NCBI GenBank assembly: GCA_026418615.1
Contig: JAOAAY010000003.1
Location: forward strand, 1 to 64,000
Direction of reading: 5' to 3'
From: Candidatus Sumerlaeaceae bacterium
Lineage (GTDB): Bacteria > Sumerlaeota > Sumerlaeia > Sumerlaeales > Sumerlaeaceae
DNA length: 64,000 bases
Part shown: positions 1 to 64,000 of the stretch, in pieces
Layout: every line of letters starts with the position of its first letter
Position numbering within the stretch: position 1 is the first letter of the stretch
Made by a program: the position numbers and the translations under genes
The notes under the pieces: generated by a model
What the model was told of the DNA's origin: nothing
The model's input: the letters and a program-made list of their open reading frames with translations, nothing else
Database searches by the model: none

Positions 1-778
1 TCATGCTCATGCCCTCGAAACCATAGGCCATCACTTGGAAGGACCAGCCCACTGTGAGCCAAATCGCCACGGTCTGCAGGGTGACGACAACCCAGGACCG
101 GGCATCGCGCAGCGAGGCAAAGCCGCGGGCGAAATTGTCCAGCAGCCGGACGAGCGCGTCTCGCAAATGACGGGGGACAAGCGGCACGCGTGCAATGACG
201 CCCTGCACGAGCCGGCGTGACGGCCCCCACATCATCAACACCGCTCCGATGCTCAATACTCCACACATCACGGCCAGTTTGTGCGCCAGCCCTTCGATGT
301 CAGCATGCGTGACCGTAAACTGTCCGTAGGAGATCGTAAACCCGGGGTCTATCCGGGTACTGGCCAAGGCTACAGGCAGCAAAACCAGCAGCACGACGGA
401 GTCAAAGATACGCTCGACAACGATTGTGGCGAACACAGCGGCAGCGGATAGCCTTTCTCCTCGCGCGAGAATATAAGCGCGAGCAAACTCGCCGAGCCGG
501 CCGGGGAAAATGCTGTTGATGCCAAATCCGGCCATCATGGGACCAAACAAGCGCCCGGCGGTGAAATTGCCCTCCGGCCGCATGAGCCAGCGCCACCGCA
601 CAGCGCGCAAGTACATGCTGAGAAAAGTGATGCCAACCACCGGGATGGCCCAAAGCCAGTTTACGGTTTGCAAGGCCTGAGCAAGGTCGGGGAGGCTGAC
701 GGGTCTCAGCGCCAGGTAAAGAAACAATGCGCTCAGCAGAAGGCCGATGCCGAGTTGAACTTTCCGATTCCGAATCAC
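1..778 (-). CDS. UPF0104 / lysylphosphatidylglycerol-synthase-TM-like (flippase-like) membrane protein, C-terminus cut by window edge
   Basis: Manual minus-strand translation from a GTG at 778: VIRNRKVQLGIGLLLSALFLYLALRPVSL...MYLRAVRWRWLMRPEG...GRLFGPMMAGFGINSIFPGRLGEFARAYILARGERLSAAAVFATIVVERIFD...; family motif (N/G)xxxPxRxGExxRA and VxERxxD; open to the window edge, so missing from the ORF track. Confidence 0.8.
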   Translation of the reverse strand, partial: MIRNRKVQLGIGLLLSALFLYLALRPVSLPDLAQALQTVNWLWAIPVVGITFLSMYLRAVRWRWLMRPEGNFTAGRLFGPMMAGFGINSIFPGRLGEFARAYILARGERLSAAAVFATIVVERIFDSVVLLVLLPVALASTRIDPGFTISYGQFTVTHADIEGLAHKLAVMCGVLSIGAVLMMWGPSRRLVQGVIARVPLVPRHLRDALVRLLDNFARGFASLRDARSWVVVTLQTVAIWLTVGWSFQVMAYGFEGMSM

Positions 779-855
779 ACTGGAGAAGGTTCAGCCCTGC
801 GCGCCCGAACACAAACGAAAAGAGCGCTGCGACAAACCGCAAAATTCGCTGACTG

Positions 856-1929
856 TCAGGCTGCCGGTTGCTGTTGGGTGGAGCAGTGGATGGTCCCGAG
901 TCCCCAAACAAGATCGGTGCAATGGATGCCCGTCACGGTGCGGTCCGGGAACAGCGCTGCGAGCGTATTGAGCGCCTCGCGGTCCCGAGGATCGTTGAAA
1001 GTCGGCACGAGCACGACACTGTTGGCAATGTAAAAGTTTGCATAACTGGCCGGCAGACGGACGCCGTCGCAAGTGATGGCACGCGGCATTGGCAACTCAA
1101 CGACCTCTAACGGGCGTCCGCTGCGAAGCCTGTGCGCTCGCAGCAGTGCAAGATTCTCAGCCAGTGGCTCATGGTTAATGTCGTCCGGATCGGGTTCTGT
1201 CACGATAACGACCTTGTCCGGGGCTACAAACCGGGCGAGGTCATCCACATGGCCGTGTGTATCGTCGCCGGCTATGCCGCGCTTAAGCCAGATCGTCTCT
1301 TCGACACCAAGGTATTGCGCGAAAACCTGCTCGATACCCTCGCGCGACAGCCCGGGATTTCGCTGCTGGACGGTGCTCAGCAGGCATTCCTCCGTAGTCA
1401 GCAGCAGCCCCTGACCATTGACATCAATACTGCCGCCCTCGAGCACCATCCTGCGGCCGGTCTCGGCGGCGATAGGCTGCGTGATCGGCACTCCGGCGCA
1501 GTGTGCCACGGCGGCGGCCACACGGCTGTCGCGTTGCCAGTTGCCGTAACGCGCCCACGCATTGAAACTCCAATCGAGGGCTGCGACTTCGCGTCGCGCG
1601 CCATCATCGCGCACCACAAAGGTCGGACCCGAATCGCGCAACCATGAGCGGTCCGTTGCCACATGGAAAAATTGGACATTTCCCAGGTCCACCCCACGGC
1701 GTGCCAAGACGCGACGGGCGCGGGTCTCCATGCGAGAGTCGTCCACCAGAATACAGACCTTTTCTGACCGCGCCAACCACCAAGTGATCTCTGCGAAGAC
1801 CCATGGGATAGGCGCGAACTTTCCCGGCCAGTCGGTCCGCTCGTGTGGCCAGGCCAGCCAGGTCGCCTCGTGGGGCTCCCATTCGGCAGGCATTCGCAAA
1901 CCGCGGGGGGAGGGGCTAAACGGCGGCAT
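856..1929 (-). CDS. aguA: agmatine deiminase (peptidyl-arginine deiminase family)
   Basis: MPAEWEPHEATWLAWPH, VLEGGSIDVNGQGLLLTTEECLL, GDDTHGHVDDLARF, C-terminal IHCSTQQQP; start placed at MPPFSPSPRG, overlapping the upstream stop. Confidence 0.93.
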   Translation of the reverse strand: MPPFSPSPRGLRMPAEWEPHEATWLAWPHERTDWPGKFAPIPWVFAEITWWLARSEKVCILVDDSRMETRARRVLARRGVDLGNVQFFHVATDRSWLRDSGPTFVVRDDGARREVAALDWSFNAWARYGNWQRDSRVAAAVAHCAGVPITQPIAAETGRRMVLEGGSIDVNGQGLLLTTEECLLSTVQQRNPGLSREGIEQVFAQYLGVEETIWLKRGIAGDDTHGHVDDLARFVAPDKVVIVTEPDPDDINHEPLAENLALLRAHRLRSGRPLEVVELPMPRAITCDGVRLPASYANFYIANSVVLVPTFNDPRDREALNTLAALFPDRTVTGIHCTDLVWGLGTIHCSTQQQPAA

Positions 1930-3664
1930 GTTGCGGCACTCCGAGATCAATATGGACAGTAGTCGTTCCCGCCCCGTTGCGCACAGGCACAAACACCACG
2001 ACTGAGTCCCGAATAAGAAGCGCCTGCCGGCGACGCTCAGGCGAGGGGCGCGCCAGGGCGTCGCCGAGAACATGCCAGAAAACAACCGGCACGGGCGCAG
2101 TCAGGTCCGGCGCTGTCACAGCCGCTTGCAGGACAAGATGCGCACCTTGGAAGGCGATATTGTAAAGAGTGACAGTGACCTCGCGCCGGAGGTCACGCTC
2201 GGGGTACACATCCGTCTCCGCTACGGGGTGCTGCGCGCCGTAGTCAAAGAATCGCCTCGGCAGGGGCTCCCCGTCGCTAACATACCACATAGCCGATGAG
2301 TCGTAATATAAAATGGCTGGCGGATAGGTTTCGCCGCCGGCCGGCCAGTCGGCCGGTTTGCGCACTCCGGCGTACCAGACGACTCTGTCGTGACAACGCA
2401 GGAGATCAGGCATCCAGAGGGCTTGGGCGGGATGGGAATCGGCCCCGTAACGCAGCGACAGCCATTCGGCCACCTCCCCGATGGTAGCCGGGGTTGTTTG
2501 TCCTGCCGTGGCGTCAAGGAAGCGCCGAAGCAGGTCAGCGTTTTCAGGAAAATGGCAGTCATGATCTTCCTGATGAATCAGGAAACAGAAATAATCGTTC
2601 AGACCATCCCCGGCATGGGCTGGCCCGGCCGAGAAATTCGCGCGGTAGGCACTTAGCAAGTCGCTCCAATAGTCGGGCTGTTCAAACATGATGCGGGAAT
2701 TTCGCATGTCGTCCGGATCGGTGGAAAAAATGACCGCCCCGCCGGGGCCGTCATCCGGCGAGCGCAGCGACAACATGGCATCGCGGGTTGTCCATTGAAA
2801 CATCCAAGGGCCCGGCCCCCCGTTGGCGGGGATGCGGTAATTGCGCAGCGATGCCCTGTAAGTATCCCATGGGCACCCGCGGTGATACATGCTCGTATCG
2901 CAGGTGCGGTGATCGAAACCCATGCCCCACAGGGCGCAAGCGCCGAGATCCCGGGCCGCTTCAGTGAAATGCCCGCCGACACTTCCCACGAACTGATCCA
3001 CGCCGATCGTATCCGTGAAAAAATCGAAACATGACTCGGTGGCCGACTTGCAGTGTTCCAGTAAATCGAGGGTTTCTGCGGCCGAGCGCTCGGTGTTATA
3101 ATTCACTGCATTATGGTGGATGCGGCTCGGAGGCAGAACTCCGTACTCGTCGCCAAACTCCGTCCGCCAGCGCGAGATGTCTGCGGCGGCCTTGCGCGCC
3201 ACGCGGTCGTCGATCAGCCAGGTTACCGGAAGATTGCGCATGTGACACATCCGCTCCAGTTGGCGCAGTTTCGGCCAGGCATCACCTTCGAGAACGAGAT
3301 TCTCCGGTCCTCCTCCAAACAAATATCCGTACGGATCAAATCCGACATGGTGGTTGCTGGACAAAACGAGGCACAGAAAAAACTCGCGCGGGCGGAAAAC
3401 CGCCACCGGCACTTCGCGCGGCACCCCGTTGACTTGCAGGCGTGCCACCCCGCGACCGGGCGCGACAGCCTCCAGCGGTAAAGCCCATTCCTGCCATCGT
3501 GAAGATCGCATCGGCAAGGCGGTCACCTCGGCTGTCGTGCGGGCTGGCGGAGCCACACACTGGGGCAGGCTGACAATCCGGACATTTGGCCGCCGGGACC
3601 GGGAAGGGGTCCGTATGCGGAGAGAGCAAGGCTGGCCGGCGATCCCAACGACTTTGGGCGGCAT
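1916..3664 (-). CDS. conserved hypothetical protein, possibly polysaccharide-deacetylase-like (NodB-like) fold
   Basis: Long ORF overlapping the aguA start by 14 nt; N-terminal 'PVTWLIDDRVARKAAADISRWRTEFGDEYGV' resembles a deacetylase-like barrel; start uncertain. Confidence 0.6.
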   Translation of the reverse strand: MPPKVVGIAGQPCSLRIRTPSRSRRPNVRIVSLPQCVAPPARTTAEVTALPMRSSRWQEWALPLEAVAPGRGVARLQVNGVPREVPVAVFRPREFFLCLVLSSNHHVGFDPYGYLFGGGPENLVLEGDAWPKLRQLERMCHMRNLPVTWLIDDRVARKAAADISRWRTEFGDEYGVLPPSRIHHNAVNYNTERSAAETLDLLEHCKSATESCFDFFTDTIGVDQFVGSVGGHFTEAARDLGACALWGMGFDHRTCDTSMYHRGCPWDTYRASLRNYRIPANGGPGPWMFQWTTRDAMLSLRSPDDGPGGAVIFSTDPDDMRNSRIMFEQPDYWSDLLSAYRANFSAGPAHAGDGLNDYFCFLIHQEDHDCHFPENADLLRRFLDATAGQTTPATIGEVAEWLSLRYGADSHPAQALWMPDLLRCHDRVVWYAGVRKPADWPAGGETYPPAILYYDSSAMWYVSDGEPLPRRFFDYGAQHPVAETDVYPERDLRREVTVTLYNIAFQGAHLVLQAAVTAPDLTAPVPVVFWHVLGDALARPSPERRRQALLIRDSVVVFVPVRNGAGTTTVHIDLGVPQHAAV

Positions 3665-3711
3665 GAGCGTTGCGAGGCGCCTTGGGCGCTGAATCAAGGT
3701 ACTGCCGCGGG

Positions 3712-5085
3712 TTAGCGCTTGCCGGAGGCCGGCTTTTTCATCTCGCAATCCATGTTCCGGATCACGAGTCCGCTGATGATTTTAGGATGAAAATAAGTGG
3801 ACTTGTGCGGCATTTTGATGCCGGCTTTCACAATTTCCGTCACCTGGTCCATGGGCGTCGCGTTCATGATGAATGCCAAACCCGCCTTGCGGCTCTTGAG
3901 AAGGTCGAACACGCGCTTCACATCCCGCACATAAAAGCATTCGTCCTCCTCCAGTTCGAACTCGGGATTCCCCACGAACACATGGTTGAGGATGTAATGA
4001 TGAAGCACCGTCACATCGAGGCGCTTCACGGGCTCCTGCAACTCGTCGTCGTCTACCAGGTCAACCGGGGATACGCCCTTCTTGAGCGTCAGGTATTTGA
4101 CCTTGCCGTCGGCCGACACCATGCCGAAGGCCATGCTTTTCTTGCCGAGTTTCTCAACGGTTTCGATGACCTTGCGTCCGTCGGTGTCCGGCTTGGCGAG
4201 GTCCACCTTGTCGTCCTTGAGGTCAAAGTTCTCCTTCAGTTCGGCAATGACTTCCTTCATATTGATGTCTGACATAAAACTGCGCGACAGCACCCTGTGG
4301 GTTGGCAGAATGACCAGTCCGTCCTGCTCGGCATTGGTCAGGTACATCATCATGTAGTCGAACGGCTGATTGCCGTCGCGACGGCCTGTGGCCTCGCGCA
4401 TCTCGTTTCGGAAGTTAATAGCCGTCTCGTAGCGGTGGTGTCCGTCGGCAATGAACAGTTGGCGCGACTGCATGGCCTCGCGCAGTCGCACCAGAAAATC
4501 CCTTTTCTGAACCACCCATAGGCGGTGGATCACGCCGTCGTCGTCCGTGACTTCCTCCCAGGGCTTGTCGGTCATGCGCTCGCTCACCATGCTCATGACC
4601 TCGTTTTTGGGGTCGTTGAAGATGACAAAGATGGCGCTCAAGTTGGCGTGGGTGGCGCGCAGCAGTTTCAGGCGGTCGGCCTTGGGTCCGGCAAAGGTCT
4701 GCTCATGTGCCCGGATACGGCCGCTGGCGTAGTCTTCGAGTTTGACAAGTGCAAAAAAGCCCCGGCGGCGCTTGATCTCACCCGAAGGCATTTTGAACTC
4801 CTGCTCGTAACAGTAGATTGCCGGCTTCTCGTCCTCGATCAGGATGCCGTCGCTGCGCCACGCTTTCAGGGTATTGGCCGCCCGGACATACTTGTTGGAG
4901 AAATTGTCGTCGCCGGCCTCATCCTTGCCCAAAATGAGTCGCACGACATTGTTCTCGTGGCGTGCGTACAACTCGTCCTGCATCTCGGGCGAGATGACAT
5001 CGTACGGCGGCGCAAGCACACACGACAGGTTGCCGATCAACTGCGAATTGTAACGGGTTCCGATGAATGGGAGAATGTCCGCCAT
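3712..5085 (-). CDS. DUF1015 family protein
   Basis: MADILPFIGTRYN...LAPPYDVISPEMQDELYARHENNVVRLILG...; LFIADGHHRYETAINFRNEM. Confidence 0.9.
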   Translation of the reverse strand: MADILPFIGTRYNSQLIGNLSCVLAPPYDVISPEMQDELYARHENNVVRLILGKDEAGDDNFSNKYVRAANTLKAWRSDGILIEDEKPAIYCYEQEFKMPSGEIKRRRGFFALVKLEDYASGRIRAHEQTFAGPKADRLKLLRATHANLSAIFVIFNDPKNEVMSMVSERMTDKPWEEVTDDDGVIHRLWVVQKRDFLVRLREAMQSRQLFIADGHHRYETAINFRNEMREATGRRDGNQPFDYMMMYLTNAEQDGLVILPTHRVLSRSFMSDINMKEVIAELKENFDLKDDKVDLAKPDTDGRKVIETVEKLGKKSMAFGMVSADGKVKYLTLKKGVSPVDLVDDDELQEPVKRLDVTVLHHYILNHVFVGNPEFELEEDECFYVRDVKRVFDLLKSRKAGLAFIMNATPMDQVTEIVKAGIKMPHKSTYFHPKIISGLVIRNMDCEMKKPASGKR

Positions 5086-5182
5086 GGGACAGAAAACACC
5101 TCTACATATTGCAATATGACTGAAGGTCTTTCGCCGGCACGGCGCGTGTCAACAGGGGAAAAAGATTGTGCCCGGGCCGTCG

Positions 5183-6528
5183 CTATTCCTCCGCCAGAAT
5201 CCGGTTGGCCCTAAGGACTGCGCGTTTCAAAGCGACGGATGTCATTTCGCCGTTGACTGAAATCTCCCGCATGGCGGTGCGCACAGCCCCCTTCGTAATT
5301 TCCGTGTTGGGCATGAGAGGCAGCGGTTTTGCCTGCTCAATGGCCTGACGGACAACATCATAGATGCACTGGCCGCCAAAGTAGGGATCTCGTTGCTGAA
5401 AGACCGGATCGCTCCATGCGGAGACCATCGGCGGCGGACTGCCGACGCGCCGGAAATAGTTGAGCGCGAACCGGTCCGTGGCCATGTACCGGATCAGTTC
5501 CATGGCGGCCTCCTTGTTGGGCGCATTGTATGGAACGGCCAGACACGCCCCGCCGAGGCCGCACGGTGGCAATCCGGGTTCGCGCCGCGGGAAGAGGGCC
5601 ACTCTCCAACGCCCGGCAAGTTCCGGAGCCTTTGTAGCCAGCAGTTTCGCGTACCACGGCCCCGAGATGTTGGCCGCAGCGCGGCCGGTCTTATAGAGCA
5701 CGATGGGGTCTTCCATCGTGCTGCGGGACCATCGAATGGCGATATCCGAGCGGAGCAGGTCGGCGAAGAACTCGAAAGCGGCCGCCGATTCGGGTTCGTC
5801 AAAAACGGCACGGCGCATGGTCTGGTCGAGAAACCGTCCACCGGATGAGGGGAGAAACGCCATGCTCATGGGTACCGGATCTTCCGGGTCCAGATACAGC
5901 AACCTCACCCCTGACGCTTGAGGTGTTTGGCTATCGCGAAGGGCCTGCCCCAGCCGGCGGAACTCGGACCAGGTTTCGGGGAATCTGTCCATCCCGAGGT
6001 TACGCATGGCGGGTTCGAGCAGGTCGGCCCGGTAAAACACCAGCATCATATCCAGATCCAGAGGAATGCCGTACTGGCGCATCGGCCCGCGCCAACCGGG
6101 TTTGTCGCGTCTGACTTCGGGGAATTGATAAGTTCCGAGTGTCGCCGGAAAATAGCGCGCGAAAAACTCCGGTCCGAGATGTTTGTCCAAGGGTTCCAAG
6201 CCCCCCGCGCTTGCAAGGCCGCCAGTCCATTCGGAACTGCCGACAATCACATCGGGCACATTGGATTGGGCGGCAATGGCCCACAGCGTTTTCTGCTGCA
6301 GGCTCTCCCACGGCACCGTTTGTACCTCGACGCGAATGTGCGGAAACTGATCCTCAAACTCGCTTTTAAGTTCACGCATCGTCTGGGCCGGGGTGGCAAA
6401 GGCCCAAAAAGAGACGACAGTCGTGGTGTCCCGGCCCGAGATGGGCGCGAGAACATTGACGCGCTCCGAGATGAAGAACACAATCAGAGCGATGACGATG
6501 AGTAGCAATGGTCCTGCGCGGCCCATGA
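5183..6528 (-). CDS. ABC transporter extracellular sugar-binding protein (family 1 SBP)
   Basis: N-terminal TM segment then VVSFWAFATPAQTMRELKSEFEDQFPHIRVEVQTVPWESLQQK, YGIPLDLDMMLVFYRADLL, SGPWYAKLL. Confidence 0.85.
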
Positions 6529-6560
6529 CGCAGGGTGTGGTAAGGCGCTTTGAGGTCCCC

Positions 6561-7397
6561 GTGAAGCGAAATCCAGCATTACAAACAAACACCGTTCAGA
6601 CGATCGTTGGGGTTGACTTCAGCGGCGCGAGCGATGCCGGCCGCCATATTTGGATTTGCAGCGCCCGCCCGCGCGATCATGACCTTATCATCGAACAAGT
6701 GCAACCAGCCGAAACACTCTGCGGCGGGTCTTACGCCCGCGACGCCGCCTTAGCCGCCCTGCGCGAGTATTTATCAGGCAGGAGTGGTGTCTTAGCCGGG
6801 CTCGATTTTCCGTTCAGTCTGCCGGCGGCCATAATTGGGGAGTCCTCGTACCGGGCGTTTGTGTCAGGGTTTGCCGCCAAATATGGTTCTGCAGAGGCCT
6901 TTTATGCGGCATGCCGCCGTGCCGGGCGCGGTCGGGAGTTGAAACGAGCCACAGACATTGAGGCAGGCGCCCCATTTGCCCCGGCCAATTTGCGGATGTT
7001 CCGGCAAACCTTTTACGGAATCCGCGATATCCTTGCGCCGCTGATTGCCAGCGGCGGCGTGTGCGTCGTGCCCATGATGGCAGCCCGTCGTGATCGCGCG
7101 ATCCTGATTGAGATTTGCCCTGCCGTATTCTTGAGGCGCCTCGGGCTTTACAGTCCTTATAAAGGTCCCGCCTCACGGGCGCGATCGGCTCGTTCCTCGC
7201 TGCTCGACGCGCTGCGCGCACGCTTCCGACTCGGCGGTCTGACGCAACCGATACGGCGGTTGATTGTGGGGCAAACCCAAGGTGACGCGCTGGACAGCGT
7301 GCTGGCAGCGGTTGCGACTTTTAGTGCCTGGCGCGAAGGCCGGCTTGGCATGGCTCCCCGAGGCGACTTACGCCAAATCGAGGGCGAGATTTTTTAG
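6561..7397 (+). CDS. DUF429 family protein (predicted RNase H-like fold)
   Basis: IVGVDFSGASDAGRHIWICSA..., AGLDFPFSLPA, LIEICPAVFLRRLGL, GDALDSVLAAVATF; GTG start at 6561, divergent from SBP gene. Confidence 0.75.
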   Translation: MKRNPALQTNTVQTIVGVDFSGASDAGRHIWICSARPRDHDLIIEQVQPAETLCGGSYARDAALAALREYLSGRSGVLAGLDFPFSLPAAIIGESSYRAFVSGFAAKYGSAEAFYAACRRAGRGRELKRATDIEAGAPFAPANLRMFRQTFYGIRDILAPLIASGGVCVVPMMAARRDRAILIEICPAVFLRRLGLYSPYKGPASRARSARSSLLDALRARFRLGGLTQPIRRLIVGQTQGDALDSVLAAVATFSAWREGRLGMAPRGDLRQIEGEIF

Positions 7398-7497
7398 GCC
7401 GCCGCGGCGGCGCATTGCCGATGTCGCGAGAAGAGGCGTTTGTAATTGTCTATGGGTGCTTTTAGTGTCAGCATGATGGGGTGCAGACAGGCTAAGC

Positions 7498-8637
7498 ATG
7501 AGCGAGAGTTTCTATAACATACTCGGTGTGTCCGAGAGCGCTTCTCAGGAGGAGATCAAGCGGGCTTACAGGCAACTCGCCAAGAAGTACCACCCGGACA
7601 AAAACCGGGGAAACAAGCGCGCAGAGGAACGCTTCAAGCAGATTAGCGAGGCCTATAATGTCCTAAGCGATCCGGCCAAGAGGGCACAGTACGATGAGAT
7701 GCGCCGAGGGTTCCGGCGTGGCGCAGGCGCAACTCACGCTTGGGGCACGACCGGCGGCGGTGCCCAAGGTTTTTCGTTCGAAGATCTCGGGGGATTTTCC
7801 GGATTTCAGGATGTTTTCGAGGAAATCTTCCGGCGCAGCCAATCGCGAAGAACCCGCGCGGCTGGCGACTGGGACTTTTCGTCGTTCGGGGAAGATGACA
7901 CTCGGTCGGAGGGCGAGCGGGGCGCCGACCTCGAGATCAGTATCAGCATCCCGTTCGCGACCGCCATGCAGGGCGGACATCATCGCCTGCGGTACAACCG
8001 TCCGGTTGTTTGCTCCAACTGCCGCGGAAGCGGGGGACAACCCGGCGGCGGCATATCCGATTGTGTCGAGTGCGGAGGTCGGGGCACCGTCGTTGTCTCG
8101 CGAGGCGGCTTTACGGTGCAGCGCCTCTGTAGGCGCTGTGGCGGCCGCGGCCGGGTGATAACCCGTCCGTGCGTTGTCTGCGCCGGCGCGGGAACAGTGC
8201 AGAAAGAGCGGACGCTCACCGTGAAAATTCCTGCCGGCATCCGGGATGGTCAGACAATTCGACTTGCCGGCGAGGGAGCGGCCGGGCCACGCGACGGCAC
8301 CGCTGGCGACCTGCTTCTGCGCGTGCATGTCGAGCCAGATCCGCGGTTTCGCATCGAAGATGGCTTATTGGTCACCGATGTGACCATACCCCTCGAAATG
8401 GCTGTTCTTGGCGGAACGGCCTCCGTGGACACTCCCGATGGCCAGGTCCAATTACGAATTCCGGCCGGAACGCAGAGCGATACCATGTTTCGCCTAAAAG
8501 GACGCGGCCTTGGGGGGCGGGGTGAGCACGGAGATCTTCATGTGCGGGTTCGCGTGGACATTCCGCGGCGCCTGACTGCTCGCCAGCGCGAGATGTTTGA
8601 GGCTTTCGCGCGGGAGATGAAGACGGCAGGACGGTAA
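7498..8637 (+). CDS. dnaJ: chaperone protein DnaJ
   Basis: J-domain with HPD ([11 protein letters not shown]), four CxxCxGxG-type zinc-finger repeats, C-terminal substrate-binding domain. Confidence 0.95.
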
Positions 8638-8642
8638 TCGCT

Positions 8643-9767
8643 TCATCCGAGGGCTCGCCGATATGCGGCGAGCGTCAACGACGCCGTGGTCTCCCATGAA
8701 AACCGTTGCTCATTGGCTCTGCCGGCGTCCACGAGCCGCCGCGTCTGGTCCGGATCGTCCAGCACCGCCGACAGGGCAGCATGCAGTTCTCTCTCGCTGC
8801 GGGGGTCAAAGTAGCGCGCGCCCTGGCCTGCAACCTCAGGAATACAGGACGCGTTGGATGCCAGCACTGGAATGCCAACACGCTGAGCCTCGAGCGGTGG
8901 CAGACCGAAACCCTCGTACAGAGAGGGAAAGATAAGTGCCTCAGCCGCAGCGTAGAGTCCCGGCAGTCGGGCATGCTCGAGGTACGGTAAAACCCGGACC
9001 GCACCCGGTTTGGCACCCGATTCGACCGCCAGGCGCGCAAGCAAAATGCCCCCCCTCTTATCGGGACCACAAAGGACTAGAGCGGGGGCCTCGGGGCCTT
9101 GCCGTTGACTCCAGCGGGCGAAGCCCCGCACGAGGAACTCAAAATTCTTGTGGGGCTTGTAAACCCCGACAGCGAGGAAAAAACGGGGCGGCAATGCGAG
9201 GTCATGGCGCAAGCGGGCTATGGCTTCGGCTGGCGGGCGCTGAAACCCGCGGGCGACAGCATTGGGTGTCACGAGAATCCTTTCCTCGGGAATGCGCAAA
9301 TGCTGCGCAATGTCGCGACGGCTCCACTCGCTGACGGTCAAGACTGCGGTCGCCCGGGTAGCGGCGTGTTGCAGCATACTGCGGCTGATCGCGCGCTTCA
9401 GGCGCGAGCCGAGGACCTCCGGCATGAGCAAGTGAATCAGATCATGAATCGTAACCACGAATCGGGTCCTCACCACGCGCGGGACATTGTAGTGCGGAAA
9501 ATGCAGCAGGGCGGCTCGCCTCGGGATCGGAAACAGAAATTGTTCGCGCAGGCTGTAAATCGGCGCGCTGAACGGAACAACAACCTCGGCCTCAACCAAT
9601 TCCGGGCAGCCGGCGATCTTGACGGGGTCGCCTATAAGCCCGATTGGGGCGATATCATCCGGGACGCCGATCTCCCTCATCCCCCCGATCAGGCCGCGAA
9701 TGTAGGTTCCAATTCCTGAGTGACCGGCCATGCGAACATCAATGGCCACACGGGGCGATCTGGACAT
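8643..9767 (-). CDS. glycosyltransferase family 4/1
   Basis: MSRSPRVAIDVRMAGHSGIGTYIRGLIGGM..., FFLAVGVYKPHKNFEFLVRGF, ALIFPSLYEGFGLPPLEAQRVGIPVLASNASCIPEVAG. Confidence 0.93.
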   Translation of the reverse strand: MSRSPRVAIDVRMAGHSGIGTYIRGLIGGMREIGVPDDIAPIGLIGDPVKIAGCPELVEAEVVVPFSAPIYSLREQFLFPIPRRAALLHFPHYNVPRVVRTRFVVTIHDLIHLLMPEVLGSRLKRAISRSMLQHAATRATAVLTVSEWSRRDIAQHLRIPEERILVTPNAVARGFQRPPAEAIARLRHDLALPPRFFLAVGVYKPHKNFEFLVRGFARWSQRQGPEAPALVLCGPDKRGGILLARLAVESGAKPGAVRVLPYLEHARLPGLYAAAEALIFPSLYEGFGLPPLEAQRVGIPVLASNASCIPEVAGQGARYFDPRSERELHAALSAVLDDPDQTRRLVDAGRANEQRFSWETTASLTLAAYRRALG

Positions 9768-9886
9768 GGCTCCAAGGGGCGTCATCTCGACATGGCAAAC
9801 ATAAGCCGCACGGGAGCACTGTCCAGCCGCTTCGGCAACCCAAGACGAGGAGTACTTGACGACGGCCCGTACAGGTCTCACAAACG

Positions 9887-10186
9887 GTGGTTATGAAAAG
9901 CAAAACATGGGTTGGGCTTACCGTTCGGACGGGTATGGACCATGAGGAGTGGTTCGGGGAACTGGAGGGCACTCTCGAACAATTTTTCGGCAAGCCGGAC
10001 AATGCATTTGTTCGGCTGGATAATGTCGTGTGGTTGGAGGGGCGCGACGAGTTCGAGGAGCCGCGGATTGTGCGCAATACGGATAGCGAGTTGCCGTTCG
10101 AGCATTACATCTATGTGCGCAAAAGCGATATCATGATTGTGCGTCCGCTGCGGTACGCCATCAATCCGCCAGATGTGGTGGACTAA
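9887..10186 (+). CDS. small hypothetical protein
   Basis: 99-aa ORF in an intergenic slot with no competing coding frame; acidic, charged composition. Confidence 0.55.
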   Translation: MVMKSKTWVGLTVRTGMDHEEWFGELEGTLEQFFGKPDNAFVRLDNVVWLEGRDEFEEPRIVRNTDSELPFEHYIYVRKSDIMIVRPLRYAINPPDVVD

Positions 10187-10449
10187 GCGGGGTTCTGGAT
10201 CATAGCCGTCCCCCGGCGCAAAAGGAAACATTTTGCCGCGTTTGGGCGTCTGACTCAGGACATGGTGCTGGCTCGGGGTCAGGTGCGGGGGGCTTTGCTG
10301 GCACTAGCCATGCTTTTGGTGCTTTGCACTGTTTTAAGACCAGACAAGGCTTGCTTTCTTCCCTAACGGCAGGCCTCGTGTGGTGCGAAATCTTGCGGTC
10401 GTTAGCGATTGAAACGAAACGACTTGAAAGAGAGGGGTTCCAGCCTGCC

Positions 10450-12933
10450 GTGAACTGTTGGAAGAGTGTTCGGACCTGCGCCAAGGCTTGCGCCCTTGCA
10501 GTTTTCTTGACGGTAATCGGATGTGAACGAGACAAGGGTGGCGGCCCGTCAGAGATTCCGCCACCCACACCGCCACCAGTAGCACCCTCAGTCGGCCCGG
10601 CGACGACTCAAACGATTTCGCTCGACCAGCGTTCGACCGGCTCGTTGTCCGAGACACCGAGTTCGTCCGATTTGCCCCTAGAGCCGCCGCTCACCACGGG
10701 CAGCCAAGCCGAATTGGTCCTAAGTCCGCCTAAGGCGGATCTTCCGAGTACCGCGACTGATGAAAAAGCAGAGTCCGCGTCGCCCGAGCCAACCGCCGTT
10801 GCCATGGCTGCCGCGAAGAACGAAGCCGCCACGGCTTCAAGCGCCTATGTGCGCGGTGCGGCGCAGTCCCCGGTGTTCTGGCAGCCGTGGACTGATGCGG
10901 CGTTCGAGCGAGCCAAGGCATTGAACCGTCCCGTGCTGGTCAGCATTGGCACTAACTGGTGCCCCTTATGCTACCAAATGGATGCGACGACCTACATGGA
11001 TAAAGAGGTGGCCAAGGCGCTTAATGATGGGTTTGTTGCCATCAAAGTGGACGCTGACGAGCGCCCCGACATTAATGAGCGGTTTCAGGCTGCCCACTAC
11101 CTGATCAACCGGCAGGCTGGCGGCTGGCCGTTGACCGCGTTTGTTCTGCCAGATGGCCGCGTGTTCGAGAGTCTGACCTACATACCGCCGAAATCGTCCG
11201 GCGACAAAGTGGGAATGGTCGAGATTCTCAAACAGGTTCAGGATGTGTACACCAACCAGCGGCCTGCGGTGGAGAAGCAGGCAACCCTTGTCGAAGCCGG
11301 TGTAGCGCGCAGCGGTCTCGATCCGGCACGCAAGGCTGAAGCCAAGCCCGCTGCCCTGAGCGCATTGATCGCCTCGGTCGAAAAGGATTTTGACTCGCAG
11401 CGGAGCGGGTTTGGACCGGCCAAGGGGCCGAAGTTCCCCAGCGGGACTGCGTTGGTATTGTTACTGCAGTCGTACTCGGACTCGGGCGACAAGGAGCGCC
11501 TCGGCATGGTCACGCGCACGCTGACAAATTATTATCGCAGCGGCCTTCGGGATCATGTCATGGGCGGATTTTTCCGCTACACCAGCGACGGCGAATTCCG
11601 CAAACCGCATTTCGAGAAGAAACTGCATGTGCAGGCGGAACTGCTCAGCGCGTACTGTCTGGCCTATGCGGCCTCGCGTCAATCGTTGCTGAAAGAAGCG
11701 GCGCAGGAGATCCTGCGGTTCAGCCGCGAGACGCTGGAGAATGAGGGCGGAGGCTTTTTTGCGTCGCAGGCTGCCGATGTGGAACCGGGCGACAACGGGG
11801 CTTTCTACCGTTATTCCGTTGATGAGGTGAAGCGCATCGCAGGCGATGCAGACGCCGCCGTGTTCAATAGATACCTGAGCATTGGGGCGGAAGGCAACAC
11901 GGACAAGGAAGGCCGAAGCGTGCCATTCGCTGCTTCCTCGCTGCAAGCCGCGGCTGATGCCCTTGGCGTCACCCGCGAGGCGGCGCAGAAATCCCTCGAT
12001 AGTGCCCGGGCCAAACTGCGAGCCGAACGCACCAGCCGCGACAAGCAGCCCTATGTGGATAAGACCATTATCGCGGCGTGGAACGCTCTGATGATTTCGG
12101 CCTACCTTGATGCATACCGCTACTTGGGCGATGCGCGGGCACGGGATTTTGCTCTGAGGACGGCAGACTTCTTACTCGAAAAAATGGTTTCGGAAACGGA
12201 CGGGGTTGCCCGCTCGCTCAGCAAGGGGCAGATCTCCGTCTACGGCCTCCTCGAGGATCAGGTGCTTCTGGCGGCGGCGCTCATTGACTGCTTTGAGGTG
12301 TCGGGCAACAAGGATTATTTAGACACTGCATTGTCGTTGATGGAGTTCGTCGAGGCCAAATTCCTCGACCCGGCCACCGGCCTCTACCTCGACCGTGTCC
12401 CTGAACGAGGCGCAGCCGGCCTGCTGGCCACGCCCCGGTTCAACATTCTCGACAATCCAACCCCGGCACCCAATGCCGTGGCTGCGATCAACTGGTACAG
12501 GTTCTATCAAGCCACGCAGGATGAAAAACATTTGGACAAGGCCCGCAGGCTTGTGGACATCGTCGTGGGGCAGGAGCAGTTCGGGGGCACCGTGGCGGCG
12601 ACCTACGGTCTGGCGCTTTCCTACATCCTGAACGCTCCGCCCAAGGTGCTCATCATCGGGGAACCGGATGACACGGCTGTGTCCGCGATGCGCGAGGCGG
12701 CACTCCCCGTGTTCCGGATGGGCAAACTTGTGGAGACCCTCACGCCGGATCAGGCCAAGAGCACCGACTACAAGCCAGCCAAAGAGGGCGGGGTGATTGT
12801 CTATGTCTGCACGGCTGAAAACTGCGCTCCGCCCACAAACGACAAGACCAAAGTTGTCGAGTTAATCAAAACCTTCGGACGCCCGAAATCCGAGACGGAC
12901 AAGACGGAGTCCTCTGCGGAGCCTCAAGACTGA
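10450..12933 (+). CDS. thioredoxin-domain / DUF255 (YyaL / spermatogenesis-associated protein 20-like) lipoprotein
   Basis: Lipobox-like ALAVFLTVIGC after likely GTG start; TNWCPLCYQMDATTYMDKEVAKALNDGFVAIKVDADERPDI and QAGGWPLTAFVLPDGRVF typical of the YyaL N-domain; alpha-barrel C-part. Confidence 0.88.
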   Translation: MNCWKSVRTCAKACALAVFLTVIGCERDKGGGPSEIPPPTPPPVAPSVGPATTQTISLDQRSTGSLSETPSSSDLPLEPPLTTGSQAELVLSPPKADLPSTATDEKAESASPEPTAVAMAAAKNEAATASSAYVRGAAQSPVFWQPWTDAAFERAKALNRPVLVSIGTNWCPLCYQMDATTYMDKEVAKALNDGFVAIKVDADERPDINERFQAAHYLINRQAGGWPLTAFVLPDGRVFESLTYIPPKSSGDKVGMVEILKQVQDVYTNQRPAVEKQATLVEAGVARSGLDPARKAEAKPAALSALIASVEKDFDSQRSGFGPAKGPKFPSGTALVLLLQSYSDSGDKERLGMVTRTLTNYYRSGLRDHVMGGFFRYTSDGEFRKPHFEKKLHVQAELLSAYCLAYAASRQSLLKEAAQEILRFSRETLENEGGGFFASQAADVEPGDNGAFYRYSVDEVKRIAGDADAAVFNRYLSIGAEGNTDKEGRSVPFAASSLQAAADALGVTREAAQKSLDSARAKLRAERTSRDKQPYVDKTIIAAWNALMISAYLDAYRYLGDARARDFALRTADFLLEKMVSETDGVARSLSKGQISVYGLLEDQVLLAAALIDCFEVSGNKDYLDTALSLMEFVEAKFLDPATGLYLDRVPERGAAGLLATPRFNILDNPTPAPNAVAAINWYRFYQATQDEKHLDKARRLVDIVVGQEQFGGTVAATYGLALSYILNAPPKVLIIGEPDDTAVSAMREAALPVFRMGKLVETLTPDQAKSTDYKPAKEGGVIVYVCTAENCAPPTNDKTKVVELIKTFGRPKSETDKTESSAEPQD

Positions 12934-12949
12934 CGGGGAAAGGGACGCA

Positions 12950-14302
12950 GTGGCTGTAAAACATACGATCCTAATCGCTGATGATGAAAAGAACACCCGA
13001 GAGGGACTAAAGTGGGCCCTGGAGCGGCAAAATCTGACCATCTTTCTGGCCGCCGACGGTGAAGAGGCGCTGCGCATCATCCGAACCCAGCGCGTGGATA
13101 TCCTCATCACCGATCTCCGAATGCCCAAACTGGACGGCATGGGACTGCTGGCTCGTGTGAGGGAGGAGTCGCCGTCAACTTCCGTGGTCATCCTGACGGG
13201 CCACGGCACGGTCGAGTCGGCTGTGGACGCCATGAAGCGCGGGGCTTTCGACTACCTCATCAAACCCGTCAACATCGACGAGTTAAACATGCTCGTGGAC
13301 CGCATTCTCTCAACGCGCGCACTGGTTGACGAGAATGCGCAACTGCGCGAGTCGCTCGACTCCCGCTACGGTTTTGAAAACATCATCGGCAAGAGCGAGG
13401 CGATGATGAATGTGTTTGCAAAAGTCCGCACGGTGGCGCCGTCGAGAGCCAATGTGTTGCTCTACGGCGAGAGCGGAACCGGCAAGGAACTGATCGCAAA
13501 CGCCATCCATCAGCACTCGCCGCGCAAACACAAGCCGATGGTCAAGGTCAACTGCGGTGCGCTGCCGCTGACCCTGTTGGAAAGCGAACTGTTTGGTCAC
13601 GAGAAAGGGGCTTTCACCGGCGCGGTGCGGACCCGCGAGGGACGCTTCGAGATTGCCGACGGCGGGACAATCTTTCTCGATGAAATCAGCGAGACAGCGC
13701 CCGAGTTTCAAGTCAAACTGTTACGAGTTCTGCAGGAGGGCGAGTTTGAACGCGTGGGGGGGACACAAACGCTGCGGACGGATGTCCGGGTCATCGCGGC
13801 CAGCAACAAGCGCCTCGACGACCTCGTGCGCGAGGGCAAGTTTCGTGAGGACCTGTACTACCGCCTGAAGGTCGTGGAAATAGACCTGCCGCCACTGCGC
13901 GAACGGCGGGAGGACATCCCTCTGCTGGTGGACTACTTTCTCGAGGAGGCGTCGCGGTATTACGGCAAACCCAAGCCGTCGGTGCATCCGCGCGCGATGA
14001 CCGCGCTCCAGAACTTCCATTGGCCCGGAAATGTTCGACAACTCAAAAATGTCATTGAGGGGGCCATTGTCATGACGAACGGCGAACTGAACCTGCAGGC
14101 CCTGCCTCAAGAGATCAGCGGACAAACGGGTCCGGCCGCTTATGTTCAGATTCCCGTCACCGCCACGCTGCGCGAGGCCGAAAAGGAACTCATCACGGCC
14201 GCTCTCATTGCCAACGGCAACAACCGCGCCAAGACCGCGCGATCGTTGGGACTTGGAAGAAAAACTCTATATAGAAAGATCGAAGAATACGGCATTCAGT
14301 AA
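12950..14302 (+). CDS. sigma-54-dependent response regulator (NtrC/AtoC family)
   Basis: REC domain [13 protein letters not shown]...[13 protein letters not shown]+ [21 protein letters not shown] motif, C-terminal Fis-type HTH ([26 protein letters not shown]); GTG start. Confidence 0.95.
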
Positions 14303-14322
14303 CATTTCAGGGATGCCGCACC

Positions 14323-15501
14323 TCACAGCAAATCCCGCACCCGAACCCATTCGCGATTGCGGGCACTAATCTCGATGGCTTCAAGGACTGCCTGAACCCG
14401 AAGACCGTCGTCCATATCCGGCGACGCAGGTTTCTTGGAAGCGAGCGCCTCGAGGAAGTCATACACGGCATTGACGAAGGTGTGTTCGTAACCGATGATA
14501 TGACCTGCAGGCCACCAAGCCTTGATGTACGGATGAGTGGCGTCCGTGACGAGGATGTCGCGAAAGCCTTGGCGCGCCGCCCCGTCTTTGAGCGACAGGA
14601 ATTGGAGTCGGTTCATGTCCTCGAAGTTGAAGCACAGGCCGCCCCGCGACCCGTAAATCTCAAATCCGTTGAAGTTCTTGCGACCGGTGGCAAAGCGGGT
14701 TGCCTCGAAAGTACCGACGGCGCCGTTGTCGAAACTGGCCAGCCATGCGGCAGCGTCATCCACGGTGACCTTGCCCATTTTTCGCCCCCGCGCGGCCTGC
14801 CTTCTGAGTCCGCTGCCGCTGTCGGCGGCCGGAAGCGGGCGTTCCCGGATGAATGTCCGGGTCATGCCGCAGACCTCATCAAGTTCACCGACGAGGAAGC
14901 GTGCCATGTCAATGATATGGCTTCCAATGTCACCCAGTGCGCCGCTGCCCGCCTGTTCGCGATCCAGCCTCCAAACCAGCGGGAATGCCGGATCCACAAT
15001 CCAATCCTGCAGATAGAATGCGCGGAAATGCCGGATCTCGCCGATTTCCCCTGCCCGGATGATTTCGCGCGCAAGGGCGACCGCGGGCACGCGCCGGTAG
15101 TTGAACATGACGAGCGATGGAACTCGCGCTTTGCGGACGGCAGCCGCCATTTCCTTGGCTTCGGCCAGCGTATTGGCGATGGGTTTTTCGCAGATGATGG
15201 CCTTGCCAGCGCGTGCGGCGGCCAAGACCTGCTCCTTGTGGGCCCAGCCGGGGCTGGCGATGTCTACGACATCGATGTCTGGGCGGGATATCAGTTTCAT
15301 CGCGTCCGTCTCCCAAGATTCCCAGCCATACCGCTCCGCGGCAGCCTTCACCGCGGCTTCGTTGCGTCCACAAATGGCTTTCATGACAGGCCGCAGGCGT
15401 AATTCCGGGAAAAACATGGCCACATCCTTGAAGGCGTGGCTGTGGGCCTTGCCCATGAAAGCGTAACCGATGAGACCAATGTTTACATGGGTTCTGCGCA
15501 T
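14323..15501 (-). CDS. Gfo/Idh/MocA family oxidoreductase
   Basis: VNIGLIGYAFMGKAHSHAF, IDVVDIASPGWAHKEQVLAAARAGKAIICEKPIANTLAEA. Confidence 0.93.
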   Translation of the reverse strand: MRRTHVNIGLIGYAFMGKAHSHAFKDVAMFFPELRLRPVMKAICGRNEAAVKAAAERYGWESWETDAMKLISRPDIDVVDIASPGWAHKEQVLAAARAGKAIICEKPIANTLAEAKEMAAAVRKARVPSLVMFNYRRVPAVALAREIIRAGEIGEIRHFRAFYLQDWIVDPAFPLVWRLDREQAGSGALGDIGSHIIDMARFLVGELDEVCGMTRTFIRERPLPAADSGSGLRRQAARGRKMGKVTVDDAAAWLASFDNGAVGTFEATRFATGRKNFNGFEIYGSRGGLCFNFEDMNRLQFLSLKDGAARQGFRDILVTDATHPYIKAWWPAGHIIGYEHTFVNAVYDFLEALASKKPASPDMDDGLRVQAVLEAIEISARNREWVRVRDLL

Positions 15502-15597
15502 CCCGTGCCGTTCCTCCCGGTGAGTGCAACCTTGTTTCCGACGGCCTCAGTGTGGTCTGGGTGCGCCGCAGCGGCAACGGGAAAAACCTGCAGGGCA

Positions 15598-16209
15598 TTA
15601 CTCGCCCCGAGCGCGCATGATATCGCCGTCGCTTACGCTGCCGTTGGTCGGATCGTAATCCTGAACGCCCAAGGTGGCCGTTTCCGGATCCATGGGTTCA
15701 TGATCCTGATCTGGTCCGGCGCTCGAGATGACCCACAAAGGTTTCATGGCGCCCCAAGGCTGTTCGCGGTAAAGGGTGGCCTGGTTGTGTCCTTGAAAGC
15801 CGGTCGTGGAGTAGCCGGGCTCCCCGAAAATGGCGAGATAACGCTGCCAAGGTTGAAGTTTCCCGCCACCAGACGCCACGAAGGGGTCTGGAAATGGGCC
15901 GGATGTGAGGTAGGCAATCGGGGAGGTGATCCAGTGATAACGGTCCGCAAGCGTTTCCTTCTTGGGTACGGTGCTCCAAGGAAACTGAACCCAAGGCACT
16001 GGCCCGAAAACCGGTGGGGGGACATTTTGATCAACGGCGTAAACCTCGATGCCGAGCGCAGTCGTGCGCTGCTCGGCGCGCACACGGCTGACCTTGGCGC
16101 GCGTTTGGGCTTCGAGGAAGTTGGGCAAAGCGATCGCCGCGAGAATCGCAACAATCGCAACCACAATCAGCAGTTCGATAAGTGTAAAGGCGCTCAATCC
16201 CGGTTTCAT
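15598..16209 (-). CDS. type IV pilin-like / pseudopilin protein
   Basis: Class III leader and hydrophobic helix MKPGLSAFTLIELLIVVAIVAILAAIALPNFLEAQTRAKVSRVRAE; C-terminal YDPTNGSVSDGDIMRARG. Confidence 0.92.
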   Translation of the reverse strand: MKPGLSAFTLIELLIVVAIVAILAAIALPNFLEAQTRAKVSRVRAEQRTTALGIEVYAVDQNVPPPVFGPVPWVQFPWSTVPKKETLADRYHWITSPIAYLTSGPFPDPFVASGGGKLQPWQRYLAIFGEPGYSTTGFQGHNQATLYREQPWGAMKPLWVISSAGPDQDHEPMDPETATLGVQDYDPTNGSVSDGDIMRARGE

Positions 16210-16331
16210 GGGGTCTTCAACCGCACGGTGGCGGCGTCAGGTGCAAGCGCTAATTCAGTATATAATGCAGAGAAGGACAGCGTAAACTCCCGTTGCGGAT
16301 GAGTCTCGTGAGGCCATAGGCAATCAGTCCC

Positions 16332-19300
16332 GTGGATTTCGTTCATCTTCATGTGCATAGTCACTTCTCGCTGGAGGAGGGGGTTGCCCCTCCGGAGGCG
16401 CTTGTGATGCGCGCCCGCGAACTGGGCATGCGTGCGCTTGCCCTCACCGACCACAACTCGCTGGCGGGGGTGGTCGCGTTTTGCACGGCATGCCGGACGC
16501 ACGGCATCCGCCCTGTGATCGGGGCAGAACTGGATGTGTTGCCGTTTGAAACCAAGGTCACTTCCGCCCAACTATTCCGATTGGTTTTGCTTGCCGAAAA
16601 TGAGGCGGGTTACCGCAACCTCGTGCGCTTGGTGCAGCGCGCGCATACCGCCCCGGTGCGCGGCAATCCGGCCATTCGTCTTGATGACCTGAAGGCAGGC
16701 GCCAGCGGTCTGATTGTCCTGACCGGCGGCGAGCACAGCGAACTCTACCACCTCGTCGCGTCAGGGCGCGCGGCGGAGACGGAGACCCACATCACGGAAC
16801 TCGTGCGGATTTTCTCGCGCGAGAATGTCGTCTTCGAGGTCCAAAATTTCGGTGTTACAGGCGAGTCGCCCGTGGCGGGGCAGATCGTCCGGCTGGCCGA
16901 GTTTCTGTCCATGAGATGTGTGGCGACCAACGATGTCTGCTTTCTGTACCCTGAAGATTCCATCTGTTATGAGTTTTTGCGCCGTGACGCCCCGCCCTCG
17001 TTCCTGAGTTTCCTCGAGCGTCGCGATCCGTTGCGCCACCGCCATCTGGCCTCTCCCGCCGACATGATGCGCAAGTTCCAGCGCACGCCTCAGGTCATCC
17101 GCAGCACCGTGGATATCTCCGAGCGCTGCGGCTTCGTGCCGAATCTCGAGAAGAAGCGTTTCCCATCCCAGGATTTCGTACGCGGGTTCGATGCCGACTC
17201 CTACCTCTGGGATCTCACCTTCCGCGAAGCGCGTGCCCGCTTCACGGAACTCACCTCGGAGATGAAGAACCGGCTCAACGAAGAATTCGATTACCTGAAA
17301 AACGAAGGGTTGTCTAATAATATCCTGTTGCTTTGGAACATCGCGCAGTTTTGCCGCCGTTCGCGCATTGCACTCGGCGTGGGCCGCGGCAACACCATTT
17401 CGAGCCTGATAGCCCACATTTTGGGCATCACTCAGGTCAACCCATTGGATTACAAACTGCGTTTTCTGGGTTTTGAGGGCGAAACGCCTCAAGACCGTTG
17501 CCTGACGGTCGAAATCCCCTCCAGCCATGCCCGACGCCTGCATGAATTCCTGCGCGAAAACTTTGGCGCCAACTTTTGCAGTGCCGTGGGGCGTTGGTTG
17601 CCAGCCAGCAAGACATCACTGGCGCGCGAAATCTGCCAATGGTTTCATTTGCCTTTCACGCAGGTGGCGGCCCTCGTAGAGGAGTGGGACGATCGAGCGC
17701 CGCACGGAGAAGCGACGCTGGAGCGTTTCGTGCCGCACCGCGGCGATGGTGTGGCGCTCCCCAACCGCGATGTGGTGCGGTTCATGCTGGCACGGTTGCT
17801 GCCGCGCCCGCGCCAATTGGCATGCGCCGAACAGCAGTTTGCCATTTCCGGCGAGAATTTGAACGGACTGGTCCCGCGCGTGCCGGCGGAAGACGAACTC
17901 GTGACGCAGATGGATGCCGCAGCGTTAGATGGTTTCAACATCCCGCGGGTGCGCATTGACTCGAGTCCACTCCTCAATATCATTGACACCGCGGCCCGTT
18001 GGGTCCGCGAGCAGGAGCATGCCAAATTCGACCCGGAACGCATTCCGCCGGACGATGACGACACCTACAGCCTGCTCGCTCGCGGCCTCACGAACGGCAT
18101 AGATCCGTTTCACTCCATTACGATGAAATCCCTGCTGCGCGAGCACCGTCCACGCAACCTCATGGGGCTGCTCAAGTTGAAGGCCATGGAAAAAACGCCC
18201 GATGCCGACCGCGCCCCGGATGTCCGCGAACACCTGCCCGAATGTCTGCTTACCTACCGCTGCGCCTTCATCAAGGCGCACTATCCCATGAGTTTCATGA
18301 CCGCGCTGCTGACCCACTCGTATCCGAATCGCAAAAAGTTCACGGTCATCTTGCGCGAGGCCAAGCAGATGGGCATCCGGATCCTGCCGCCAGACATCAA
18401 CCGCAGTTTTTACGAGTTTTCGCTGGCCCCGCGTGCCATTCGCACCGGCCTGATGGTCGTCAGCGGACTCGGCGAGAAAGCCTATGCGGAAATCGAGCGC
18501 GTGCGGATGGGAGGCAATTTCAACAATTTGCTCGATCTCATCCGCCGCACGGATCCCCGGCTGGTGAACAACCGGGTTCTCGCCAATCTGGCCCGAACGG
18601 GCGCTCTCGATGTATTCAACCTCAAACGCTCGCAACTTCTGAGTATGATCGAGGATCAGGCCGATTTTGCGCGCAAGGATGGCGCGGCCCCGTCGCTCTT
18701 CGACGGACAGGATGACCTGGAGGGGCTGCCCGCGCTGGATGCTCCCGACATCCCGGAGTTGTCCGAGGGCGACATTATCCGCAACGAGATCGCCGCGGCC
18801 GGCTACTGCATTTCCTTTGACCAGTTACACTTTTACAAAGGCCTCATCCGTCAGTGCCGCGCCTTGTCGCCCTACGAATTGTCCGCTAAATATGTGGGAC
18901 GAGAGGTGCACCTCGCCGGCTTCATCGAGCATGCCGACTCGCGCAGCCCGCTCATTGATGAGACCGAACAGGTGCTGCTCGACATGGAGGGACGGGTCGT
19001 TGTCATGGCGCTCAAAGCCGCGAAACTTTACGAGGCCGCCCTCCAGGCGAACGCACCAGTGCTCGTCGGCGGAACAGTTCACCGTCGAAAGGATGAAGTG
19101 TACCTCAAGGCGCTCACGGCTTTCACCCTCCGGCAGGTCCAACAGATGAGCCGGCAGGTGCTCGAATTGACCTTGGATCTGAGCGGCGAGAACCTTCGCA
19201 CGGTTCGTCTCATCCGATCGCTTGTGCGCCAGTACCGCACCGGTGGCACAACGCTCCTGCGTATCGAGAATTTCGCCGGAAGCAGTTTCGGCCGCTGGTA

Positions 19301-19517
19301 CGCCGGGGCCATCTCGGGTGCCAAGGTCTTCTTCAGTCCGCCGTTTTATCAGGCTCTGAAACTGATCCTCCCGGAGGAACAGATGACCCTGACCGTGGCC
19401 GAGGACACGGACCCTGATCTCCTTCACGCTCTCTCTCCCTCGCGTTTCCCGCGGGCGGAAAAGCCGGGTTCCCCGCCGGAGCCGGAAGAGAATTCGTCCG
19501 TCATTGATGCGTATTAG
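16332..19517 (+). CDS. DNA polymerase III alpha subunit (DnaE) homologue, predicted catalytically inactive
   Basis: PHP domain (FVHLHVHSHFSLEEG, ALTDHNSLAGVVAF, ATNDVCFLYPED), GVGRGNTISSLIAHILGITQVNPLDYKLRF, LKAHYP/FMxALLT-type segment IKAHYPMSFMTALLT, GIRILPPDIN; PDxDxDF motif replaced by CLTVEIP and most of the fingers absent. Confidence 0.9.
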   Translation: MDFVHLHVHSHFSLEEGVAPPEALVMRARELGMRALALTDHNSLAGVVAFCTACRTHGIRPVIGAELDVLPFETKVTSAQLFRLVLLAENEAGYRNLVRLVQRAHTAPVRGNPAIRLDDLKAGASGLIVLTGGEHSELYHLVASGRAAETETHITELVRIFSRENVVFEVQNFGVTGESPVAGQIVRLAEFLSMRCVATNDVCFLYPEDSICYEFLRRDAPPSFLSFLERRDPLRHRHLASPADMMRKFQRTPQVIRSTVDISERCGFVPNLEKKRFPSQDFVRGFDADSYLWDLTFREARARFTELTSEMKNRLNEEFDYLKNEGLSNNILLLWNIAQFCRRSRIALGVGRGNTISSLIAHILGITQVNPLDYKLRFLGFEGETPQDRCLTVEIPSSHARRLHEFLRENFGANFCSAVGRWLPASKTSLAREICQWFHLPFTQVAALVEEWDDRAPHGEATLERFVPHRGDGVALPNRDVVRFMLARLLPRPRQLACAEQQFAISGENLNGLVPRVPAEDELVTQMDAAALDGFNIPRVRIDSSPLLNIIDTAARWVREQEHAKFDPERIPPDDDDTYSLLARGLTNGIDPFHSITMKSLLREHRPRNLMGLLKLKAMEKTPDADRAPDVREHLPECLLTYRCAFIKAHYPMSFMTALLTHSYPNRKKFTVILREAKQMGIRILPPDINRSFYEFSLAPRAIRTGLMVVSGLGEKAYAEIERVRMGGNFNNLLDLIRRTDPRLVNNRVLANLARTGALDVFNLKRSQLLSMIEDQADFARKDGAAPSLFDGQDDLEGLPALDAPDIPELSEGDIIRNEIAAAGYCISFDQLHFYKGLIRQCRALSPYELSAKYVGREVHLAGFIEHADSRSPLIDETEQVLLDMEGRVVVMALKAAKLYEAALQANAPVLVGGTVHRRKDEVYLKALTAFTLRQVQQMSRQVLELTLDLSGENLRTVRLIRSLVRQYRTGGTTLLRIENFAGSSFGRWYAGAISGAKVFFSPPFYQALKLILPEEQMTLTVAEDTDPDLLHALSPSRFPRAEKPGSPPEPEENSSVIDAY

Positions 19518-19556
19518 GGGACGGCTGAAATCCTCAGTACGGAGAACCCGCGAATA

Positions 19557-20189
19557 ATGAAAAGTGCCTTGCGCTTCGCGCTTGCCCTCGCGGCCCTGAC
19601 AGGTGTCTTTCCTGCCATGGCTAACGGACCCTACGCAACTTTCAAGACCTCGGAGGGCGAGTTCATTGTCGAACTCCTGCCCGAAAAAGCGCCCAAGACT
19701 GTGGAGAATTTTATCGGGCTCGCCAAGGGCACCAAAGTTTGGCAGCACCCCGGGACCAAACAGCAGATGGAAAACAAACCGCTGTACAACGGCACGGTTT
19801 TCCACCGTACCATCAAAGGCTTCATGATTCAGGGTGGTGATCCGCTCGGCACAGGGACGGGCAACCCCGGGTATCGCTTCGAGGACGAATTCAGCGATTT
19901 GAAGTTTGATGCCCCGGGCATTCTGGCGATGGCCAACAGCGGCCCCAACACGAACGGCTGTCAGTTCTTTGTGACCGTCGCCCCCACGCCACACCTCAAC
20001 AATCGCCATACAATCTTTGGAAAGGTTGTCAAGGGGATGGATGTGGTGCTGAAGATCGCTGACAAGCCCAGCGAACCGGGATCCGGCCGCGCGATCAATC
20101 CCGTCAAACTTGAGACCGTGACCATCTCCGACTCCATGCCCGGCTCCGCGCCGGTCAAGGCGGACAGCCCCACGACTGGCGCCCGGTAA
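19557..20189 (+). CDS. cyclophilin-type peptidyl-prolyl cis-trans isomerase, exported
   Basis: Signal peptide; FHRTIKGFMIQGGDPLGTGTGNPGYRFEDEF, MANSGPNTNGCQFFVTVAPTPHLNNRHTIFGKVV. Confidence 0.95.
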   Translation: MKSALRFALALAALTGVFPAMANGPYATFKTSEGEFIVELLPEKAPKTVENFIGLAKGTKVWQHPGTKQQMENKPLYNGTVFHRTIKGFMIQGGDPLGTGTGNPGYRFEDEFSDLKFDAPGILAMANSGPNTNGCQFFVTVAPTPHLNNRHTIFGKVVKGMDVVLKIADKPSEPGSGRAINPVKLETVTISDSMPGSAPVKADSPTTGAR

Positions 20190-20209
20190 GATCTCGGAGG
20201 AATCGCCTT

Positions 20210-20458
20210 ATGCCTGTTTTCGAGTACAAATGCGAGGACTGCGGCGCCGAATTTGAGGAACTGCTCCTGAGCCGCGCCGAACAGTTCTCCGTCACCTGCA
20301 AGTCCTGTGCATCCGGAAATGTGACCAAATTGTTATCGGGAGCCGCCGTCCTTCACAGCCGCGAAGGCGGCTGCGCCTCCGGAGCCTGCGATTTTGACGG
20401 AGACTCATGCAGCGGGGGAGCGTGCGGGGGCGGCATGTGCGGATTGGGAGACGATTAG
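20210..20458 (+). CDS. FmdB-family zinc ribbon protein with Cys-rich tail
   Basis: MPVFEYKCEDCGAEFEELLLSRAEQFSVTCKSCASGNVTKLLSGAAV; tail GACDFDGDSCSGGACGGGMC. Confidence 0.88.
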   Translation: MPVFEYKCEDCGAEFEELLLSRAEQFSVTCKSCASGNVTKLLSGAAVLHSREGGCASGACDFDGDSCSGGACGGGMCGLGDD

Positions 20459-20459
20459 G

Positions 20460-20645
20460 ATGCGGAAAAAAGGCCGTACGAAAACGGAAAGTCCCGAGAA
20501 GATGCCGGTTGAGACCGTGGGGATCCAGATGAGCCGAACATCCGGGCCCGCCGGACCCTCGCGCGAACAACTGACAGGCGGCAACCAGCCTGCCGACGAG
20601 AGCGAGGTTGCTCGCCTCGTCGCGCAGTTCATCGCCCGAAAATAA
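20460..20645 (+). CDS. small hypothetical protein downstream of the FmdB-like gene
   Basis: 61-aa ORF MRKKGRTKTESPEK...ESEVARLVAQFIARK starting 1 nt after the FmdB stop; no homology recognised. Confidence 0.4.
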   Translation: MRKKGRTKTESPEKMPVETVGIQMSRTSGPAGPSREQLTGGNQPADESEVARLVAQFIARK

Positions 20646-20763
20646 TTTCCAACGCGAAGCCGCCCATGGGGCAAGGCCCGGACGGCGACTCCTCAGGTGT
20701 GCGGTGCGGGGAAGACGGCCAGGTTGCCCGCCCGACGCCGGGCGCGTCGCCGTGTATCGGTTT

Positions 20764-22317
20764 TTATTGCCTTGGTACATAGAACTGCAGGCGGGTGTTG
20801 AGCGTCCGGAATTCCTCGGCTCTCAGCGGGCGGTATTGCCGCTCGATAGCGGCCCTGATTTCCGGGATTCGGCCTGTCTGGGCTAAATCGAGCGCCACGA
20901 ATGCGATCTCGCGCCGGTCAAGCATTCCGGCCAATCGTTCCACTGTCTCCACGCCGCGCCCGCGCTGGCCATCCTGCCGCTCGTTGAAATACTTGAGCGT
21001 CCACAGGAGCAGTTCCGAGTAGTCCAGCGCGATGCGTCGCTGGGCGATGAATGCGTAATGCGGCGGCGACAGCACCAGTCCGTCTGGCGGACAGTGGCGC
21101 TGCATGATGCGCACGACTTCCATGGTCCGGTATTCGTCCAACTCATAACTGCCTTGGCGCAGGGTGTTCCAAGAATGGAGCAGTCCCGGTCCCATGACCG
21201 TGAGGAGCGCCATGGCCGTCGCCAGCCATCGGGCGAGCGCCGTGAGGTCCGCGCCGCCCGGCAACCATTGCGCGCGCCCGCCCGTCATGTGCTTGCGCCA
21301 GAAATGCACCAGCATGTAGCCGGAAAAGGTCGCCACCCATGGCTCGCCAATGGTGAAGATATAATCCACCGTGCCGCCTTTAGCCACATAGAGGATGGAC
21401 ATCAGAGCCGCGGCGGCGAAAAGGGCGGCATACTCGCGCACCTCGCGCGGGCCGCGCCGCGTGTATCGGAGCAGACCCAGCAGGGCGAGCACGATGTACC
21501 CGCCCTCGAGGGCCAACACATCGCCGCCCTCGCGCACAATTTTGCCAACCGCGTAGTCGAGCAGGGTCTGTCCCGGCGGCAGAAACTCCGGGCGGGGAAA
21601 TGAACCAACCTGGTTTGCCACAACATTCTCGATGAAGGCGCCCGTACGCCACTCGAAGAACACCCAGGCGCCTCCCACCAGCAAGGCGAGCGGCGCGCCG
21701 TAGGCCGCCAGCTGGCGCGGGCGCCGCAATGCCAGCCCCGCGACAAAAAACAGCGCGTAGGGCGCGGCCGTCATGTTGGTCAGCACGGCAAGCGCCATCA
21801 GCACTCCCGCGCCGGCCGCGGCAGCCAGCGTCCAGCGCGTCATCAGCAGAAACGCCAATGTCATAAAAAGCATTTCCGTGGGTTCGCTCTGGTAGCCGAG
21901 CGTCCACCAAAAACCAAGCGGCAGCAGCAGGTAGATGGCAGCCGCCGCGACACCGACCGGGCGCATGGCACACCGAGCGGCAGGCGAGGCGCCCCCCGCC
22001 GTCCGGAGCGCCGCAGCATACACGACCATCATCGTGGCCACATGCAGCAACACGCTGTAGGCCCGGAACGCATAGAGGGGGTGGGGGAGCAGATGGCCGG
22101 CGCGTGCCAGGACCTCGCCGATGAGGAAGTGCACCGGCGGCTGAGGAGCGAGGATGTCCCGATAGACCATGGCGCCTTGTGCGGCACGCCACGAGATGTA
22201 CATATAATTCCCGTCGCCGAAGTCGAGGTGGCCGGGATTCCAATGCGCAGCGACCAGCGCTGCGTATGCCGCGGCCATCGCCCCGAGCCAAAGTGCGGCT
22301 CCCCGCCGCGTCATGCG
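20764..22317 (-). CDS. integral membrane glycosyltransferase (GT39/ArnT-like)
   Basis: Multi-TM; GDGNYMYISWRAAQGAMVYRDILAPQPPVHFLIGEVLARAGHLL typical of GT39/83 N-terminus; start approximate (MTRRGAALWLG). Confidence 0.8.
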   Translation of the reverse strand, partial: RMTRRGAALWLGAMAAAYAALVAAHWNPGHLDFGDGNYMYISWRAAQGAMVYRDILAPQPPVHFLIGEVLARAGHLLPHPLYAFRAYSVLLHVATMMVVYAAALRTAGGASPAARCAMRPVGVAAAAIYLLLPLGFWWTLGYQSEPTEMLFMTLAFLLMTRWTLAAAAGAGVLMALAVLTNMTAAPYALFFVAGLALRRPRQLAAYGAPLALLVGGAWVFFEWRTGAFIENVVANQVGSFPRPEFLPPGQTLLDYAVGKIVREGGDVLALEGGYIVLALLGLLRYTRRGPREVREYAALFAAAALMSILYVAKGGTVDYIFTIGEPWVATFSGYMLVHFWRKHMTGGRAQWLPGGADLTALARWLATAMALLTVMGPGLLHSWNTLRQGSYELDEYRTMEVVRIMQRHCPPDGLVLSPPHYAFIAQRRIALDYSELLLWTLKYFNERQDGQRGRGVETVERLAGMLDRREIAFVALDLAQTGRIPEIRAAIERQYRPLRAEEFRTLNTRLQFYVPRQ

Positions 22318-22414
22318 CCGAAAAGCCAGAGCCGCACAGTCGCAGGGGCGGAAAGGACAGCCGGAATATCCGGTCTGCATCCTGTGCTGGCGACTTTGCG
22401 CTGAGTGCTACTTT

Positions 22415-23917
22415 TCATTCCGCGACCGTCGTCTCGAAGTCCCGGCACAAGCCGTTGAGGGTCGTGAAGTGGACGCTGCCTGCGGCGGCAGAGAGGAAGT
22501 ATTCGAGGGTGCCCCAGTAACCGGGATGCACGGCCTCGTCGCGCAGCGTGTTGTGCCACAGGAGCACGAAGCACCCGCCTCGGGTTGTGCTGGCCTCGAG
22601 CAGGGCGGCCAGCCGCTCCACCGCTTTTTCGGCTGGCAGTCGCTCATAAACCGACAGCGACATGTCCATCACGATGGTGGGAATCTCGATGAGGGACAGT
22701 TCGGTGCGTTTTTCCACATCGAAGGGATGAAAACACCCTGACCATCCGCACCGGAACCCCGCGCGGTCGGCGAAGGCCATGGTCGAGTCGTAGCGGGCGT
22801 TGGCGCACAACTGCGCGTGCCAGGTATCGGGCGTCTTGAAACGAAGGTAATGCTGGCGCACGCCGCGTACGGGTTTTCCGGCCACAGCCCGGAGCGCCTC
22901 GGCCTGCCGCGCGATCATGGGACCGTCGCGGAAACTATCGTAAGAGGGATGCAGGGCGATCTCGTCAGTTGCACTGCGCACGCGCGCCATCAGTTGCGCG
23001 ATGCTCGGGTCGGTCAGCGCGTAATCCGCATCGTGGCGGGATGTTCCGCCGGCCATGAAAAACCATGTGCTCGGCGCGCCCGTGCGATCTTTGACCGCAA
23101 ACAGGTCGTCGAAACTGTCGTACGGGTCGCGCCGCATGCCGGCCACGACGAGCGCGGCATGCCCGGCCTGCCGGATGCTTGTTTGCGGCCGTGTCAATTC
23201 GGCCAGCGCGCGCTGCGCCCCGCCGCGCCCGCGGTACTTCGATAAACGGTCCACATCGTGCGTCAGCGCCACGGTCGGCCTGCCGCGCAGCCGCACCACA
23301 GCCAGCGGAGTCAGCCGCAAAGCATCCGCGTAAACCTTTTGCAGCCATTCAAACAGCCGGTTGACCAGCGGCAAGTCATAAAGATCAGGCGGCGCCGCGG
23401 AATGGGCGCAGAGAAACCGTCCGTGCACATCCGCCGGCACCGACGCCACATATTCCTCATATCGCGTCAGGAACCAGAATGCCGCGGCCAGCAAATCGAA
23501 ATCCAGCCGCAGGGCCTTATGACCCGCCGGGCCCAGATGTTTTCCGAATCCGACCTCTTCAAGGCACTCCCGCAGCACCGACGCGCGCACGGGCAGGTCG
23601 CGCGTGGTCAGAAACTGCCGGCCGAAAAACGGTCCGCGCTCCACCGCCACGAGAAATTCGTAAGTTCCTGCGGCCTTGGCCACCAGCCCCTCGATGTCCT
23701 GCGCCGCCGCATAAAGCAGCACAGCCGGCCGCCGCGACGCCCCCGCCAGCCGAAACGCCAGTTCCTCCGGCACACAGTATTCCACCGACCACCCGCAGAA
23801 ACGCGCGAAGGTCCGCACGACATAGTCCACGCAAACGGCGAACTCGTCCTCCGTGCGACAGACCAGCAGGCGAATGGAGACGGGCGAAGTGCTCATCGGA
23901 GCCGCATTGGTCGCCAA
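22415..23917 (-). CDS. polysaccharide deacetylase-like protein
   Basis: ALTHDVDRL, WFFMAGGTSRHDADYALTDPSI, EIALHPSYDSFRDGPMIARQAEALRAVAGKPVRGVRQHYLRF, CFVLLWHNTLRDEAVHPGYWGTLEYFL. Confidence 0.82.
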   Translation of the reverse strand: MATNAAPMSTSPVSIRLLVCRTEDEFAVCVDYVVRTFARFCGWSVEYCVPEELAFRLAGASRRPAVLLYAAAQDIEGLVAKAAGTYEFLVAVERGPFFGRQFLTTRDLPVRASVLRECLEEVGFGKHLGPAGHKALRLDFDLLAAAFWFLTRYEEYVASVPADVHGRFLCAHSAAPPDLYDLPLVNRLFEWLQKVYADALRLTPLAVVRLRGRPTVALTHDVDRLSKYRGRGGAQRALAELTRPQTSIRQAGHAALVVAGMRRDPYDSFDDLFAVKDRTGAPSTWFFMAGGTSRHDADYALTDPSIAQLMARVRSATDEIALHPSYDSFRDGPMIARQAEALRAVAGKPVRGVRQHYLRFKTPDTWHAQLCANARYDSTMAFADRAGFRCGWSGCFHPFDVEKRTELSLIEIPTIVMDMSLSVYERLPAEKAVERLAALLEASTTRGGCFVLLWHNTLRDEAVHPGYWGTLEYFLSAAAGSVHFTTLNGLCRDFETTVAE

Positions 23918-24013
23918 AGCCGTTGCACAATCAAGCGCCGTTGTGGCTCGGTTGGCGAGCAGGGCGCAAAGAAAATTGGAACCGCAGACGGTCAGACCCA
24001 GTCACGCGTGTCC

Positions 24014-25585
24014 TTAATACCAACGAGGTCGCAAACGCAGCCTCTCGGCCACGGCCTTGCGAGATTCGACCATGGACTCGGCGACTCGAAGGTCCCTGAG
24101 GGTCTTCAGCAATTGGTCGCGCTTGACCTCGAACGGAATCAGCGGAAGTTCGCGTTTTCCATCGAGGCGGAAAAACACCACGCCTGTTGTGGTGGAGTAG
24201 AGCCCGCTGATGTAGCCCTCCGGCTGACGGAGCAACTCCATGTCGGCCGGACCGATACCGGTACCTTGTTCCCAACCGCTGGTTTCCTCGACGATGAGCC
24301 CCCTTGGTTCCCATCGCCGCACGAGATCCGTGTCAGATGTCCCTCCGATGAGGTCGTTGCGGATCGTCTCGGCCAGTTGGCGGGCTTTCTCGAGACTGCG
24401 GGCGGGTTGCCCTTTACGCGTCTGCGTGGGAACGGTGAAACGAGTTAAGCGGAAAATTCCAGATTCCCGCATTTGAGTCGGATTTGCATCGTAGTATTGG
24501 CGGGCATCGTCCTCAGTAACTTTGATTTGCTCACTGACACTTGTTTCATAGTAGGCGCGAGCCACGAGGCGGTCGAGCAAGAGAGCCAAGGTCAGGGAGC
24601 AACGGGAGTCATCGAGGCCTTCCCGCCTTGCTGCTTCGACGATAGCCTTGATGGGGCTTGAGGCTTCTGAGACTGCCGCGATCGCGGTTTTTTCTGCCTG
24701 AGCAACCGCCTCGGCCCGTGCCAGTCGGAGGGCCTCGGCCGCCAGCACGACATCCCTGGCTACCTCCTCGGCCGACGGATTGCGATCAGAAATGACCGAC
24801 TCCACTTTGACCAGGTAATAGCCGTTGTGGAGTTCGACGGCATCGCTCAAGGATCCCGCTGGAGTTTGGAAAACTAAAGTTTTGAAAGCCGGATGATATC
24901 GGTCACTGCGCCGGACCCAACCAATGCGTCCGCCCGATGACGCGCTTGCCGCTTCGCTGAAGCGTCTTGCTGCATCGCCAAAATCCAGTTCCCCCGACTC
25001 GATACGCCATTTCAGGTCGCGCAGCAGCCGAAATTTCTCGGGCGCAGGTTTATCCGCCTTCGGGCCGTCCTTCTGAAGGAAGATGTAGGCAACCTGTCGC
25101 TGTTCTTCCTGGAAAAAAGGTCTACGATCCTTTTCCATCATCCGGCCAATAGTTTCGAGAGACAGGGTGGTGATGCGGCTCGCGACGCTGGTTCTCCATT
25201 CATCAGCGACACACTCATCGTAGCGTTTTTCGGCCTCTACCTCAAGAGTACGGGGCAAAACGAACCCCTTCTGGCGGGCCTCCTGAGCCATGGTCCGATC
25301 CCAGAGGATCTCTTCGGCGCACAACCTTAATATGTCTGATGTGTCTGCCTGAAGGGCCGAGTCATGCGCGGCGTCAAAGTAAGCAGTCCACGGGTCTGAA
25401 TACGGATACTGCAGCGAGCGCGCATACGCAGCAATTTCGTCGGCCGTAATAGTGCCACCGGCATATTCCGCAGCCACTGTTGGCGTCGTGGCGCCGGCGT
25501 AAGCATGAGCCGGCGACGCAACAAGAATTGTTGCAATGAGCGCAAAACAAGGAAAAGAACCTATGGTGGCCCAAAATCTCTTCAT
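24014..25585 (-). CDS. exported PpiC/SurA-like peptidyl-prolyl isomerase
   Basis: Signal peptide MKRFWATIGSFPCFALIATILVASPAHAYA; EEQRQVAYIFLQKDGPK, DFGDAARRFSEAASASSGGRIGWVRRSDRYHPAFKTLVFQTPAGSLSDAVELHNGYYLVKVE parvulin core. Confidence 0.88.
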   Translation of the reverse strand: MKRFWATIGSFPCFALIATILVASPAHAYAGATTPTVAAEYAGGTITADEIAAYARSLQYPYSDPWTAYFDAAHDSALQADTSDILRLCAEEILWDRTMAQEARQKGFVLPRTLEVEAEKRYDECVADEWRTSVASRITTLSLETIGRMMEKDRRPFFQEEQRQVAYIFLQKDGPKADKPAPEKFRLLRDLKWRIESGELDFGDAARRFSEAASASSGGRIGWVRRSDRYHPAFKTLVFQTPAGSLSDAVELHNGYYLVKVESVISDRNPSAEEVARDVVLAAEALRLARAEAVAQAEKTAIAAVSEASSPIKAIVEAARREGLDDSRCSLTLALLLDRLVARAYYETSVSEQIKVTEDDARQYYDANPTQMRESGIFRLTRFTVPTQTRKGQPARSLEKARQLAETIRNDLIGGTSDTDLVRRWEPRGLIVEETSGWEQGTGIGPADMELLRQPEGYISGLYSTTTGVVFFRLDGKRELPLIPFEVKRDQLLKTLRDLRVAESMVESRKAVAERLRLRPRWY

Positions 25586-25792
25586 GAGCGACAGGTCCCT
25601 CTCGTCCAATTGTTGATGTCCAAAACAAAACCGCTTGAGCGGCGTGCACACACTGCAGACTGCGGTGAGCATCCGCGAGTTTGAGCAACCTAAGCCGCCT
25701 CTACAAGAAACTCTCGGCGATCACCGGCGCTTAATTGTGCGTGAGCATTTGCTGTCAAACCCCAATCGAACACTGAGGAGTCTGCGGGCGGC

Positions 25793-25826
25793 AAAAAAAG
25801 GCCGAGGGAGAGGGTCTCCCTCGGCC
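25793..25826 (-). terminator. Rho-independent terminator for the 25886-26929 gene
   Basis: Perfect 12-bp stem GGCCGAGGGAGA/TCTCCCTCGGCC with A-run on the plus strand (T-run on the minus strand) directly downstream of the minus-strand gene. Confidence 0.85.
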
Positions 25827-25885
25827 CAGTTGTCAAGATTCAGTGCGGCCGGACAATTGTGTTGGTCGGCCCAGCCTCGCGGTGC

Positions 25886-26929
25886 TTAGAACAGGTTCCA
25901 GTCCTCGACGCCTGCAGGGTTCGGGATGTTCCACGCAGAGATCGAGTTGTTGGTCAGCAGGAAAAACGCCCGCTTGCCCGCGACATCGAACGCGACATCG
26001 CCCGAGCCGTTCCCGTTGTCCGCAGGTGTCGGGTTTTGCAGCGATTGAGCCGTTTCGGCAAAACCGACGGCCGACTGGGTGCCGACATTAACATTGTAAA
26101 TTACGCCCGGGATAGCATTGGGTGCCGTGCCGGCACGGCTGGGCCCCGTACCCAAGTACAGTTTGTCTGGCGCAAACTGCCGTACAGCGATCGGGCCGTA
26201 GCCGCGGAAGTCATCAGCAACACCAAAGAGCCCGGCACCGGTCGCATCGCGGAGCGTAGGCGTGGTTTGCTCAGTGACGGCTGACGCGGCTTTGCGCGTC
26301 CAGAAACTGGTGGCATCCGTATGCCACGCCACCGGCTGAATGCCAATAAAGGCCGGGTTCGTGGGCGTGAGCGTGCTGGCGATATTGAAGTTATCGCCAT
26401 CAACGGTCGTGTAAATGTTCAGCGAGGCATTTCCGCTGCCCGTCACGATGATTTTGGTGCCGACGCCAGACCCAATGACATCCACATCGTCACCCAAGCG
26501 GGCCGGAACTCCGGTCTGAGTATGCGCGACAATCGCCGGAGTGGTTTCGTCTGTGTGAATGTAAATTTTAAATGTTGATGTCGCGGCGGCCAGGTTGGTA
26601 ACAAAGATGCGCCCGTCACCGGCCACGCGCACCTTGTTCAGCACGAAAGTGCCACCAGTATAAACCGTGTTGTCTATGAAGGGCGTCACCTCTGCGCCAG
26701 TGGCAGCATTCAAACGACGCACGGCGTTAGCGGACCCGTCACGATCGGCCACGAGCAAGTTACCCGTTGATGGATTATAAGCCATGCCACGCGTAGTATT
26801 ACCAGCATTGAGCCACGCTGGCGCTCCGGCTTGGCTGTCATCCAAACGCCAAATCAGCGTCAATGTTTCGGTTGCCATCGCGGGCATGGCGAGCGTCGCG
26901 AGGGCGAGAACTGCTAATAGTCTCCGCAT
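25886..26929 (-). CDS. secreted beta-propeller-like / DUF4623-like protein
   Basis: Signal peptide MRRLLAVLALATLAMPAMA; TRGMAYNPSTGNLLVADRDGSANAVRRLNAATGAEV and repeated propeller-type segments; strong downstream terminator. Confidence 0.75.
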   Translation of the reverse strand: MRRLLAVLALATLAMPAMATETLTLIWRLDDSQAGAPAWLNAGNTTRGMAYNPSTGNLLVADRDGSANAVRRLNAATGAEVTPFIDNTVYTGGTFVLNKVRVAGDGRIFVTNLAAATSTFKIYIHTDETTPAIVAHTQTGVPARLGDDVDVIGSGVGTKIIVTGSGNASLNIYTTVDGDNFNIASTLTPTNPAFIGIQPVAWHTDATSFWTRKAASAVTEQTTPTLRDATGAGLFGVADDFRGYGPIAVRQFAPDKLYLGTGPSRAGTAPNAIPGVIYNVNVGTQSAVGFAETAQSLQNPTPADNGNGSGDVAFDVAGKRAFFLLTNNSISAWNIPNPAGVEDWNLF

Positions 26930-27618
26930 ACTTAACCTCCAGATAAATTTTTGGGTTGCCCGGGGGGCGGACACAACCCCTGCAACCTAAGGTGTGTGTA
27001 TCTCGCACGCCGCCCACGGCGTCAACAAAAAGATGCAGTCTGCGCAAAAAAAAACACCGCACGCTTTCGCAGACATAAAGAATTCGTAAATTGCTGATAG
27101 CAAACAACTTACGGCTTTTTTCGTTGCTCGAAAAATTAGCGAAACATGGAAATTCTTCTGTTGCTCTTGCCAATCAGAACCGATCAGCACCCGAGAGCAC
27201 TTCCGGAACGGCAAATCGAATCCCGCACCGGCTCAAGTCACACCAACGCGCCTAGACCAACGCTCGGTGTGCTCCTGAAGATGCAATCGCAAATGCTTGC
27301 GCGGGGTCGAAGACCAACTTGGGTAGCCATGCATTCAACGACTGTCGTCCAAGAGGATTTCTGGATGGTGAACCCATCGGAAGGGTAAACGCTTTTACGA
27401 GCAAACTCCGCGTGTCTGCCGCTTCACGCGGGTAATACCCTGGGTGGTCTTTTTGCCTGCGCCGGTGAACATGGCCGCCCCCCAAATTTAATCTGTAACC
27501 GCGCCCGGACCTGCATTTCACCGGTCGGGGCGTGATGGCTCCCTCCGCGCCCAAGAACGGCGCTGCCGAATACCAGAACAGGCGGAGCGTGTATAATAAC
27601 TGCGGACAATCAAACCTT

Positions 27619-29559
27619 ATGATCACTCTTGACGAGATCGGCTCTCCGGCCGACATACGCCACCTTTCCGTCGCCGAACTGACCCGTCTGGCAGAGGAGA
27701 TTCGCCAGACCATTTTGAAAACCGTGTCCATCAACGGCGGGCATTTGGCCTCGTCGTTGGGGGCGGTGGAACTGACGCTGGCGCTCCACACAGTGTTTGA
27801 CACGCCGCGGGACCGCTTGGTGTGGGATGTCGGGCACCAAGGGTATCCGCACAAAATTTTGACCGGCCGCTACCGCGTCTTTCACACGCTGCGTAAACCC
27901 GACGGCATCAGCGGTTTTTTGCGCCGCTGCGAAAGCGAGTACGATGTGTTTGGCGCGGGTCACGCAGGCACCTCCATTAGCGCCGCAGTGGGATTGGCCA
28001 AGGCGCGCGACCTCTTGGGGTTGAACCACAAGGTCGTGGCGGTCATCGGCGACGGCTCGCTGACCTGCGGACTGCCGTTCGAGGGGCTCAACAACGGCGG
28101 GCACCTTCAGACGGACATGCTCGTGGTGCTCAACGATAACGAGATGTCCATCACGGAAAATGTGGGCGCACTCTCGCGCTACCTGAACTGGATCGTCCAG
28201 TCGCCCCTGTACAACAAATCCAAGCAAGAAGCGCGGGAATTGGTTCTGCGCACTCCGGTCGGCAAGCAGGTCAAGCGCATTGTGCACCGGCTCGAGGAGT
28301 CCACCAAAGGCCTCATCCTGCCGTCCATCTTTTTCGAGGATCTCGGGTTTCGCTACATCGGGCCGGTGGACGGTCATAACCTGGAAGAACTCATCGGCAC
28401 CCTGCGCCGCATCCGGGATTTCAAGGGGCCGGTGCTGCTTCACGCCGTCACGCGCAAGGGAAAAGGCTACAAACTGGCCGAGGGTGACGCCGTTTTTTGG
28501 CATTCGCCTCCCAACTTTGAGGTGGACACGGGCGCGTACCGCAAATCAGCGGCGGTGACCTACACGAGCGTCTACGGCGACACCTTGTGCCGGTTGGCGG
28601 AGCGCGATCCGCGAATCGTGGCCATCACGGCGGCCATGGCCACGGGCACGGGGCTGGTGGAATTCTCGCAGAAGTTCCCGCAGCGCTTTCTGGATGTCGG
28701 CATCGCCGAGGCTCACGCCGTGACCAGCGCGGCAGGGCTGGCCATCGAAGGGCTCCGGCCGTTTGTCACCATTTATTCGACCTTCCTCCAACGCGCGTTC
28801 GACTCGATCGTTCACGATGTGGCTCTGCAAAACCTTCCGGTGGTTTTTGCCATGGATCGCGCAGGCTTGGTGGGCAACGACGGGCCGACCCATCACGGGC
28901 TGCTCGATGTGGCTTATCTTCGCATCATCCCGAACATGGTGGTGATGGCGCCTCGCGACGGCGATGAATTGCGCGACATGATCCTCACGGCGGCCCACTA
29001 CACGGCCGGCCCGATTGCGTTTCGGTATCCCCGCGCAGCGGCTCCGGCGACGGAGGGGCGGGAGCCGCGCGAACTGCCCATCGGTGTGGCGGAGATGGTG
29101 CGGGAAACGGACGGCCCTGTGGCGATTCTCTCATACGGGCATGTTTTTGCGAATGTCATGGCCGCGGCGGATGCGCTGGCCGCGGAAGGGATTGACGCAA
29201 CCGTGGTTAATGCGCGTTTCGTAAAACCCTTGGATCGTGCGATGCTGCGGCGCGTGGCCGCTGCGCATCCCGTGATCGTCAGCGTGGAGGATGCCGCTGC
29301 GGCGGGCGGATTCGGCAGCGCGGTCAACGAAGCGTTCCTCGATATGGGCCTGAACGCCCGCTGCCACATCATCGGTGTGCCTGATGTTTTTGTGGAGCAT
29401 GGGGATCAGGCCACGCAGCAGGACATCTGCGGCCTTTCGCCGATGCGCATCGCGGAGCGCGTGCGCGGGTTGGTGGCGCGTCTGGTGCCGGGGGCGGCGG
29501 GGGACTCCGCCGGGGCCGTCAGCGCAGTTCCAGCAGCAGTGACCGCAACGCGTCGTTGA
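27619..29559 (+). CDS. dxs: 1-deoxy-D-xylulose-5-phosphate synthase
   Basis: KTVSINGGHLASSLGAVELTLALHTVFDTPRDRLVWDVGHQGYPHKILTGR, GAGHAGTSISAAVGLAKARD, DRAGLVGNDGPTHHGLLDVAYLR. Confidence 0.97.
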   Translation: MITLDEIGSPADIRHLSVAELTRLAEEIRQTILKTVSINGGHLASSLGAVELTLALHTVFDTPRDRLVWDVGHQGYPHKILTGRYRVFHTLRKPDGISGFLRRCESEYDVFGAGHAGTSISAAVGLAKARDLLGLNHKVVAVIGDGSLTCGLPFEGLNNGGHLQTDMLVVLNDNEMSITENVGALSRYLNWIVQSPLYNKSKQEARELVLRTPVGKQVKRIVHRLEESTKGLILPSIFFEDLGFRYIGPVDGHNLEELIGTLRRIRDFKGPVLLHAVTRKGKGYKLAEGDAVFWHSPPNFEVDTGAYRKSAAVTYTSVYGDTLCRLAERDPRIVAITAAMATGTGLVEFSQKFPQRFLDVGIAEAHAVTSAAGLAIEGLRPFVTIYSTFLQRAFDSIVHDVALQNLPVVFAMDRAGLVGNDGPTHHGLLDVAYLRIIPNMVVMAPRDGDELRDMILTAAHYTAGPIAFRYPRAAAPATEGREPRELPIGVAEMVRETDGPVAILSYGHVFANVMAAADALAAEGIDATVVNARFVKPLDRAMLRRVAAAHPVIVSVEDAAAAGGFGSAVNEAFLDMGLNARCHIIGVPDVFVEHGDQATQQDICGLSPMRIAERVRGLVARLVPGAAGDSAGAVSAVPAAVTATRR

Positions 29560-30304
29560 GCGGGTTGGGATTTTCGAGCGGCGCCAGATGCCCGGCCTCG
29601 GGAATCGTCAGGAAGCGGCTCCCGCGGATAAGCCGCGCCATTTCCTCCATCAGCGAGGGCGGTGTGACGCGATCCTGTTCACCACTGACCACGAGGGTGG
29701 GAACCTTGATGGCTGCAAGGTCCGGGGTGGAATCCGGCCGGTTGCGCATGGCCTGAAGCGCCCCGATGATCGCGGCGGGTTTGGCCTCGAGGGTCCATTG
29801 ACGCAACTCGGTGACCAATTCCCTGTTGGCTGCGCGGGTGGCCTCGCTAATGAGGTTGTCTGCGACAAATTCGCACAGGAAATCGGTGCCCTGATGGCGC
29901 ACCTGATGAATCATGGCGTCGCGGCGTGTGCGGGCTTCGGGCGAGTCAGCCTCGGCCCGTGTGTTGCATAGGGCCAAGCCGAGCACTCGTTCGGGGAAGC
30001 GCCGCAAAAATTCGAGTACGATATAGCCGCCCATGGAGCACCCGACGAATACGGCGCGGCGCACCCCGTGGGCGTCGAGCGTGTGGCGAACATCCGTCGC
30101 GAACACCGTCATGGAAAAATCCGCATCAGCCGGCACGCGCGACCGTCCGAATCCGCGAGTGTCGAGCGCCAAACAATCCGCCGCCGCCGCAAGCCCCGAT
30201 ATCTGATGGCGCCACATGCGGGAATCGAGAGGGAAGGCGTGAAGAAACACGACCGTTCTGGCATCACGCCGCCCGCAGCGACTAACCTGCGCGTGCAATT
30301 CCAT
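29519..30304 (-). CDS. alpha/beta hydrolase
   Basis: VVFLHAFPLDSRMWRHQI, FVGCSMGGYIVLEFLRRFPERV (GxSxG), TLVVSGEQDRVTP, EAGHLAPLENP. Confidence 0.93.
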   Translation of the reverse strand: MELHAQVSRCGRRDARTVVFLHAFPLDSRMWRHQISGLAAAADCLALDTRGFGRSRVPADADFSMTVFATDVRHTLDAHGVRRAVFVGCSMGGYIVLEFLRRFPERVLGLALCNTRAEADSPEARTRRDAMIHQVRHQGTDFLCEFVADNLISEATRAANRELVTELRQWTLEAKPAAIIGALQAMRNRPDSTPDLAAIKVPTLVVSGEQDRVTPPSLMEEMARLIRGSRFLTIPEAGHLAPLENPNPLNDALRSLLLELR

Positions 30305-30413
30305 GCCCGTTTACCCCCGTGGCGGTCTCGACTGATGCCAATCTGAGGAGACCAAACCTTTCCCGAGACCCAGCGGTCACTACTACACACACTGGACGAT
30401 CGGAGATGCAAAC

Positions 30414-32756
30414 ATGAAAATCGCGATAACGGCTGGGAGGCGCCCGTGGCGGGCCGGGGTGCGGGCAATCCGCAGGGCCATGGTCATGGGATTGGTTGGC
30501 GTGCTATCGGGGCCCGCCTTCGGGTTGGGCATCCTTGTGCCGCGTCCGCCCGAGGCGTTGCCCGTCAGGCTCGGAGCGGCGGAGGTCCGAGTAGAGATCA
30601 ACAATAATGTGGCCAAGACGCGCGTCGTGCAGGAGTTCGAGAACCCCAACCCGCGGCAACTGGAGGCCGACTTCATGTTCCCGGTGCCGAGAGGAGCCGA
30701 TGTCACGGACTTCGTGCTTTACATGAACGGCAAACCAGTGAGCGGCGAGGTGATCGAGAGGGACAAGGCCCGGGAGATTTACGAGGGCATTGTGCGGCGG
30801 ATGAAGGACCCGGGACTGCTGGAATGGGTGGATTACAACCTTTTCAAGGTACGCGTCTTTCCTGTGCCTGCCAACGGCCAAACAAAGATCGAACTGGAAT
30901 TTGCTCAGGTTGTGCCGGCAGACCAGGGTGTTTACCGTTACACTTTCCCGCTGCGCGGGCCGCGCAGCGATAGGGCCGGGCAGAGCCGTGGGAGCAAGGC
31001 GGTCAAGTTTGGCATTGAGATCAAGGCCGACGAGCCTGTCCGGAATGTTTATTCTCCGTCGCACCCGCTCGAAACGGACACAGCCAACCCGAAACAAGTA
31101 CGCGTGACCGTGCCGGAAGGAAAATTGTCTCCCGATTCGGACTTTGTCATGTTTTACGAATACTCGAGCAAGGATGTAGCCCTGAGCCTGCTGGCCACGC
31201 GGCCGGGCTCCAGCGACGGGTATTTTTCGCTCGTTTTGAGTCCGCCCATAGCGGCCGAGGGCGCGCCGCAGACCCCGTCGGATGTGGTCTTTGTGCTCGA
31301 TACGAGCGGTTCGATGCTCGACGACAACAAGATCGAGCAAGCGCGCAAGGCGTTGGCCTACTGCGTGAGCCAGTTGCGCGAGTCAGACCGCTTCAACATC
31401 GTGCGGTTTTCGACCGGGGTGGATCAATTGCATCCGGGTCTGCAACAGGCCACGAAGGAAGCCATCGAGGAAGCGCGTCGGTGGATCGAAGGTCTGAAGG
31501 CCTCCGGGGGCACAAACATCAGCGAGGCGCTGGCCAAGGCCCTGGCGCTACGGGGCGAGGCAAAAGACGAGTCGCGGATCTTCACCGTGGTGTTCATCAC
31601 GGATGGGCTTCCAACCGTTGGTGTGACGGACCCCGACCGCATCCTGAGCGAGGTGAAAGAGAAGAGCGCGGGCAATGTCCGGCTGTTCACCTTTGGCGTG
31701 GGGTTCGATGTCAATACCCGCCTGCTGGACCGGCTCGCCGATGAGACGCGGGCGACGGCGGATTACATCAAGCCGGGAGAGAATCTGGAGGCGCCCATCG
31801 CGCGTTTCTTCGACAAAATCAGCCGACCGGCCATGACAGGGCTAAAACTGGAAATCCCGGGCGCGCAGGTCTATGACCTTTACCCTAAGAATTTGCCGGA
31901 TTTATTCTACGGAACGCAGTTGACCGTGCTGGGTCGCTACAAGGCGGCGGGACCGTCAGCGATCAAATTGACAGGCAGCGTCGCCGGCAAACCGGTGGAG
32001 TTTGTCTACGAAAAGACTTTCCCCGAGACCGAAACGGGCAACGCGTTTGTGGAGAAACTGTGGGGGACGCGAAAAATTGCCTACCTGCTCGATGAGATCC
32101 GGCAACATGGCGAGTCGCGGGAACTGAAAGACGAAGTGGTGGCTCTGGCGAAGAGGTACGGCGTGGTAACACCGTACACTTCGTTCCTCGTGGCGGAAGA
32201 CGAACCTGTAACGCGCGAGCAGCCCGTGGCTCGCCGGGCTGAGCCGCGGTGGGATCGGCGCGTTGGAGGGCCGGTTCCCAGCGAAAGGGTTGGAATGCCG
32301 GCGGTCGCCCAAGACGGGCAGTTCTTCGACACTCCGTCCGCCGCGCTGGCCCGCAAGTCGGCCGAGGCGGCCCCGCCTGCGGCCTTATCGCTTCAAGCCC
32401 AGAGTGGGCAGGAGGCGGTGAGGGCCTCCATGATGGTTTCGGAACTCAAGCGCGCTCAGCGGGTGACGGAGGGGGGGGCGACGATGCGATCGGCATCCGG
32501 CCGCACTTTCGTGTGGGCTGGTGACGGTTATGTGGATTCGGACATTGGGCCGGAGGACCGCACAATATTGAGAATCAAGTACTTGAGCGACGCCTACTTT
32601 GCCGCCTTGCGGCTTGTACCGGACCTCAAGGATGCCTTTGCGCTTGGGGAGCGGGTGCGGATCAAAACGGCCCGCGGCGTGGTCGAAATCGGGCCGGAAG
32701 GTAAGGAAACGCTCGATGCCGGGGACGAGGAAATCCTGCTCAGCGCGAAAAAATGA
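30414..32756 (+). CDS. exported VIT domain + von Willebrand factor A domain protein
   Basis: VIT domain (ARVVQEFENPNPRQLEADFMFPVPRGADVTDF...), MIDAS VVFVLDTSGSMLDDNKIEQARKAL, N-terminal signal/anchor. Confidence 0.9.
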   Translation: MKIAITAGRRPWRAGVRAIRRAMVMGLVGVLSGPAFGLGILVPRPPEALPVRLGAAEVRVEINNNVAKTRVVQEFENPNPRQLEADFMFPVPRGADVTDFVLYMNGKPVSGEVIERDKAREIYEGIVRRMKDPGLLEWVDYNLFKVRVFPVPANGQTKIELEFAQVVPADQGVYRYTFPLRGPRSDRAGQSRGSKAVKFGIEIKADEPVRNVYSPSHPLETDTANPKQVRVTVPEGKLSPDSDFVMFYEYSSKDVALSLLATRPGSSDGYFSLVLSPPIAAEGAPQTPSDVVFVLDTSGSMLDDNKIEQARKALAYCVSQLRESDRFNIVRFSTGVDQLHPGLQQATKEAIEEARRWIEGLKASGGTNISEALAKALALRGEAKDESRIFTVVFITDGLPTVGVTDPDRILSEVKEKSAGNVRLFTFGVGFDVNTRLLDRLADETRATADYIKPGENLEAPIARFFDKISRPAMTGLKLEIPGAQVYDLYPKNLPDLFYGTQLTVLGRYKAAGPSAIKLTGSVAGKPVEFVYEKTFPETETGNAFVEKLWGTRKIAYLLDEIRQHGESRELKDEVVALAKRYGVVTPYTSFLVAEDEPVTREQPVARRAEPRWDRRVGGPVPSERVGMPAVAQDGQFFDTPSAALARKSAEAAPPAALSLQAQSGQEAVRASMMVSELKRAQRVTEGGATMRSASGRTFVWAGDGYVDSDIGPEDRTILRIKYLSDAYFAALRLVPDLKDAFALGERVRIKTARGVVEIGPEGKETLDAGDEEILLSAKK

Positions 32757-32907
32757 AAAAAATGCAACCGGCGGGAACCTGAATCGGGAACCGGTGTCTC
32801 ATTCACCGTAACACCCGAACCGGACGCCGAAAAGCGGACGGATTGACAAGACAACCAGCGACTGTCCCCAGCGACAGTTTTCCATAACCTCCTAACCTCA
32901 AGATTAG

Positions 32908-32937
32908 GCCCTCGGGCAACCGGGGGTCTTTTCTTTT
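32908..32937 (+). terminator. Rho-independent terminator downstream of the VIT/vWA gene
   Basis: 8-bp stem GCCCTCGG-GCAA-CCGGGGGT followed by TCTTTTCTTTT. Confidence 0.65.
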
Positions 32938-32969
32938 GGGGTAAGGTCGCTATCAGCGGACCAACAAGG

Positions 32970-33530
32970 CTATTGCCTCACGCGCCAAATGTCGCCCGGG
33001 CTGACCACGCCGTTGGTGGGGTCATATGTATAGCGAGCGAGTATCTCCGGCTGCGGCTGGGGCTTGGAGGGGTCGTATCGGGTCCAGTCGAGATCGAAAA
33101 TGCCGTCGGGCCCGGCACTCCAGACGATCCAGCCGTTCGGGGGTGCGTAGTATCCGAAGGTCTGGTTCGGCTGCTCCACGAACGGATCGGCAGGAAGAGA
33201 AACGATGTAGGAGATTGGCGTGGTCAGCGACGCGATGCGGGGTTGGACGCTGGGAGCGCGAAAAGAGGGAATTGGCCCTTGCAAGTGGGCGGCGAGGGCG
33301 TCTGCCAAACTCGGCCGGCGCAACAGATGAGCGGGATCCGTCGTCCAAGCCGGATAGGCATTGTTGTCAACGAAATAGGTTTCGATGGCAGTCGCCAGAC
33401 TGCGTTGATCCGCGCGCACTTGTTTGACTTTGCGCATTATGGCCGCTTCGGCGGAGGCATCTTGGCCGAAGGCAGAAGTGGTGAAGACCGCCGCAAGCAC
33501 GGCAGCCCCGAGGGAAAGGCAAATCCTCAT
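32970..33530 (-). CDS. Sec-exported pseudopilin-like C-domain protein lacking a prepilin leader
   Basis: Signal peptide MRICLSLGAAVLAAVFTTSAFGQ; VKQVRADQRSLATAIETYFVDNNAYP, ISYIVSLPADPF, WIVWSAGPDGIFDLDW, YDPTNGVVSPGDIWRVRQ parallel the pilin at 15598-16209. Confidence 0.85.
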   Translation of the reverse strand: MRICLSLGAAVLAAVFTTSAFGQDASAEAAIMRKVKQVRADQRSLATAIETYFVDNNAYPAWTTDPAHLLRRPSLADALAAHLQGPIPSFRAPSVQPRIASLTTPISYIVSLPADPFVEQPNQTFGYYAPPNGWIVWSAGPDGIFDLDWTRYDPSKPQPQPEILARYTYDPTNGVVSPGDIWRVRQ

Positions 33531-34020
33531 CGTAGTACCCCCCTTTGGAATTGCACTTGAAGCGCGTCTGTCGCGGCGCTTACAGAGTGTCAAGCGCAAG
33601 TGTCGACAGATACAAGCCGATGCCGGCTGGGTTGCGCAGTGGTGCCGACCGGCCGCAGAGGAGCAGATTCAACAATTCCCAGTTTTGCCCCGTGGGGCGT
33701 GCCGATTGAAGAGGCGCCAGACCCGCGCACGCAAGGGCGGTGCCGCAGATCAAGGCCATGATAAAGGTTTTATTGTTCGGTTGGACTGCAGACAGCAGAC
33801 ACGCACCGGGAATCATAACCATTGATTGGCCAACTCCGAGCGACCGCGGGCTGAGCCAAAACGCTGCGCACTCGGGTTTTCGAATCGTTTGACATTGCCG
33901 CGTGGCCTGGCGATTGACCCGCTGACGAAGGGGAGGCGTGCCATCCAGGCCGAAAATAAATGCCTGCGCGCAGAGTAAGCGGAAATCCGGTGACCTGTAA
34001 CTGCGCCCGTCTGGCGCTGT

Positions 34021-34096
34021 GGCCCGTTAGCTCAATTGGTAGAGCAGCAGACTCTTAATCTGTTGGTTCAAGGTTCGAGTCCTTGACGGGTCACCA
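34021..34096 (+). tRNA. tRNA-Lys (anticodon CTT), CCA encoded
   Basis: Cloverleaf by eye: acceptor GGCCCGT/ACGGGTC, D-arm GCTC..GAGC, anticodon arm GCAGA-CTCTTAA-TCTGT, T-arm GGTTCGAGTCC, terminal ACCA. Confidence 0.95.
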
Positions 34097-34187
34097 GTCG
34101 CAGGACTTCATCAGGAACTCCGGTCAACGGGCATCTTGCGCAAGTTGCGTTCGTGGGCTTCGCGGCTCGAAGCGTGCCTTCAAGGCG

Positions 34188-34337
34188 TCATAGATTTTTC
34201 ACACTTCTGCCGGCTTTGGAGAGGGCGCGGCCGGTGCCGTCAATGGCGCTGCCCACTGTGGAGCAACCGGAGAGGAGCAGCATGGCGGCAAATGTCACGA
34301 GCAGCCAACCAGTTCGGTGAGTCTTGCACTTCATCAT
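34188..34337 (-). CDS. 49-aa entericidin-like small lipoprotein
   Basis: Manual translation MMKCKTHRTGWLLVTFAAMLLLSGCSTVGSAIDGTGRALSKAGRSVKNL*; lipobox LSGC followed by a short Gly/Ser-rich tail like EcnA/EcnB; not in the ORF track (under 60 aa). Confidence 0.75.
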   Translation of the reverse strand: MMKCKTHRTGWLLVTFAAMLLLSGCSTVGSAIDGTGRALSKAGRSVKNL

Positions 34338-34436
34338 TCTGTCTCCGCATGGATTTGGGGTGGGCTCTTTGGTTCAATCGCGGTCCTGGCGCAATCGTTT
34401 ACAACGCACTGACCGCTTCCGCACGAGCCGTCAAAG

Positions 34437-34468
34437 AAAATGGCACAGGCCGAAGCCTGCGCCATTTT
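34437..34468 (-). terminator. Rho-independent terminator (probably bidirectional) for the 34528-34689 ORF
   Basis: AAAATGGCACAGGC-CGAA-GCCTGCGCCATTTT near-perfect hairpin with T-rich flank on the minus strand. Confidence 0.75.
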
Positions 34469-34527
34469 GTCGCGGAAGCCTCATCACGAGGCGACAAGAT
34501 GTCCCGTAGGGCACAGGCCCACAGGGG

Positions 34528-34689
34528 TTACTTTTTCGACTCGCTCTCTGTCGTCTTGCCGTCCTTATCACACGGCTTCTTACATTCGGTTTGCTGCTCA
34601 GCCTTCTTCTTTTCGCAACATGCGGATCCAGCATAGGCATTCAGGGACACCATGGTAACCAGCATGATTGTGGCGATGATACGCAACAT
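34528..34689 (-). CDS. 53-aa exported Cys/Lys-rich small protein
   Basis: Manual translation MLRIIATIMLVTMVSLNAYAGSACCEKKKAEQQTECKKPCDKDGKTTESESKK*; signal peptide followed by Cys/Lys-rich mature part; not in the ORF track. Confidence 0.7.
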   Translation of the reverse strand: MLRIIATIMLVTMVSLNAYAGSACCEKKKAEQQTECKKPCDKDGKTTESESKK

Positions 34690-34820
34690 GACGGGGGCCC
34701 TCCGGAGGGTTTATTCGTACAACCTTAGGTGCAGCAGTGCGGTTTAAGGACAAACTCAGTACTTATTCATGCCCGCGCCTTCCTCGAACCGAGGTGGCTG
34801 CGGTTTCCCAGTCGTTGCGC

Positions 34821-34857
34821 AAAAAAAAACGGCTCAGAGGTCTTAAACCTCCGAGCC
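34821..34857 (-). terminator. Rho-independent terminator for the 34904-35119 ORF
   Basis: GGCTCaGAGGT-CTTAA-ACCTCcGAGCC stem (one mismatch) with a 9-nt A-run on plus (T-run on minus). Confidence 0.85.
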
Positions 34858-34903
34858 ACAGAATCCCTGCTCAACGGGGGGCTTAAGCCCCATTGCGGGA
34901 AAG

Positions 34904-35119
34904 TTACTTCTTCTCTTCCTTCTTCTCGGCCGGCTTGGTGGTTTCCTTGTCCTGCGAGCCGGTCGTCTTGGTGTCCTTGCACTCGGCACCCTTCATCTCA
35001 ACCTTCTCGGCCTTGGCAGCGCCGGCCGGCTGGGTCTCGGGGGCGGCAACGGCGACGCCGAGAGCGGCAACCGTCAACAGGGTGGACAGGGCGATAACGC
35101 GAAGCGTCATATGATGCAA
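34904..35119 (-). CDS. exported Lys/Glu-rich small protein
   Basis: M(HHM)TLRVIALSTLLTVAALGVAVAAPETQPAGAAKAEKVEMKGAECKDTKTTGSQDKETTKPAEKKEEKK*; signal peptide, GGAAGG ribosome-binding site upstream, terminator downstream. Confidence 0.75.
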   Translation of the reverse strand: MHHMTLRVIALSTLLTVAALGVAVAAPETQPAGAAKAEKVEMKGAECKDTKTTGSQDKETTKPAEKKEEKK

Positions 35120-35231
35120 TCCTTCCGGAGATAATAGTGTGACGCACTAATTGCGTCTATCCCATCAATTAGCACCATTCGTGCCAGTCCCTCATTAAGC
35201 GTCTGCCCCTCAAGTCGCTCATAATACCGGA

Positions 35232-36959
35232 TTAGTTAGACGAAAGCGCTGACTCGACTTCGGCAACCAAGGGTTCTAGCGTTGCCTGATCGAGGGCAAA
35301 TCGGATTCCGGCCGTGGCGAACAATTCGGGTAGCGGCCGCGACCCGCCCAGAGCAAGCGCACGGCGATACCCAGCGACCGCGTCGCGCGGGTTGGCCCGG
35401 TACAGACTCCACAGTTGCAGCGCACCGATCTGCGCAATGGCGTACTCAATGTAGTAGAGAGGCACGCAGAAAAAGTGAAGTTTGTGAATCCACGAGCACT
35501 CGCGCCACTCGGATAGTTCTGTCCAGTCAAGGTCAGAGCCGAAGCGTTTATCGAGGCGCAGCCACTCGTGCGCCCGCTGAGCGCGCGTATGGCCCGGATT
35601 TGTGTACATCCAGTGCTGCATGGCGTCCACGCGTGCGATCCATGGAAGGATTAGAATAACTTCCTCGAGGTGCTCGCGGCGCGCACGCTGAGCCGAGGCA
35701 GCGTCGTAGAAGGCGTCCAACTTTTCGCAGGCCATCATTTCCATGCCCATGGACGCCACCTCGCAAAACTCGATGGGAGCGCTGCGATAAGGCAGCAGGG
35801 GTTCGTGGCGCGCTGCGAGCGCGTGGAAGGCATGTCCCCCCTCATGCAATAGCGTGAAGACATCGCGGTTTCGACCGGTCGCGTTCATGAAAATGAACGG
35901 CAGGCGAACCTCGTCGAGAGTGCTCTGGTATCCGCCGGGCGCTTTCGCCTTTCGGTTGTCGAGGTCGAGCAATCGCAGGGTTTGCAAAACGGAGAAGTCA
36001 TCGGGAAATGAGGGGTCCACCGCCGCGAAAATCCGTGTGGTGCCCGCCATGAGTTGCTCCGAAGTCTCAAACGGCCGCAGCGGCGGCAATCCGCTGGGAT
36101 CCACCTGCAGATCCCACGGTGCAAGACGGTCAAGGCCGAGCAACACTCGCCGACGCTCGAGCAGGCGACGGCAGGCTGGGACAACCACCTTTTCAATGGC
36201 CTCATGCAGTTGAACGCAATCGGTGGGCGCGTAATCAAAACGGCCGAGGCGCCGGAATTGATAAGCGAGGAAGTTCGGAAAACCGGCATTGAGAGCCATC
36301 TGCTGGCGCAACGCCAACATCTCGTCGAACAGGTCTTCCAAGGTTTCTCTGTCGCGCAGTTGGCGGGTCACGGCGGCGATCCAGGCCTCGCGGCGCAGCG
36401 CCCGGTCGGGCTCTTCGAGCAGTTTCTGGAGTTGCGGTATGGTCAGTTCCTCGCCGCGCAGGGTTGCTGTCATTTCGCCGCAGATCTTCTGGTAGCGTTG
36501 GGCGAGCATTTCATCCTGTGTGGCGAGAGGCACATTTTCCTCGCGAAAGATTTCGACCTCATTGGCACGGGCACGGTCGAAAACCTCGTATCGGTGTCGT
36601 GGCAGAGCGGCACGGTGGGGACAATCCAGGTACCGGCGGCTGAGGGCGAAGTTGCGCGGCTCCATCTTGGGCATGATGTCCTGTAGGTAATCGAGGTAGG
36701 CCCGCTCCAGTTCCGGGTCATCCGTATGGCAGGTCATGCGAATGTGCCGGCGGGTGAATTCCTCCGAGACGGCAGAAAACAGTTCGGACCAGTCGAGCAA
36801 CCATTTTTCCAGCGCCGCGGCATCCGGCAGAGGGCGCGCCTCCAGTTCGTCGTAAAACCGGGCGATGTTGTCCCAGGAGCCCAGATCCAAATCCGCCGGC
36901 AGGTATTGGCGCGGGAAATCAGTGTTGGTCGGCAGGGCGTCGAGCACGGTCATTGGCAT
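35232..36959 (-). CDS. M3 family oligoendopeptidase (PepF-like)
   Basis: HEXXH-type TLLHEGGHAFHALAARHEPLLPYRSAPIEFCEVASMGMEMM; C-terminal YYIEYAIAQIGALQLWSLYRANP. Confidence 0.93.
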   Translation of the reverse strand: MPMTVLDALPTNTDFPRQYLPADLDLGSWDNIARFYDELEARPLPDAAALEKWLLDWSELFSAVSEEFTRRHIRMTCHTDDPELERAYLDYLQDIMPKMEPRNFALSRRYLDCPHRAALPRHRYEVFDRARANEVEIFREENVPLATQDEMLAQRYQKICGEMTATLRGEELTIPQLQKLLEEPDRALRREAWIAAVTRQLRDRETLEDLFDEMLALRQQMALNAGFPNFLAYQFRRLGRFDYAPTDCVQLHEAIEKVVVPACRRLLERRRVLLGLDRLAPWDLQVDPSGLPPLRPFETSEQLMAGTTRIFAAVDPSFPDDFSVLQTLRLLDLDNRKAKAPGGYQSTLDEVRLPFIFMNATGRNRDVFTLLHEGGHAFHALAARHEPLLPYRSAPIEFCEVASMGMEMMACEKLDAFYDAASAQRARREHLEEVILILPWIARVDAMQHWMYTNPGHTRAQRAHEWLRLDKRFGSDLDWTELSEWRECSWIHKLHFFCVPLYYIEYAIAQIGALQLWSLYRANPRDAVAGYRRALALGGSRPLPELFATAGIRFALDQATLEPLVAEVESALSSN

Positions 36960-37035
36960 CTCCGAGGGTAAGGGTCTTGGGGAGCGTGACATCACGGGTA
37001 CGCGACTATTCGCGCGACAGGGGCATGGTCGGGAT

Positions 37036-40000
37036 TCATGCGAAGCCGGCGAGACGCGCCACATGGTCGCGGCTGCCATCCTCAATCCATGGGTCCAGTT
37101 CCGACGGGGATTTGAGTTGTTGGCCGCGCTTGCGGTCCACGACGAGGAAACCGCACGACACATCGGCCAGTGCGGTCATGTCGCTCCAGAGGCGCTCGAA
37201 TTGGGCCACAGGGTAAATGTCTTCCTGTCCATGCCCCCACCGCCGTTTGACATCTTTTATGGTGACATAGACGGGAAGGCGCTGAGCCACGCGGCGTATG
37301 GCTGCGGCGATCTCCTCGGAGGGTCCGTCTAGGTCGGAGCGAGTCAGCCCGAAGAGGGCGAGCAGAGGGTCCACCTCGATCCAGGTGGTCATTGAGTTGT
37401 AGTAGCGCAGCCGCAATTCGTCAAACTCGTGAGGTTGGGCCAGTCCCTCGAGCAATCGCACGCGGCCGTTGACACGCGCGAGGCCACCGCCGTGGTCGCC
37501 TACGCGTCGCGGGACCACTTCAAAGGTCAATGTGTTTCCCGAGGCCAGATGCGCGCCGAGTGCCGCCGGATCGGGACACGCGCCCAGAGTGTCAATGTTG
37601 TGAAGCAGGATGGTCTGGATGCCCGGATGCTCCCGGAGCACCGTGGCAAGCACGCCGTTCCGAAAAAGATTTGTCACCTCGTACCAATGGCCCGGCGGAT
37701 TGAATCGCTGCAGGGCGACATTATCCGTGTAATCTGACCCTTCGCCTGACGCCCGGGCCCATTCCATCAGCGCCCGCCGCGCGGCGTCGCGCACCCGTTG
37801 TCTGCGTTCATCCAGAGTTTCCTGAGGTGTCTCCTCCCAGAGGAACTGAAGGTCGCGCACCATGGGGACAAGACGCTGCCCGATGGCGCGTCCGGGCGAC
37901 AGGTAAATCGGTCCATCATGACCGAAGGAGCGGTTCAGCGTGAGATGTTTGGAGATGGGGCCGTGTGTCAGGTAACTGGTGGATACCAGGTGGGGGATGA
38001 CGGCGCCTGATTCTGCGGCCGCCCGCCGGGTTTTGGCGAGGTGAATTTCCAGAAAACAGCGGTGCCTTCCCGACATGAAAACAAATGGGTTGACAGCCTT
38101 GACGGCGCCGGCGCCACTGGTCCAGCGGCTGCCAACCCCGCCAGCAAGAGTCAACACGGCAACCCGGCCGGACTGGAGGGCGGCGAGGCCGGCTTCCCGA
38201 TAACTGGCTGCCTCGGCGAGATGGGTGACATCGCCCGGCTGCACATCCTCAATGTCCGTGGACACAGGCAGGCGGTTACGGGCCAGGCCAATGCGGCCGG
38301 CGCGCAAGTCGGCACGCATTTGCTCGTGCTGAACCTCGTCAAAGGTGTTTTCGCGCCGGATTCGCTCTGCGTCGGCATCCCACCGCAGACGGTCCGCGCG
38401 GGAGGCCGGCTCGGAAACGCGAAACAGGCTGGTGACGATGGTCCGAAGCATGTGAAACGATTCGCCGGGTTCGGTCGCTGAGGCAGTGAACTGGTCGAAC
38501 TCCGCAAGACGCAGCGGCGAAACCTTGGCGGGATGCTCGCGCACCAGTTCCGGGATCTGAAGGGTATAGTAGCCGGAGGGGAGAAGCGCCTCGGCCCCGC
38601 GCAACAGCGTGGCGCATGTGCCGGTATGGTTGACTTCGAAACGGTAAACCACGGGATCCATGGCAAACGGTAGCGCGTCTTCCAATTCGCGTTTGGAGGC
38701 AGTCATGATTTCCAGAATTTCGTCGCGAAAAGACGCAGCCTTCCGCGGGTTGACAAACATCCCCATGCCGCCGCCCGACATGCCGCCAAGCATTAGGAAT
38801 CCCCAAAAATCATCGCGGAGGCGCTCGCGGGCCTTGGCAATGATTTGTTCCGTGAAATGATTGGTCACGGCGGGAATGATGGTCTTTAGCGGCCCGTCCC
38901 AGTTGCGGGTCGTTTGCCGGCCCAACGCTCGCAGGTCGCCCTCGCGCAACGCCCTCAGAATGTCGTCGAAAATGGCGCGCATGGCCAGGCGCGCCTCCCA
39001 CTCCGCGCGGCCTCGTAGCAGGTATTTCTCTGTGACCAGTTCCAGAATCGGCCCGACATTTTGGGCCATTCCGCCGTGAACCAAGATCAGACAGTTTTCC
39101 AAGGATTCCCGGATGCGAGGGTGGATCTCGCGGTCGCCCAGCAGACGATGGCGGGGCAGCAGGCACCCGCGGCTGATGCCGAATTCGGGGTCCCCGGGTG
39201 TTGCAACGGCACCCTCAATGACCTTGAAACCGGGCCAGATGCCGCCGGAGTCCTGCCAGCCGCCGCCAGACCCTCCGAGCCATTCGCCGAGAATGGCGCG
39301 GGAGGCTACCAGGCGCCGTTCCGCCTCAGTGAGACTGCCCTCCAGCGTCAGGGTCTGGCCGGTGGCCCGCATGAGCGCTGTAATGACACACGCCAGAAGA
39401 GTCGTTGACACTGCAAGGCGCGAGCCTTTGGGGATGTCATTGACCCGCGTTACCAGTTCGATGCCCAGGCCGCGCCCAACCACGCGCCCCAGGATGGCCG
39501 CTATGGAGTGGTCGGTGCCCTCAAACGACGAAGGCAGCAAACCCGACGCGATGACACCGGCTTTGAGGAGTCCAAGGTAATCATTGCCAAAATTGAACAG
39601 GTCGGAGAGATCCGTAATATCCCTTGTTGCACCGAGATCGACGCTGGTCAGGCGCAGCAGGGGTTCGGGGATGACCCGGACGCATGCCGAGACCGGCGGG
39701 CGGCACGACCTGTCGCGGCCATGGACGCCGAGATCCACGGAAATATTCAACACACGGGCACCCTCGGGGTAGTCCATGCCCAGAAAAAAGATGTCCGACC
39801 ATCCGCTGTGGCTCAGGTCGAGGCGCACAGGCGTGGATTCAACCAGGACGGGATACAGCCGGCTGCCGGGCTCGCGCGTCAGCAGTTCAGGACGGATGCG
39901 CAGGGGATGCTCGTCGGGATGCCCGACGCGGAGCATCCACCGGTTACCCGCGCTGGCTCGCACGCTCTGCCTCACCTGATCCAGCAGTGTTTGGAAGGCG

Positions 40001-40377
40001 GCTCGATGATACGCCTCGGCAAGAGCGCTGAGCAGGGTGCCATTGATCTGTCCCTCGCGCATCCGGGCCCGGATGATGGCGATGGCCTGCTCGAAATGGC
40101 GCACCATGAGATGAGTGTGGGCATCAGCGGGAATGTGCCCTGCCGCGGGGGTTTGAGGTGCGTCGGCCAGATGATAACGGTACAGAGCGTGAAGGAATAA
40201 CGCGGAACGGACCCGCTCGTAAAGGTTCCGGGTGGTCCGCCGGAATTCTTCGAGTTCCTCGCAGGCGGTCATCAAAGCCGCCGGAGTCAGGGTTTGAGCG
40301 AGATCCCGCAGCGGTCTGTTACGCACGGCGGGATCGGGGCTGACAATGGTTTCGATGAACGGGTTGGTTGGATTCAT
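37036..40377 (-). CDS. bifunctional fucokinase-type GHMP kinase (N-terminal) / UGPase-like sugar nucleotidyltransferase (C-terminal)
   Basis: Kinase: RVNDIPKGSRLAVSTTLLACVITAL, GGSGGGWQDSGGIWPGFKVIEG, LGGMSGGGMGMFV; nucleotidyltransferase: VAVLTLAGGVGSRWTSGAGAVKAVNPF, LLHNIDTLGACPDPAALGAHLASGNTLTFEVV. Confidence 0.85.
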   Translation of the reverse strand: MNPTNPFIETIVSPDPAVRNRPLRDLAQTLTPAALMTACEELEEFRRTTRNLYERVRSALFLHALYRYHLADAPQTPAAGHIPADAHTHLMVRHFEQAIAIIRARMREGQINGTLLSALAEAYHRAAFQTLLDQVRQSVRASAGNRWMLRVGHPDEHPLRIRPELLTREPGSRLYPVLVESTPVRLDLSHSGWSDIFFLGMDYPEGARVLNISVDLGVHGRDRSCRPPVSACVRVIPEPLLRLTSVDLGATRDITDLSDLFNFGNDYLGLLKAGVIASGLLPSSFEGTDHSIAAILGRVVGRGLGIELVTRVNDIPKGSRLAVSTTLLACVITALMRATGQTLTLEGSLTEAERRLVASRAILGEWLGGSGGGWQDSGGIWPGFKVIEGAVATPGDPEFGISRGCLLPRHRLLGDREIHPRIRESLENCLILVHGGMAQNVGPILELVTEKYLLRGRAEWEARLAMRAIFDDILRALREGDLRALGRQTTRNWDGPLKTIIPAVTNHFTEQIIAKARERLRDDFWGFLMLGGMSGGGMGMFVNPRKAASFRDEILEIMTASKRELEDALPFAMDPVVYRFEVNHTGTCATLLRGAEALLPSGYYTLQIPELVREHPAKVSPLRLAEFDQFTASATEPGESFHMLRTIVTSLFRVSEPASRADRLRWDADAERIRRENTFDEVQHEQMRADLRAGRIGLARNRLPVSTDIEDVQPGDVTHLAEAASYREAGLAALQSGRVAVLTLAGGVGSRWTSGAGAVKAVNPFVFMSGRHRCFLEIHLAKTRRAAAESGAVIPHLVSTSYLTHGPISKHLTLNRSFGHDGPIYLSPGRAIGQRLVPMVRDLQFLWEETPQETLDERRQRVRDAARRALMEWARASGEGSDYTDNVALQRFNPPGHWYEVTNLFRNGVLATVLREHPGIQTILLHNIDTLGACPDPAALGAHLASGNTLTFEVVPRRVGDHGGGLARVNGRVRLLEGLAQPHEFDELRLRYYNSMTTWIEVDPLLALFGLTRSDLDGPSEEIAAAIRRVAQRLPVYVTIKDVKRRWGHGQEDIYPVAQFERLWSDMTALADVSCGFLVVDRKRGQQLKSPSELDPWIEDGSRDHVARLAGFA

Positions 40378-41345
40378 ACGCGGGTCAGACCGGCCGGCCG
40401 GCGCGTGGTTTCTGCAAGAACGGTGAGGATGGCGGTCAGGACCTCATCCCTGTCGCGCCCGGACAATCCCAAGGCCAGTTGTGTCTGAAGGAGCCCGTAG
40501 CGCGACCCGAGATCGTGGCGTGTGCCTTGCACCTCGAGCGCGAGATACTTTCCGCGCTGAGCCAGAATTTCGAGCGCCGGGGTCAACTGGGCCTGACCGC
40601 CGTGCCGTGTTTGCGGCAGGATGTCCTGCTCGAGAATGTCGAGCAGAACCGGTGTCAGCACATGCATTCCAAAAAAGCAGAGGTAATAGCCTGCCCGAAG
40701 ACCGGGGACCTGAAGTTCCATTTCGGCTCGCGATATGTTGGGTTTTTCAATGATCCGTTCGATCTGGTAGACACCGGTGGCATTGCCGACCCGTTTTCCG
40801 GCCACCGTGCCGTAGGCTCCGATAAGGTGTTCTCGGGTGGCATGGACAGCCGAAATGGCGCACTCCTCGGTGGCAGCCAGTTCCAGCAATTGCTGGGCGC
40901 AGCGCTTTTCCGGCATTTCGGAGATATAAAGGTGATCGCCGAGCAGCAGCAGGAACGGTTCGCCGGCGACAAATTGTTTGGCGCGGTGGACGGCATGCCC
41001 GTAACCGAGCGGCTCCTCCTGCACGGCGAAATGCAGGCGACCGAGCAGGTTGGTGATGCGTTCGGCTTGGGCTGTCGCCCATTCCACTCCCCGGTACGCC
41101 TCAAGGAGGTTGCGGCGCAGAAGATCAAAGCCGTCACGGTAGCGCGCTTCGTCGCCGGGCGCGCAGACGACACAGATTTCCTCAATGCCGCTGTCGAGCG
41201 CCTCTTCAGCGATGATCTGTAAAACGGGTTTATTTACTCCGTCGCGGTCCATAAACGGCAACATGGCCTTCTGGACGCTGTCGGCGGCCGGGTAGAGGCG
41301 CACGCCCCGCCCCGCCGCCGTGATGACTGCCTTGCGGATGATCAT
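40374..41345 (-). CDS. GalU-like UTP-glucose-1-phosphate uridylyltransferase / nucleotidyltransferase
   Basis: KAVITAAGRGVRLYPAADSVQKAMLPF, VQEEPLGYGHAVHRAKQFVAGEPFLLLLGDHLY; stop overlaps downstream start as ATGA. Confidence 0.88.
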   Translation of the reverse strand: MIIRKAVITAAGRGVRLYPAADSVQKAMLPFMDRDGVNKPVLQIIAEEALDSGIEEICVVCAPGDEARYRDGFDLLRRNLLEAYRGVEWATAQAERITNLLGRLHFAVQEEPLGYGHAVHRAKQFVAGEPFLLLLGDHLYISEMPEKRCAQQLLELAATEECAISAVHATREHLIGAYGTVAGKRVGNATGVYQIERIIEKPNISRAEMELQVPGLRAGYYLCFFGMHVLTPVLLDILEQDILPQTRHGGQAQLTPALEILAQRGKYLALEVQGTRHDLGSRYGLLQTQLALGLSGRDRDEVLTAILTVLAETTRRPAGLTRV

Positions 41346-41506
41346 GAGCCGTCTCGCCAGCGAATGGGATCTGTCTTGAACATGTCACGACCATGGCGCG
41401 ATGAATTGCGGTGGGCAAGCCTCTCCGGCAGCCTGAATAACGGCTTGCCTGAATCATAGCCAACATTTGGTCACCGAGCCGTGTTCCAGAGGGAGAAGGG
41501 AAAGCG

Positions 41507-42328
41507 TTGGTGCTGAAACCGCAGATATCAGTGATCATTCCGGCGCTCAACGAAGCGCGCACCATCACGAGTGTTTTGCGCTCTTTGGCCCGGCAGGATA
41601 TGATTTCCGTCGCTCAAGTCATTGTCGTGGATGGGATGAGCGAGGACGATACGGTTGATGTGGCCTACGGATTTCCATTTGTTGAAGTAGTGCAGGCCCA
41701 GCCGGGCCGGGCCAATCAGATGAATCACGGAGCGCGGATAGCACGCGCTCCCATCCTGTGGTTCCTTCACGCTGACTCCACCATTCCTGAGCCGACTTCC
41801 ATCAACGAAATCCTCGATGTGATGGCAGATCCCGAAGTCGCGGCGGGGGCTTTCCGATTCAAGTTACGCGGCGACGACCTCTACTACCGGCTTGTGACCG
41901 GGTGGGTGAACCTCCGGTCTTCTTTGTTGGGGCGTCCGTATGGCGATCAGGGGCTGTTTGTGAGGACTAAGGTTTTTCAGGAACTGGGCGGCTATGCGCC
42001 GGTCGAGATGTGCGAAGACCTGGATTTTGTGCTGCGGGTTAGAAAGGCCGGGCGTTTTGTGCTGCTCCGCCACCCCGTGGAGACGAGCGCCCGTACTTGG
42101 CAGCGCTACGGCAAGTTGCGCACCACGATCTACCATTTACGGGAATGGCTGGCCTTTGAGTTGTCACGCCTGCTGAGGCCACGGTCGCCGCTGGTTCGCG
42201 ATCAGCAGCCCGAGTCTGGCGTTGCGGCTGCAGAGCCCATGTCCGCGGCGACGCCGGGTCAAGGCGATCCGCGGTCGGCAACTCGCATGAACGAGGAAAA
42301 AGCACCCGAGTCGGCAGCAGCCCACTGA
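41507..42328 (+). CDS. glycosyltransferase family 2, TIGR04283-like
   Basis: ISVIIPALNEARTITSVLRSLARQD, GRANQMNHGARIARAPILWFLHADSTIP, GRPYGDQGLFVRTKVFQELGGYAPVEMCEDLDFVLR. Confidence 0.92.
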   Translation: MVLKPQISVIIPALNEARTITSVLRSLARQDMISVAQVIVVDGMSEDDTVDVAYGFPFVEVVQAQPGRANQMNHGARIARAPILWFLHADSTIPEPTSINEILDVMADPEVAAGAFRFKLRGDDLYYRLVTGWVNLRSSLLGRPYGDQGLFVRTKVFQELGGYAPVEMCEDLDFVLRVRKAGRFVLLRHPVETSARTWQRYGKLRTTIYHLREWLAFELSRLLRPRSPLVRDQQPESGVAAAEPMSAATPGQGDPRSATRMNEEKAPESAAAH

Positions 42329-42521
42329 ATGGGCCGCTCGCTGTTGCGACAGCGTGTTGTAAGTCTATGTTTTTCAGCAGGTTATGGAGCGGAAAATCGA
42401 GTCCGCTAGCAGCCCGGAGTCTGTCATTTGTGTTTGACGCGCGATCCCGCAGAGCGTACTTTTCAAGAGTTTTGTGACTTGCTCCACAGATGACCCGAAT
42501 CCACGCAGAAATGGCGGTTGA

Positions 42522-45119
<2,598 letters not shown>

Positions 45120-45158
45120 CCGGCCTGAGGGCCGGACGCGGGCCGGATAGGAGAGCCA

Positions 45159-45665
45159 GTGACAGGCGACGAGAAAACCTTTTGGGAAGTGTTGTGGGAG
45201 TACGATCCCAATGGTCTCGTGGCCGTGGACAGCCAGGGAATCATCCGCGTCGTCAATCCCGCTTTTTGCCGGATGTTTGGCTTCGAGGGACCCGTTGTGT
45301 CGGGCCGTCCTGTGACAGAGATTCTTGATGACGCCGAAATCTTTGACGAAGTGCGCCGCTCGCGTCAGGCCATCGTCGGGCGCGAGCGCCACTATCCCCG
45401 GCATAACCTTTATGTGAAACAGGTTGTATTTCCCGCCGGAGACGACGGGGTGGTGGCCTGCATCATGGTGAACATGACCGACGAATGGCGGCAGAGGGAG
45501 CGCCTGCGGACGATCACCCGCGAGAGCCTCGCAAAAATGGAGCGCGTCGTGGATCGCCAAATGAAAGTGGCTCAGGAGATAGCCGGCCTGCTTGGCGAGA
45601 CGACTGCGGAAACCAAACTGACCCTCCTCGAACTGACGCGAATGCTCGAGCAGGAGAAACCGTGA
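45159..45665 (+). CDS. stand-alone PAS domain protein similar to the PAS region of [FeFe]-hydrogenase-associated sensor proteins
   Basis: YDPNGLVAVDSQGIIRVVNPAFCRMFGFEG...; C-terminal VDRQMKVAQEIAGLLGETTAETKLTLLELTRML. Confidence 0.85.
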   Translation: MTGDEKTFWEVLWEYDPNGLVAVDSQGIIRVVNPAFCRMFGFEGPVVSGRPVTEILDDAEIFDEVRRSRQAIVGRERHYPRHNLYVKQVVFPAGDDGVVACIMVNMTDEWRQRERLRTITRESLAKMERVVDRQMKVAQEIAGLLGETTAETKLTLLELTRMLEQEKP

Positions 45666-45666
45666 G

Positions 45667-46827
45667 TTGGAAGCGTTCGTTGAGATCGAGACAGTTCAAC
45701 TCAACAAGCACGGCGAGCAGTTGTGTGGGGATCGGGTCCTTGTCCACCGGACTCCGGGCCGGGCCGTTGTCATCCTGTCAGACGGACTCGGCAGCGGTGT
45801 CAAAGCCAACATTCTCGCCACCCTGACGACCACCATCATCCGGCGCATGATATCTGCGGGGGCGGATCTGGGCGATGTGGTGGACACGATTGCCGGGACG
45901 CTGCCTGTGTGTCAGGTGCGGGGTTTGGCCTATGCGACCTTTGCACTAGTCGAAGTGGACACGGTCGCCTGCCGTCTGCGGGCGGTCAACTACGACAATC
46001 CGCCCATTCTTTTTTTTAGACGAGGGCGGCGCATCAGGCCTGAGTCGCGGACAGAGCCCGTGCGCGGGCGTCAGGTCTCGGTCATGGAGTCCGATGTGGA
46101 AATGGGCGACCACATCGTGTTGATGAGCGACGGCGTCACCCACGCCGCCCCGGGCAATCGTACGGACCGCCGCTGGGACAGTGACGCGATTGCCGCGCAT
46201 TTGGAAAAGCAGATCCGCCTGCAACCGGCAACAGCGCGCAGCCTTGTGCGCAACCTGGCCCATCTGACATCGGCGCTTTACCATGGGCGCCCGTCAGACG
46301 ATGCGACCATTGTCGGCCTCCACACCCGTCAGCGCGCATCGCTGATGATTTTCACGGGTCCGCCACAGGACCCGGCGCGGGACTTCGATTGTGCGGAACG
46401 CCTACTCAATTTTCCCGGCCGGAGGGTCATTTGCGGCGGAACCACAGCGACGATTGTCGGCATGCACCTCGCCGAGGTGATTGAGACAGATCTTGCCACC
46501 ATGCGCGAGGGCATTCCCCCGATCGGGCTACTCCGGGAGGTGGATCTCGTAACCGAGGGCATGCTCACGATGCTCAAGGCGTTGGATCTACTGCGGGACT
46601 CTTGTGGCGACCCACAGCGGCTGCCGCGCGACCGAAATGGCGCGGTGTTGCTTGCGCGGGAATTGCTGGCCGCCGATGTCATCGAATTTCTCGTGGGGCT
46701 CAAAACGAGTGATTATTACCAAAATGTGCTTCTGCCGGGCGAGATTTCCGTCAGGAAAAACCTGGTGCGGGAACTTGAGTCGTGTCTGACCTCGTTGGGG
46801 AAGGAGGTGAACATCTCATACTGTTAG
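45667..46827 (+). CDS. SpoIIE-family PP2C serine phosphatase of the hydrogenase-associated type
   Basis: VEIETVQLNKHGEQLCGDRVLVHRTPGRAVVILSDGLGSGVKANILATLTTTIIRRM; DHIVLMSDGVTHA; SDDATIVGL; C-terminal RRVICGGTTATIV...VDLVTEGMLTMLKAL. Confidence 0.9.
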   Translation: MEAFVEIETVQLNKHGEQLCGDRVLVHRTPGRAVVILSDGLGSGVKANILATLTTTIIRRMISAGADLGDVVDTIAGTLPVCQVRGLAYATFALVEVDTVACRLRAVNYDNPPILFFRRGRRIRPESRTEPVRGRQVSVMESDVEMGDHIVLMSDGVTHAAPGNRTDRRWDSDAIAAHLEKQIRLQPATARSLVRNLAHLTSALYHGRPSDDATIVGLHTRQRASLMIFTGPPQDPARDFDCAERLLNFPGRRVICGGTTATIVGMHLAEVIETDLATMREGIPPIGLLREVDLVTEGMLTMLKALDLLRDSCGDPQRLPRDRNGAVLLARELLAADVIEFLVGLKTSDYYQNVLLPGEISVRKNLVRELESCLTSLGKEVNISYC

Positions 46828-46906
46828 GCAGGGGCCAAAGCCTGCTGTTTGTTCCATAATTGACCTGTGCCGGTGAGTTATCATATTATTTTGTGGAAGG
46901 CGGCGC

Positions 46907-48301
46907 GTGGCCAGTAACGGCGGCAAGCGTGCGGGTGCGCGGACAGGATCGGACCAGACCTCCACGCTGACGCCCGCGGTGGCCATGGCGCCGGCGCCGC
47001 CGTTGGAGCGGGGGGCGGTGCTAAAGGCGCGCCACTCCTATCGTCTGGAACGCGTGCTGGGGCGGGGCGGCTATGCGTCGGTGTATCTCGCCGAGACCCT
47101 CGAAACTTCAAGTGAGACGCCGGAGGTTGTGCCGCGTCAGGTCGCGCTTAAAGTCTTCAATTCGCCGGTCGAGGCGGATCCGGCCCAGTTTCTCAAGCGC
47201 GAACTTTCCTCGCTGCTTGCGCTGCGCCACGAACGCATCATTCGCGTTTACGATTGGAATCTTGATCCGCCCAATGCTTTTGTGGTGCTTGAGTATCATC
47301 CGAGTGGAAACCTTTTTCAGGCTGGTGCCAGCGGTCGCCTGCCGGCAGAAGGCGAGGTCTGGCGGCTGCTGGCGCATTTGATGTCGGCTTTGAGCACTGC
47401 GCACCGGGCCAGCATCCTCCATCTCGACATCAAGCCCGACAATGTACTGGTCGATGTAGACGGCAATTTTGTGCTGACGGATTTCGGTATCTCGCAAGGC
47501 AGCGGCGTTTCGCGCCAGCAGATGGCGTTTGGCCTTGGCTCGCCCGGGTATCAGGCACCCGAACAGCGCTTTCGCGACACGAACCTCATCGGCGCTCGGA
47601 CGGATCTTTGGGGCGCAGGAGCGACTGCGTATGCTTACTTTACCGGGCTGCGGCTCAACCGCCACCTTAATCTCTTGGCCGGTCCCGGTGCCTCGTCACC
47701 CTTCGGGCTACCGCCGGTGTCGGAGCACCGCCCGTGCAGCGCGGCGCTCGAGCAGGTCATCATGAGTCTTCTGATGTTTGAGCCGTTGCGCCGGCCGGGG
47801 AGTGCGGCCGAGGTTCTTGCTCAGGTGATGCGTCACACGAGTGCCGGAGACATTCAACCAGCGGTGCTCGGGTCGGGACGAAAGGCTGACCCTGCGGGGG
47901 CAGAAGTGCGGGAACTGGTCTCCCGTATCGTGGATCCACATTTGGCTGCGATCTGCAAGGCGAGCGATGTGATAGGGAAATACATCGTGTTTGAAGATGG
48001 CGAAGTGCTCGCCAGTCAGGGCGACTTGGCTCGGCATGCCTTCGTGTTGCTCCAAGGCGAGGTTGTTGTCGAGCGGGCCGGCGATGTCGAATCGGTGGTT
48101 TGCAGGGAGGGGGTCTTTCTCGGCGAGGTGTCTGCACTGACGGGCCTGCCGCGCACGACAACCCTGCGAGCCCGTGGCCGCGTTTGGGTGTTGGCTTTCA
48201 ATGCAGCCGAATTCGAACAGTTTGTGGTGTCTTATCCGGCCGTGGCTGTGCGACTTCTCAAATCGCTCGCCGTGCGATTGGCCGACCGACCGAACGCCTA
48301 A
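46907..48301 (+). CDS. Ser/Thr protein kinase with C-terminal cyclic-nucleotide-binding domain
   Basis: RVLGRGGYASVYLAE, ILHLDIKPDNVLVDVDGNFVLTDFGIS, GSPGYQAPEQ; C-terminal FEDGEVLASQGDLARHAFVLLQGEVVVERAG...FLGEVSALTGLPRTTTLRARGRVWVLAF. Confidence 0.92.
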   Translation: MASNGGKRAGARTGSDQTSTLTPAVAMAPAPPLERGAVLKARHSYRLERVLGRGGYASVYLAETLETSSETPEVVPRQVALKVFNSPVEADPAQFLKRELSSLLALRHERIIRVYDWNLDPPNAFVVLEYHPSGNLFQAGASGRLPAEGEVWRLLAHLMSALSTAHRASILHLDIKPDNVLVDVDGNFVLTDFGISQGSGVSRQQMAFGLGSPGYQAPEQRFRDTNLIGARTDLWGAGATAYAYFTGLRLNRHLNLLAGPGASSPFGLPPVSEHRPCSAALEQVIMSLLMFEPLRRPGSAAEVLAQVMRHTSAGDIQPAVLGSGRKADPAGAEVRELVSRIVDPHLAAICKASDVIGKYIVFEDGEVLASQGDLARHAFVLLQGEVVVERAGDVESVVCREGVFLGEVSALTGLPRTTTLRARGRVWVLAFNAAEFEQFVVSYPAVAVRLLKSLAVRLADRPNA

Positions 48302-48440
48302 CGCGAGTCTCGTGCCGGCGCTGGATTTGTGTCATAGACTATGTTGATACGCCGGCTGCGCGCTTCAGGTTGATTCTGCGTTGCCCGGATGAGACAGCCA
48401 ATGTAGACATTGAGGCGATTGAGGGCGGGAGTTCATTCAT

Positions 48441-50753
48441 ATGACGCTCACGAAACAGACGCGGATGATCCGTGCCGTTGCCGTTATGATCCTGGGTCTT
48501 CTCGGCACATGGGCATCGGCCCAGCCCGCCAACGATGATTTCGCCAATCGCGAGGCCCTTGTTGGAGCCTCCGGCACAGTTACCGGCAGCAACGACGGAG
48601 CGACGACCGAACCTTTTGAGACCGACCATGCCGGGATACCGGGCGGGGCGTCCGTCTGGTGGACTTGGACGGCCACCACGGACGGCTGTTTCTCTGTGGA
48701 CACTTACGATAGCACTTTTGACACGGTGCTGGCCGTGTACACAGGGCCGGGTCTCGGATCGTTGTTTGAGCAGGCTAGCAACAATAATTATGGAACCACG
48801 CAGACCAGCCGTGTTGGCTTTGATGTGCTGGCCGGCACGCAATTGCACATCGTTGTGGACGGCGTGGCTGGGGCTACAGGAACAATAGTGCTCAACTGGC
48901 GCTTGGTTCCTCCAGTTGGTGATGTGGCAAACCCAAGCCCGTTTGATTTCGAGACCACTAGCAACCAGTCTATCCTGCTTGATTGGGCGGACGCCGGGGG
49001 CGCCACGGAATACGAAGTGTGGTTCCAGTCCGTGTTGATCGCTGTCACCACCGAAAGCCAGTACCAGATTCCCGTGCTCCTGCCCTACGATCAATACCTG
49101 TGGCAGATTTTGGCCCGCAACGACTGCGCCACCACGGTTAGCCCGCCCTGGCGTTTTTCGGTCTGCCCGCCGGTGTTTGGTCCGGCCACCATGCCGTCAC
49201 CGTTTGATGGCGAGACCACCTGGTCTTCGTTGGTGCGATACGACTGGGAGGATACCCCGGGGACGAGTGTATATAATGTTTATGTGGATGGTATTTTTTA
49301 CACCAACACCGCGGTCAGCCACATGGATTATCTGGCCACGCAGACAGCAGGACCCCACACCTGGCAAGTGTTCTCCATCAATGCCTGCGACACGACAGCC
49401 AGCGAGGTGTGGAATTATTGCATCAACGAGACTCCGTCCAATCCGTCGCCGGCAAATGCCGTTGTGCTGTGCGTCCCGCCGGTTTCGTTGTCCTGGACAG
49501 GGCTGACCGGCGTGGATTTTGATGTTTATCTGGATGGCGTGCTGATTGGCACAACAACCGCCACGAGTTTCACACTGCCAACCCCGCCTGCCCTCGGCAC
49601 CCACACCTGGCAAGTGGTGAGCCGCACATCTTGCGCCTCGTTGGCATCGCCCCTCTGGACCTTTGATGTCTCCAGCGGAATCCAGCCCAACGCGGCGATG
49701 TGGATCACGGATGGCATTGTTCACGCCATTGCCGTCGTGGACGACACGATTTACATCGGTGGGGTGTTTAACCATGTCGGACCGGCGGACGGTTCGGGCT
49801 GGCAGCCACGCCGAAACCTCGCGGCAATCAGTGCCATCACCGGGACCGCCACTGGTTGGAACCCCGGCGCGGATGGCCCCGTTTACGCACTTGCGGCGAC
49901 GCCCACACAGATTTTTGTCGGCGGCGAGTTCTTTTCCGCTGGCGGCTCATTGCGGCCGCGTCTCGCTGCCTTGACCACGACAGGGTCGTTGTTGCCGCTC
50001 AACCTGCAACCGGATGGCACGGTCAGGGCGCTGGCTCTTGACGGATCAACGCTGTATGTCGGCGGGGATTTTACCTCCGTCGCCGGCCAGCCGCGCAACC
50101 GCCTCGCCGCTGCAAATGTCGCACTGAATACGCTACTGCCGTGGAATCCTAACGCAGATAATTCGGTGCGCGCTCTGCTCTTGCATCAAGGCCGCCTTTA
50201 TGTCGGCGGGGTCTTTTCCAATGTAGGCGGCTCGCCCCGGCGGGGGCTGGCGGAACTCGATCCCGCAGGCGGCGGAGTTCTGCCGTTTGATGCCCAGTGC
50301 AGCCATTATGTGTACGGCTTAGCCGCTCGCGACGCGACCCTCTATGTCGGGGGATCGTTTACCACCATCGGCGGGCAGTTCAGGCAGAATCTGGCGGCTC
50401 TTGATCTCACATCAACAGGTTCGGCCTTGGCATGGAATCCGGGAGCGAACGCCGCCGTGAATGCTGTCGCCGTGCGGGGTGACATTGTTTATGTTGGCGG
50501 GTTCTTCTCGTTTTGCGGCGGTCAAATCCGTTCGCGGCTGGCTGCCTTGGATGCAAACAATGGTTCGGCCTATCTTTGCTCGTACGATGCGAACAATGTT
50601 GTGAGGGCTATCAACCTGGTCAGCGGGCGTCTCGTGGTCGGCGGTGATTTCACCTACTTCAGTTCCGCTTTCGCCCAAGGGTTTGGGTTTTTTGGCCCGT
50701 TGCTGGGTGCCTCGCGGGTTGCCGACTGGACTGCTTACGCCGCAGTCCCCTGA
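48441..50753 (+). CDS. secreted protein with Ig/FnIII-like repeats and C-terminal beta-propeller repeats
   Basis: Signal peptide; three Cys-containing segments ending HTWQVxSxxxCxxxxSxxWxF-like; at least five repeats of (L/I)YVGGxFxxxGGxxRxxLAALD...WNPxAxxxVxAL. Confidence 0.85.
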   Translation: MTLTKQTRMIRAVAVMILGLLGTWASAQPANDDFANREALVGASGTVTGSNDGATTEPFETDHAGIPGGASVWWTWTATTDGCFSVDTYDSTFDTVLAVYTGPGLGSLFEQASNNNYGTTQTSRVGFDVLAGTQLHIVVDGVAGATGTIVLNWRLVPPVGDVANPSPFDFETTSNQSILLDWADAGGATEYEVWFQSVLIAVTTESQYQIPVLLPYDQYLWQILARNDCATTVSPPWRFSVCPPVFGPATMPSPFDGETTWSSLVRYDWEDTPGTSVYNVYVDGIFYTNTAVSHMDYLATQTAGPHTWQVFSINACDTTASEVWNYCINETPSNPSPANAVVLCVPPVSLSWTGLTGVDFDVYLDGVLIGTTTATSFTLPTPPALGTHTWQVVSRTSCASLASPLWTFDVSSGIQPNAAMWITDGIVHAIAVVDDTIYIGGVFNHVGPADGSGWQPRRNLAAISAITGTATGWNPGADGPVYALAATPTQIFVGGEFFSAGGSLRPRLAALTTTGSLLPLNLQPDGTVRALALDGSTLYVGGDFTSVAGQPRNRLAAANVALNTLLPWNPNADNSVRALLLHQGRLYVGGVFSNVGGSPRRGLAELDPAGGGVLPFDAQCSHYVYGLAARDATLYVGGSFTTIGGQFRQNLAALDLTSTGSALAWNPGANAAVNAVAVRGDIVYVGGFFSFCGGQIRSRLAALDANNGSAYLCSYDANNVVRAINLVSGRLVVGGDFTYFSSAFAQGFGFFGPLLGASRVADWTAYAAVP

Positions 50754-50760
50754 TTGCCGC

Positions 50761-51675
50761 TCACGAGCGCGAGGCAGCCATGGCCGATACTCGGGCAGCG
50801 GTTGGCAGCAACCCGGCCGGACTGTTGCCCGACGCCGCGGCTTGAAGGGCTCGAGCATAAGCATCTTCGATTCGCGCATAGGCTGAGCACAGGGGTGACG
50901 CATCCGTGTCGGAGGAGAGAACATACTCACGCTCAATGCGGCTGTCGAATTCCGTCAGTCCGTTTGCGCAGGCCACCTCGAAATAAAAATATTGTGAACC
51001 CGGGGACTCCGTCAGGCCGGCCTCCAAATGCACCAAAGCACCGGACTCAAACTTGCCGGCGGCAAGCAGGTATTCACGGCCCGCCGCGGTCGGAGCGGGA
51101 ACAACCCGTAAACGCTGAAGGGCGCCTACGCAGGTTTCCGCCGCCCCGATCAGGTCGGCCAGGACGGCCTCCGCTCCCGATAGGCCATCTTCCGTTGATG
51201 CTGATTCCACGGTTTGTTCCAACCTGCCAAACCGAACCGTGCCAACAGTGGCAGGATCCTTCGAGGCCAGCCAGCCCTTCAATTGCCCCCACTCGGGCAC
51301 GAATGCCGAGGGGATGAGTGCGGTTATGCTGCAGCCTTGAGCAGCGGCCTGGGCGTCCAACTGTGCGGCCTCGGCCTCTCCAAACCGGACAGGCAAGGTG
51401 AAGACCACACTTTTTCCGGCATCAGCACATTGAGCGGCCAGCGCTGCAGCGTCCGCCGTAGTGCCGTCAATGATTACTGCAGAAATGGATGGATCGGCAA
51501 GGATTGCTGAAGGATGCGCGACGGGTCGGGCGGCCGTCAGCGCCAGCAACTCGCGTCCCCAGCCAGCAGGATCGGCGCAGACCAGAGCGATGCGTCCGCG
51601 TCCCGACTCGCGAATCGCCCAAGCAGCCCGGCAAGATTCCAGGTTGGCGCCAATCATGCCCCAATGGCCTGTCAT
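50761..51675 (-). CDS. degenerate Gfo/Idh/MocA-like oxidoreductase
   Basis: Rossmann-like arrangement MTGHWGMIGANLESCRAAWAIRESGRGRIALVCAD...ILADPSISAVIIDGTTADAAALAAQCADAGKSVVFTLPVRF; lacks canonical GxGxxG and EKP. Confidence 0.6.
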   Translation of the reverse strand: MTGHWGMIGANLESCRAAWAIRESGRGRIALVCADPAGWGRELLALTAARPVAHPSAILADPSISAVIIDGTTADAAALAAQCADAGKSVVFTLPVRFGEAEAAQLDAQAAAQGCSITALIPSAFVPEWGQLKGWLASKDPATVGTVRFGRLEQTVESASTEDGLSGAEAVLADLIGAAETCVGALQRLRVVPAPTAAGREYLLAAGKFESGALVHLEAGLTESPGSQYFYFEVACANGLTEFDSRIEREYVLSSDTDASPLCSAYARIEDAYARALQAAASGNSPAGLLPTAARVSAMAASRS

Positions 51676-51754
51676 AGGGAGTTATCCTTTCGCCGTCATT
51701 TTCCCTCGATTAGCGGCGGCTGCATGACCGAAGTGGCAACGAGATTCTGCCGAG

Positions 51755-52759
51755 ATGAGAAGAAGCAAGCCATACTCTCGCACAGCGGCTGCCGCATGGG
51801 GTGCGGCTGCTCGGGCCGCCGCCGCCGCAGCGCTGCTGATTGGAGTGTTTCGCTTTCGTGCAGATTTGGGTGAGACAGCACGCATCGCCGCCGCCGCGGA
51901 CGGTCGGTGGCTTGGGCTGGCCTTTGCCGTGATGATTGCCGGCGAGGGGCTGACAGCCTGGAAATGGCGATATCTGCTGCGCAAGGCCGGCCATCCCGTG
52001 CCGGTTGCAGCAATCTTGCGGGCCTCGGCCGCGGGAGTATTCTATGGCCTGTTCCTGCCCGGGTCCATTGGAGGTGATATCGCCCGTACCCTTTCACTGG
52101 CCGTTACGGCGTGCGGTCGCGCCGTGGCCTTGGCCTCGGTCTTTATGCAGCGAAACACTGGTCTTGCCGGTTTGCTTGTTTTGGCCAACGCTGCGGTGTG
52201 GATTCATCCGGTCGCGTTACCGGGCGCTCTCAATTTGCCGCGTGCGGTTTCGGATTTGCGTCCGTGGTTTGCCGCAGTGACGGGCGGCTATCTCGCCGTG
52301 AATTGTCTTCTTAGCGCCCGGCTGACGGTATCGGCTTTGCAACGGGTGCTCTTCAGACTGGGTGCCGTGGCGGGCAGCCGGCCTGTGCGTGCCATTTGGC
52401 GGTTGCATCATGCATATATACCCTTTTTGCGGGCCGTGCCGGTGGCCGTGCTTTTCTCAGTGGTCTCACAACTGACTGATTGCCTGATCGCCTACATCCT
52501 CGGCCGCGCGCTGGGCATGAGTCTGCCTTTCACGATTTTCTGCATCGCGGTCCCGTCCGTAACGCTGCTTTCGCTGCTGCCGCTGTCAGTCGGCGGGTTG
52601 GGCATTCGTGAAGTCGTTTATCTGTCGTTGCTGACAGGTGCCGGTGCGGACCTCGATGCTGCCGTGGCTCTCGGACTGGTCCATTTCCTGCTCGTGTTCA
52701 CATTGTCCGTGTGTTGCGGCGGGTACTTGTTACTCCGGCGGGGCGGGGATGGCGGCTGA
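51755..52759 (+). CDS. UPF0104 / lysylphosphatidylglycerol-synthase-TM-like (flippase-like) membrane protein
   Basis: Multi-TM; AWKWRYLLRKAGHPVPVAAILRASAAGVFYGLFLPGSIGGDIARTLSLA...RAVALASVFMQRNTGLAG; LSLLPLSVGGLGIREVVYLSLL. Confidence 0.85.
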   Translation: MRRSKPYSRTAAAAWGAAARAAAAAALLIGVFRFRADLGETARIAAAADGRWLGLAFAVMIAGEGLTAWKWRYLLRKAGHPVPVAAILRASAAGVFYGLFLPGSIGGDIARTLSLAVTACGRAVALASVFMQRNTGLAGLLVLANAAVWIHPVALPGALNLPRAVSDLRPWFAAVTGGYLAVNCLLSARLTVSALQRVLFRLGAVAGSRPVRAIWRLHHAYIPFLRAVPVAVLFSVVSQLTDCLIAYILGRALGMSLPFTIFCIAVPSVTLLSLLPLSVGGLGIREVVYLSLLTGAGADLDAAVALGLVHFLLVFTLSVCCGGYLLLRRGGDGG

Positions 52760-53357
52760 CACAGGGATTTCCGTCTTCCCAGAAGCGCCATGGTTTCGCG
52801 GCAAAAACACCGGCATAAGCGATGCCAATGCGAGGGGAAGTTGCAATGCGTCGGGGCTGGTCGGTTCGGGGTGCAATATAGAGAGTGTCGCCCTGCAAAT
52901 CCGCGCCGTAGAGATTGCCCGTAATGCCCATGGCGCGGCAGAGTTTGCCCGGACCCCGGCACAAGGAATGGGCGGGTGCCTGCGGTTGCGCAAGCCGCAA
53001 TCTCATGATCTCCAAGCCGCAAAGTGGCTCAAGCGCCCTGATCAAGACCGCCTGCGGCAAACCCACCGGGCCGGTCACCACATTGAAACACCAGTGCATG
53101 CCGTAAATAAAATAAATGTAGGCGCGCCCTTTGGGACCGAACATCGCGCTGTTGCGTTCTGTCTGGCGCCCGGCGAACGAGTGGGCAGCACGATCCCGGG
53201 GGCCAAGGTAGGCCTCGGTTTCAACAATGCGCCCGGCGGTGATCCCATCATAGGCTTCATGGACAAGCACACAGCCGATCAGATCACGGGCCACAATCAG
53301 CGTGCGCCGCTCGAACCACTCGCGCGGAAGACGGCACGGAAAACGGTCGCTCATCAC
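52698..53357 (-). CDS. 3-methyladenine DNA glycosylase (AAG/Mpg family)
   Basis: ARDLIGCVLVHE...GRIVETEAYLGPRDRAAHSFAGRQTERNSAMFGPKGRAYIYFIYGMHWCFNVVTG, CRGPGKLCRAMGI. Confidence 0.96.
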   Translation of the reverse strand: MMSDRFPCRLPREWFERRTLIVARDLIGCVLVHEAYDGITAGRIVETEAYLGPRDRAAHSFAGRQTERNSAMFGPKGRAYIYFIYGMHWCFNVVTGPVGLPQAVLIRALEPLCGLEIMRLRLAQPQAPAHSLCRGPGKLCRAMGITGNLYGADLQGDTLYIAPRTDQPRRIATSPRIGIAYAGVFAAKPWRFWEDGNPCVSRHPRPAGVTSTRRNTRTM

Positions 53358-54925
53358 CTGATATCCGCCGTTGGTGATGACAGCGCATCATTGAAATAGA
53401 CAGCCATCACCGGGCCGCCACCGCGCGGCGCCTCAATGAGGACGACCTTGTCGGCACACGGTGGCGTAAACACGGGCAACATGATAAACGCTGCGTGCCT
53501 GTCATGAGCCTGGCAGACCCGATCCAATGGCGCATTGAACGGCGCGAACGCGTGGCGGGTCCAGACCGCATCCGCCTCGCGAATGGCGGACGGAGGTGTT
53601 CGGCGATAGAAAGCCACCAGATACTCCGCACCGGTGACATTGTAAAACACGATCCGGTGGACAGGGGGCTCGACAGCGTCGGCGATCTCAAGGGCATGTT
53701 TGACGCCATACTGCCAGTTGACAGCAGAGCGTCCGGCATAGGGACCGAAGTACGAGGCCGCGAAGGGGAGAAACGCTGCAAGGCCGGCCAGCACGGCAGC
53801 GCGGACGAGCAGGGAGCGACGCGCGGGCGGAGCCTGTTCCAGCAGCCATGCGGCGCCAATACCGGCAAGGTTCTGGATCGCCGGAACAAACATGATGGCG
53901 CGCAAGGCGTGGGGCACCCCCTCACGCGTGAGGCTTGCAGGGATGGGAGCGAGCAAGAGCCACCATATCCAAATGCGATCGCTTGGTTTGCGCTGCAACC
54001 CCACCGCTGCCAGTCCCGCCAAAAGACAAAAGAGTTCGAACGCGGTCACATGGCCTGTGCCCGCGGAGTGACGCCATTCGGCATCGCCGCGTACCAGCAA
54101 AAAGGTTGGCGAAAAATGATTCAGGTAGTTGAACGCGAATTGGCGCGCGGCAGAGAGGGGCGTTGAGCCATCCTGAAAGATGGAAATCGCCCGGAACCGC
54201 GCCTGTGCAGCGGCAGGGGAGTTCAGCACGAGGTGAATTGTCGGGCTTGCCACCACGAGGAAGACAACGAGCGACACGAGCACGAGGCGCCACTGGCGAA
54301 GGAGCGTCCTCCACTGGGATGCAACCAGACCCAACATGAGAAGAGGGACAAAAAGCCGGGCCACATCGTAAGCGTAGATGGCCAGCGAGAACAGGGCCGC
54401 TGCAGCCGGAAGGCCGGCACGAAGGCCGTTTCGCCACGCCTGCCATGCCAGCATGGCGGAGGACAACAGCAAAGGCAGGAAAATCCCTTGCTGTGCCCAC
54501 CGGCTGAAAAGGATGTGCCACGGGGAGAACGCAAGAAAGCCCGTTGCCAGCAGCGCAGGCCCCCGCCCGCATGCCCGGGCCATGTAAAGATAATTAACGG
54601 CCACGGTGGCGCTTCCAACGGCTGCCGCAGGCAGGCGGGCGCTCCATTCGTTCAGGCCCAAAACGGCCACGAAGGGGACTGCCGCGTACTGATAAATGGC
54701 GGAGGTCGTCACCCCGAATACATTGATAAAGAGCGGCAGGAAATTGCCTGCCAAATCGCGACCTGTCAGGGCGAGGCACCACGCATTATAAGCCTTTTCC
54801 GCTTCGTCACGGAACATTCCCGGCGGCAGGCTGCCAAGAAAGATGACCCGCAGCCCCACGGCGGCCCCAAACAAAGCAATCAGGACATAACGGGTCGCGG
54901 CATCCGGTCGCATGCGGTCAGTCAT
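53354..54925 (-). CDS. integral membrane glycosyltransferase (GT39/PMT-like)
   Basis: FLGSLPPGMFRDEAEKAYNAWCLALTGRDLAGNFLPLF, multi-TM, LLATGFLAFSPWHILFSRWA. Confidence 0.88.
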   Translation of the reverse strand: MTDRMRPDAATRYVLIALFGAAVGLRVIFLGSLPPGMFRDEAEKAYNAWCLALTGRDLAGNFLPLFINVFGVTTSAIYQYAAVPFVAVLGLNEWSARLPAAAVGSATVAVNYLYMARACGRGPALLATGFLAFSPWHILFSRWAQQGIFLPLLLSSAMLAWQAWRNGLRAGLPAAAALFSLAIYAYDVARLFVPLLMLGLVASQWRTLLRQWRLVLVSLVVFLVVASPTIHLVLNSPAAAQARFRAISIFQDGSTPLSAARQFAFNYLNHFSPTFLLVRGDAEWRHSAGTGHVTAFELFCLLAGLAAVGLQRKPSDRIWIWWLLLAPIPASLTREGVPHALRAIMFVPAIQNLAGIGAAWLLEQAPPARRSLLVRAAVLAGLAAFLPFAASYFGPYAGRSAVNWQYGVKHALEIADAVEPPVHRIVFYNVTGAEYLVAFYRRTPPSAIREADAVWTRHAFAPFNAPLDRVCQAHDRHAAFIMLPVFTPPCADKVVLIEAPRGGGPVMAVYFNDALSSPTADIR

Positions 54926-56915
54926 GATGTCCGCCTGTGGCGCGGATGAGCGCCAGCAAATACTCGCGCATGACCGGCCTGCGCGACGCGACGATCCGCC
55001 AGTGCCGATGCGCGGCTTCGACCGCGTGAGCCCGTGCCTCAGGAGCGGCTGCCGTGTCCAAATAATAAGCGAACCCGAGCCTCTCGTGAACCTCAGGAGC
55101 CTGAAGATTGCGCAGTGTACGGATCAGCCAATGGCGCGCATTCGGATAATCTCCTGACATGAGCAGCAGGGCGCCATAACGGCTGGACGCATTCGTGTAG
55201 TCTGGATCCCACGCCAGGGACCGCCTCATCAGGTCTCGTGCCTCGACCATCGCTGGTTCGCGACACAGACTGGCTACCTTGTCGAGCAAATTTCGGGCCT
55301 CGGTCGCGCGACCGAGTGCCATCAGATTCGCCGCCTCCTGAAAAAGTCCCTCAGCCGCGACCCAGATGGAAACAACCCCGCCGCCCGCGATGGTGATACC
55401 GCTCTCTGCCGTCGCGCGCGCACGCTTGAAGACATATTCGGCAGCCACCCGTCGCGCGTGGAAGGTCCCGGAAATGAGAAACGGCGCGATCACCATGGCG
55501 CCAACCAGCCCGCGTAACCGCCAACCGTTAATGGCGCAGGAATGGCTGCCGCACGACAAAGCCGGTATGGTTGCGAGAGCGAGAATCAACATGGCCATAT
55601 GCGCGGGAAGCCGCATCGGGAATGTCATCATGGCGTCAAGCAGCAGTGCCGTCATGGCGCCGCCGGCCGCCACCGCCAGTGCCGCCGTGCGGGGGGAACA
55701 TCGGCAAAGCGTCTGGCGGAGTTCATAAAAGAACAGAACAATGACCAGGCCAAGCAGCAGCAGACCCGGTAGACCCGTCTCGCACCAAATGTGAAGATAT
55801 TCGTTGTGCGCGTCATTTGTAAAGGCCCCTGCATAGGCACTAAGCCGCGGATTGTCAGCCACCTCGGGCACAATCTGCTGCACATAGGCATGAGTGAAGT
55901 TGCCCGCTCCGACTCCCAGCAGCATGTGATTCCGGATCATGTGCCATGTGGTGAGGTAGATGGCGAGGCGGGTCGGGCCGCCCTCCTTCCAACGCTCCGA
56001 GGCAAACGCCTCGGCCCACAAGCCATGGGGATGCGGGTTGAGCGGGTGCGCTGGCAGGTAGAAAGCCGCCACGGCAATACCGGCAATGACGAGCAGAGTC
56101 AGCCGCCGCCAATGCAGGGTGCGCCGCAGGGGACTACGCGTTGCAACCGCCCCCCAAATCATCAGGGAGATCAATGTGCTCCCCGTGCTGCCAACAGACC
56201 ATGTCACAATGAGCGCCGCGAACATGGCGAGCAGACCAATTAAACCCACGACGGAGAGCCGACGCCGCAGCAAAAACCAAACAACTGCGGCCGGTAAACA
56301 ATAGCCAATGTAACCCGCAATGTGTCCACTGTTTCCCAATCCCGCTGATAAGTAGCCGCGCCAGTCGGGCAAACGCGCCACAATGACCCCTGAAAGGGTC
56401 CCGCGTCCGGCATCCTCGATCACCGTCCAGAGCGCCGTGACCGCCGCGGCGATAACGGCTGCCCCCCACAGTGCCGTCATGGCTCTGACGCTGCGCGCCG
56501 TCACGCGGATGAGATGAAACAGGGCGAGGAAGCCCAACCACCAAGCAAGGCTGGACCGGGCAAGTCCCTGAGCCGGTGCCCAAGTCACAGCCACCGCATG
56601 CCAGACAACGAGAGCCGTAAAAGCGAGTCCCGAGAGACTGCAGCGATTGAGCCACCTTGCAGCCGGCGATTGAAATGCCATAAAAAGTTTGGAAATCCCT
56701 GCGGCCAGTCCCAGTGCAACCAGCAAGAAGAATTTTGGTGTAATGAACGAATCCTCCAGCACGCCCGTCCGATAGAGCGGAAGCACCAGAAAAAGCATGG
56801 TCAAAAGGGCCAGCGCCAAGTCAGCCCGCAGTTCGCGTGTCAGCGGCTGCCTCTTGCCATGAGCGGTTGGGAACTCTGCCTTGGATCCGTCCGCACGAAG
56901 TGCTGCATCGTCCAT
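54918..56915 (-). CDS. O-antigen ligase / polymerase-like membrane protein with C-terminal TPR-like region
   Basis: Multi-TM; MIRNHMLLGVGAGNFTHAYVQQIVPEVADNPRLSAYAGAFTNDAHNEYLHIWCETGLPGLLLLGLV (Wzy_C); C-terminal helical repeats. Confidence 0.9.
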   Translation of the reverse strand: MDDAALRADGSKAEFPTAHGKRQPLTRELRADLALALLTMLFLVLPLYRTGVLEDSFITPKFFLLVALGLAAGISKLFMAFQSPAARWLNRCSLSGLAFTALVVWHAVAVTWAPAQGLARSSLAWWLGFLALFHLIRVTARSVRAMTALWGAAVIAAAVTALWTVIEDAGRGTLSGVIVARLPDWRGYLSAGLGNSGHIAGYIGYCLPAAVVWFLLRRRLSVVGLIGLLAMFAALIVTWSVGSTGSTLISLMIWGAVATRSPLRRTLHWRRLTLLVIAGIAVAAFYLPAHPLNPHPHGLWAEAFASERWKEGGPTRLAIYLTTWHMIRNHMLLGVGAGNFTHAYVQQIVPEVADNPRLSAYAGAFTNDAHNEYLHIWCETGLPGLLLLGLVIVLFFYELRQTLCRCSPRTAALAVAAGGAMTALLLDAMMTFPMRLPAHMAMLILALATIPALSCGSHSCAINGWRLRGLVGAMVIAPFLISGTFHARRVAAEYVFKRARATAESGITIAGGGVVSIWVAAEGLFQEAANLMALGRATEARNLLDKVASLCREPAMVEARDLMRRSLAWDPDYTNASSRYGALLLMSGDYPNARHWLIRTLRNLQAPEVHERLGFAYYLDTAAAPEARAHAVEAAHRHWRIVASRRPVMREYLLALIRATGGHHD

Positions 56916-57072
56916 GGGTCATTGATCTGCTGTCGCAAGCACCGGCTTGCCACTGGAAAAGGGCGCGGGGGTATCCAGTGCCGCGTCGGCGTGTCGTGAA
57001 TAAAGGCGTGGTCAGAAACTACCGTTTGACGGCCGCCTTCTGGATGGTGCCAGTGGTGGCGTGTTGCCCGGC

Positions 57073-57149
57073 CGGGGTGTAGCGCAGGTGGCTAGCGCGC
57101 AGCGTTCGGGACGCTGAGGCCGCAGGTTCAAGTCCTGCCACCCCGACCA
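57073..57149 (+). tRNA. tRNA-Pro (anticodon CGG), CCA encoded
   Basis: Acceptor CGGGGTG/CACCCCG, anticodon arm CAGCG-TTCGGGA-CGCTG, T-arm CAGGTTCAAGTCCTG, terminal ACCA. Confidence 0.95.
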
Positions 57150-57157
57150 TTCCGGCC

Positions 57158-60100
57158 TCATGCGGTCAGTTGTTCGTCCGGATGCAGGGCGTAAACGAGT
57201 TCTGTTACCGGAGTGCCGCGTGAGGTGAGGAATCTCAGGCTCATCCTCCATTCCCAGCCGCGCTGTGCGAACTTCATGACAAGCCTGTTCCAGCCGCGTG
57301 TCAGTTTGACGCCCTGAATACGATCCTGATCGGCCTGAAACGAGCGGTGCGCATCCACGGCGTGGATGAGTTCTCCGTTGAGCCAGACCCTGCACCCATC
57401 CTCGCAACCCAGCGCGAGATCCACCATGTCCGGCGTGTCCAGGATAATGTCCCGAGCCGTGGGGGAGAAAACCCAGACGGCCGCATAGACCGCTACACCG
57501 TTGAGCACATGCCCGTCGAATGCCGCCCGCAGATTCACATCGGGATCGGGACTATCGTAAACAAACCATTGTCGTCCGGCCGTGGTCAAACCGGGGCGCG
57601 CCACCAAGCCCGCCTCGTCATCTACAAAATCATGCGACAGCAAAGCGCCCGGCTCGACACCGCCGAATACGCCAAGCATCAGCATCCGGCGCAAATACCC
57701 ATTTTCGTCCACATAGGGCGACATGCGCATCAAAAGCGGCGAGGCTTCGTCGCAGAAACGGACTCCGAGGTTGGCCAGCAGCATGGTCCAAATGCGGCGG
57801 GCTTTGCGCTGGAATATGCTCGCTTCAGGCAGACGCATCTGACACAGCAGAAGACGCCCCTGCCCAACAGCGACCTGTGCCAACGCGGCGGTCTCTCCCT
57901 TAAACTCCTGCAACCGGCGCCACATCAGTGCATATTTGTGCTGCTCGGCCGCCTCCGCATAGCCGGCCCAGCGCGTCGCCGTCGTGATCACGAGCGGATG
58001 AAGACCGTCGCACAGCGCAAAGGTTAGATCCGCAATAATCTCGGACTGTCCTCGTCGCACCCAGACGAAGTCGTCATGGGAAAGGCCGTCGAGCACAATG
58101 GAGGCTTCTTCACCAGGAGCCTTGATAAGATTCTCCACCGGTTCGCTGACCAATTCCAACGGCAGCCCAGCCAAGGCCCTCGCTGCAGGCAGGGAGTCGG
58201 CCGTGACTCCGCACAGGAAAATCGTTGTCCCCCTCTCGAGTCGCTGGCGCATCGCCGCGACGGCTTCCGGCGGTGCAGTGACAAGGGACGACGCATCAAC
58301 CACTTCGATCACATGGGCGTCCGCATCCGCAAAAACGGTGTCCGATCCGATTGTTCGCGTCAATGCGCCCCAAGGCCCGGCAAGAGTATCATCCAGGGCT
58401 AAACGGCCCGGATCGCCCGGCGGGAGCAGCGGGCCAGTGTCAGCCTTGGGCGCTTCCACGATCCGCCCCAAGAGATCAACAGCGGCAGGATGCGAACGAG
58501 CGGCCGAGACGACATTAAAACCATTGAGCATGACGCCGCCATTCTTGAGCGGCAGGTAGAGCAGCGGTGTGAAGTCGAGGCCGGCGCTCCCATCGGCCAC
58601 CTCGGCTAGTGGGCGAAACGCGCCCTGAACGGGTTTGGGAAACGCCCGGTGCGCGACGCAACCGTTTGCGTACGGCAGATCCGCGTTTTGCGACCAGCGT
58701 GCCAGCGCATGCTCCCACGGACCGTCACTCCAAAACGGCGGATTCGACCGCACCCAAGCCTTCGCAAATTCGCGCTCAACGGGATTCAGCGGGCTGGTTA
58801 GATCCGGCGCAAGGGCACCCTCGAAAACAATGAGCGATCCGCCATCCTCGAAAAACCCCCCTGCGTCGAGGGACTCCACCAGTTCGCGCAGCGTGACATC
58901 CCGCAGGCTGTCTTTGCCGATCACCAGCCGGTCCGGAAGCGGCAGACCGATGGTCAGGGGCCAACTGAAATGTTCGATGCTGTAACCCATGCGGCGGAGA
59001 GTGCGGGCCGTTTGGCCCGAGTCATCAATGAGGCAGACAGTCTTCCCCAGCCGGTTGCGAATCTCCGGACCAGCAATACCTTTCACCGTGTCCACGGCCA
59101 CGACCTCTCCGCCGGTCATGGTGGTCAAGGTCAGCGAAAACGCTGTTAGCGAGGGAACCTCCGGCACGGCTACGGGAAGGTCGACGGTAACTGAATGTCC
59201 CGCCGGTAGCCGAACCTGTGTCTCTGCAACCATGTCCAGAGGATTACTGGTCAGGCGTAAAGTAATCTCTGCATCAGCGCGGCTGTCGTTGTGCACATCG
59301 GCGCGCACCGATGGCGTTGAGCAGGAGAACCAACCGGGGGAGCGGTCGCGCATAAACGCGGCGACCGGCGCATAAAGCCGCCGCATGGGCTCGTAGGCGG
59401 CGTTGGGTCGGGTGGGAGGACTGTCCGGCTCCAACCGGTGGCCGGGACTGATTTCATAATTCAGCGATAGCGAGTGCGCGCCGATCTGCTGAGTTTTGAT
59501 TCCCGGTGCGGTAGGGTGAGGGGTCAAGGTTACAGTTTGACTTGGAAAAGCCGGCCACAGGGTGTACCAGACAAAATTCCACGGGGTCAGGCTCGAGGCG
59601 CCTAGGGCGCGCAGCCCGGAAATCATATCGCGGTTTTCCTCCGCGCAAGCCAGCAGCCGCCCATCGAAGGAGGCGAAACAGTCCTCGCCGCCCCACTTGG
59701 CAGGCTCCTCGGGACCGCTATAATAAAGGGAACCAAACTCGTTAACCATCAATGGCTTGTCGCCATTCCAGCAAGCCTGCCATTCGGCGCAAGTGCCGTA
59801 GTGCCCGCCGAAGATGCGCGCTCCGCCGCCAAGATCGCTTTTGTTTTCGTCGAACGAAACGGGGCGAGTCGGATCTACCTCGAGAATAGCCCTCTCGAGC
59901 GAGAGCAAATGCGGGAAGACGGCAGGTCCGCCCTTCCAGACTACCTCGTTCGAGGCGCTCCAGAGGCAGACGCTGGGGTGGTTGCGGTCGCGCAAAGCCA
60001 GCCGGCGGACATGGTCCCGGGCGTGTGCCCAAAATTCTTCCGACTCCAGGGCCAAATTGCCGCCGCTTCCGTACACGGCGCACTCGTCAATGATGCAAAT

Positions 60101-61204
60101 GCCCATCTCGTCCGCTGCATCGAGGAAGAATGAGGGATGCGGCATGCCGTGCAGCCGTACCATGTTGGCACCCGTTTGCCGTGCAAACGCAAACCATTCG
60201 CGCGCGTAATTCGGGTGCTGCATAGGTGCGCCCATATAGTGCCACGAATCACCGCGGAACCGGATGGGGGTGCCATTGAGCACGAAACGCGCGCCTTCGA
60301 TCCAAAACTCTTTGAATCCGAAACGCACCCGATGGGCATCCAATAATTGTCCGGAATCTGTTTCCAACGCTGTGTCAAGCAAATAGAGCACCGGCGTCTC
60401 CGGCTCCCAGAAGGCCAGAGAACCCCGCGGCACCTCGACTGCGACAGTTGCGGTGCCGCCTGCCGCTATTTCCACTGGTTCGGCCGCAAATTGGAGTTCC
60501 GTGCCATGGACACAATGACGGGTCAGAACGCGACATGGCTGGGGTCCGGCGTTCTCGAGGGTTGTCTGTACACGCAGGCGATCCTCGCGGACGCTGGGCA
60601 TGACGAACACATCGGCGATGCGCACCGCAGGAACAAGGGTTAGGCTGCAATCCTGCCAGATGCCCAGCAGGTTCCAGCCAATCCACGAGCCGCCGGGCCG
60701 CAACAGATAGGTGTCCTCCAGACGCGGGCGCTCGCGAACAAGCAATTCGACGGTATTGCTTTTGCCCCAACGCACGGATTCGGTGATGTCGGCTTCGTGG
60801 GGCAGAAACCCGTCTTCGATCTGCATGACGGGTTGCTGGTTTACAAACACGGTGGCTGTTGCCATGACTGCCTCGCATCGCAGGCGAAGGCGCGCGGAAT
60901 TTCCGGCAAGGTCCGCAGGGTTTTTCGGCAGATCAAATCGGCGTCTGAATGCTCCCGCCCGGGCTTCGTTCCATTGCTCCGGCCATTGGAAGTTTCTGTA
61001 AGCGCCCCATGAGCCTGCCCATGCGTCCGGGAGGCGGTTCCAGAATGACGGCACCAAAATCCGCTCTGTCAGTTGCTCGGGCCATGCAGCGTCGGTTGCT
61101 TTGCCATATAATGGTTGGAATTCCCACCAGCCGTTTAGTAAAGCGGTGCGCGAGCGGTGCCCTTCAACGGCATGCCACTGCAGGCCCTTCGGCTTATGCT
61201 TCAT
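57158..61204 (-). CDS. large glycoside hydrolase family 2-type protein with extra C-terminal domains
   Basis: MKHKPKGLQWHAVEGHRSRTALLNGWWEFQPLYG...LVPSFWN; barrel SFDENKSDLGG, ASNEV (acid/base NE), KPLMVNEFGS; C-terminal carbohydrate-binding-like region VWVFSPTARDIILDTPDMVDLALGCEDGCRVWLNGELIH. Confidence 0.88.
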   Translation of the reverse strand: MKHKPKGLQWHAVEGHRSRTALLNGWWEFQPLYGKATDAAWPEQLTERILVPSFWNRLPDAWAGSWGAYRNFQWPEQWNEARAGAFRRRFDLPKNPADLAGNSARLRLRCEAVMATATVFVNQQPVMQIEDGFLPHEADITESVRWGKSNTVELLVRERPRLEDTYLLRPGGSWIGWNLLGIWQDCSLTLVPAVRIADVFVMPSVREDRLRVQTTLENAGPQPCRVLTRHCVHGTELQFAAEPVEIAAGGTATVAVEVPRGSLAFWEPETPVLYLLDTALETDSGQLLDAHRVRFGFKEFWIEGARFVLNGTPIRFRGDSWHYMGAPMQHPNYAREWFAFARQTGANMVRLHGMPHPSFFLDAADEMGICIIDECAVYGSGGNLALESEEFWAHARDHVRRLALRDRNHPSVCLWSASNEVVWKGGPAVFPHLLSLERAILEVDPTRPVSFDENKSDLGGGARIFGGHYGTCAEWQACWNGDKPLMVNEFGSLYYSGPEEPAKWGGEDCFASFDGRLLACAEENRDMISGLRALGASSLTPWNFVWYTLWPAFPSQTVTLTPHPTAPGIKTQQIGAHSLSLNYEISPGHRLEPDSPPTRPNAAYEPMRRLYAPVAAFMRDRSPGWFSCSTPSVRADVHNDSRADAEITLRLTSNPLDMVAETQVRLPAGHSVTVDLPVAVPEVPSLTAFSLTLTTMTGGEVVAVDTVKGIAGPEIRNRLGKTVCLIDDSGQTARTLRRMGYSIEHFSWPLTIGLPLPDRLVIGKDSLRDVTLRELVESLDAGGFFEDGGSLIVFEGALAPDLTSPLNPVEREFAKAWVRSNPPFWSDGPWEHALARWSQNADLPYANGCVAHRAFPKPVQGAFRPLAEVADGSAGLDFTPLLYLPLKNGGVMLNGFNVVSAARSHPAAVDLLGRIVEAPKADTGPLLPPGDPGRLALDDTLAGPWGALTRTIGSDTVFADADAHVIEVVDASSLVTAPPEAVAAMRQRLERGTTIFLCGVTADSLPAARALAGLPLELVSEPVENLIKAPGEEASIVLDGLSHDDFVWVRRGQSEIIADLTFALCDGLHPLVITTATRWAGYAEAAEQHKYALMWRRLQEFKGETAALAQVAVGQGRLLLCQMRLPEASIFQRKARRIWTMLLANLGVRFCDEASPLLMRMSPYVDENGYLRRMLMLGVFGGVEPGALLSHDFVDDEAGLVARPGLTTAGRQWFVYDSPDPDVNLRAAFDGHVLNGVAVYAAVWVFSPTARDIILDTPDMVDLALGCEDGCRVWLNGELIHAVDAHRSFQADQDRIQGVKLTRGWNRLVMKFAQRGWEWRMSLRFLTSRGTPVTELVYALHPDEQLTA

Positions 61205-61339
61205 GTCGGATCCGGTCCTGTTATCCTGGAAAAATGTCACCCGGGCGGCCGCCCGAGAGAAGCACTAATACCGCTACGCGATGGATTGGCATATTCCAGC
61301 GCAAACAACGCGGGCAGCGGACCCTAGCCTCACAACGCC

Positions 61340-61909
61340 TTACAACAGGATCAGTCGAAAAAGGCGGAATGCAAGCGGACGCCTGTCGTCCGATGTCCCT
61401 AACTCCGTGGCAGCAATGGCGGGCGACGCTTGAAACGAGATGATCCGCAGCGCCGCACGGTCCTCGGGTCCCTCCGGAATTTCAAAATCACGAACCTGCA
61501 CTTCAGGGCGTGTCTCGTAGCCCAGCCGGGCTACGATTTCCTGACCCATTGTCACGGTGATGCCGGGCGGCGGGATCAAGCGCCAGGCAGCGGCGCAATG
61601 TGTTGTTGGTACGCAGACGAGGTCCGTTTGCGCAGCCACGCAACCCGTTGAGGACACACGGCGTGCCAATGTTTTTCCGGTTTGATCCGTCAGAAGCAAC
61701 TCCATGATGGGACCGGAAAAAGGTGCGAGCGGAGCCGCTTCGAGGCGTATTTTCACCGGTCCTGACGGTGTTTCCTTTGGCAAGACGCACCAAAAGATCC
61801 CGCTGCCGCACCATCGCCACCAGAGATCCCCATCGTGTTCAGGCGGGTAAAGATCGCCTCCCAGATGCGACTGCCATTCCGGGCGTCCAAACTCGATGCT
61901 GATGGCCAT
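61340..61909 (-). CDS. hypothetical protein
   Basis: 189-aa ORF compactly placed 8 nt after the upstream lipoprotein stop; no family recognised. Confidence 0.55.
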   Translation of the reverse strand: MAISIEFGRPEWQSHLGGDLYPPEHDGDLWWRWCGSGIFWCVLPKETPSGPVKIRLEAAPLAPFSGPIMELLLTDQTGKTLARRVSSTGCVAAQTDLVCVPTTHCAAAWRLIPPPGITVTMGQEIVARLGYETRPEVQVRDFEIPEGPEDRAALRIISFQASPAIAATELGTSDDRRPLAFRLFRLILL

Positions 61910-61917
61910 GAGACGGT

Positions 61918-62376
61918 TCAGAACAAGCCAATGATGTCAGCATAGGTGCCGTGCTGATCCGGCTTAAACACGAGGCGGTGGCCGGTCGGCGTGGGAAACT
62001 CCTTGAACATCGCCCGACCCGAGATCCGTCCCTTTGCAGGAACGCTCGAGGGTACATCAATGGTGACGGTTTCCGGATCGTACGGGACGACGCGACGCGT
62101 ACCCGATGGAATCAACGCAAAATCCTTTGGTGAAACCCTCAGGTCGCTCTCGCCGTCGTTAACAATGGTAAACTCGATGGTCGGGCCGCTCGCACGGGCT
62201 ACTAAGCGGTAGGGGACCGGGGGAGGACTGGGCGGCGTCACGCGCGGTTCTTGGGGACTCTGCGAGGCCGTTGATTTGGCGCCCCACAGACCTGATTTCT
62301 CAACGCAACCGCAAAACCCGAGTGTCAGCAACAGCGCACTCGCTGCCAGCGCGACAGATCGTGCGATGGACCCCAT
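61918..62376 (-). CDS. putative lipoprotein, Ig-like fold
   Basis: Lipobox-like LTLGFCGC in MGSIARSVALAASALLLTLGFCGCVEKSG; Pro-rich linker; TIEFTIVNDGESDLRVSPKDFAL. Confidence 0.7.
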   Translation of the reverse strand: MGSIARSVALAASALLLTLGFCGCVEKSGLWGAKSTASQSPQEPRVTPPSPPPVPYRLVARASGPTIEFTIVNDGESDLRVSPKDFALIPSGTRRVVPYDPETVTIDVPSSVPAKGRISGRAMFKEFPTPTGHRLVFKPDQHGTYADIIGLF

Positions 62377-62422
62377 TTCCGCTTGTCACCGTCCTCAATC
62401 AAGATTGCCAACGGGGGCTGTC

Positions 62423-63301
62423 ATGACCCTTTACAGCACCAAGAAACCCCTCACTACTCAACCGGGTCAAGTGCAGACAGGAAATAATCATAACGCGCTG
62501 TCGCCCGCGCCGTCCGGCGGTTTGGTGATTCTGTGCTCAGGCGAGGATGAAGGGCGGGCCGTGGCAAGATGCCTCGACCGGTCACGGCGCCGGTGCTTCG
62601 GTCTCTTTCTGGGTTGGGAGGGTTCGGTTGGCGGACGCCTGTGCGCGGTGGCTGTCACGGGTGATGGCGAGAACCCTTTGTATGTGGCGTTGCGCCAAAT
62701 GGCCCATATTTTCCAGCCGCAAATAGCCGTTGCCCTCGAACCAGTGTCAGCCGTTGCCGAGGGACTCCACGGGGGCGATTTTGTGCTGATTCGCGAGGCC
62801 GCGAGGTGCCTCGTCCCGGCAGGTCTGGCCCGCAACATTTGCGATGATCGTTACCTGTTTCCTAGCGAGGCGATCCGGCGCGAAATACTCGAGGCGCCTG
62901 CTGTGGCATCCGACGCCGAGGGTCTGGCGATAGTCGCCGAAGCCCTTGCGCACAACATGCCCGCCGAGTCTGTTCAACCCGAGGTTCCTGTGGTGCGGGC
63001 GGGTTGCAGCGGTTTTTGGCCGCAGCACCAAAGCGTGCGAAACTGGGTGCGGTCCAGATTCGTTGTGGAAGTCGTTGCCGCTGGCGTCAACGGTTTTCTG
63101 TCGGCTGCACACGACTTGCGTTTGCCGGCTCTCGCAACGGGGGTTGTGGCCGACGGTTGTTCCGATGATGACAGACTTGAGTTCCGGCGTCACAGGCGGC
63201 GCTACCTGCGTGCCGCGGCAGTGCTGAGCCTACGCGGGGCGATGGCTTGGCTCAGTCGGACACCTCAAACGGTTTCGCGGGGACCGCGCCCGTCTGCATG
63301 A
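62423..63301 (+). CDS. nucleoside phosphorylase (PNP/UDP)-like protein, degenerate
   Basis: VAVTGDGENPLYVALRQMAHIFQPQIAVALEPVSAVAEGLHGGDFVLI...; VEVVAAGVNGFLSAAHDLRLPALATGVVAD pattern of the PNP/UDP fold. Confidence 0.6.
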   Translation: MTLYSTKKPLTTQPGQVQTGNNHNALSPAPSGGLVILCSGEDEGRAVARCLDRSRRRCFGLFLGWEGSVGGRLCAVAVTGDGENPLYVALRQMAHIFQPQIAVALEPVSAVAEGLHGGDFVLIREAARCLVPAGLARNICDDRYLFPSEAIRREILEAPAVASDAEGLAIVAEALAHNMPAESVQPEVPVVRAGCSGFWPQHQSVRNWVRSRFVVEVVAAGVNGFLSAAHDLRLPALATGVVADGCSDDDRLEFRRHRRRYLRAAAVLSLRGAMAWLSRTPQTVSRGPRPSA

Positions 63302-64000
63302 CCATGCCGCGGTCAGCAGAGACATTTAATTTTTCCAACAGCGTCCCTTTGGCGGCTTCGAGGGCAATGATGGCCTTATTATAATCAATGATGGCACGGA
63401 TCAATCCGATCCGGGCGTCGGCAAGGTCGCGCTGAAAGGCCAAGACATCAAAACTCGTTGCCAGACCAACGGCTTGGCGCTTCTGCCCCGAATCCACTTT
63501 GGCCTTATTGAATTCGACTGTGGCGCGCCCCACTTGCACCTTTTGCAGGTTGGTCTCGATGGCCCGGATGGCGGTACGCACATCGAGCACCACATGATCC
63601 CGCGTTTGCTGCAGTTTCAGAAAGGCTGCGTCCACCTGTTTTTCGGCCTGATGATAGCGGTAACGCGCCGCACGATTCTGTAGCGGGTAGTTCAACTCCA
63701 ACCCGAATTTCCAACTGTTGTAATCCGTCCCGTAGACGGATTCCAAGGCGTCGCTGTTGGTGCCGGCGGCTCCTGTTGCGAAATAGGCCGCGTAGGCATC
63801 CAAAGCGGGGAGGGTCTGGTTCTGAGCGACCCGCAGCCGGAGATTCGACTTTTCAATCTCCATGCGCACCTGCTCGAATTCGGGGCGCTTGAGGATGGCC
63901 TCGCCGATGAACTTGCGCTCATCGAGCGGATAATTCGGGATGTCAGGTAATTCAGTGGGGCGCAGCGCCACATCCCGCAACTCGCAGATCTCCGCGAGTC
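63252..64000 (-). CDS. TolC-family outer membrane efflux protein (N-terminus beyond window)
   Basis: RPEFEQVRMEIEKSNLRLRVAQNQTLPALDAYAAY, GLELNYPLQNRAARYRYHQAEKQVDAAFLKLQQTRDHVVLDVRTAIRAIET, FDVLAFQRDLADARIGLIRAIIDYNKAIIALEAAKGTLLE. Confidence 0.93.
   Translation of the reverse strand, partial: LAEICELRDVALRPTELPDIPNYPLDERKFIGEAILKRPEFEQVRMEIEKSNLRLRVAQNQTLPALDAYAAYFATGAAGTNSDALESVYGTDYNSWKFGLELNYPLQNRAARYRYHQAEKQVDAAFLKLQQTRDHVVLDVRTAIRAIETNLQKVQVGRATVEFNKAKVDSGQKRQAVGLATSFDVLAFQRDLADARIGLIRAIIDYNKAIIALEAAKGTLLEKLNVSADRGMVMQTGAVPAKPFEVSD

Follow-up and report, generated by a model that had tools for sequence, protein, structure and literature searches.

A class-wide DnaE-type polymerase III alpha paralogue of Sumerlaeia that has lost its polymerase and proofreading sites

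Why would a bacterium keep an intact gene for a DnaE-type polymerase III alpha subunit whose active sites appear to be gone? The question is raised by a 64-kb stretch of DNA (hereafter the window) from a Candidatus Sumerlaeota genome (G000) of the class Sumerlaeia, in which the original prediction, made from the letters alone, had placed an uninterrupted 1061-residue DnaE homologue with a dead palm. The homologue itself was borne out: the reading frame has a GTG start and is open over 1061 codons with no internal stops, and Pfam recognizes PHP, DNA_pol3_alpha and HHH_6 domains in its product. We refer to this gene and its relatives as pseudo-DnaE. The features of the locus, all on the forward strand, are as follows.

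16332..19517, +: pseudo-DnaE gene, 1061 aa (P0001), from the open reading frame and its orthologues
16344..16847, +: PHP domain, residues 5-172, with degenerate metal ligands HHEHERGDC, from Pfam and ligand alignment
17181..17225, +: family-specific motif RGFDADSYLWD, residues 284-298, from conservation in the family
17202..17939, +: palm/thumb region, Pfam DNA_pol3_alpha, residues 291-536
17496..17516, +: dead palm motif RCLTVEI (residues 389-395), which replaces PDxDxDF, from alignment
17952..17954, +: R541, which stands where E. coli has D555, the third catalytic Asp, from alignment
17973..18188, +: surviving first part of the finger domain, residues 548-619, Pfam profile positions 2-73 of 166
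18192..18242, +: site of the gap corresponding to E. coli residues 644-751, from alignment
18372..18638, +: HHH_6 DNA-binding domain, residues 681-769, strongly conserved, from Pfam and conservation
18693..18704, +: beta-clamp-binding-like motif SLFD (F790 = E. coli F924), from alignment and motif counts
18900..19124, +: OB-fold region, residues ~857-931, from beta-strands in the AF2 model and OB-fold structural matches
19143..19394, +: C-terminal domain (CTD), homologous to the DnaE1 CTD, residues ~938-1021, from hhalign (probability 94%, E 1.4e-7)
19557..20189, +: cyclophilin-type peptidyl-prolyl isomerase, a same-strand neighbor mainly in the taxonomic family of the source

PHP, DNA_pol3_alpha and HHH_6 occur in this order in 28 of 28 members, which identifies pseudo-DnaE as a DnaE homologue by descent, and its closest relatives of known structure, by sequence, are the Thermus and E. 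coli alpha subunits. The layout is of the DnaE1 type, with an internal clamp motif after the HHH domain, followed by OB-like strands (in the model) and the CTD. Within the family-specific motif, R284, G285 and D287 are retained in more than 90% of the family, and R284 and D287 differ in the DnaE1 of G000.

Alignment with E. coli DnaE showed that P0001 reads CLTVEIP where the E. coli protein reads PDFDVDF, and that the catalytic residues D401, D403 and D555 correspond to C390, T392 and R541. Both metal-binding palm aspartates are therefore replaced, as had been proposed. The suggestion that a third palm aspartate might survive did not hold, because D555 aligns with R541 and the aspartate of the nearby VRIDSSP lies two positions later and is unconserved in relatives. 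The expected gap of about 100 finger residues was confirmed: E. coli residues 644-751 (approximately 108 residues, including YQEQVM and RRAMGKK) lack an equivalent in at least 80% of family members, and the finger segment is absent from all members aligned. None of the 34 members carries the D401/D403/D555 triad.

The losses extend beyond the triad. Forty-nine residues that are near-invariant in active DnaE have been lost in at least 90% of the pseudo-DnaE family, among them R390, R396, D401, D403, D405, R411, H511 and K553, as well as D555, Y686, Q687, R709, K714 and K715; the lost palm and finger motifs surround the metal and nucleotide sites. In the polymerase core the ratio of near-invariant residues lost to kept was 42:7, compared with 2:8 beyond residue 760 (Fisher p = 1e-4), where only Y764 and T771 are lost and R853, R868, L882, G886, D889, R895, the clamp-motif F924 and E953 are kept. 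As the same losses were seen in all 34 relatives examined, they are not due to chance.

Precedent calls for care in reading such losses as inactivity: the archaeal PolB2 (Dpo2) was once called inactivated and was later shown to polymerize (PMC8764526). A polymerase that is still active with unusual catalytic residues might also draw on the acidic residue found at the D405 position in 20 of 34 members and at the D403 position in 13 of 34. Pseudo-DnaE differs from PolB2 in that all three acids and the fingers are missing; the three catalytic columns vary freely over the 34 members, with two acids at them in only one, and R390, R396, R709, K714 and K715 have gone together with the 108-residue finger segment. 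We regard continued polymerase activity as very improbable.

For the PHP site we took the nine-ligand motif HHDHEH[C/H]DH as the mark of an active domain, which is also the criterion applied in a 2026 survey (PMC12926913). The ligands read HHEHERGDC in P0001, compared with HHDHEHCDH in the DnaE1 of G000, and the full set was found in 0 of 34 members. Because the f2 and f11 members have moreover lost almost all ligands and those of f7 and f13 most of them, PHP catalysis is unlikely as the function shared by the family, and the PHP-based enzymatic role once envisaged is unsupported, no member having an intact site. A PHP-domain nuclease or phosphoesterase would have in its favor that the domain is recognizable in 28 of 28 members, that the best-preserved sites (G010 and G019) keep eight of nine ligands each, and that PolX proteins with a dead polymerase and a live PHP domain exist (PMC12926913). 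Set against the ligand losses, these points leave it improbable. That pseudo-DnaE is a former DnaE-type alpha subunit, predicted to be able neither to polymerize nor to proofread, is well supported by the alignments.

How widely the protein occurs was assessed with a family profile in 39 Sumerlaeia genomes, one genome of another class of the phylum and 346 genomes outside the phylum. Pseudo-DnaE was found in 36 of the 39 Sumerlaeia genomes, including all 20 of high quality (at least 90% complete); the three that lack a full match have completeness values of 66, 82 and 75%, and a C-terminal fragment is present in one of these, G018. The profile did not find it in G039, the sole genome of another class of the phylum, and gave no full-length match in the 346 genomes outside the phylum, a count that a very divergent relative could escape. 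The strongest matches outside the phylum end near profile position 620, as canonical DnaE does, and score at most 483 bits, compared with 575-1444 bits inside the class.

The family is monophyletic (SH-aLRT 100) and its sub-branches largely track the genome families; the best explanation is that pseudo-DnaE became established a single time, in the Sumerlaeia ancestor, with vertical inheritance from then on. In the best tree it sits on the branch between DnaE1 and DnaE2, and a position as sister to Sumerlaeota DnaE1 was not rejected (AU p = 0.12). The DnaE1-like CTD and the clamp motif favor an origin from a replicative alpha, and we infer that pseudo-DnaE was derived from such a subunit.

Pairwise dN/dS (NG86) could be measured for five pseudo-DnaE pairs. 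In four of these it ranged from 0.09 to 0.16 (G016/G022, 0.11; G021/G029, 0.10; G000/G005, 0.16; G034/G038, 0.09), and DnaE1 in the first three, which were matched, gave 0.08-0.12 (0.08, 0.09 and 0.12, respectively). For G026/G032 the ratio was raised in both genes (0.43 for pseudo-DnaE vs. 0.28 for DnaE1), probably because synonymous distance was underestimated. Values usually about 0.1 and close to those of DnaE1 indicate purifying selection, not decay. Divergence faster than that of DnaE1 (e.g., 46% vs. 77% identity between G001 and G007) is what a decaying pseudogene or an assembly artefact has in its favor; this reading is ruled out by full-length open frames in about 30 genomes from about 14 families, by dN/dS mostly near 0.1 and by the single origin, and we give it next to no weight. 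Both the death of the active sites and the conservation of the protein are well supported.

A search of G000 for another replicative alpha subunit found an active DnaE1 on contig C33, its PHP ligands and palm (PDIDIDF) intact. With catalytic residues and fingers lost class-wide, DnaE1 present beside it and dN/dS usually about 0.1, the original prediction of a non-polymerizing paralogue under constraint gains strong support. G000 also encodes a third, catalytic-looking C-family polymerase, DnaE-B (contig C54, PDIDVDF), which groups with DnaE2, has a patchy distribution and LexA boxes, and lacks the QxxLF motif. As a separate observation, a DnaE1 of Rokubacteria (L064:2592-7400) is 1602 aa long and perhaps contains an intein or other insert.

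Could pseudo-DnaE serve in mutagenesis or repair, as had also been proposed? A translesion-mutasome accessory, in the manner of ImuB, would be a dead polymerase that loads DnaE-B or a Y-family polymerase (PolY) onto the clamp. ImuB is itself a dead polymerase acting in the mutasome (PMC12926913), pseudo-DnaE retains a clamp motif, and in one genome, G005, the pseudo-DnaE gene and the PolY/DnaE-B operon converge. Such an accessory would nevertheless have to do without DnaE-B in most carriers, since only 12 of the 36 have it and 24 do not, and in G002, also a carrier, neither DnaE-B nor a Y-family polymerase was detected. Regulation points the same way. The palindrome AGAACNNNNGTTCT, of the Bacillus LexA-box type, is perfect upstream of lexA and DnaE-B in G000 and upstream of the PolY/DnaE-B cassette in G001, G004 and G005, and it occurs near DnaE-B in G016. 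None of the 34 regions upstream of pseudo-DnaE matches it at nine or more of its ten positions (0.32 expected), and the 64-kb window holds no site with one mismatch or fewer. PolY or DnaE-B adjoins pseudo-DnaE in G005 only, and Y-family co-location was otherwise not found in 33 context loci. With no LexA box, no shared neighborhood outside G005 and most carriers lacking DnaE-B, the mutagenesis or repair role lost its footing, and we consider the mutasome reading unlikely. A more specific candidate, pseudo-DnaE as the partner of DnaE-B, was ruled out by co-occurrence (12 of 36 carriers).

Some observations concern the SOS genes in their own right. DnaE-B loci were recorded at L005:8068-11814 (G000 contig C54), L117:3339-8105, L180, L181 and L183, and DnaE-B immediately follows a Y-family polymerase in G005 and comes a short distance after one in G001 and G004. 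An identical palindrome, AGAACATTTGTTCT, stands upstream of these DnaE-B loci and also near DnaE-B in G016. The lexA gene (L175, G000 contig C58) is preceded, at a distance of about 65 bases, by TAGAACGCGAGTTCTA, which fits autoregulation. PolY/DnaE-B and the palindrome are the probable SOS mutasome and LexA box of Sumerlaeota. On G005 contig C132 (L117:4536-11459), DnaE-B and pseudo-DnaE are convergent and 33 bases apart, an arrangement seen in that one genome.

The surroundings of the gene were otherwise uninformative. In the 33 context loci we found no conserved functional neighbor; what recurs is the cyclophilin and a few genes for membrane proteins or of unknown kind, mostly in members of one taxonomic family, and the cyclophilin-type isomerase is probably unrelated to pseudo-DnaE. 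A PADLOC search gave no match. A Gfo/Idh/MocA-type dehydrogenase lies at 14323-15501 (reverse strand) of the window, nearest to levoglucosan dehydrogenase and under the model cut-off; a dehydrogenase of this type also adjoins pseudo-DnaE in G005. The delta subunit (holA) was sought in G000 as a part that the pseudo-alpha might replace. PF06144 gave no match there and also misses several control genomes; TIGR01128 gave sub-threshold matches only, the best in a 740-aa frame on contig C26, and the controls show that delta models both miss and over-call.

Among the retained parts, the HHH domain is present in 28 of 28 members. At the site of the internal beta-clamp motif, [LMF]F[DEG] was found in 28 of 34 members, compared with 2.1 expected from shuffled linkers, and strict QxxLF in 8 of 34 (0.34 expected), the motif being weakened from strict QxxLF in the remaining 26. 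The CTD is homologous to that of DnaE1, the tau-contacting part of the subunit in other bacteria. When canonical DnaE rows were included in the alignment, the AF2 model (pLDDT 84, pTM 0.77) matched, along its entire length, Taq alpha in complex with DNA or tau (2hpi, 3e0d, 4iqj); a model from three pseudo-DnaE sequences without such rows reached pLDDT 46. As confidence was obtained only with canonical rows, the fold claim rests mainly on homology and the model adds little. The structural or clamp-handling role put forward earlier fits the conserved clamp motif, HHH, OB and CTD regions; its PHP-based part does not stand.

Strong constraint together with retained DNA- and clamp-binding parts suggests a structural job at the replication fork. 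Our preferred reading, for which the chances seem about even, is that pseudo-DnaE is a constitutive subunit without catalytic activity that binds the clamp and DNA, descends from a replicative alpha and acts beside DnaE1. It would sit on DNA and the sliding clamp through its HHH and OB regions and its xxLFD clamp motif, and its CTD may bind tau. Alongside DnaE1 it could hold the alpha position or the clamp, as a place-holder, or regulate polymerase access or exchange. The binding to clamp, DNA or tau, the partnership with DnaE1 and the regulatory role are to be taken as predictions. A non-catalytic role away from the fork, such as DNA-bound regulation, chromosome organization or repair scaffolding, is a lesser possibility, somewhat ahead of the mutasome reading; no replication genes are linked to pseudo-DnaE, and inactivated polymerases have been exapted elsewhere, as with poxvirus F12 (in the available part of PMC4304020), but it would leave the kept clamp-motif phenylalanine and the DnaE1-type CTD unexplained. 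Extending the fork-based reading, we tentatively suggest that Sumerlaeia might have a mixed Pol III, with the dead alpha paralogue serving next to the active DnaE1 as a dedicated subunit of the replisome and having clamp and tau contacts in common with it; this would be the first inactivated family among the C-family polymerases and a bacterial counterpart of the inactivated Pol epsilon half.

In the Y, X and B families, dead paralogues of polymerases are already known to do real work. No account of a dead DnaE family came up in literature searches. A 2013 survey of bacterial C-family polymerases (Timinskas et al.) discarded fragments without an intact active site. In its available part, the 2026 survey (PMC12926913) covers inactive members of the Y and X families as well as proofreading domains that are inactive, and mentions no inactive group of the C family; the survey never uses "Sumerlae". 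As far as the available text of these two large surveys of bacterial C-family polymerases goes, a class-wide dead C-family alpha is thus undescribed. One that is under constraint and not SOS-linked shows that selection can act on the alpha scaffold independently of synthesis and proofreading, and opens to experiment the question of whether a non-catalytic alpha can be of use to a replisome.

Among known systems, DnaE1 of E. coli and Thermus aquaticus shares with pseudo-DnaE the order PHP, palm/thumb, HHH, clamp motif, OB and CTD; pseudo-DnaE differs in lacking the catalytic aspartates, the second part of the fingers and an intact PHP site. The error-prone polymerases DnaE2/ImuC and DnaE2B are likewise C-family paralogues beside DnaE1. 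DnaE2 is catalytic, however, and the DnaE-B of Sumerlaeia belongs to the DnaE2 group, is patchy, carries LexA boxes and has no QxxLF, on each of which points pseudo-DnaE is the opposite. ImuB, an inactive Y-family member, is also a dead polymerase kept as an accessory protein (PMC12926913), whereas pseudo-DnaE is of another polymerase family, is not SOS-linked and occurs in nearly all genomes of its class. Archaeal PolB2 and the C-terminal half of Pol epsilon are, like pseudo-DnaE, inactivated replicative paralogues conserved across a clade (PMC2527604, PMC2669801); those belong to the B family, and in pseudo-DnaE the fingers have been deleted as well.

Follow-up and report, generated by a model that had tools for sequence, protein, structure and literature searches.

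A PAS protein and SpoIIE-type phosphatase gene pair of the stand-alone, hydrogenase-linked form, without an adjacent small iron-sulphur gene, behind gyrB of a Sumerlaeaceae bacterium

The window, i.e. the whole analysed stretch of 64,000 nucleotides from Candidatus Sumerlaeaceae bacterium, possesses two adjacent genes directly behind gyrB (42531..45119, + strand). The first (45159..45665, + strand; GTG start, TGA stop) begins 39 bases after the end of gyrB, is preceded by a GGAGAG resembling a ribosome-binding site and encodes a stand-alone PAS protein of 168 aa. The second (45667..46827, + strand; TTG start, TAG stop) encodes a SpoIIE/PP2C-type serine phosphatase of 386 aa, and a single base separates the stop codon of the PAS gene from the start codon of the phosphatase gene. 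The open reading frames are exactly those of the preliminary description of this DNA, and Pfam confirms both products (PAS_9, 3.3e-8, and SpoIIE, 1.2e-23). GC and GC3 of the pair are like those of the neighbouring genes.

The PAS fold comprises residues ~17-108; the helical tail behind it contains the family motif VDRQMKVAQEIAGLLGETTAETK, nearly invariant in the alignment of orthologues. This tail (45501..45641, + strand) is proposed to serve as a helix that contacts or signals to the phosphatase, since it is the most conserved segment in alignments of separate PAS proteins with those fused in HydS. The catalytic PPM/SpoIIE domain of the phosphatase (45754..46326, + strand; Pfam, alignment and Foldseek) retains the aspartates D22, D39, D155, D211 and D212. 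Foldseek matches the phosphatase to Bacillus subtilis SpoIIE (5mqh) with E=7e-13, and among solved structures its model comes closest to those of SpoIIE, an RsbU domain and RsbX. The remaining ~166 aa (46327..46824, + strand) are modelled as an alpha/beta domain (pLDDT 73.5, from a two-sequence alignment) with the motifs FTGPP, CGGTT and TEG; it corresponds to no Pfam family and has no match at E<=0.001 in a PDB fold search. This is an undescribed domain, common to all members of the hydrogenase-linked family to which the pair belongs.

In that family (HydS-HfsC) the phosphatase of the window matches the profile over its full length with 520 bits and has the invariant residues in addition to the C-terminal domain, and the PAS protein, immediately upstream, carries the defining tail QMKVAQEIAxLLGETxAET. 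SpoIIE and PAS trees, proposed in the preliminary description as the test of its assignment to the hydrogenase-associated type, place the pair inside the family. A set of 386 diverse genomes yielded SpoIIE orthologues in 26, and a second set of 386, from the phylum of G085, in 144; this phylum is called cyanobacterial here from its gene content (hox operons). A single-sequence scan of genome contigs matched only one relative. The gene 5' of SpoIIE is of the HydS type in most loci examined, 535-710 aa long, with ferredoxin clusters, PF02906 and PF04060 followed by PAS and the same tail. The PAS domain had been described as normally fused behind ferredoxin and hydrogenase domains, and such a fusion (ferredoxin, Fe_hyd (PF02906) and PF04060, as in HydS/HfsB), full or partial, is indeed found in 28 of the 41 adjacent pairs. 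HydS-type loci adjoin HydABC or a monomeric [FeFe] hydrogenase of the group B type, together with small TrxFd genes, which encode a thioredoxin-like [2Fe-2S] ferredoxin of ~90 aa equivalent to the C-terminal half of PF01257 (CMGSACH...ELKGSFCLGPC).

Two further HydS variants occur outside the window. The HydS gene of G382 (L093 6584-9595) is split by an ISL3-type transposase gene, with the H-domain part and the FeS and PAS part as separate open reading frames, and is a present-day example of uncoupling of the PAS half. G119 (L106 7731-8840) encodes a 369-aa PAS protein in which PF04060 accompanies two PAS domains and the H-domain is missing; it lies outside the clade of stand-alone pairs treated below and is an independent loss of the hydrogenase domain.

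Sensory hydrogenases of [FeFe] group C3 and the hfsABCD operon are already known. HydDB lists the 'phosphatase-linked' group C3 as putative sensory hydrogenases of undetermined role (PMC5037454). The window pair resembles them in its Ser/Thr phosphatase partner, with orthologous PAS segment and SpoIIE, but the PAS protein of 168 aa lacks the PF02906 H-domain and the N-terminal ferredoxin clusters of HydS proper; it is therefore not a group C3 hydrogenase, of which the [FeFe] catalytic domain is the defining part. Thermoanaerobacterium hfsABCD (HfsB, a PAS hydrogenase; HfsC, a serine phosphatase homologue (PMC11837493); HfsD) likewise combines PAS with an adjacent serine phosphatase, and a comparable order, including TrxFd and an [FeFe] hydrogenase of the group B type, is found in G039, G056, G361 and G308. 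In the window, by contrast, PAS stands alone, without H-domain, adjacent group B-type hydrogenase or adjacent TrxFd. The hfsABCD genes govern fermentation flux: deletion of hfsB yields more ethanol, and deletion of hfsC or hfsD directs flux to lactate, which supports their involvement in the control of fermentation (PMC5707799, PMC11837493).

Seventeen stand-alone members form a single clade in the SpoIIE tree (97/94), nested in the family: the window's genome, G002, G085, G274, G171, G308, G361, nine further genomes of the cyanobacterial phylum and G532. The window's genome and G002 (96/94) are sister to 11 members of the cyanobacterial phylum (97/98), and the PAS tree recovers the same split (98/98). 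Stand-alone PAS proteins are 166-187 aa long and devoid of Fe-S and H domains; G532 possesses SpoIIE and TrxFd, with no PAS detected in the stretches read. The pair belongs to an old, widespread stand-alone version of a hydrogenase-linked system. We infer that the H-domain was lost rather than gained, because the clade is embedded among full-length forms and TrxFd-HydS-SpoIIE is the order in its sister group, the root being only a midpoint.

The usual unit of the stand-alone form is TrxFd-PAS-SpoIIE. Of 13 adjacent stand-alone pairs, 12 have TrxFd immediately 5' of PAS, the window being the exception. In the sister clade G180/G317/G339b a TrxFd gene (75-80 bits) likewise precedes full-length HydS, so that TrxFd-HydS-SpoIIE looks ancestral. 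Seven cyanobacterial genomes (G085, G679, G588, G447, G636, G538, G667) possess hoxE-F-U-Y-H-TrxFd-PAS-SpoIIE on one strand; the cyanobacterial cases belong to four families and are non-independent. Elsewhere the cassette is scattered: in G532 hoxH is followed by TrxFd and in G568 by TrxFd-PAS, and in G490 and G501 a gene for a hydrogenase maturation protease comes after SpoIIE. The cassette stands beside an [FeFe] hydrogenase in G274 (HydABC directly downstream), G308 and G361 (both group B-type, the G361 protein above the TIGR04105 cut-off), while HydABC of G171 is on a different contig. The gene-neighbourhood comparison suggested earlier thus reveals hydrogenase links, to [FeFe] in three genomes and to [NiFe] hox in seven; an [FeFe] hydrogenase as normal partner holds for many loci, but not for those seven. 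A hydrogenase is present in all 17 genomes of the stand-alone clade, a count that covers clade genomes alone.

Open-access literature contained no description of a stand-alone TrxFd-PAS-SpoIIE attached to a [NiFe] hox operon and no paper treating hoxEFUYH and SpoIIE together; literature searches with SpoIIE terms were also empty, and a survey of cyanobacterial hydrogenases does not mention a phosphatase. Within that literature, the Hox link appears undescribed. The Synechocystis hox-operon ORFs sll1222, ssl2420 and sll1225 were considered as such a cassette, and this identity was not established.

Among window ORFs of at least 60 aa there is no match to a hydrogenase, HydB/NuoF, NuoE or TrxFd, in agreement with the earlier statement that the window has neither an Fe-S domain nor a hydrogenase gene, and tblastn found no TrxFd remnant in the window. 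The alternative put forward there, that the hydrogenase lies elsewhere, is correct, because the genome (3.57 Mb in 124 contigs, 92% complete) holds hydrogenases on other contigs. Its one [FeFe] HydA in a whole-assembly search is part of a HydABC-type operon on C35 and exceeds the NCBIfam group A6 cut-off (877 vs 765 bits); it is preceded by NuoE and a protein of 1032 aa, a NuoF-type HydB fused to a GltD-type domain (L002 2367-5465). The same layout of the HydB(NuoF)-GltD fusion occurs in G002 and G003. There are two [NiFe] operons, a complete hoxE-F-U-Y-H on C30 and a 3b-like one on C32, and a HoxH fragment lies at the edge of C57. Ends of C35 (L002 1-19) and C57 (L184 8087-8105) carry the Nextera transposase adapter AGATGTGTATAAGAGACAG, which translates as DVYKRQ within the HoxH fragment.

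The window pair shares with the stand-alone cassettes (cyanobacterial hox operons, G274/G308/G361/G171/G002) the clade, the PAS protein without H-domain, a hydrogenase in the genome and the same two proteins (35-50% identical), but differs in the lack of TrxFd directly upstream and of adjacent hydrogenase genes. A TrxFd profile search of the whole genome yields at best 26-27 bits, as against 134-146 in true members, and these matches are located in a HoxF-type ORF (the higher) and in NuoE of the HydABC operon. The small iron-sulphur gene thus seems lost in this genome. The preliminary description had offered, as one of two readings, that the signalling module was uncoupled from its redox input. 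Since the H-domain-less state characterises a separate clade of 17 genomes, no such uncoupling took place in this organism; relative to sister loci, the window lacks the small TrxFd gene rather than a fused Fe-S domain.

The phosphatase of the window is divergent. Its terminal branch measures 0.96, vs 0.35 for G002, and with five outgroups the changes unique to the window's and to the G002 protein number 80/26, 68/37, 73/37, 69/34 and 49/34 (the last not significant), i.e. about twofold faster evolution in a comparison picked after the tree was seen. PAS, HoxH, HoxF and HydA of this genome show no such acceleration. The phosphatase departs from the other stand-alone members at 30 of 140 otherwise conserved columns, several of them clustered at residues ~159-175 of the catalytic domain (46141..46191, + strand), where AGLG..NFGWGWDN is replaced by AAPG..TDRRWDSD. 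This fits a loss or change of partner or substrate, as a correlation only, and the role of SpoIIE could be changed or decaying. Together with the absence of TrxFd, the long branch and the altered columns would also suit a pair that has become an orphan, either under relaxed constraint or with a newly acquired function, its phosphatase acting on a changed target no longer related to hydrogen. We consider this unlikely, as both reading frames and the catalytic aspartates are intact, the PAS tail is unchanged, the genes are still coupled and the genome retains [FeFe] and [NiFe] hydrogenases.

TrxFd might instead be missing from the assembly only, since this is 92% complete and split into many contigs, and the cassette would then be complete, with its first gene in the unassembled part; scattered cassettes do exist in some cyanobacteria (G490, G501, G532, G568), but the position directly upstream, constant in all 12 other adjacent stand-alone pairs, is filled by gyrB here, and this explanation is decidedly improbable. 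Even smaller is the probability that the genes constitute a general energy-stress module resembling the hydrogenase family by shared domains alone: PAS-coil-PP2C is the layout of Bacillus subtilis RsbP, in which, as in the SpoIIE/RsbU phosphatases, the fold and a PAS-helix regulator acting on PP2C are comparable, and the nearest solved structures are of this kind, but the window has two separate proteins and an extra C-terminal alpha/beta domain, and the specific tail motif, that domain and the clade membership are common with hydrogenase-linked loci. An anti-anti-sigma factor, hypothetical here, could still be the downstream target. That the pair arose by recent local truncation of a once full-length HydS operon, which would have lost its ferredoxin/H-domain part together with the hydrogenase, is suggested by the family-mates G001 and G007 (full-length HydS and SpoIIE beside hydABC) and by the forms in G382 and G119, but is rejected under the model used, because the stand-alone form is one clade in both trees, with 16 other genomes including G002, and constraining the window's genome and G002 with G001/G007 is 123 lnL worse (AU p=2.3e-8).

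The pair is probably the PAS and phosphatase core of a hydrogenase-linked redox signalling module, an H-domain-less variant of the phosphatase-linked sensory hydrogenases (HydS/HfsB-HfsC, HydDB group C3 type), and the Fe-S input gene of this module was lost in this organism. In the complete module, the hydrogenase or its electron carriers would control the redox state of the [2Fe-2S] protein TrxFd, which would pass it to the PAS protein by a putative electron relay; the tail helix of PAS could then switch SpoIIE by contact, and SpoIIE would dephosphorylate a putative regulator, so that fermentative/H2 metabolism tracks the redox state. With the hydrogenases on other contigs and TrxFd gone, the PAS protein of the window's organism may sense via a ligand of its own or borrow a TrxFd-like domain (HoxE/HoxF/HydB). 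Hydrogenase coupling in this genome and in G002 is proposed by analogy, since in neither does the pair have a hydrogenase gene as neighbour.

The natural version without a hydrogenase domain shows that the PAS and phosphatase half can be transferred as a unit and suggests that TrxFd belongs to the input; in some cyanobacteria it makes the last genes of the hox operon a candidate redox-signalling cassette. It is possible, and offered here tentatively, that TrxFd-PAS-SpoIIE is a portable redox module which arose from a sensory [FeFe] system by loss of the H-domain and was re-coupled to catalytic hydrogenases of two unrelated classes, [FeFe] and the bidirectional [NiFe] Hox of cyanobacteria, with the catalytic enzyme replacing the lost sensor domain via TrxFd, and that the window's organism subsequently dropped TrxFd.

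On the same strand, 79 bases downstream of the phosphatase gene, follows a gene for a Ser/Thr protein kinase of 464 aa with a C-terminal cyclic-nucleotide-binding domain (46907-48301). It was considered as an operon partner of the pair, which is unsupported because a terminator-like hairpin 3' of the SpoIIE gene (46827..46846, + strand; a consensus match only, such sites being expected in equal number by chance) and a promoter-like sequence (46860-46889, likewise a consensus match only) intervene and G002 has no comparable gene there. The kinase is probably a transcription unit of its own. Kinase models of the PADLOC defence library also hit its kinase domain, as may happen with kinase domains in general.
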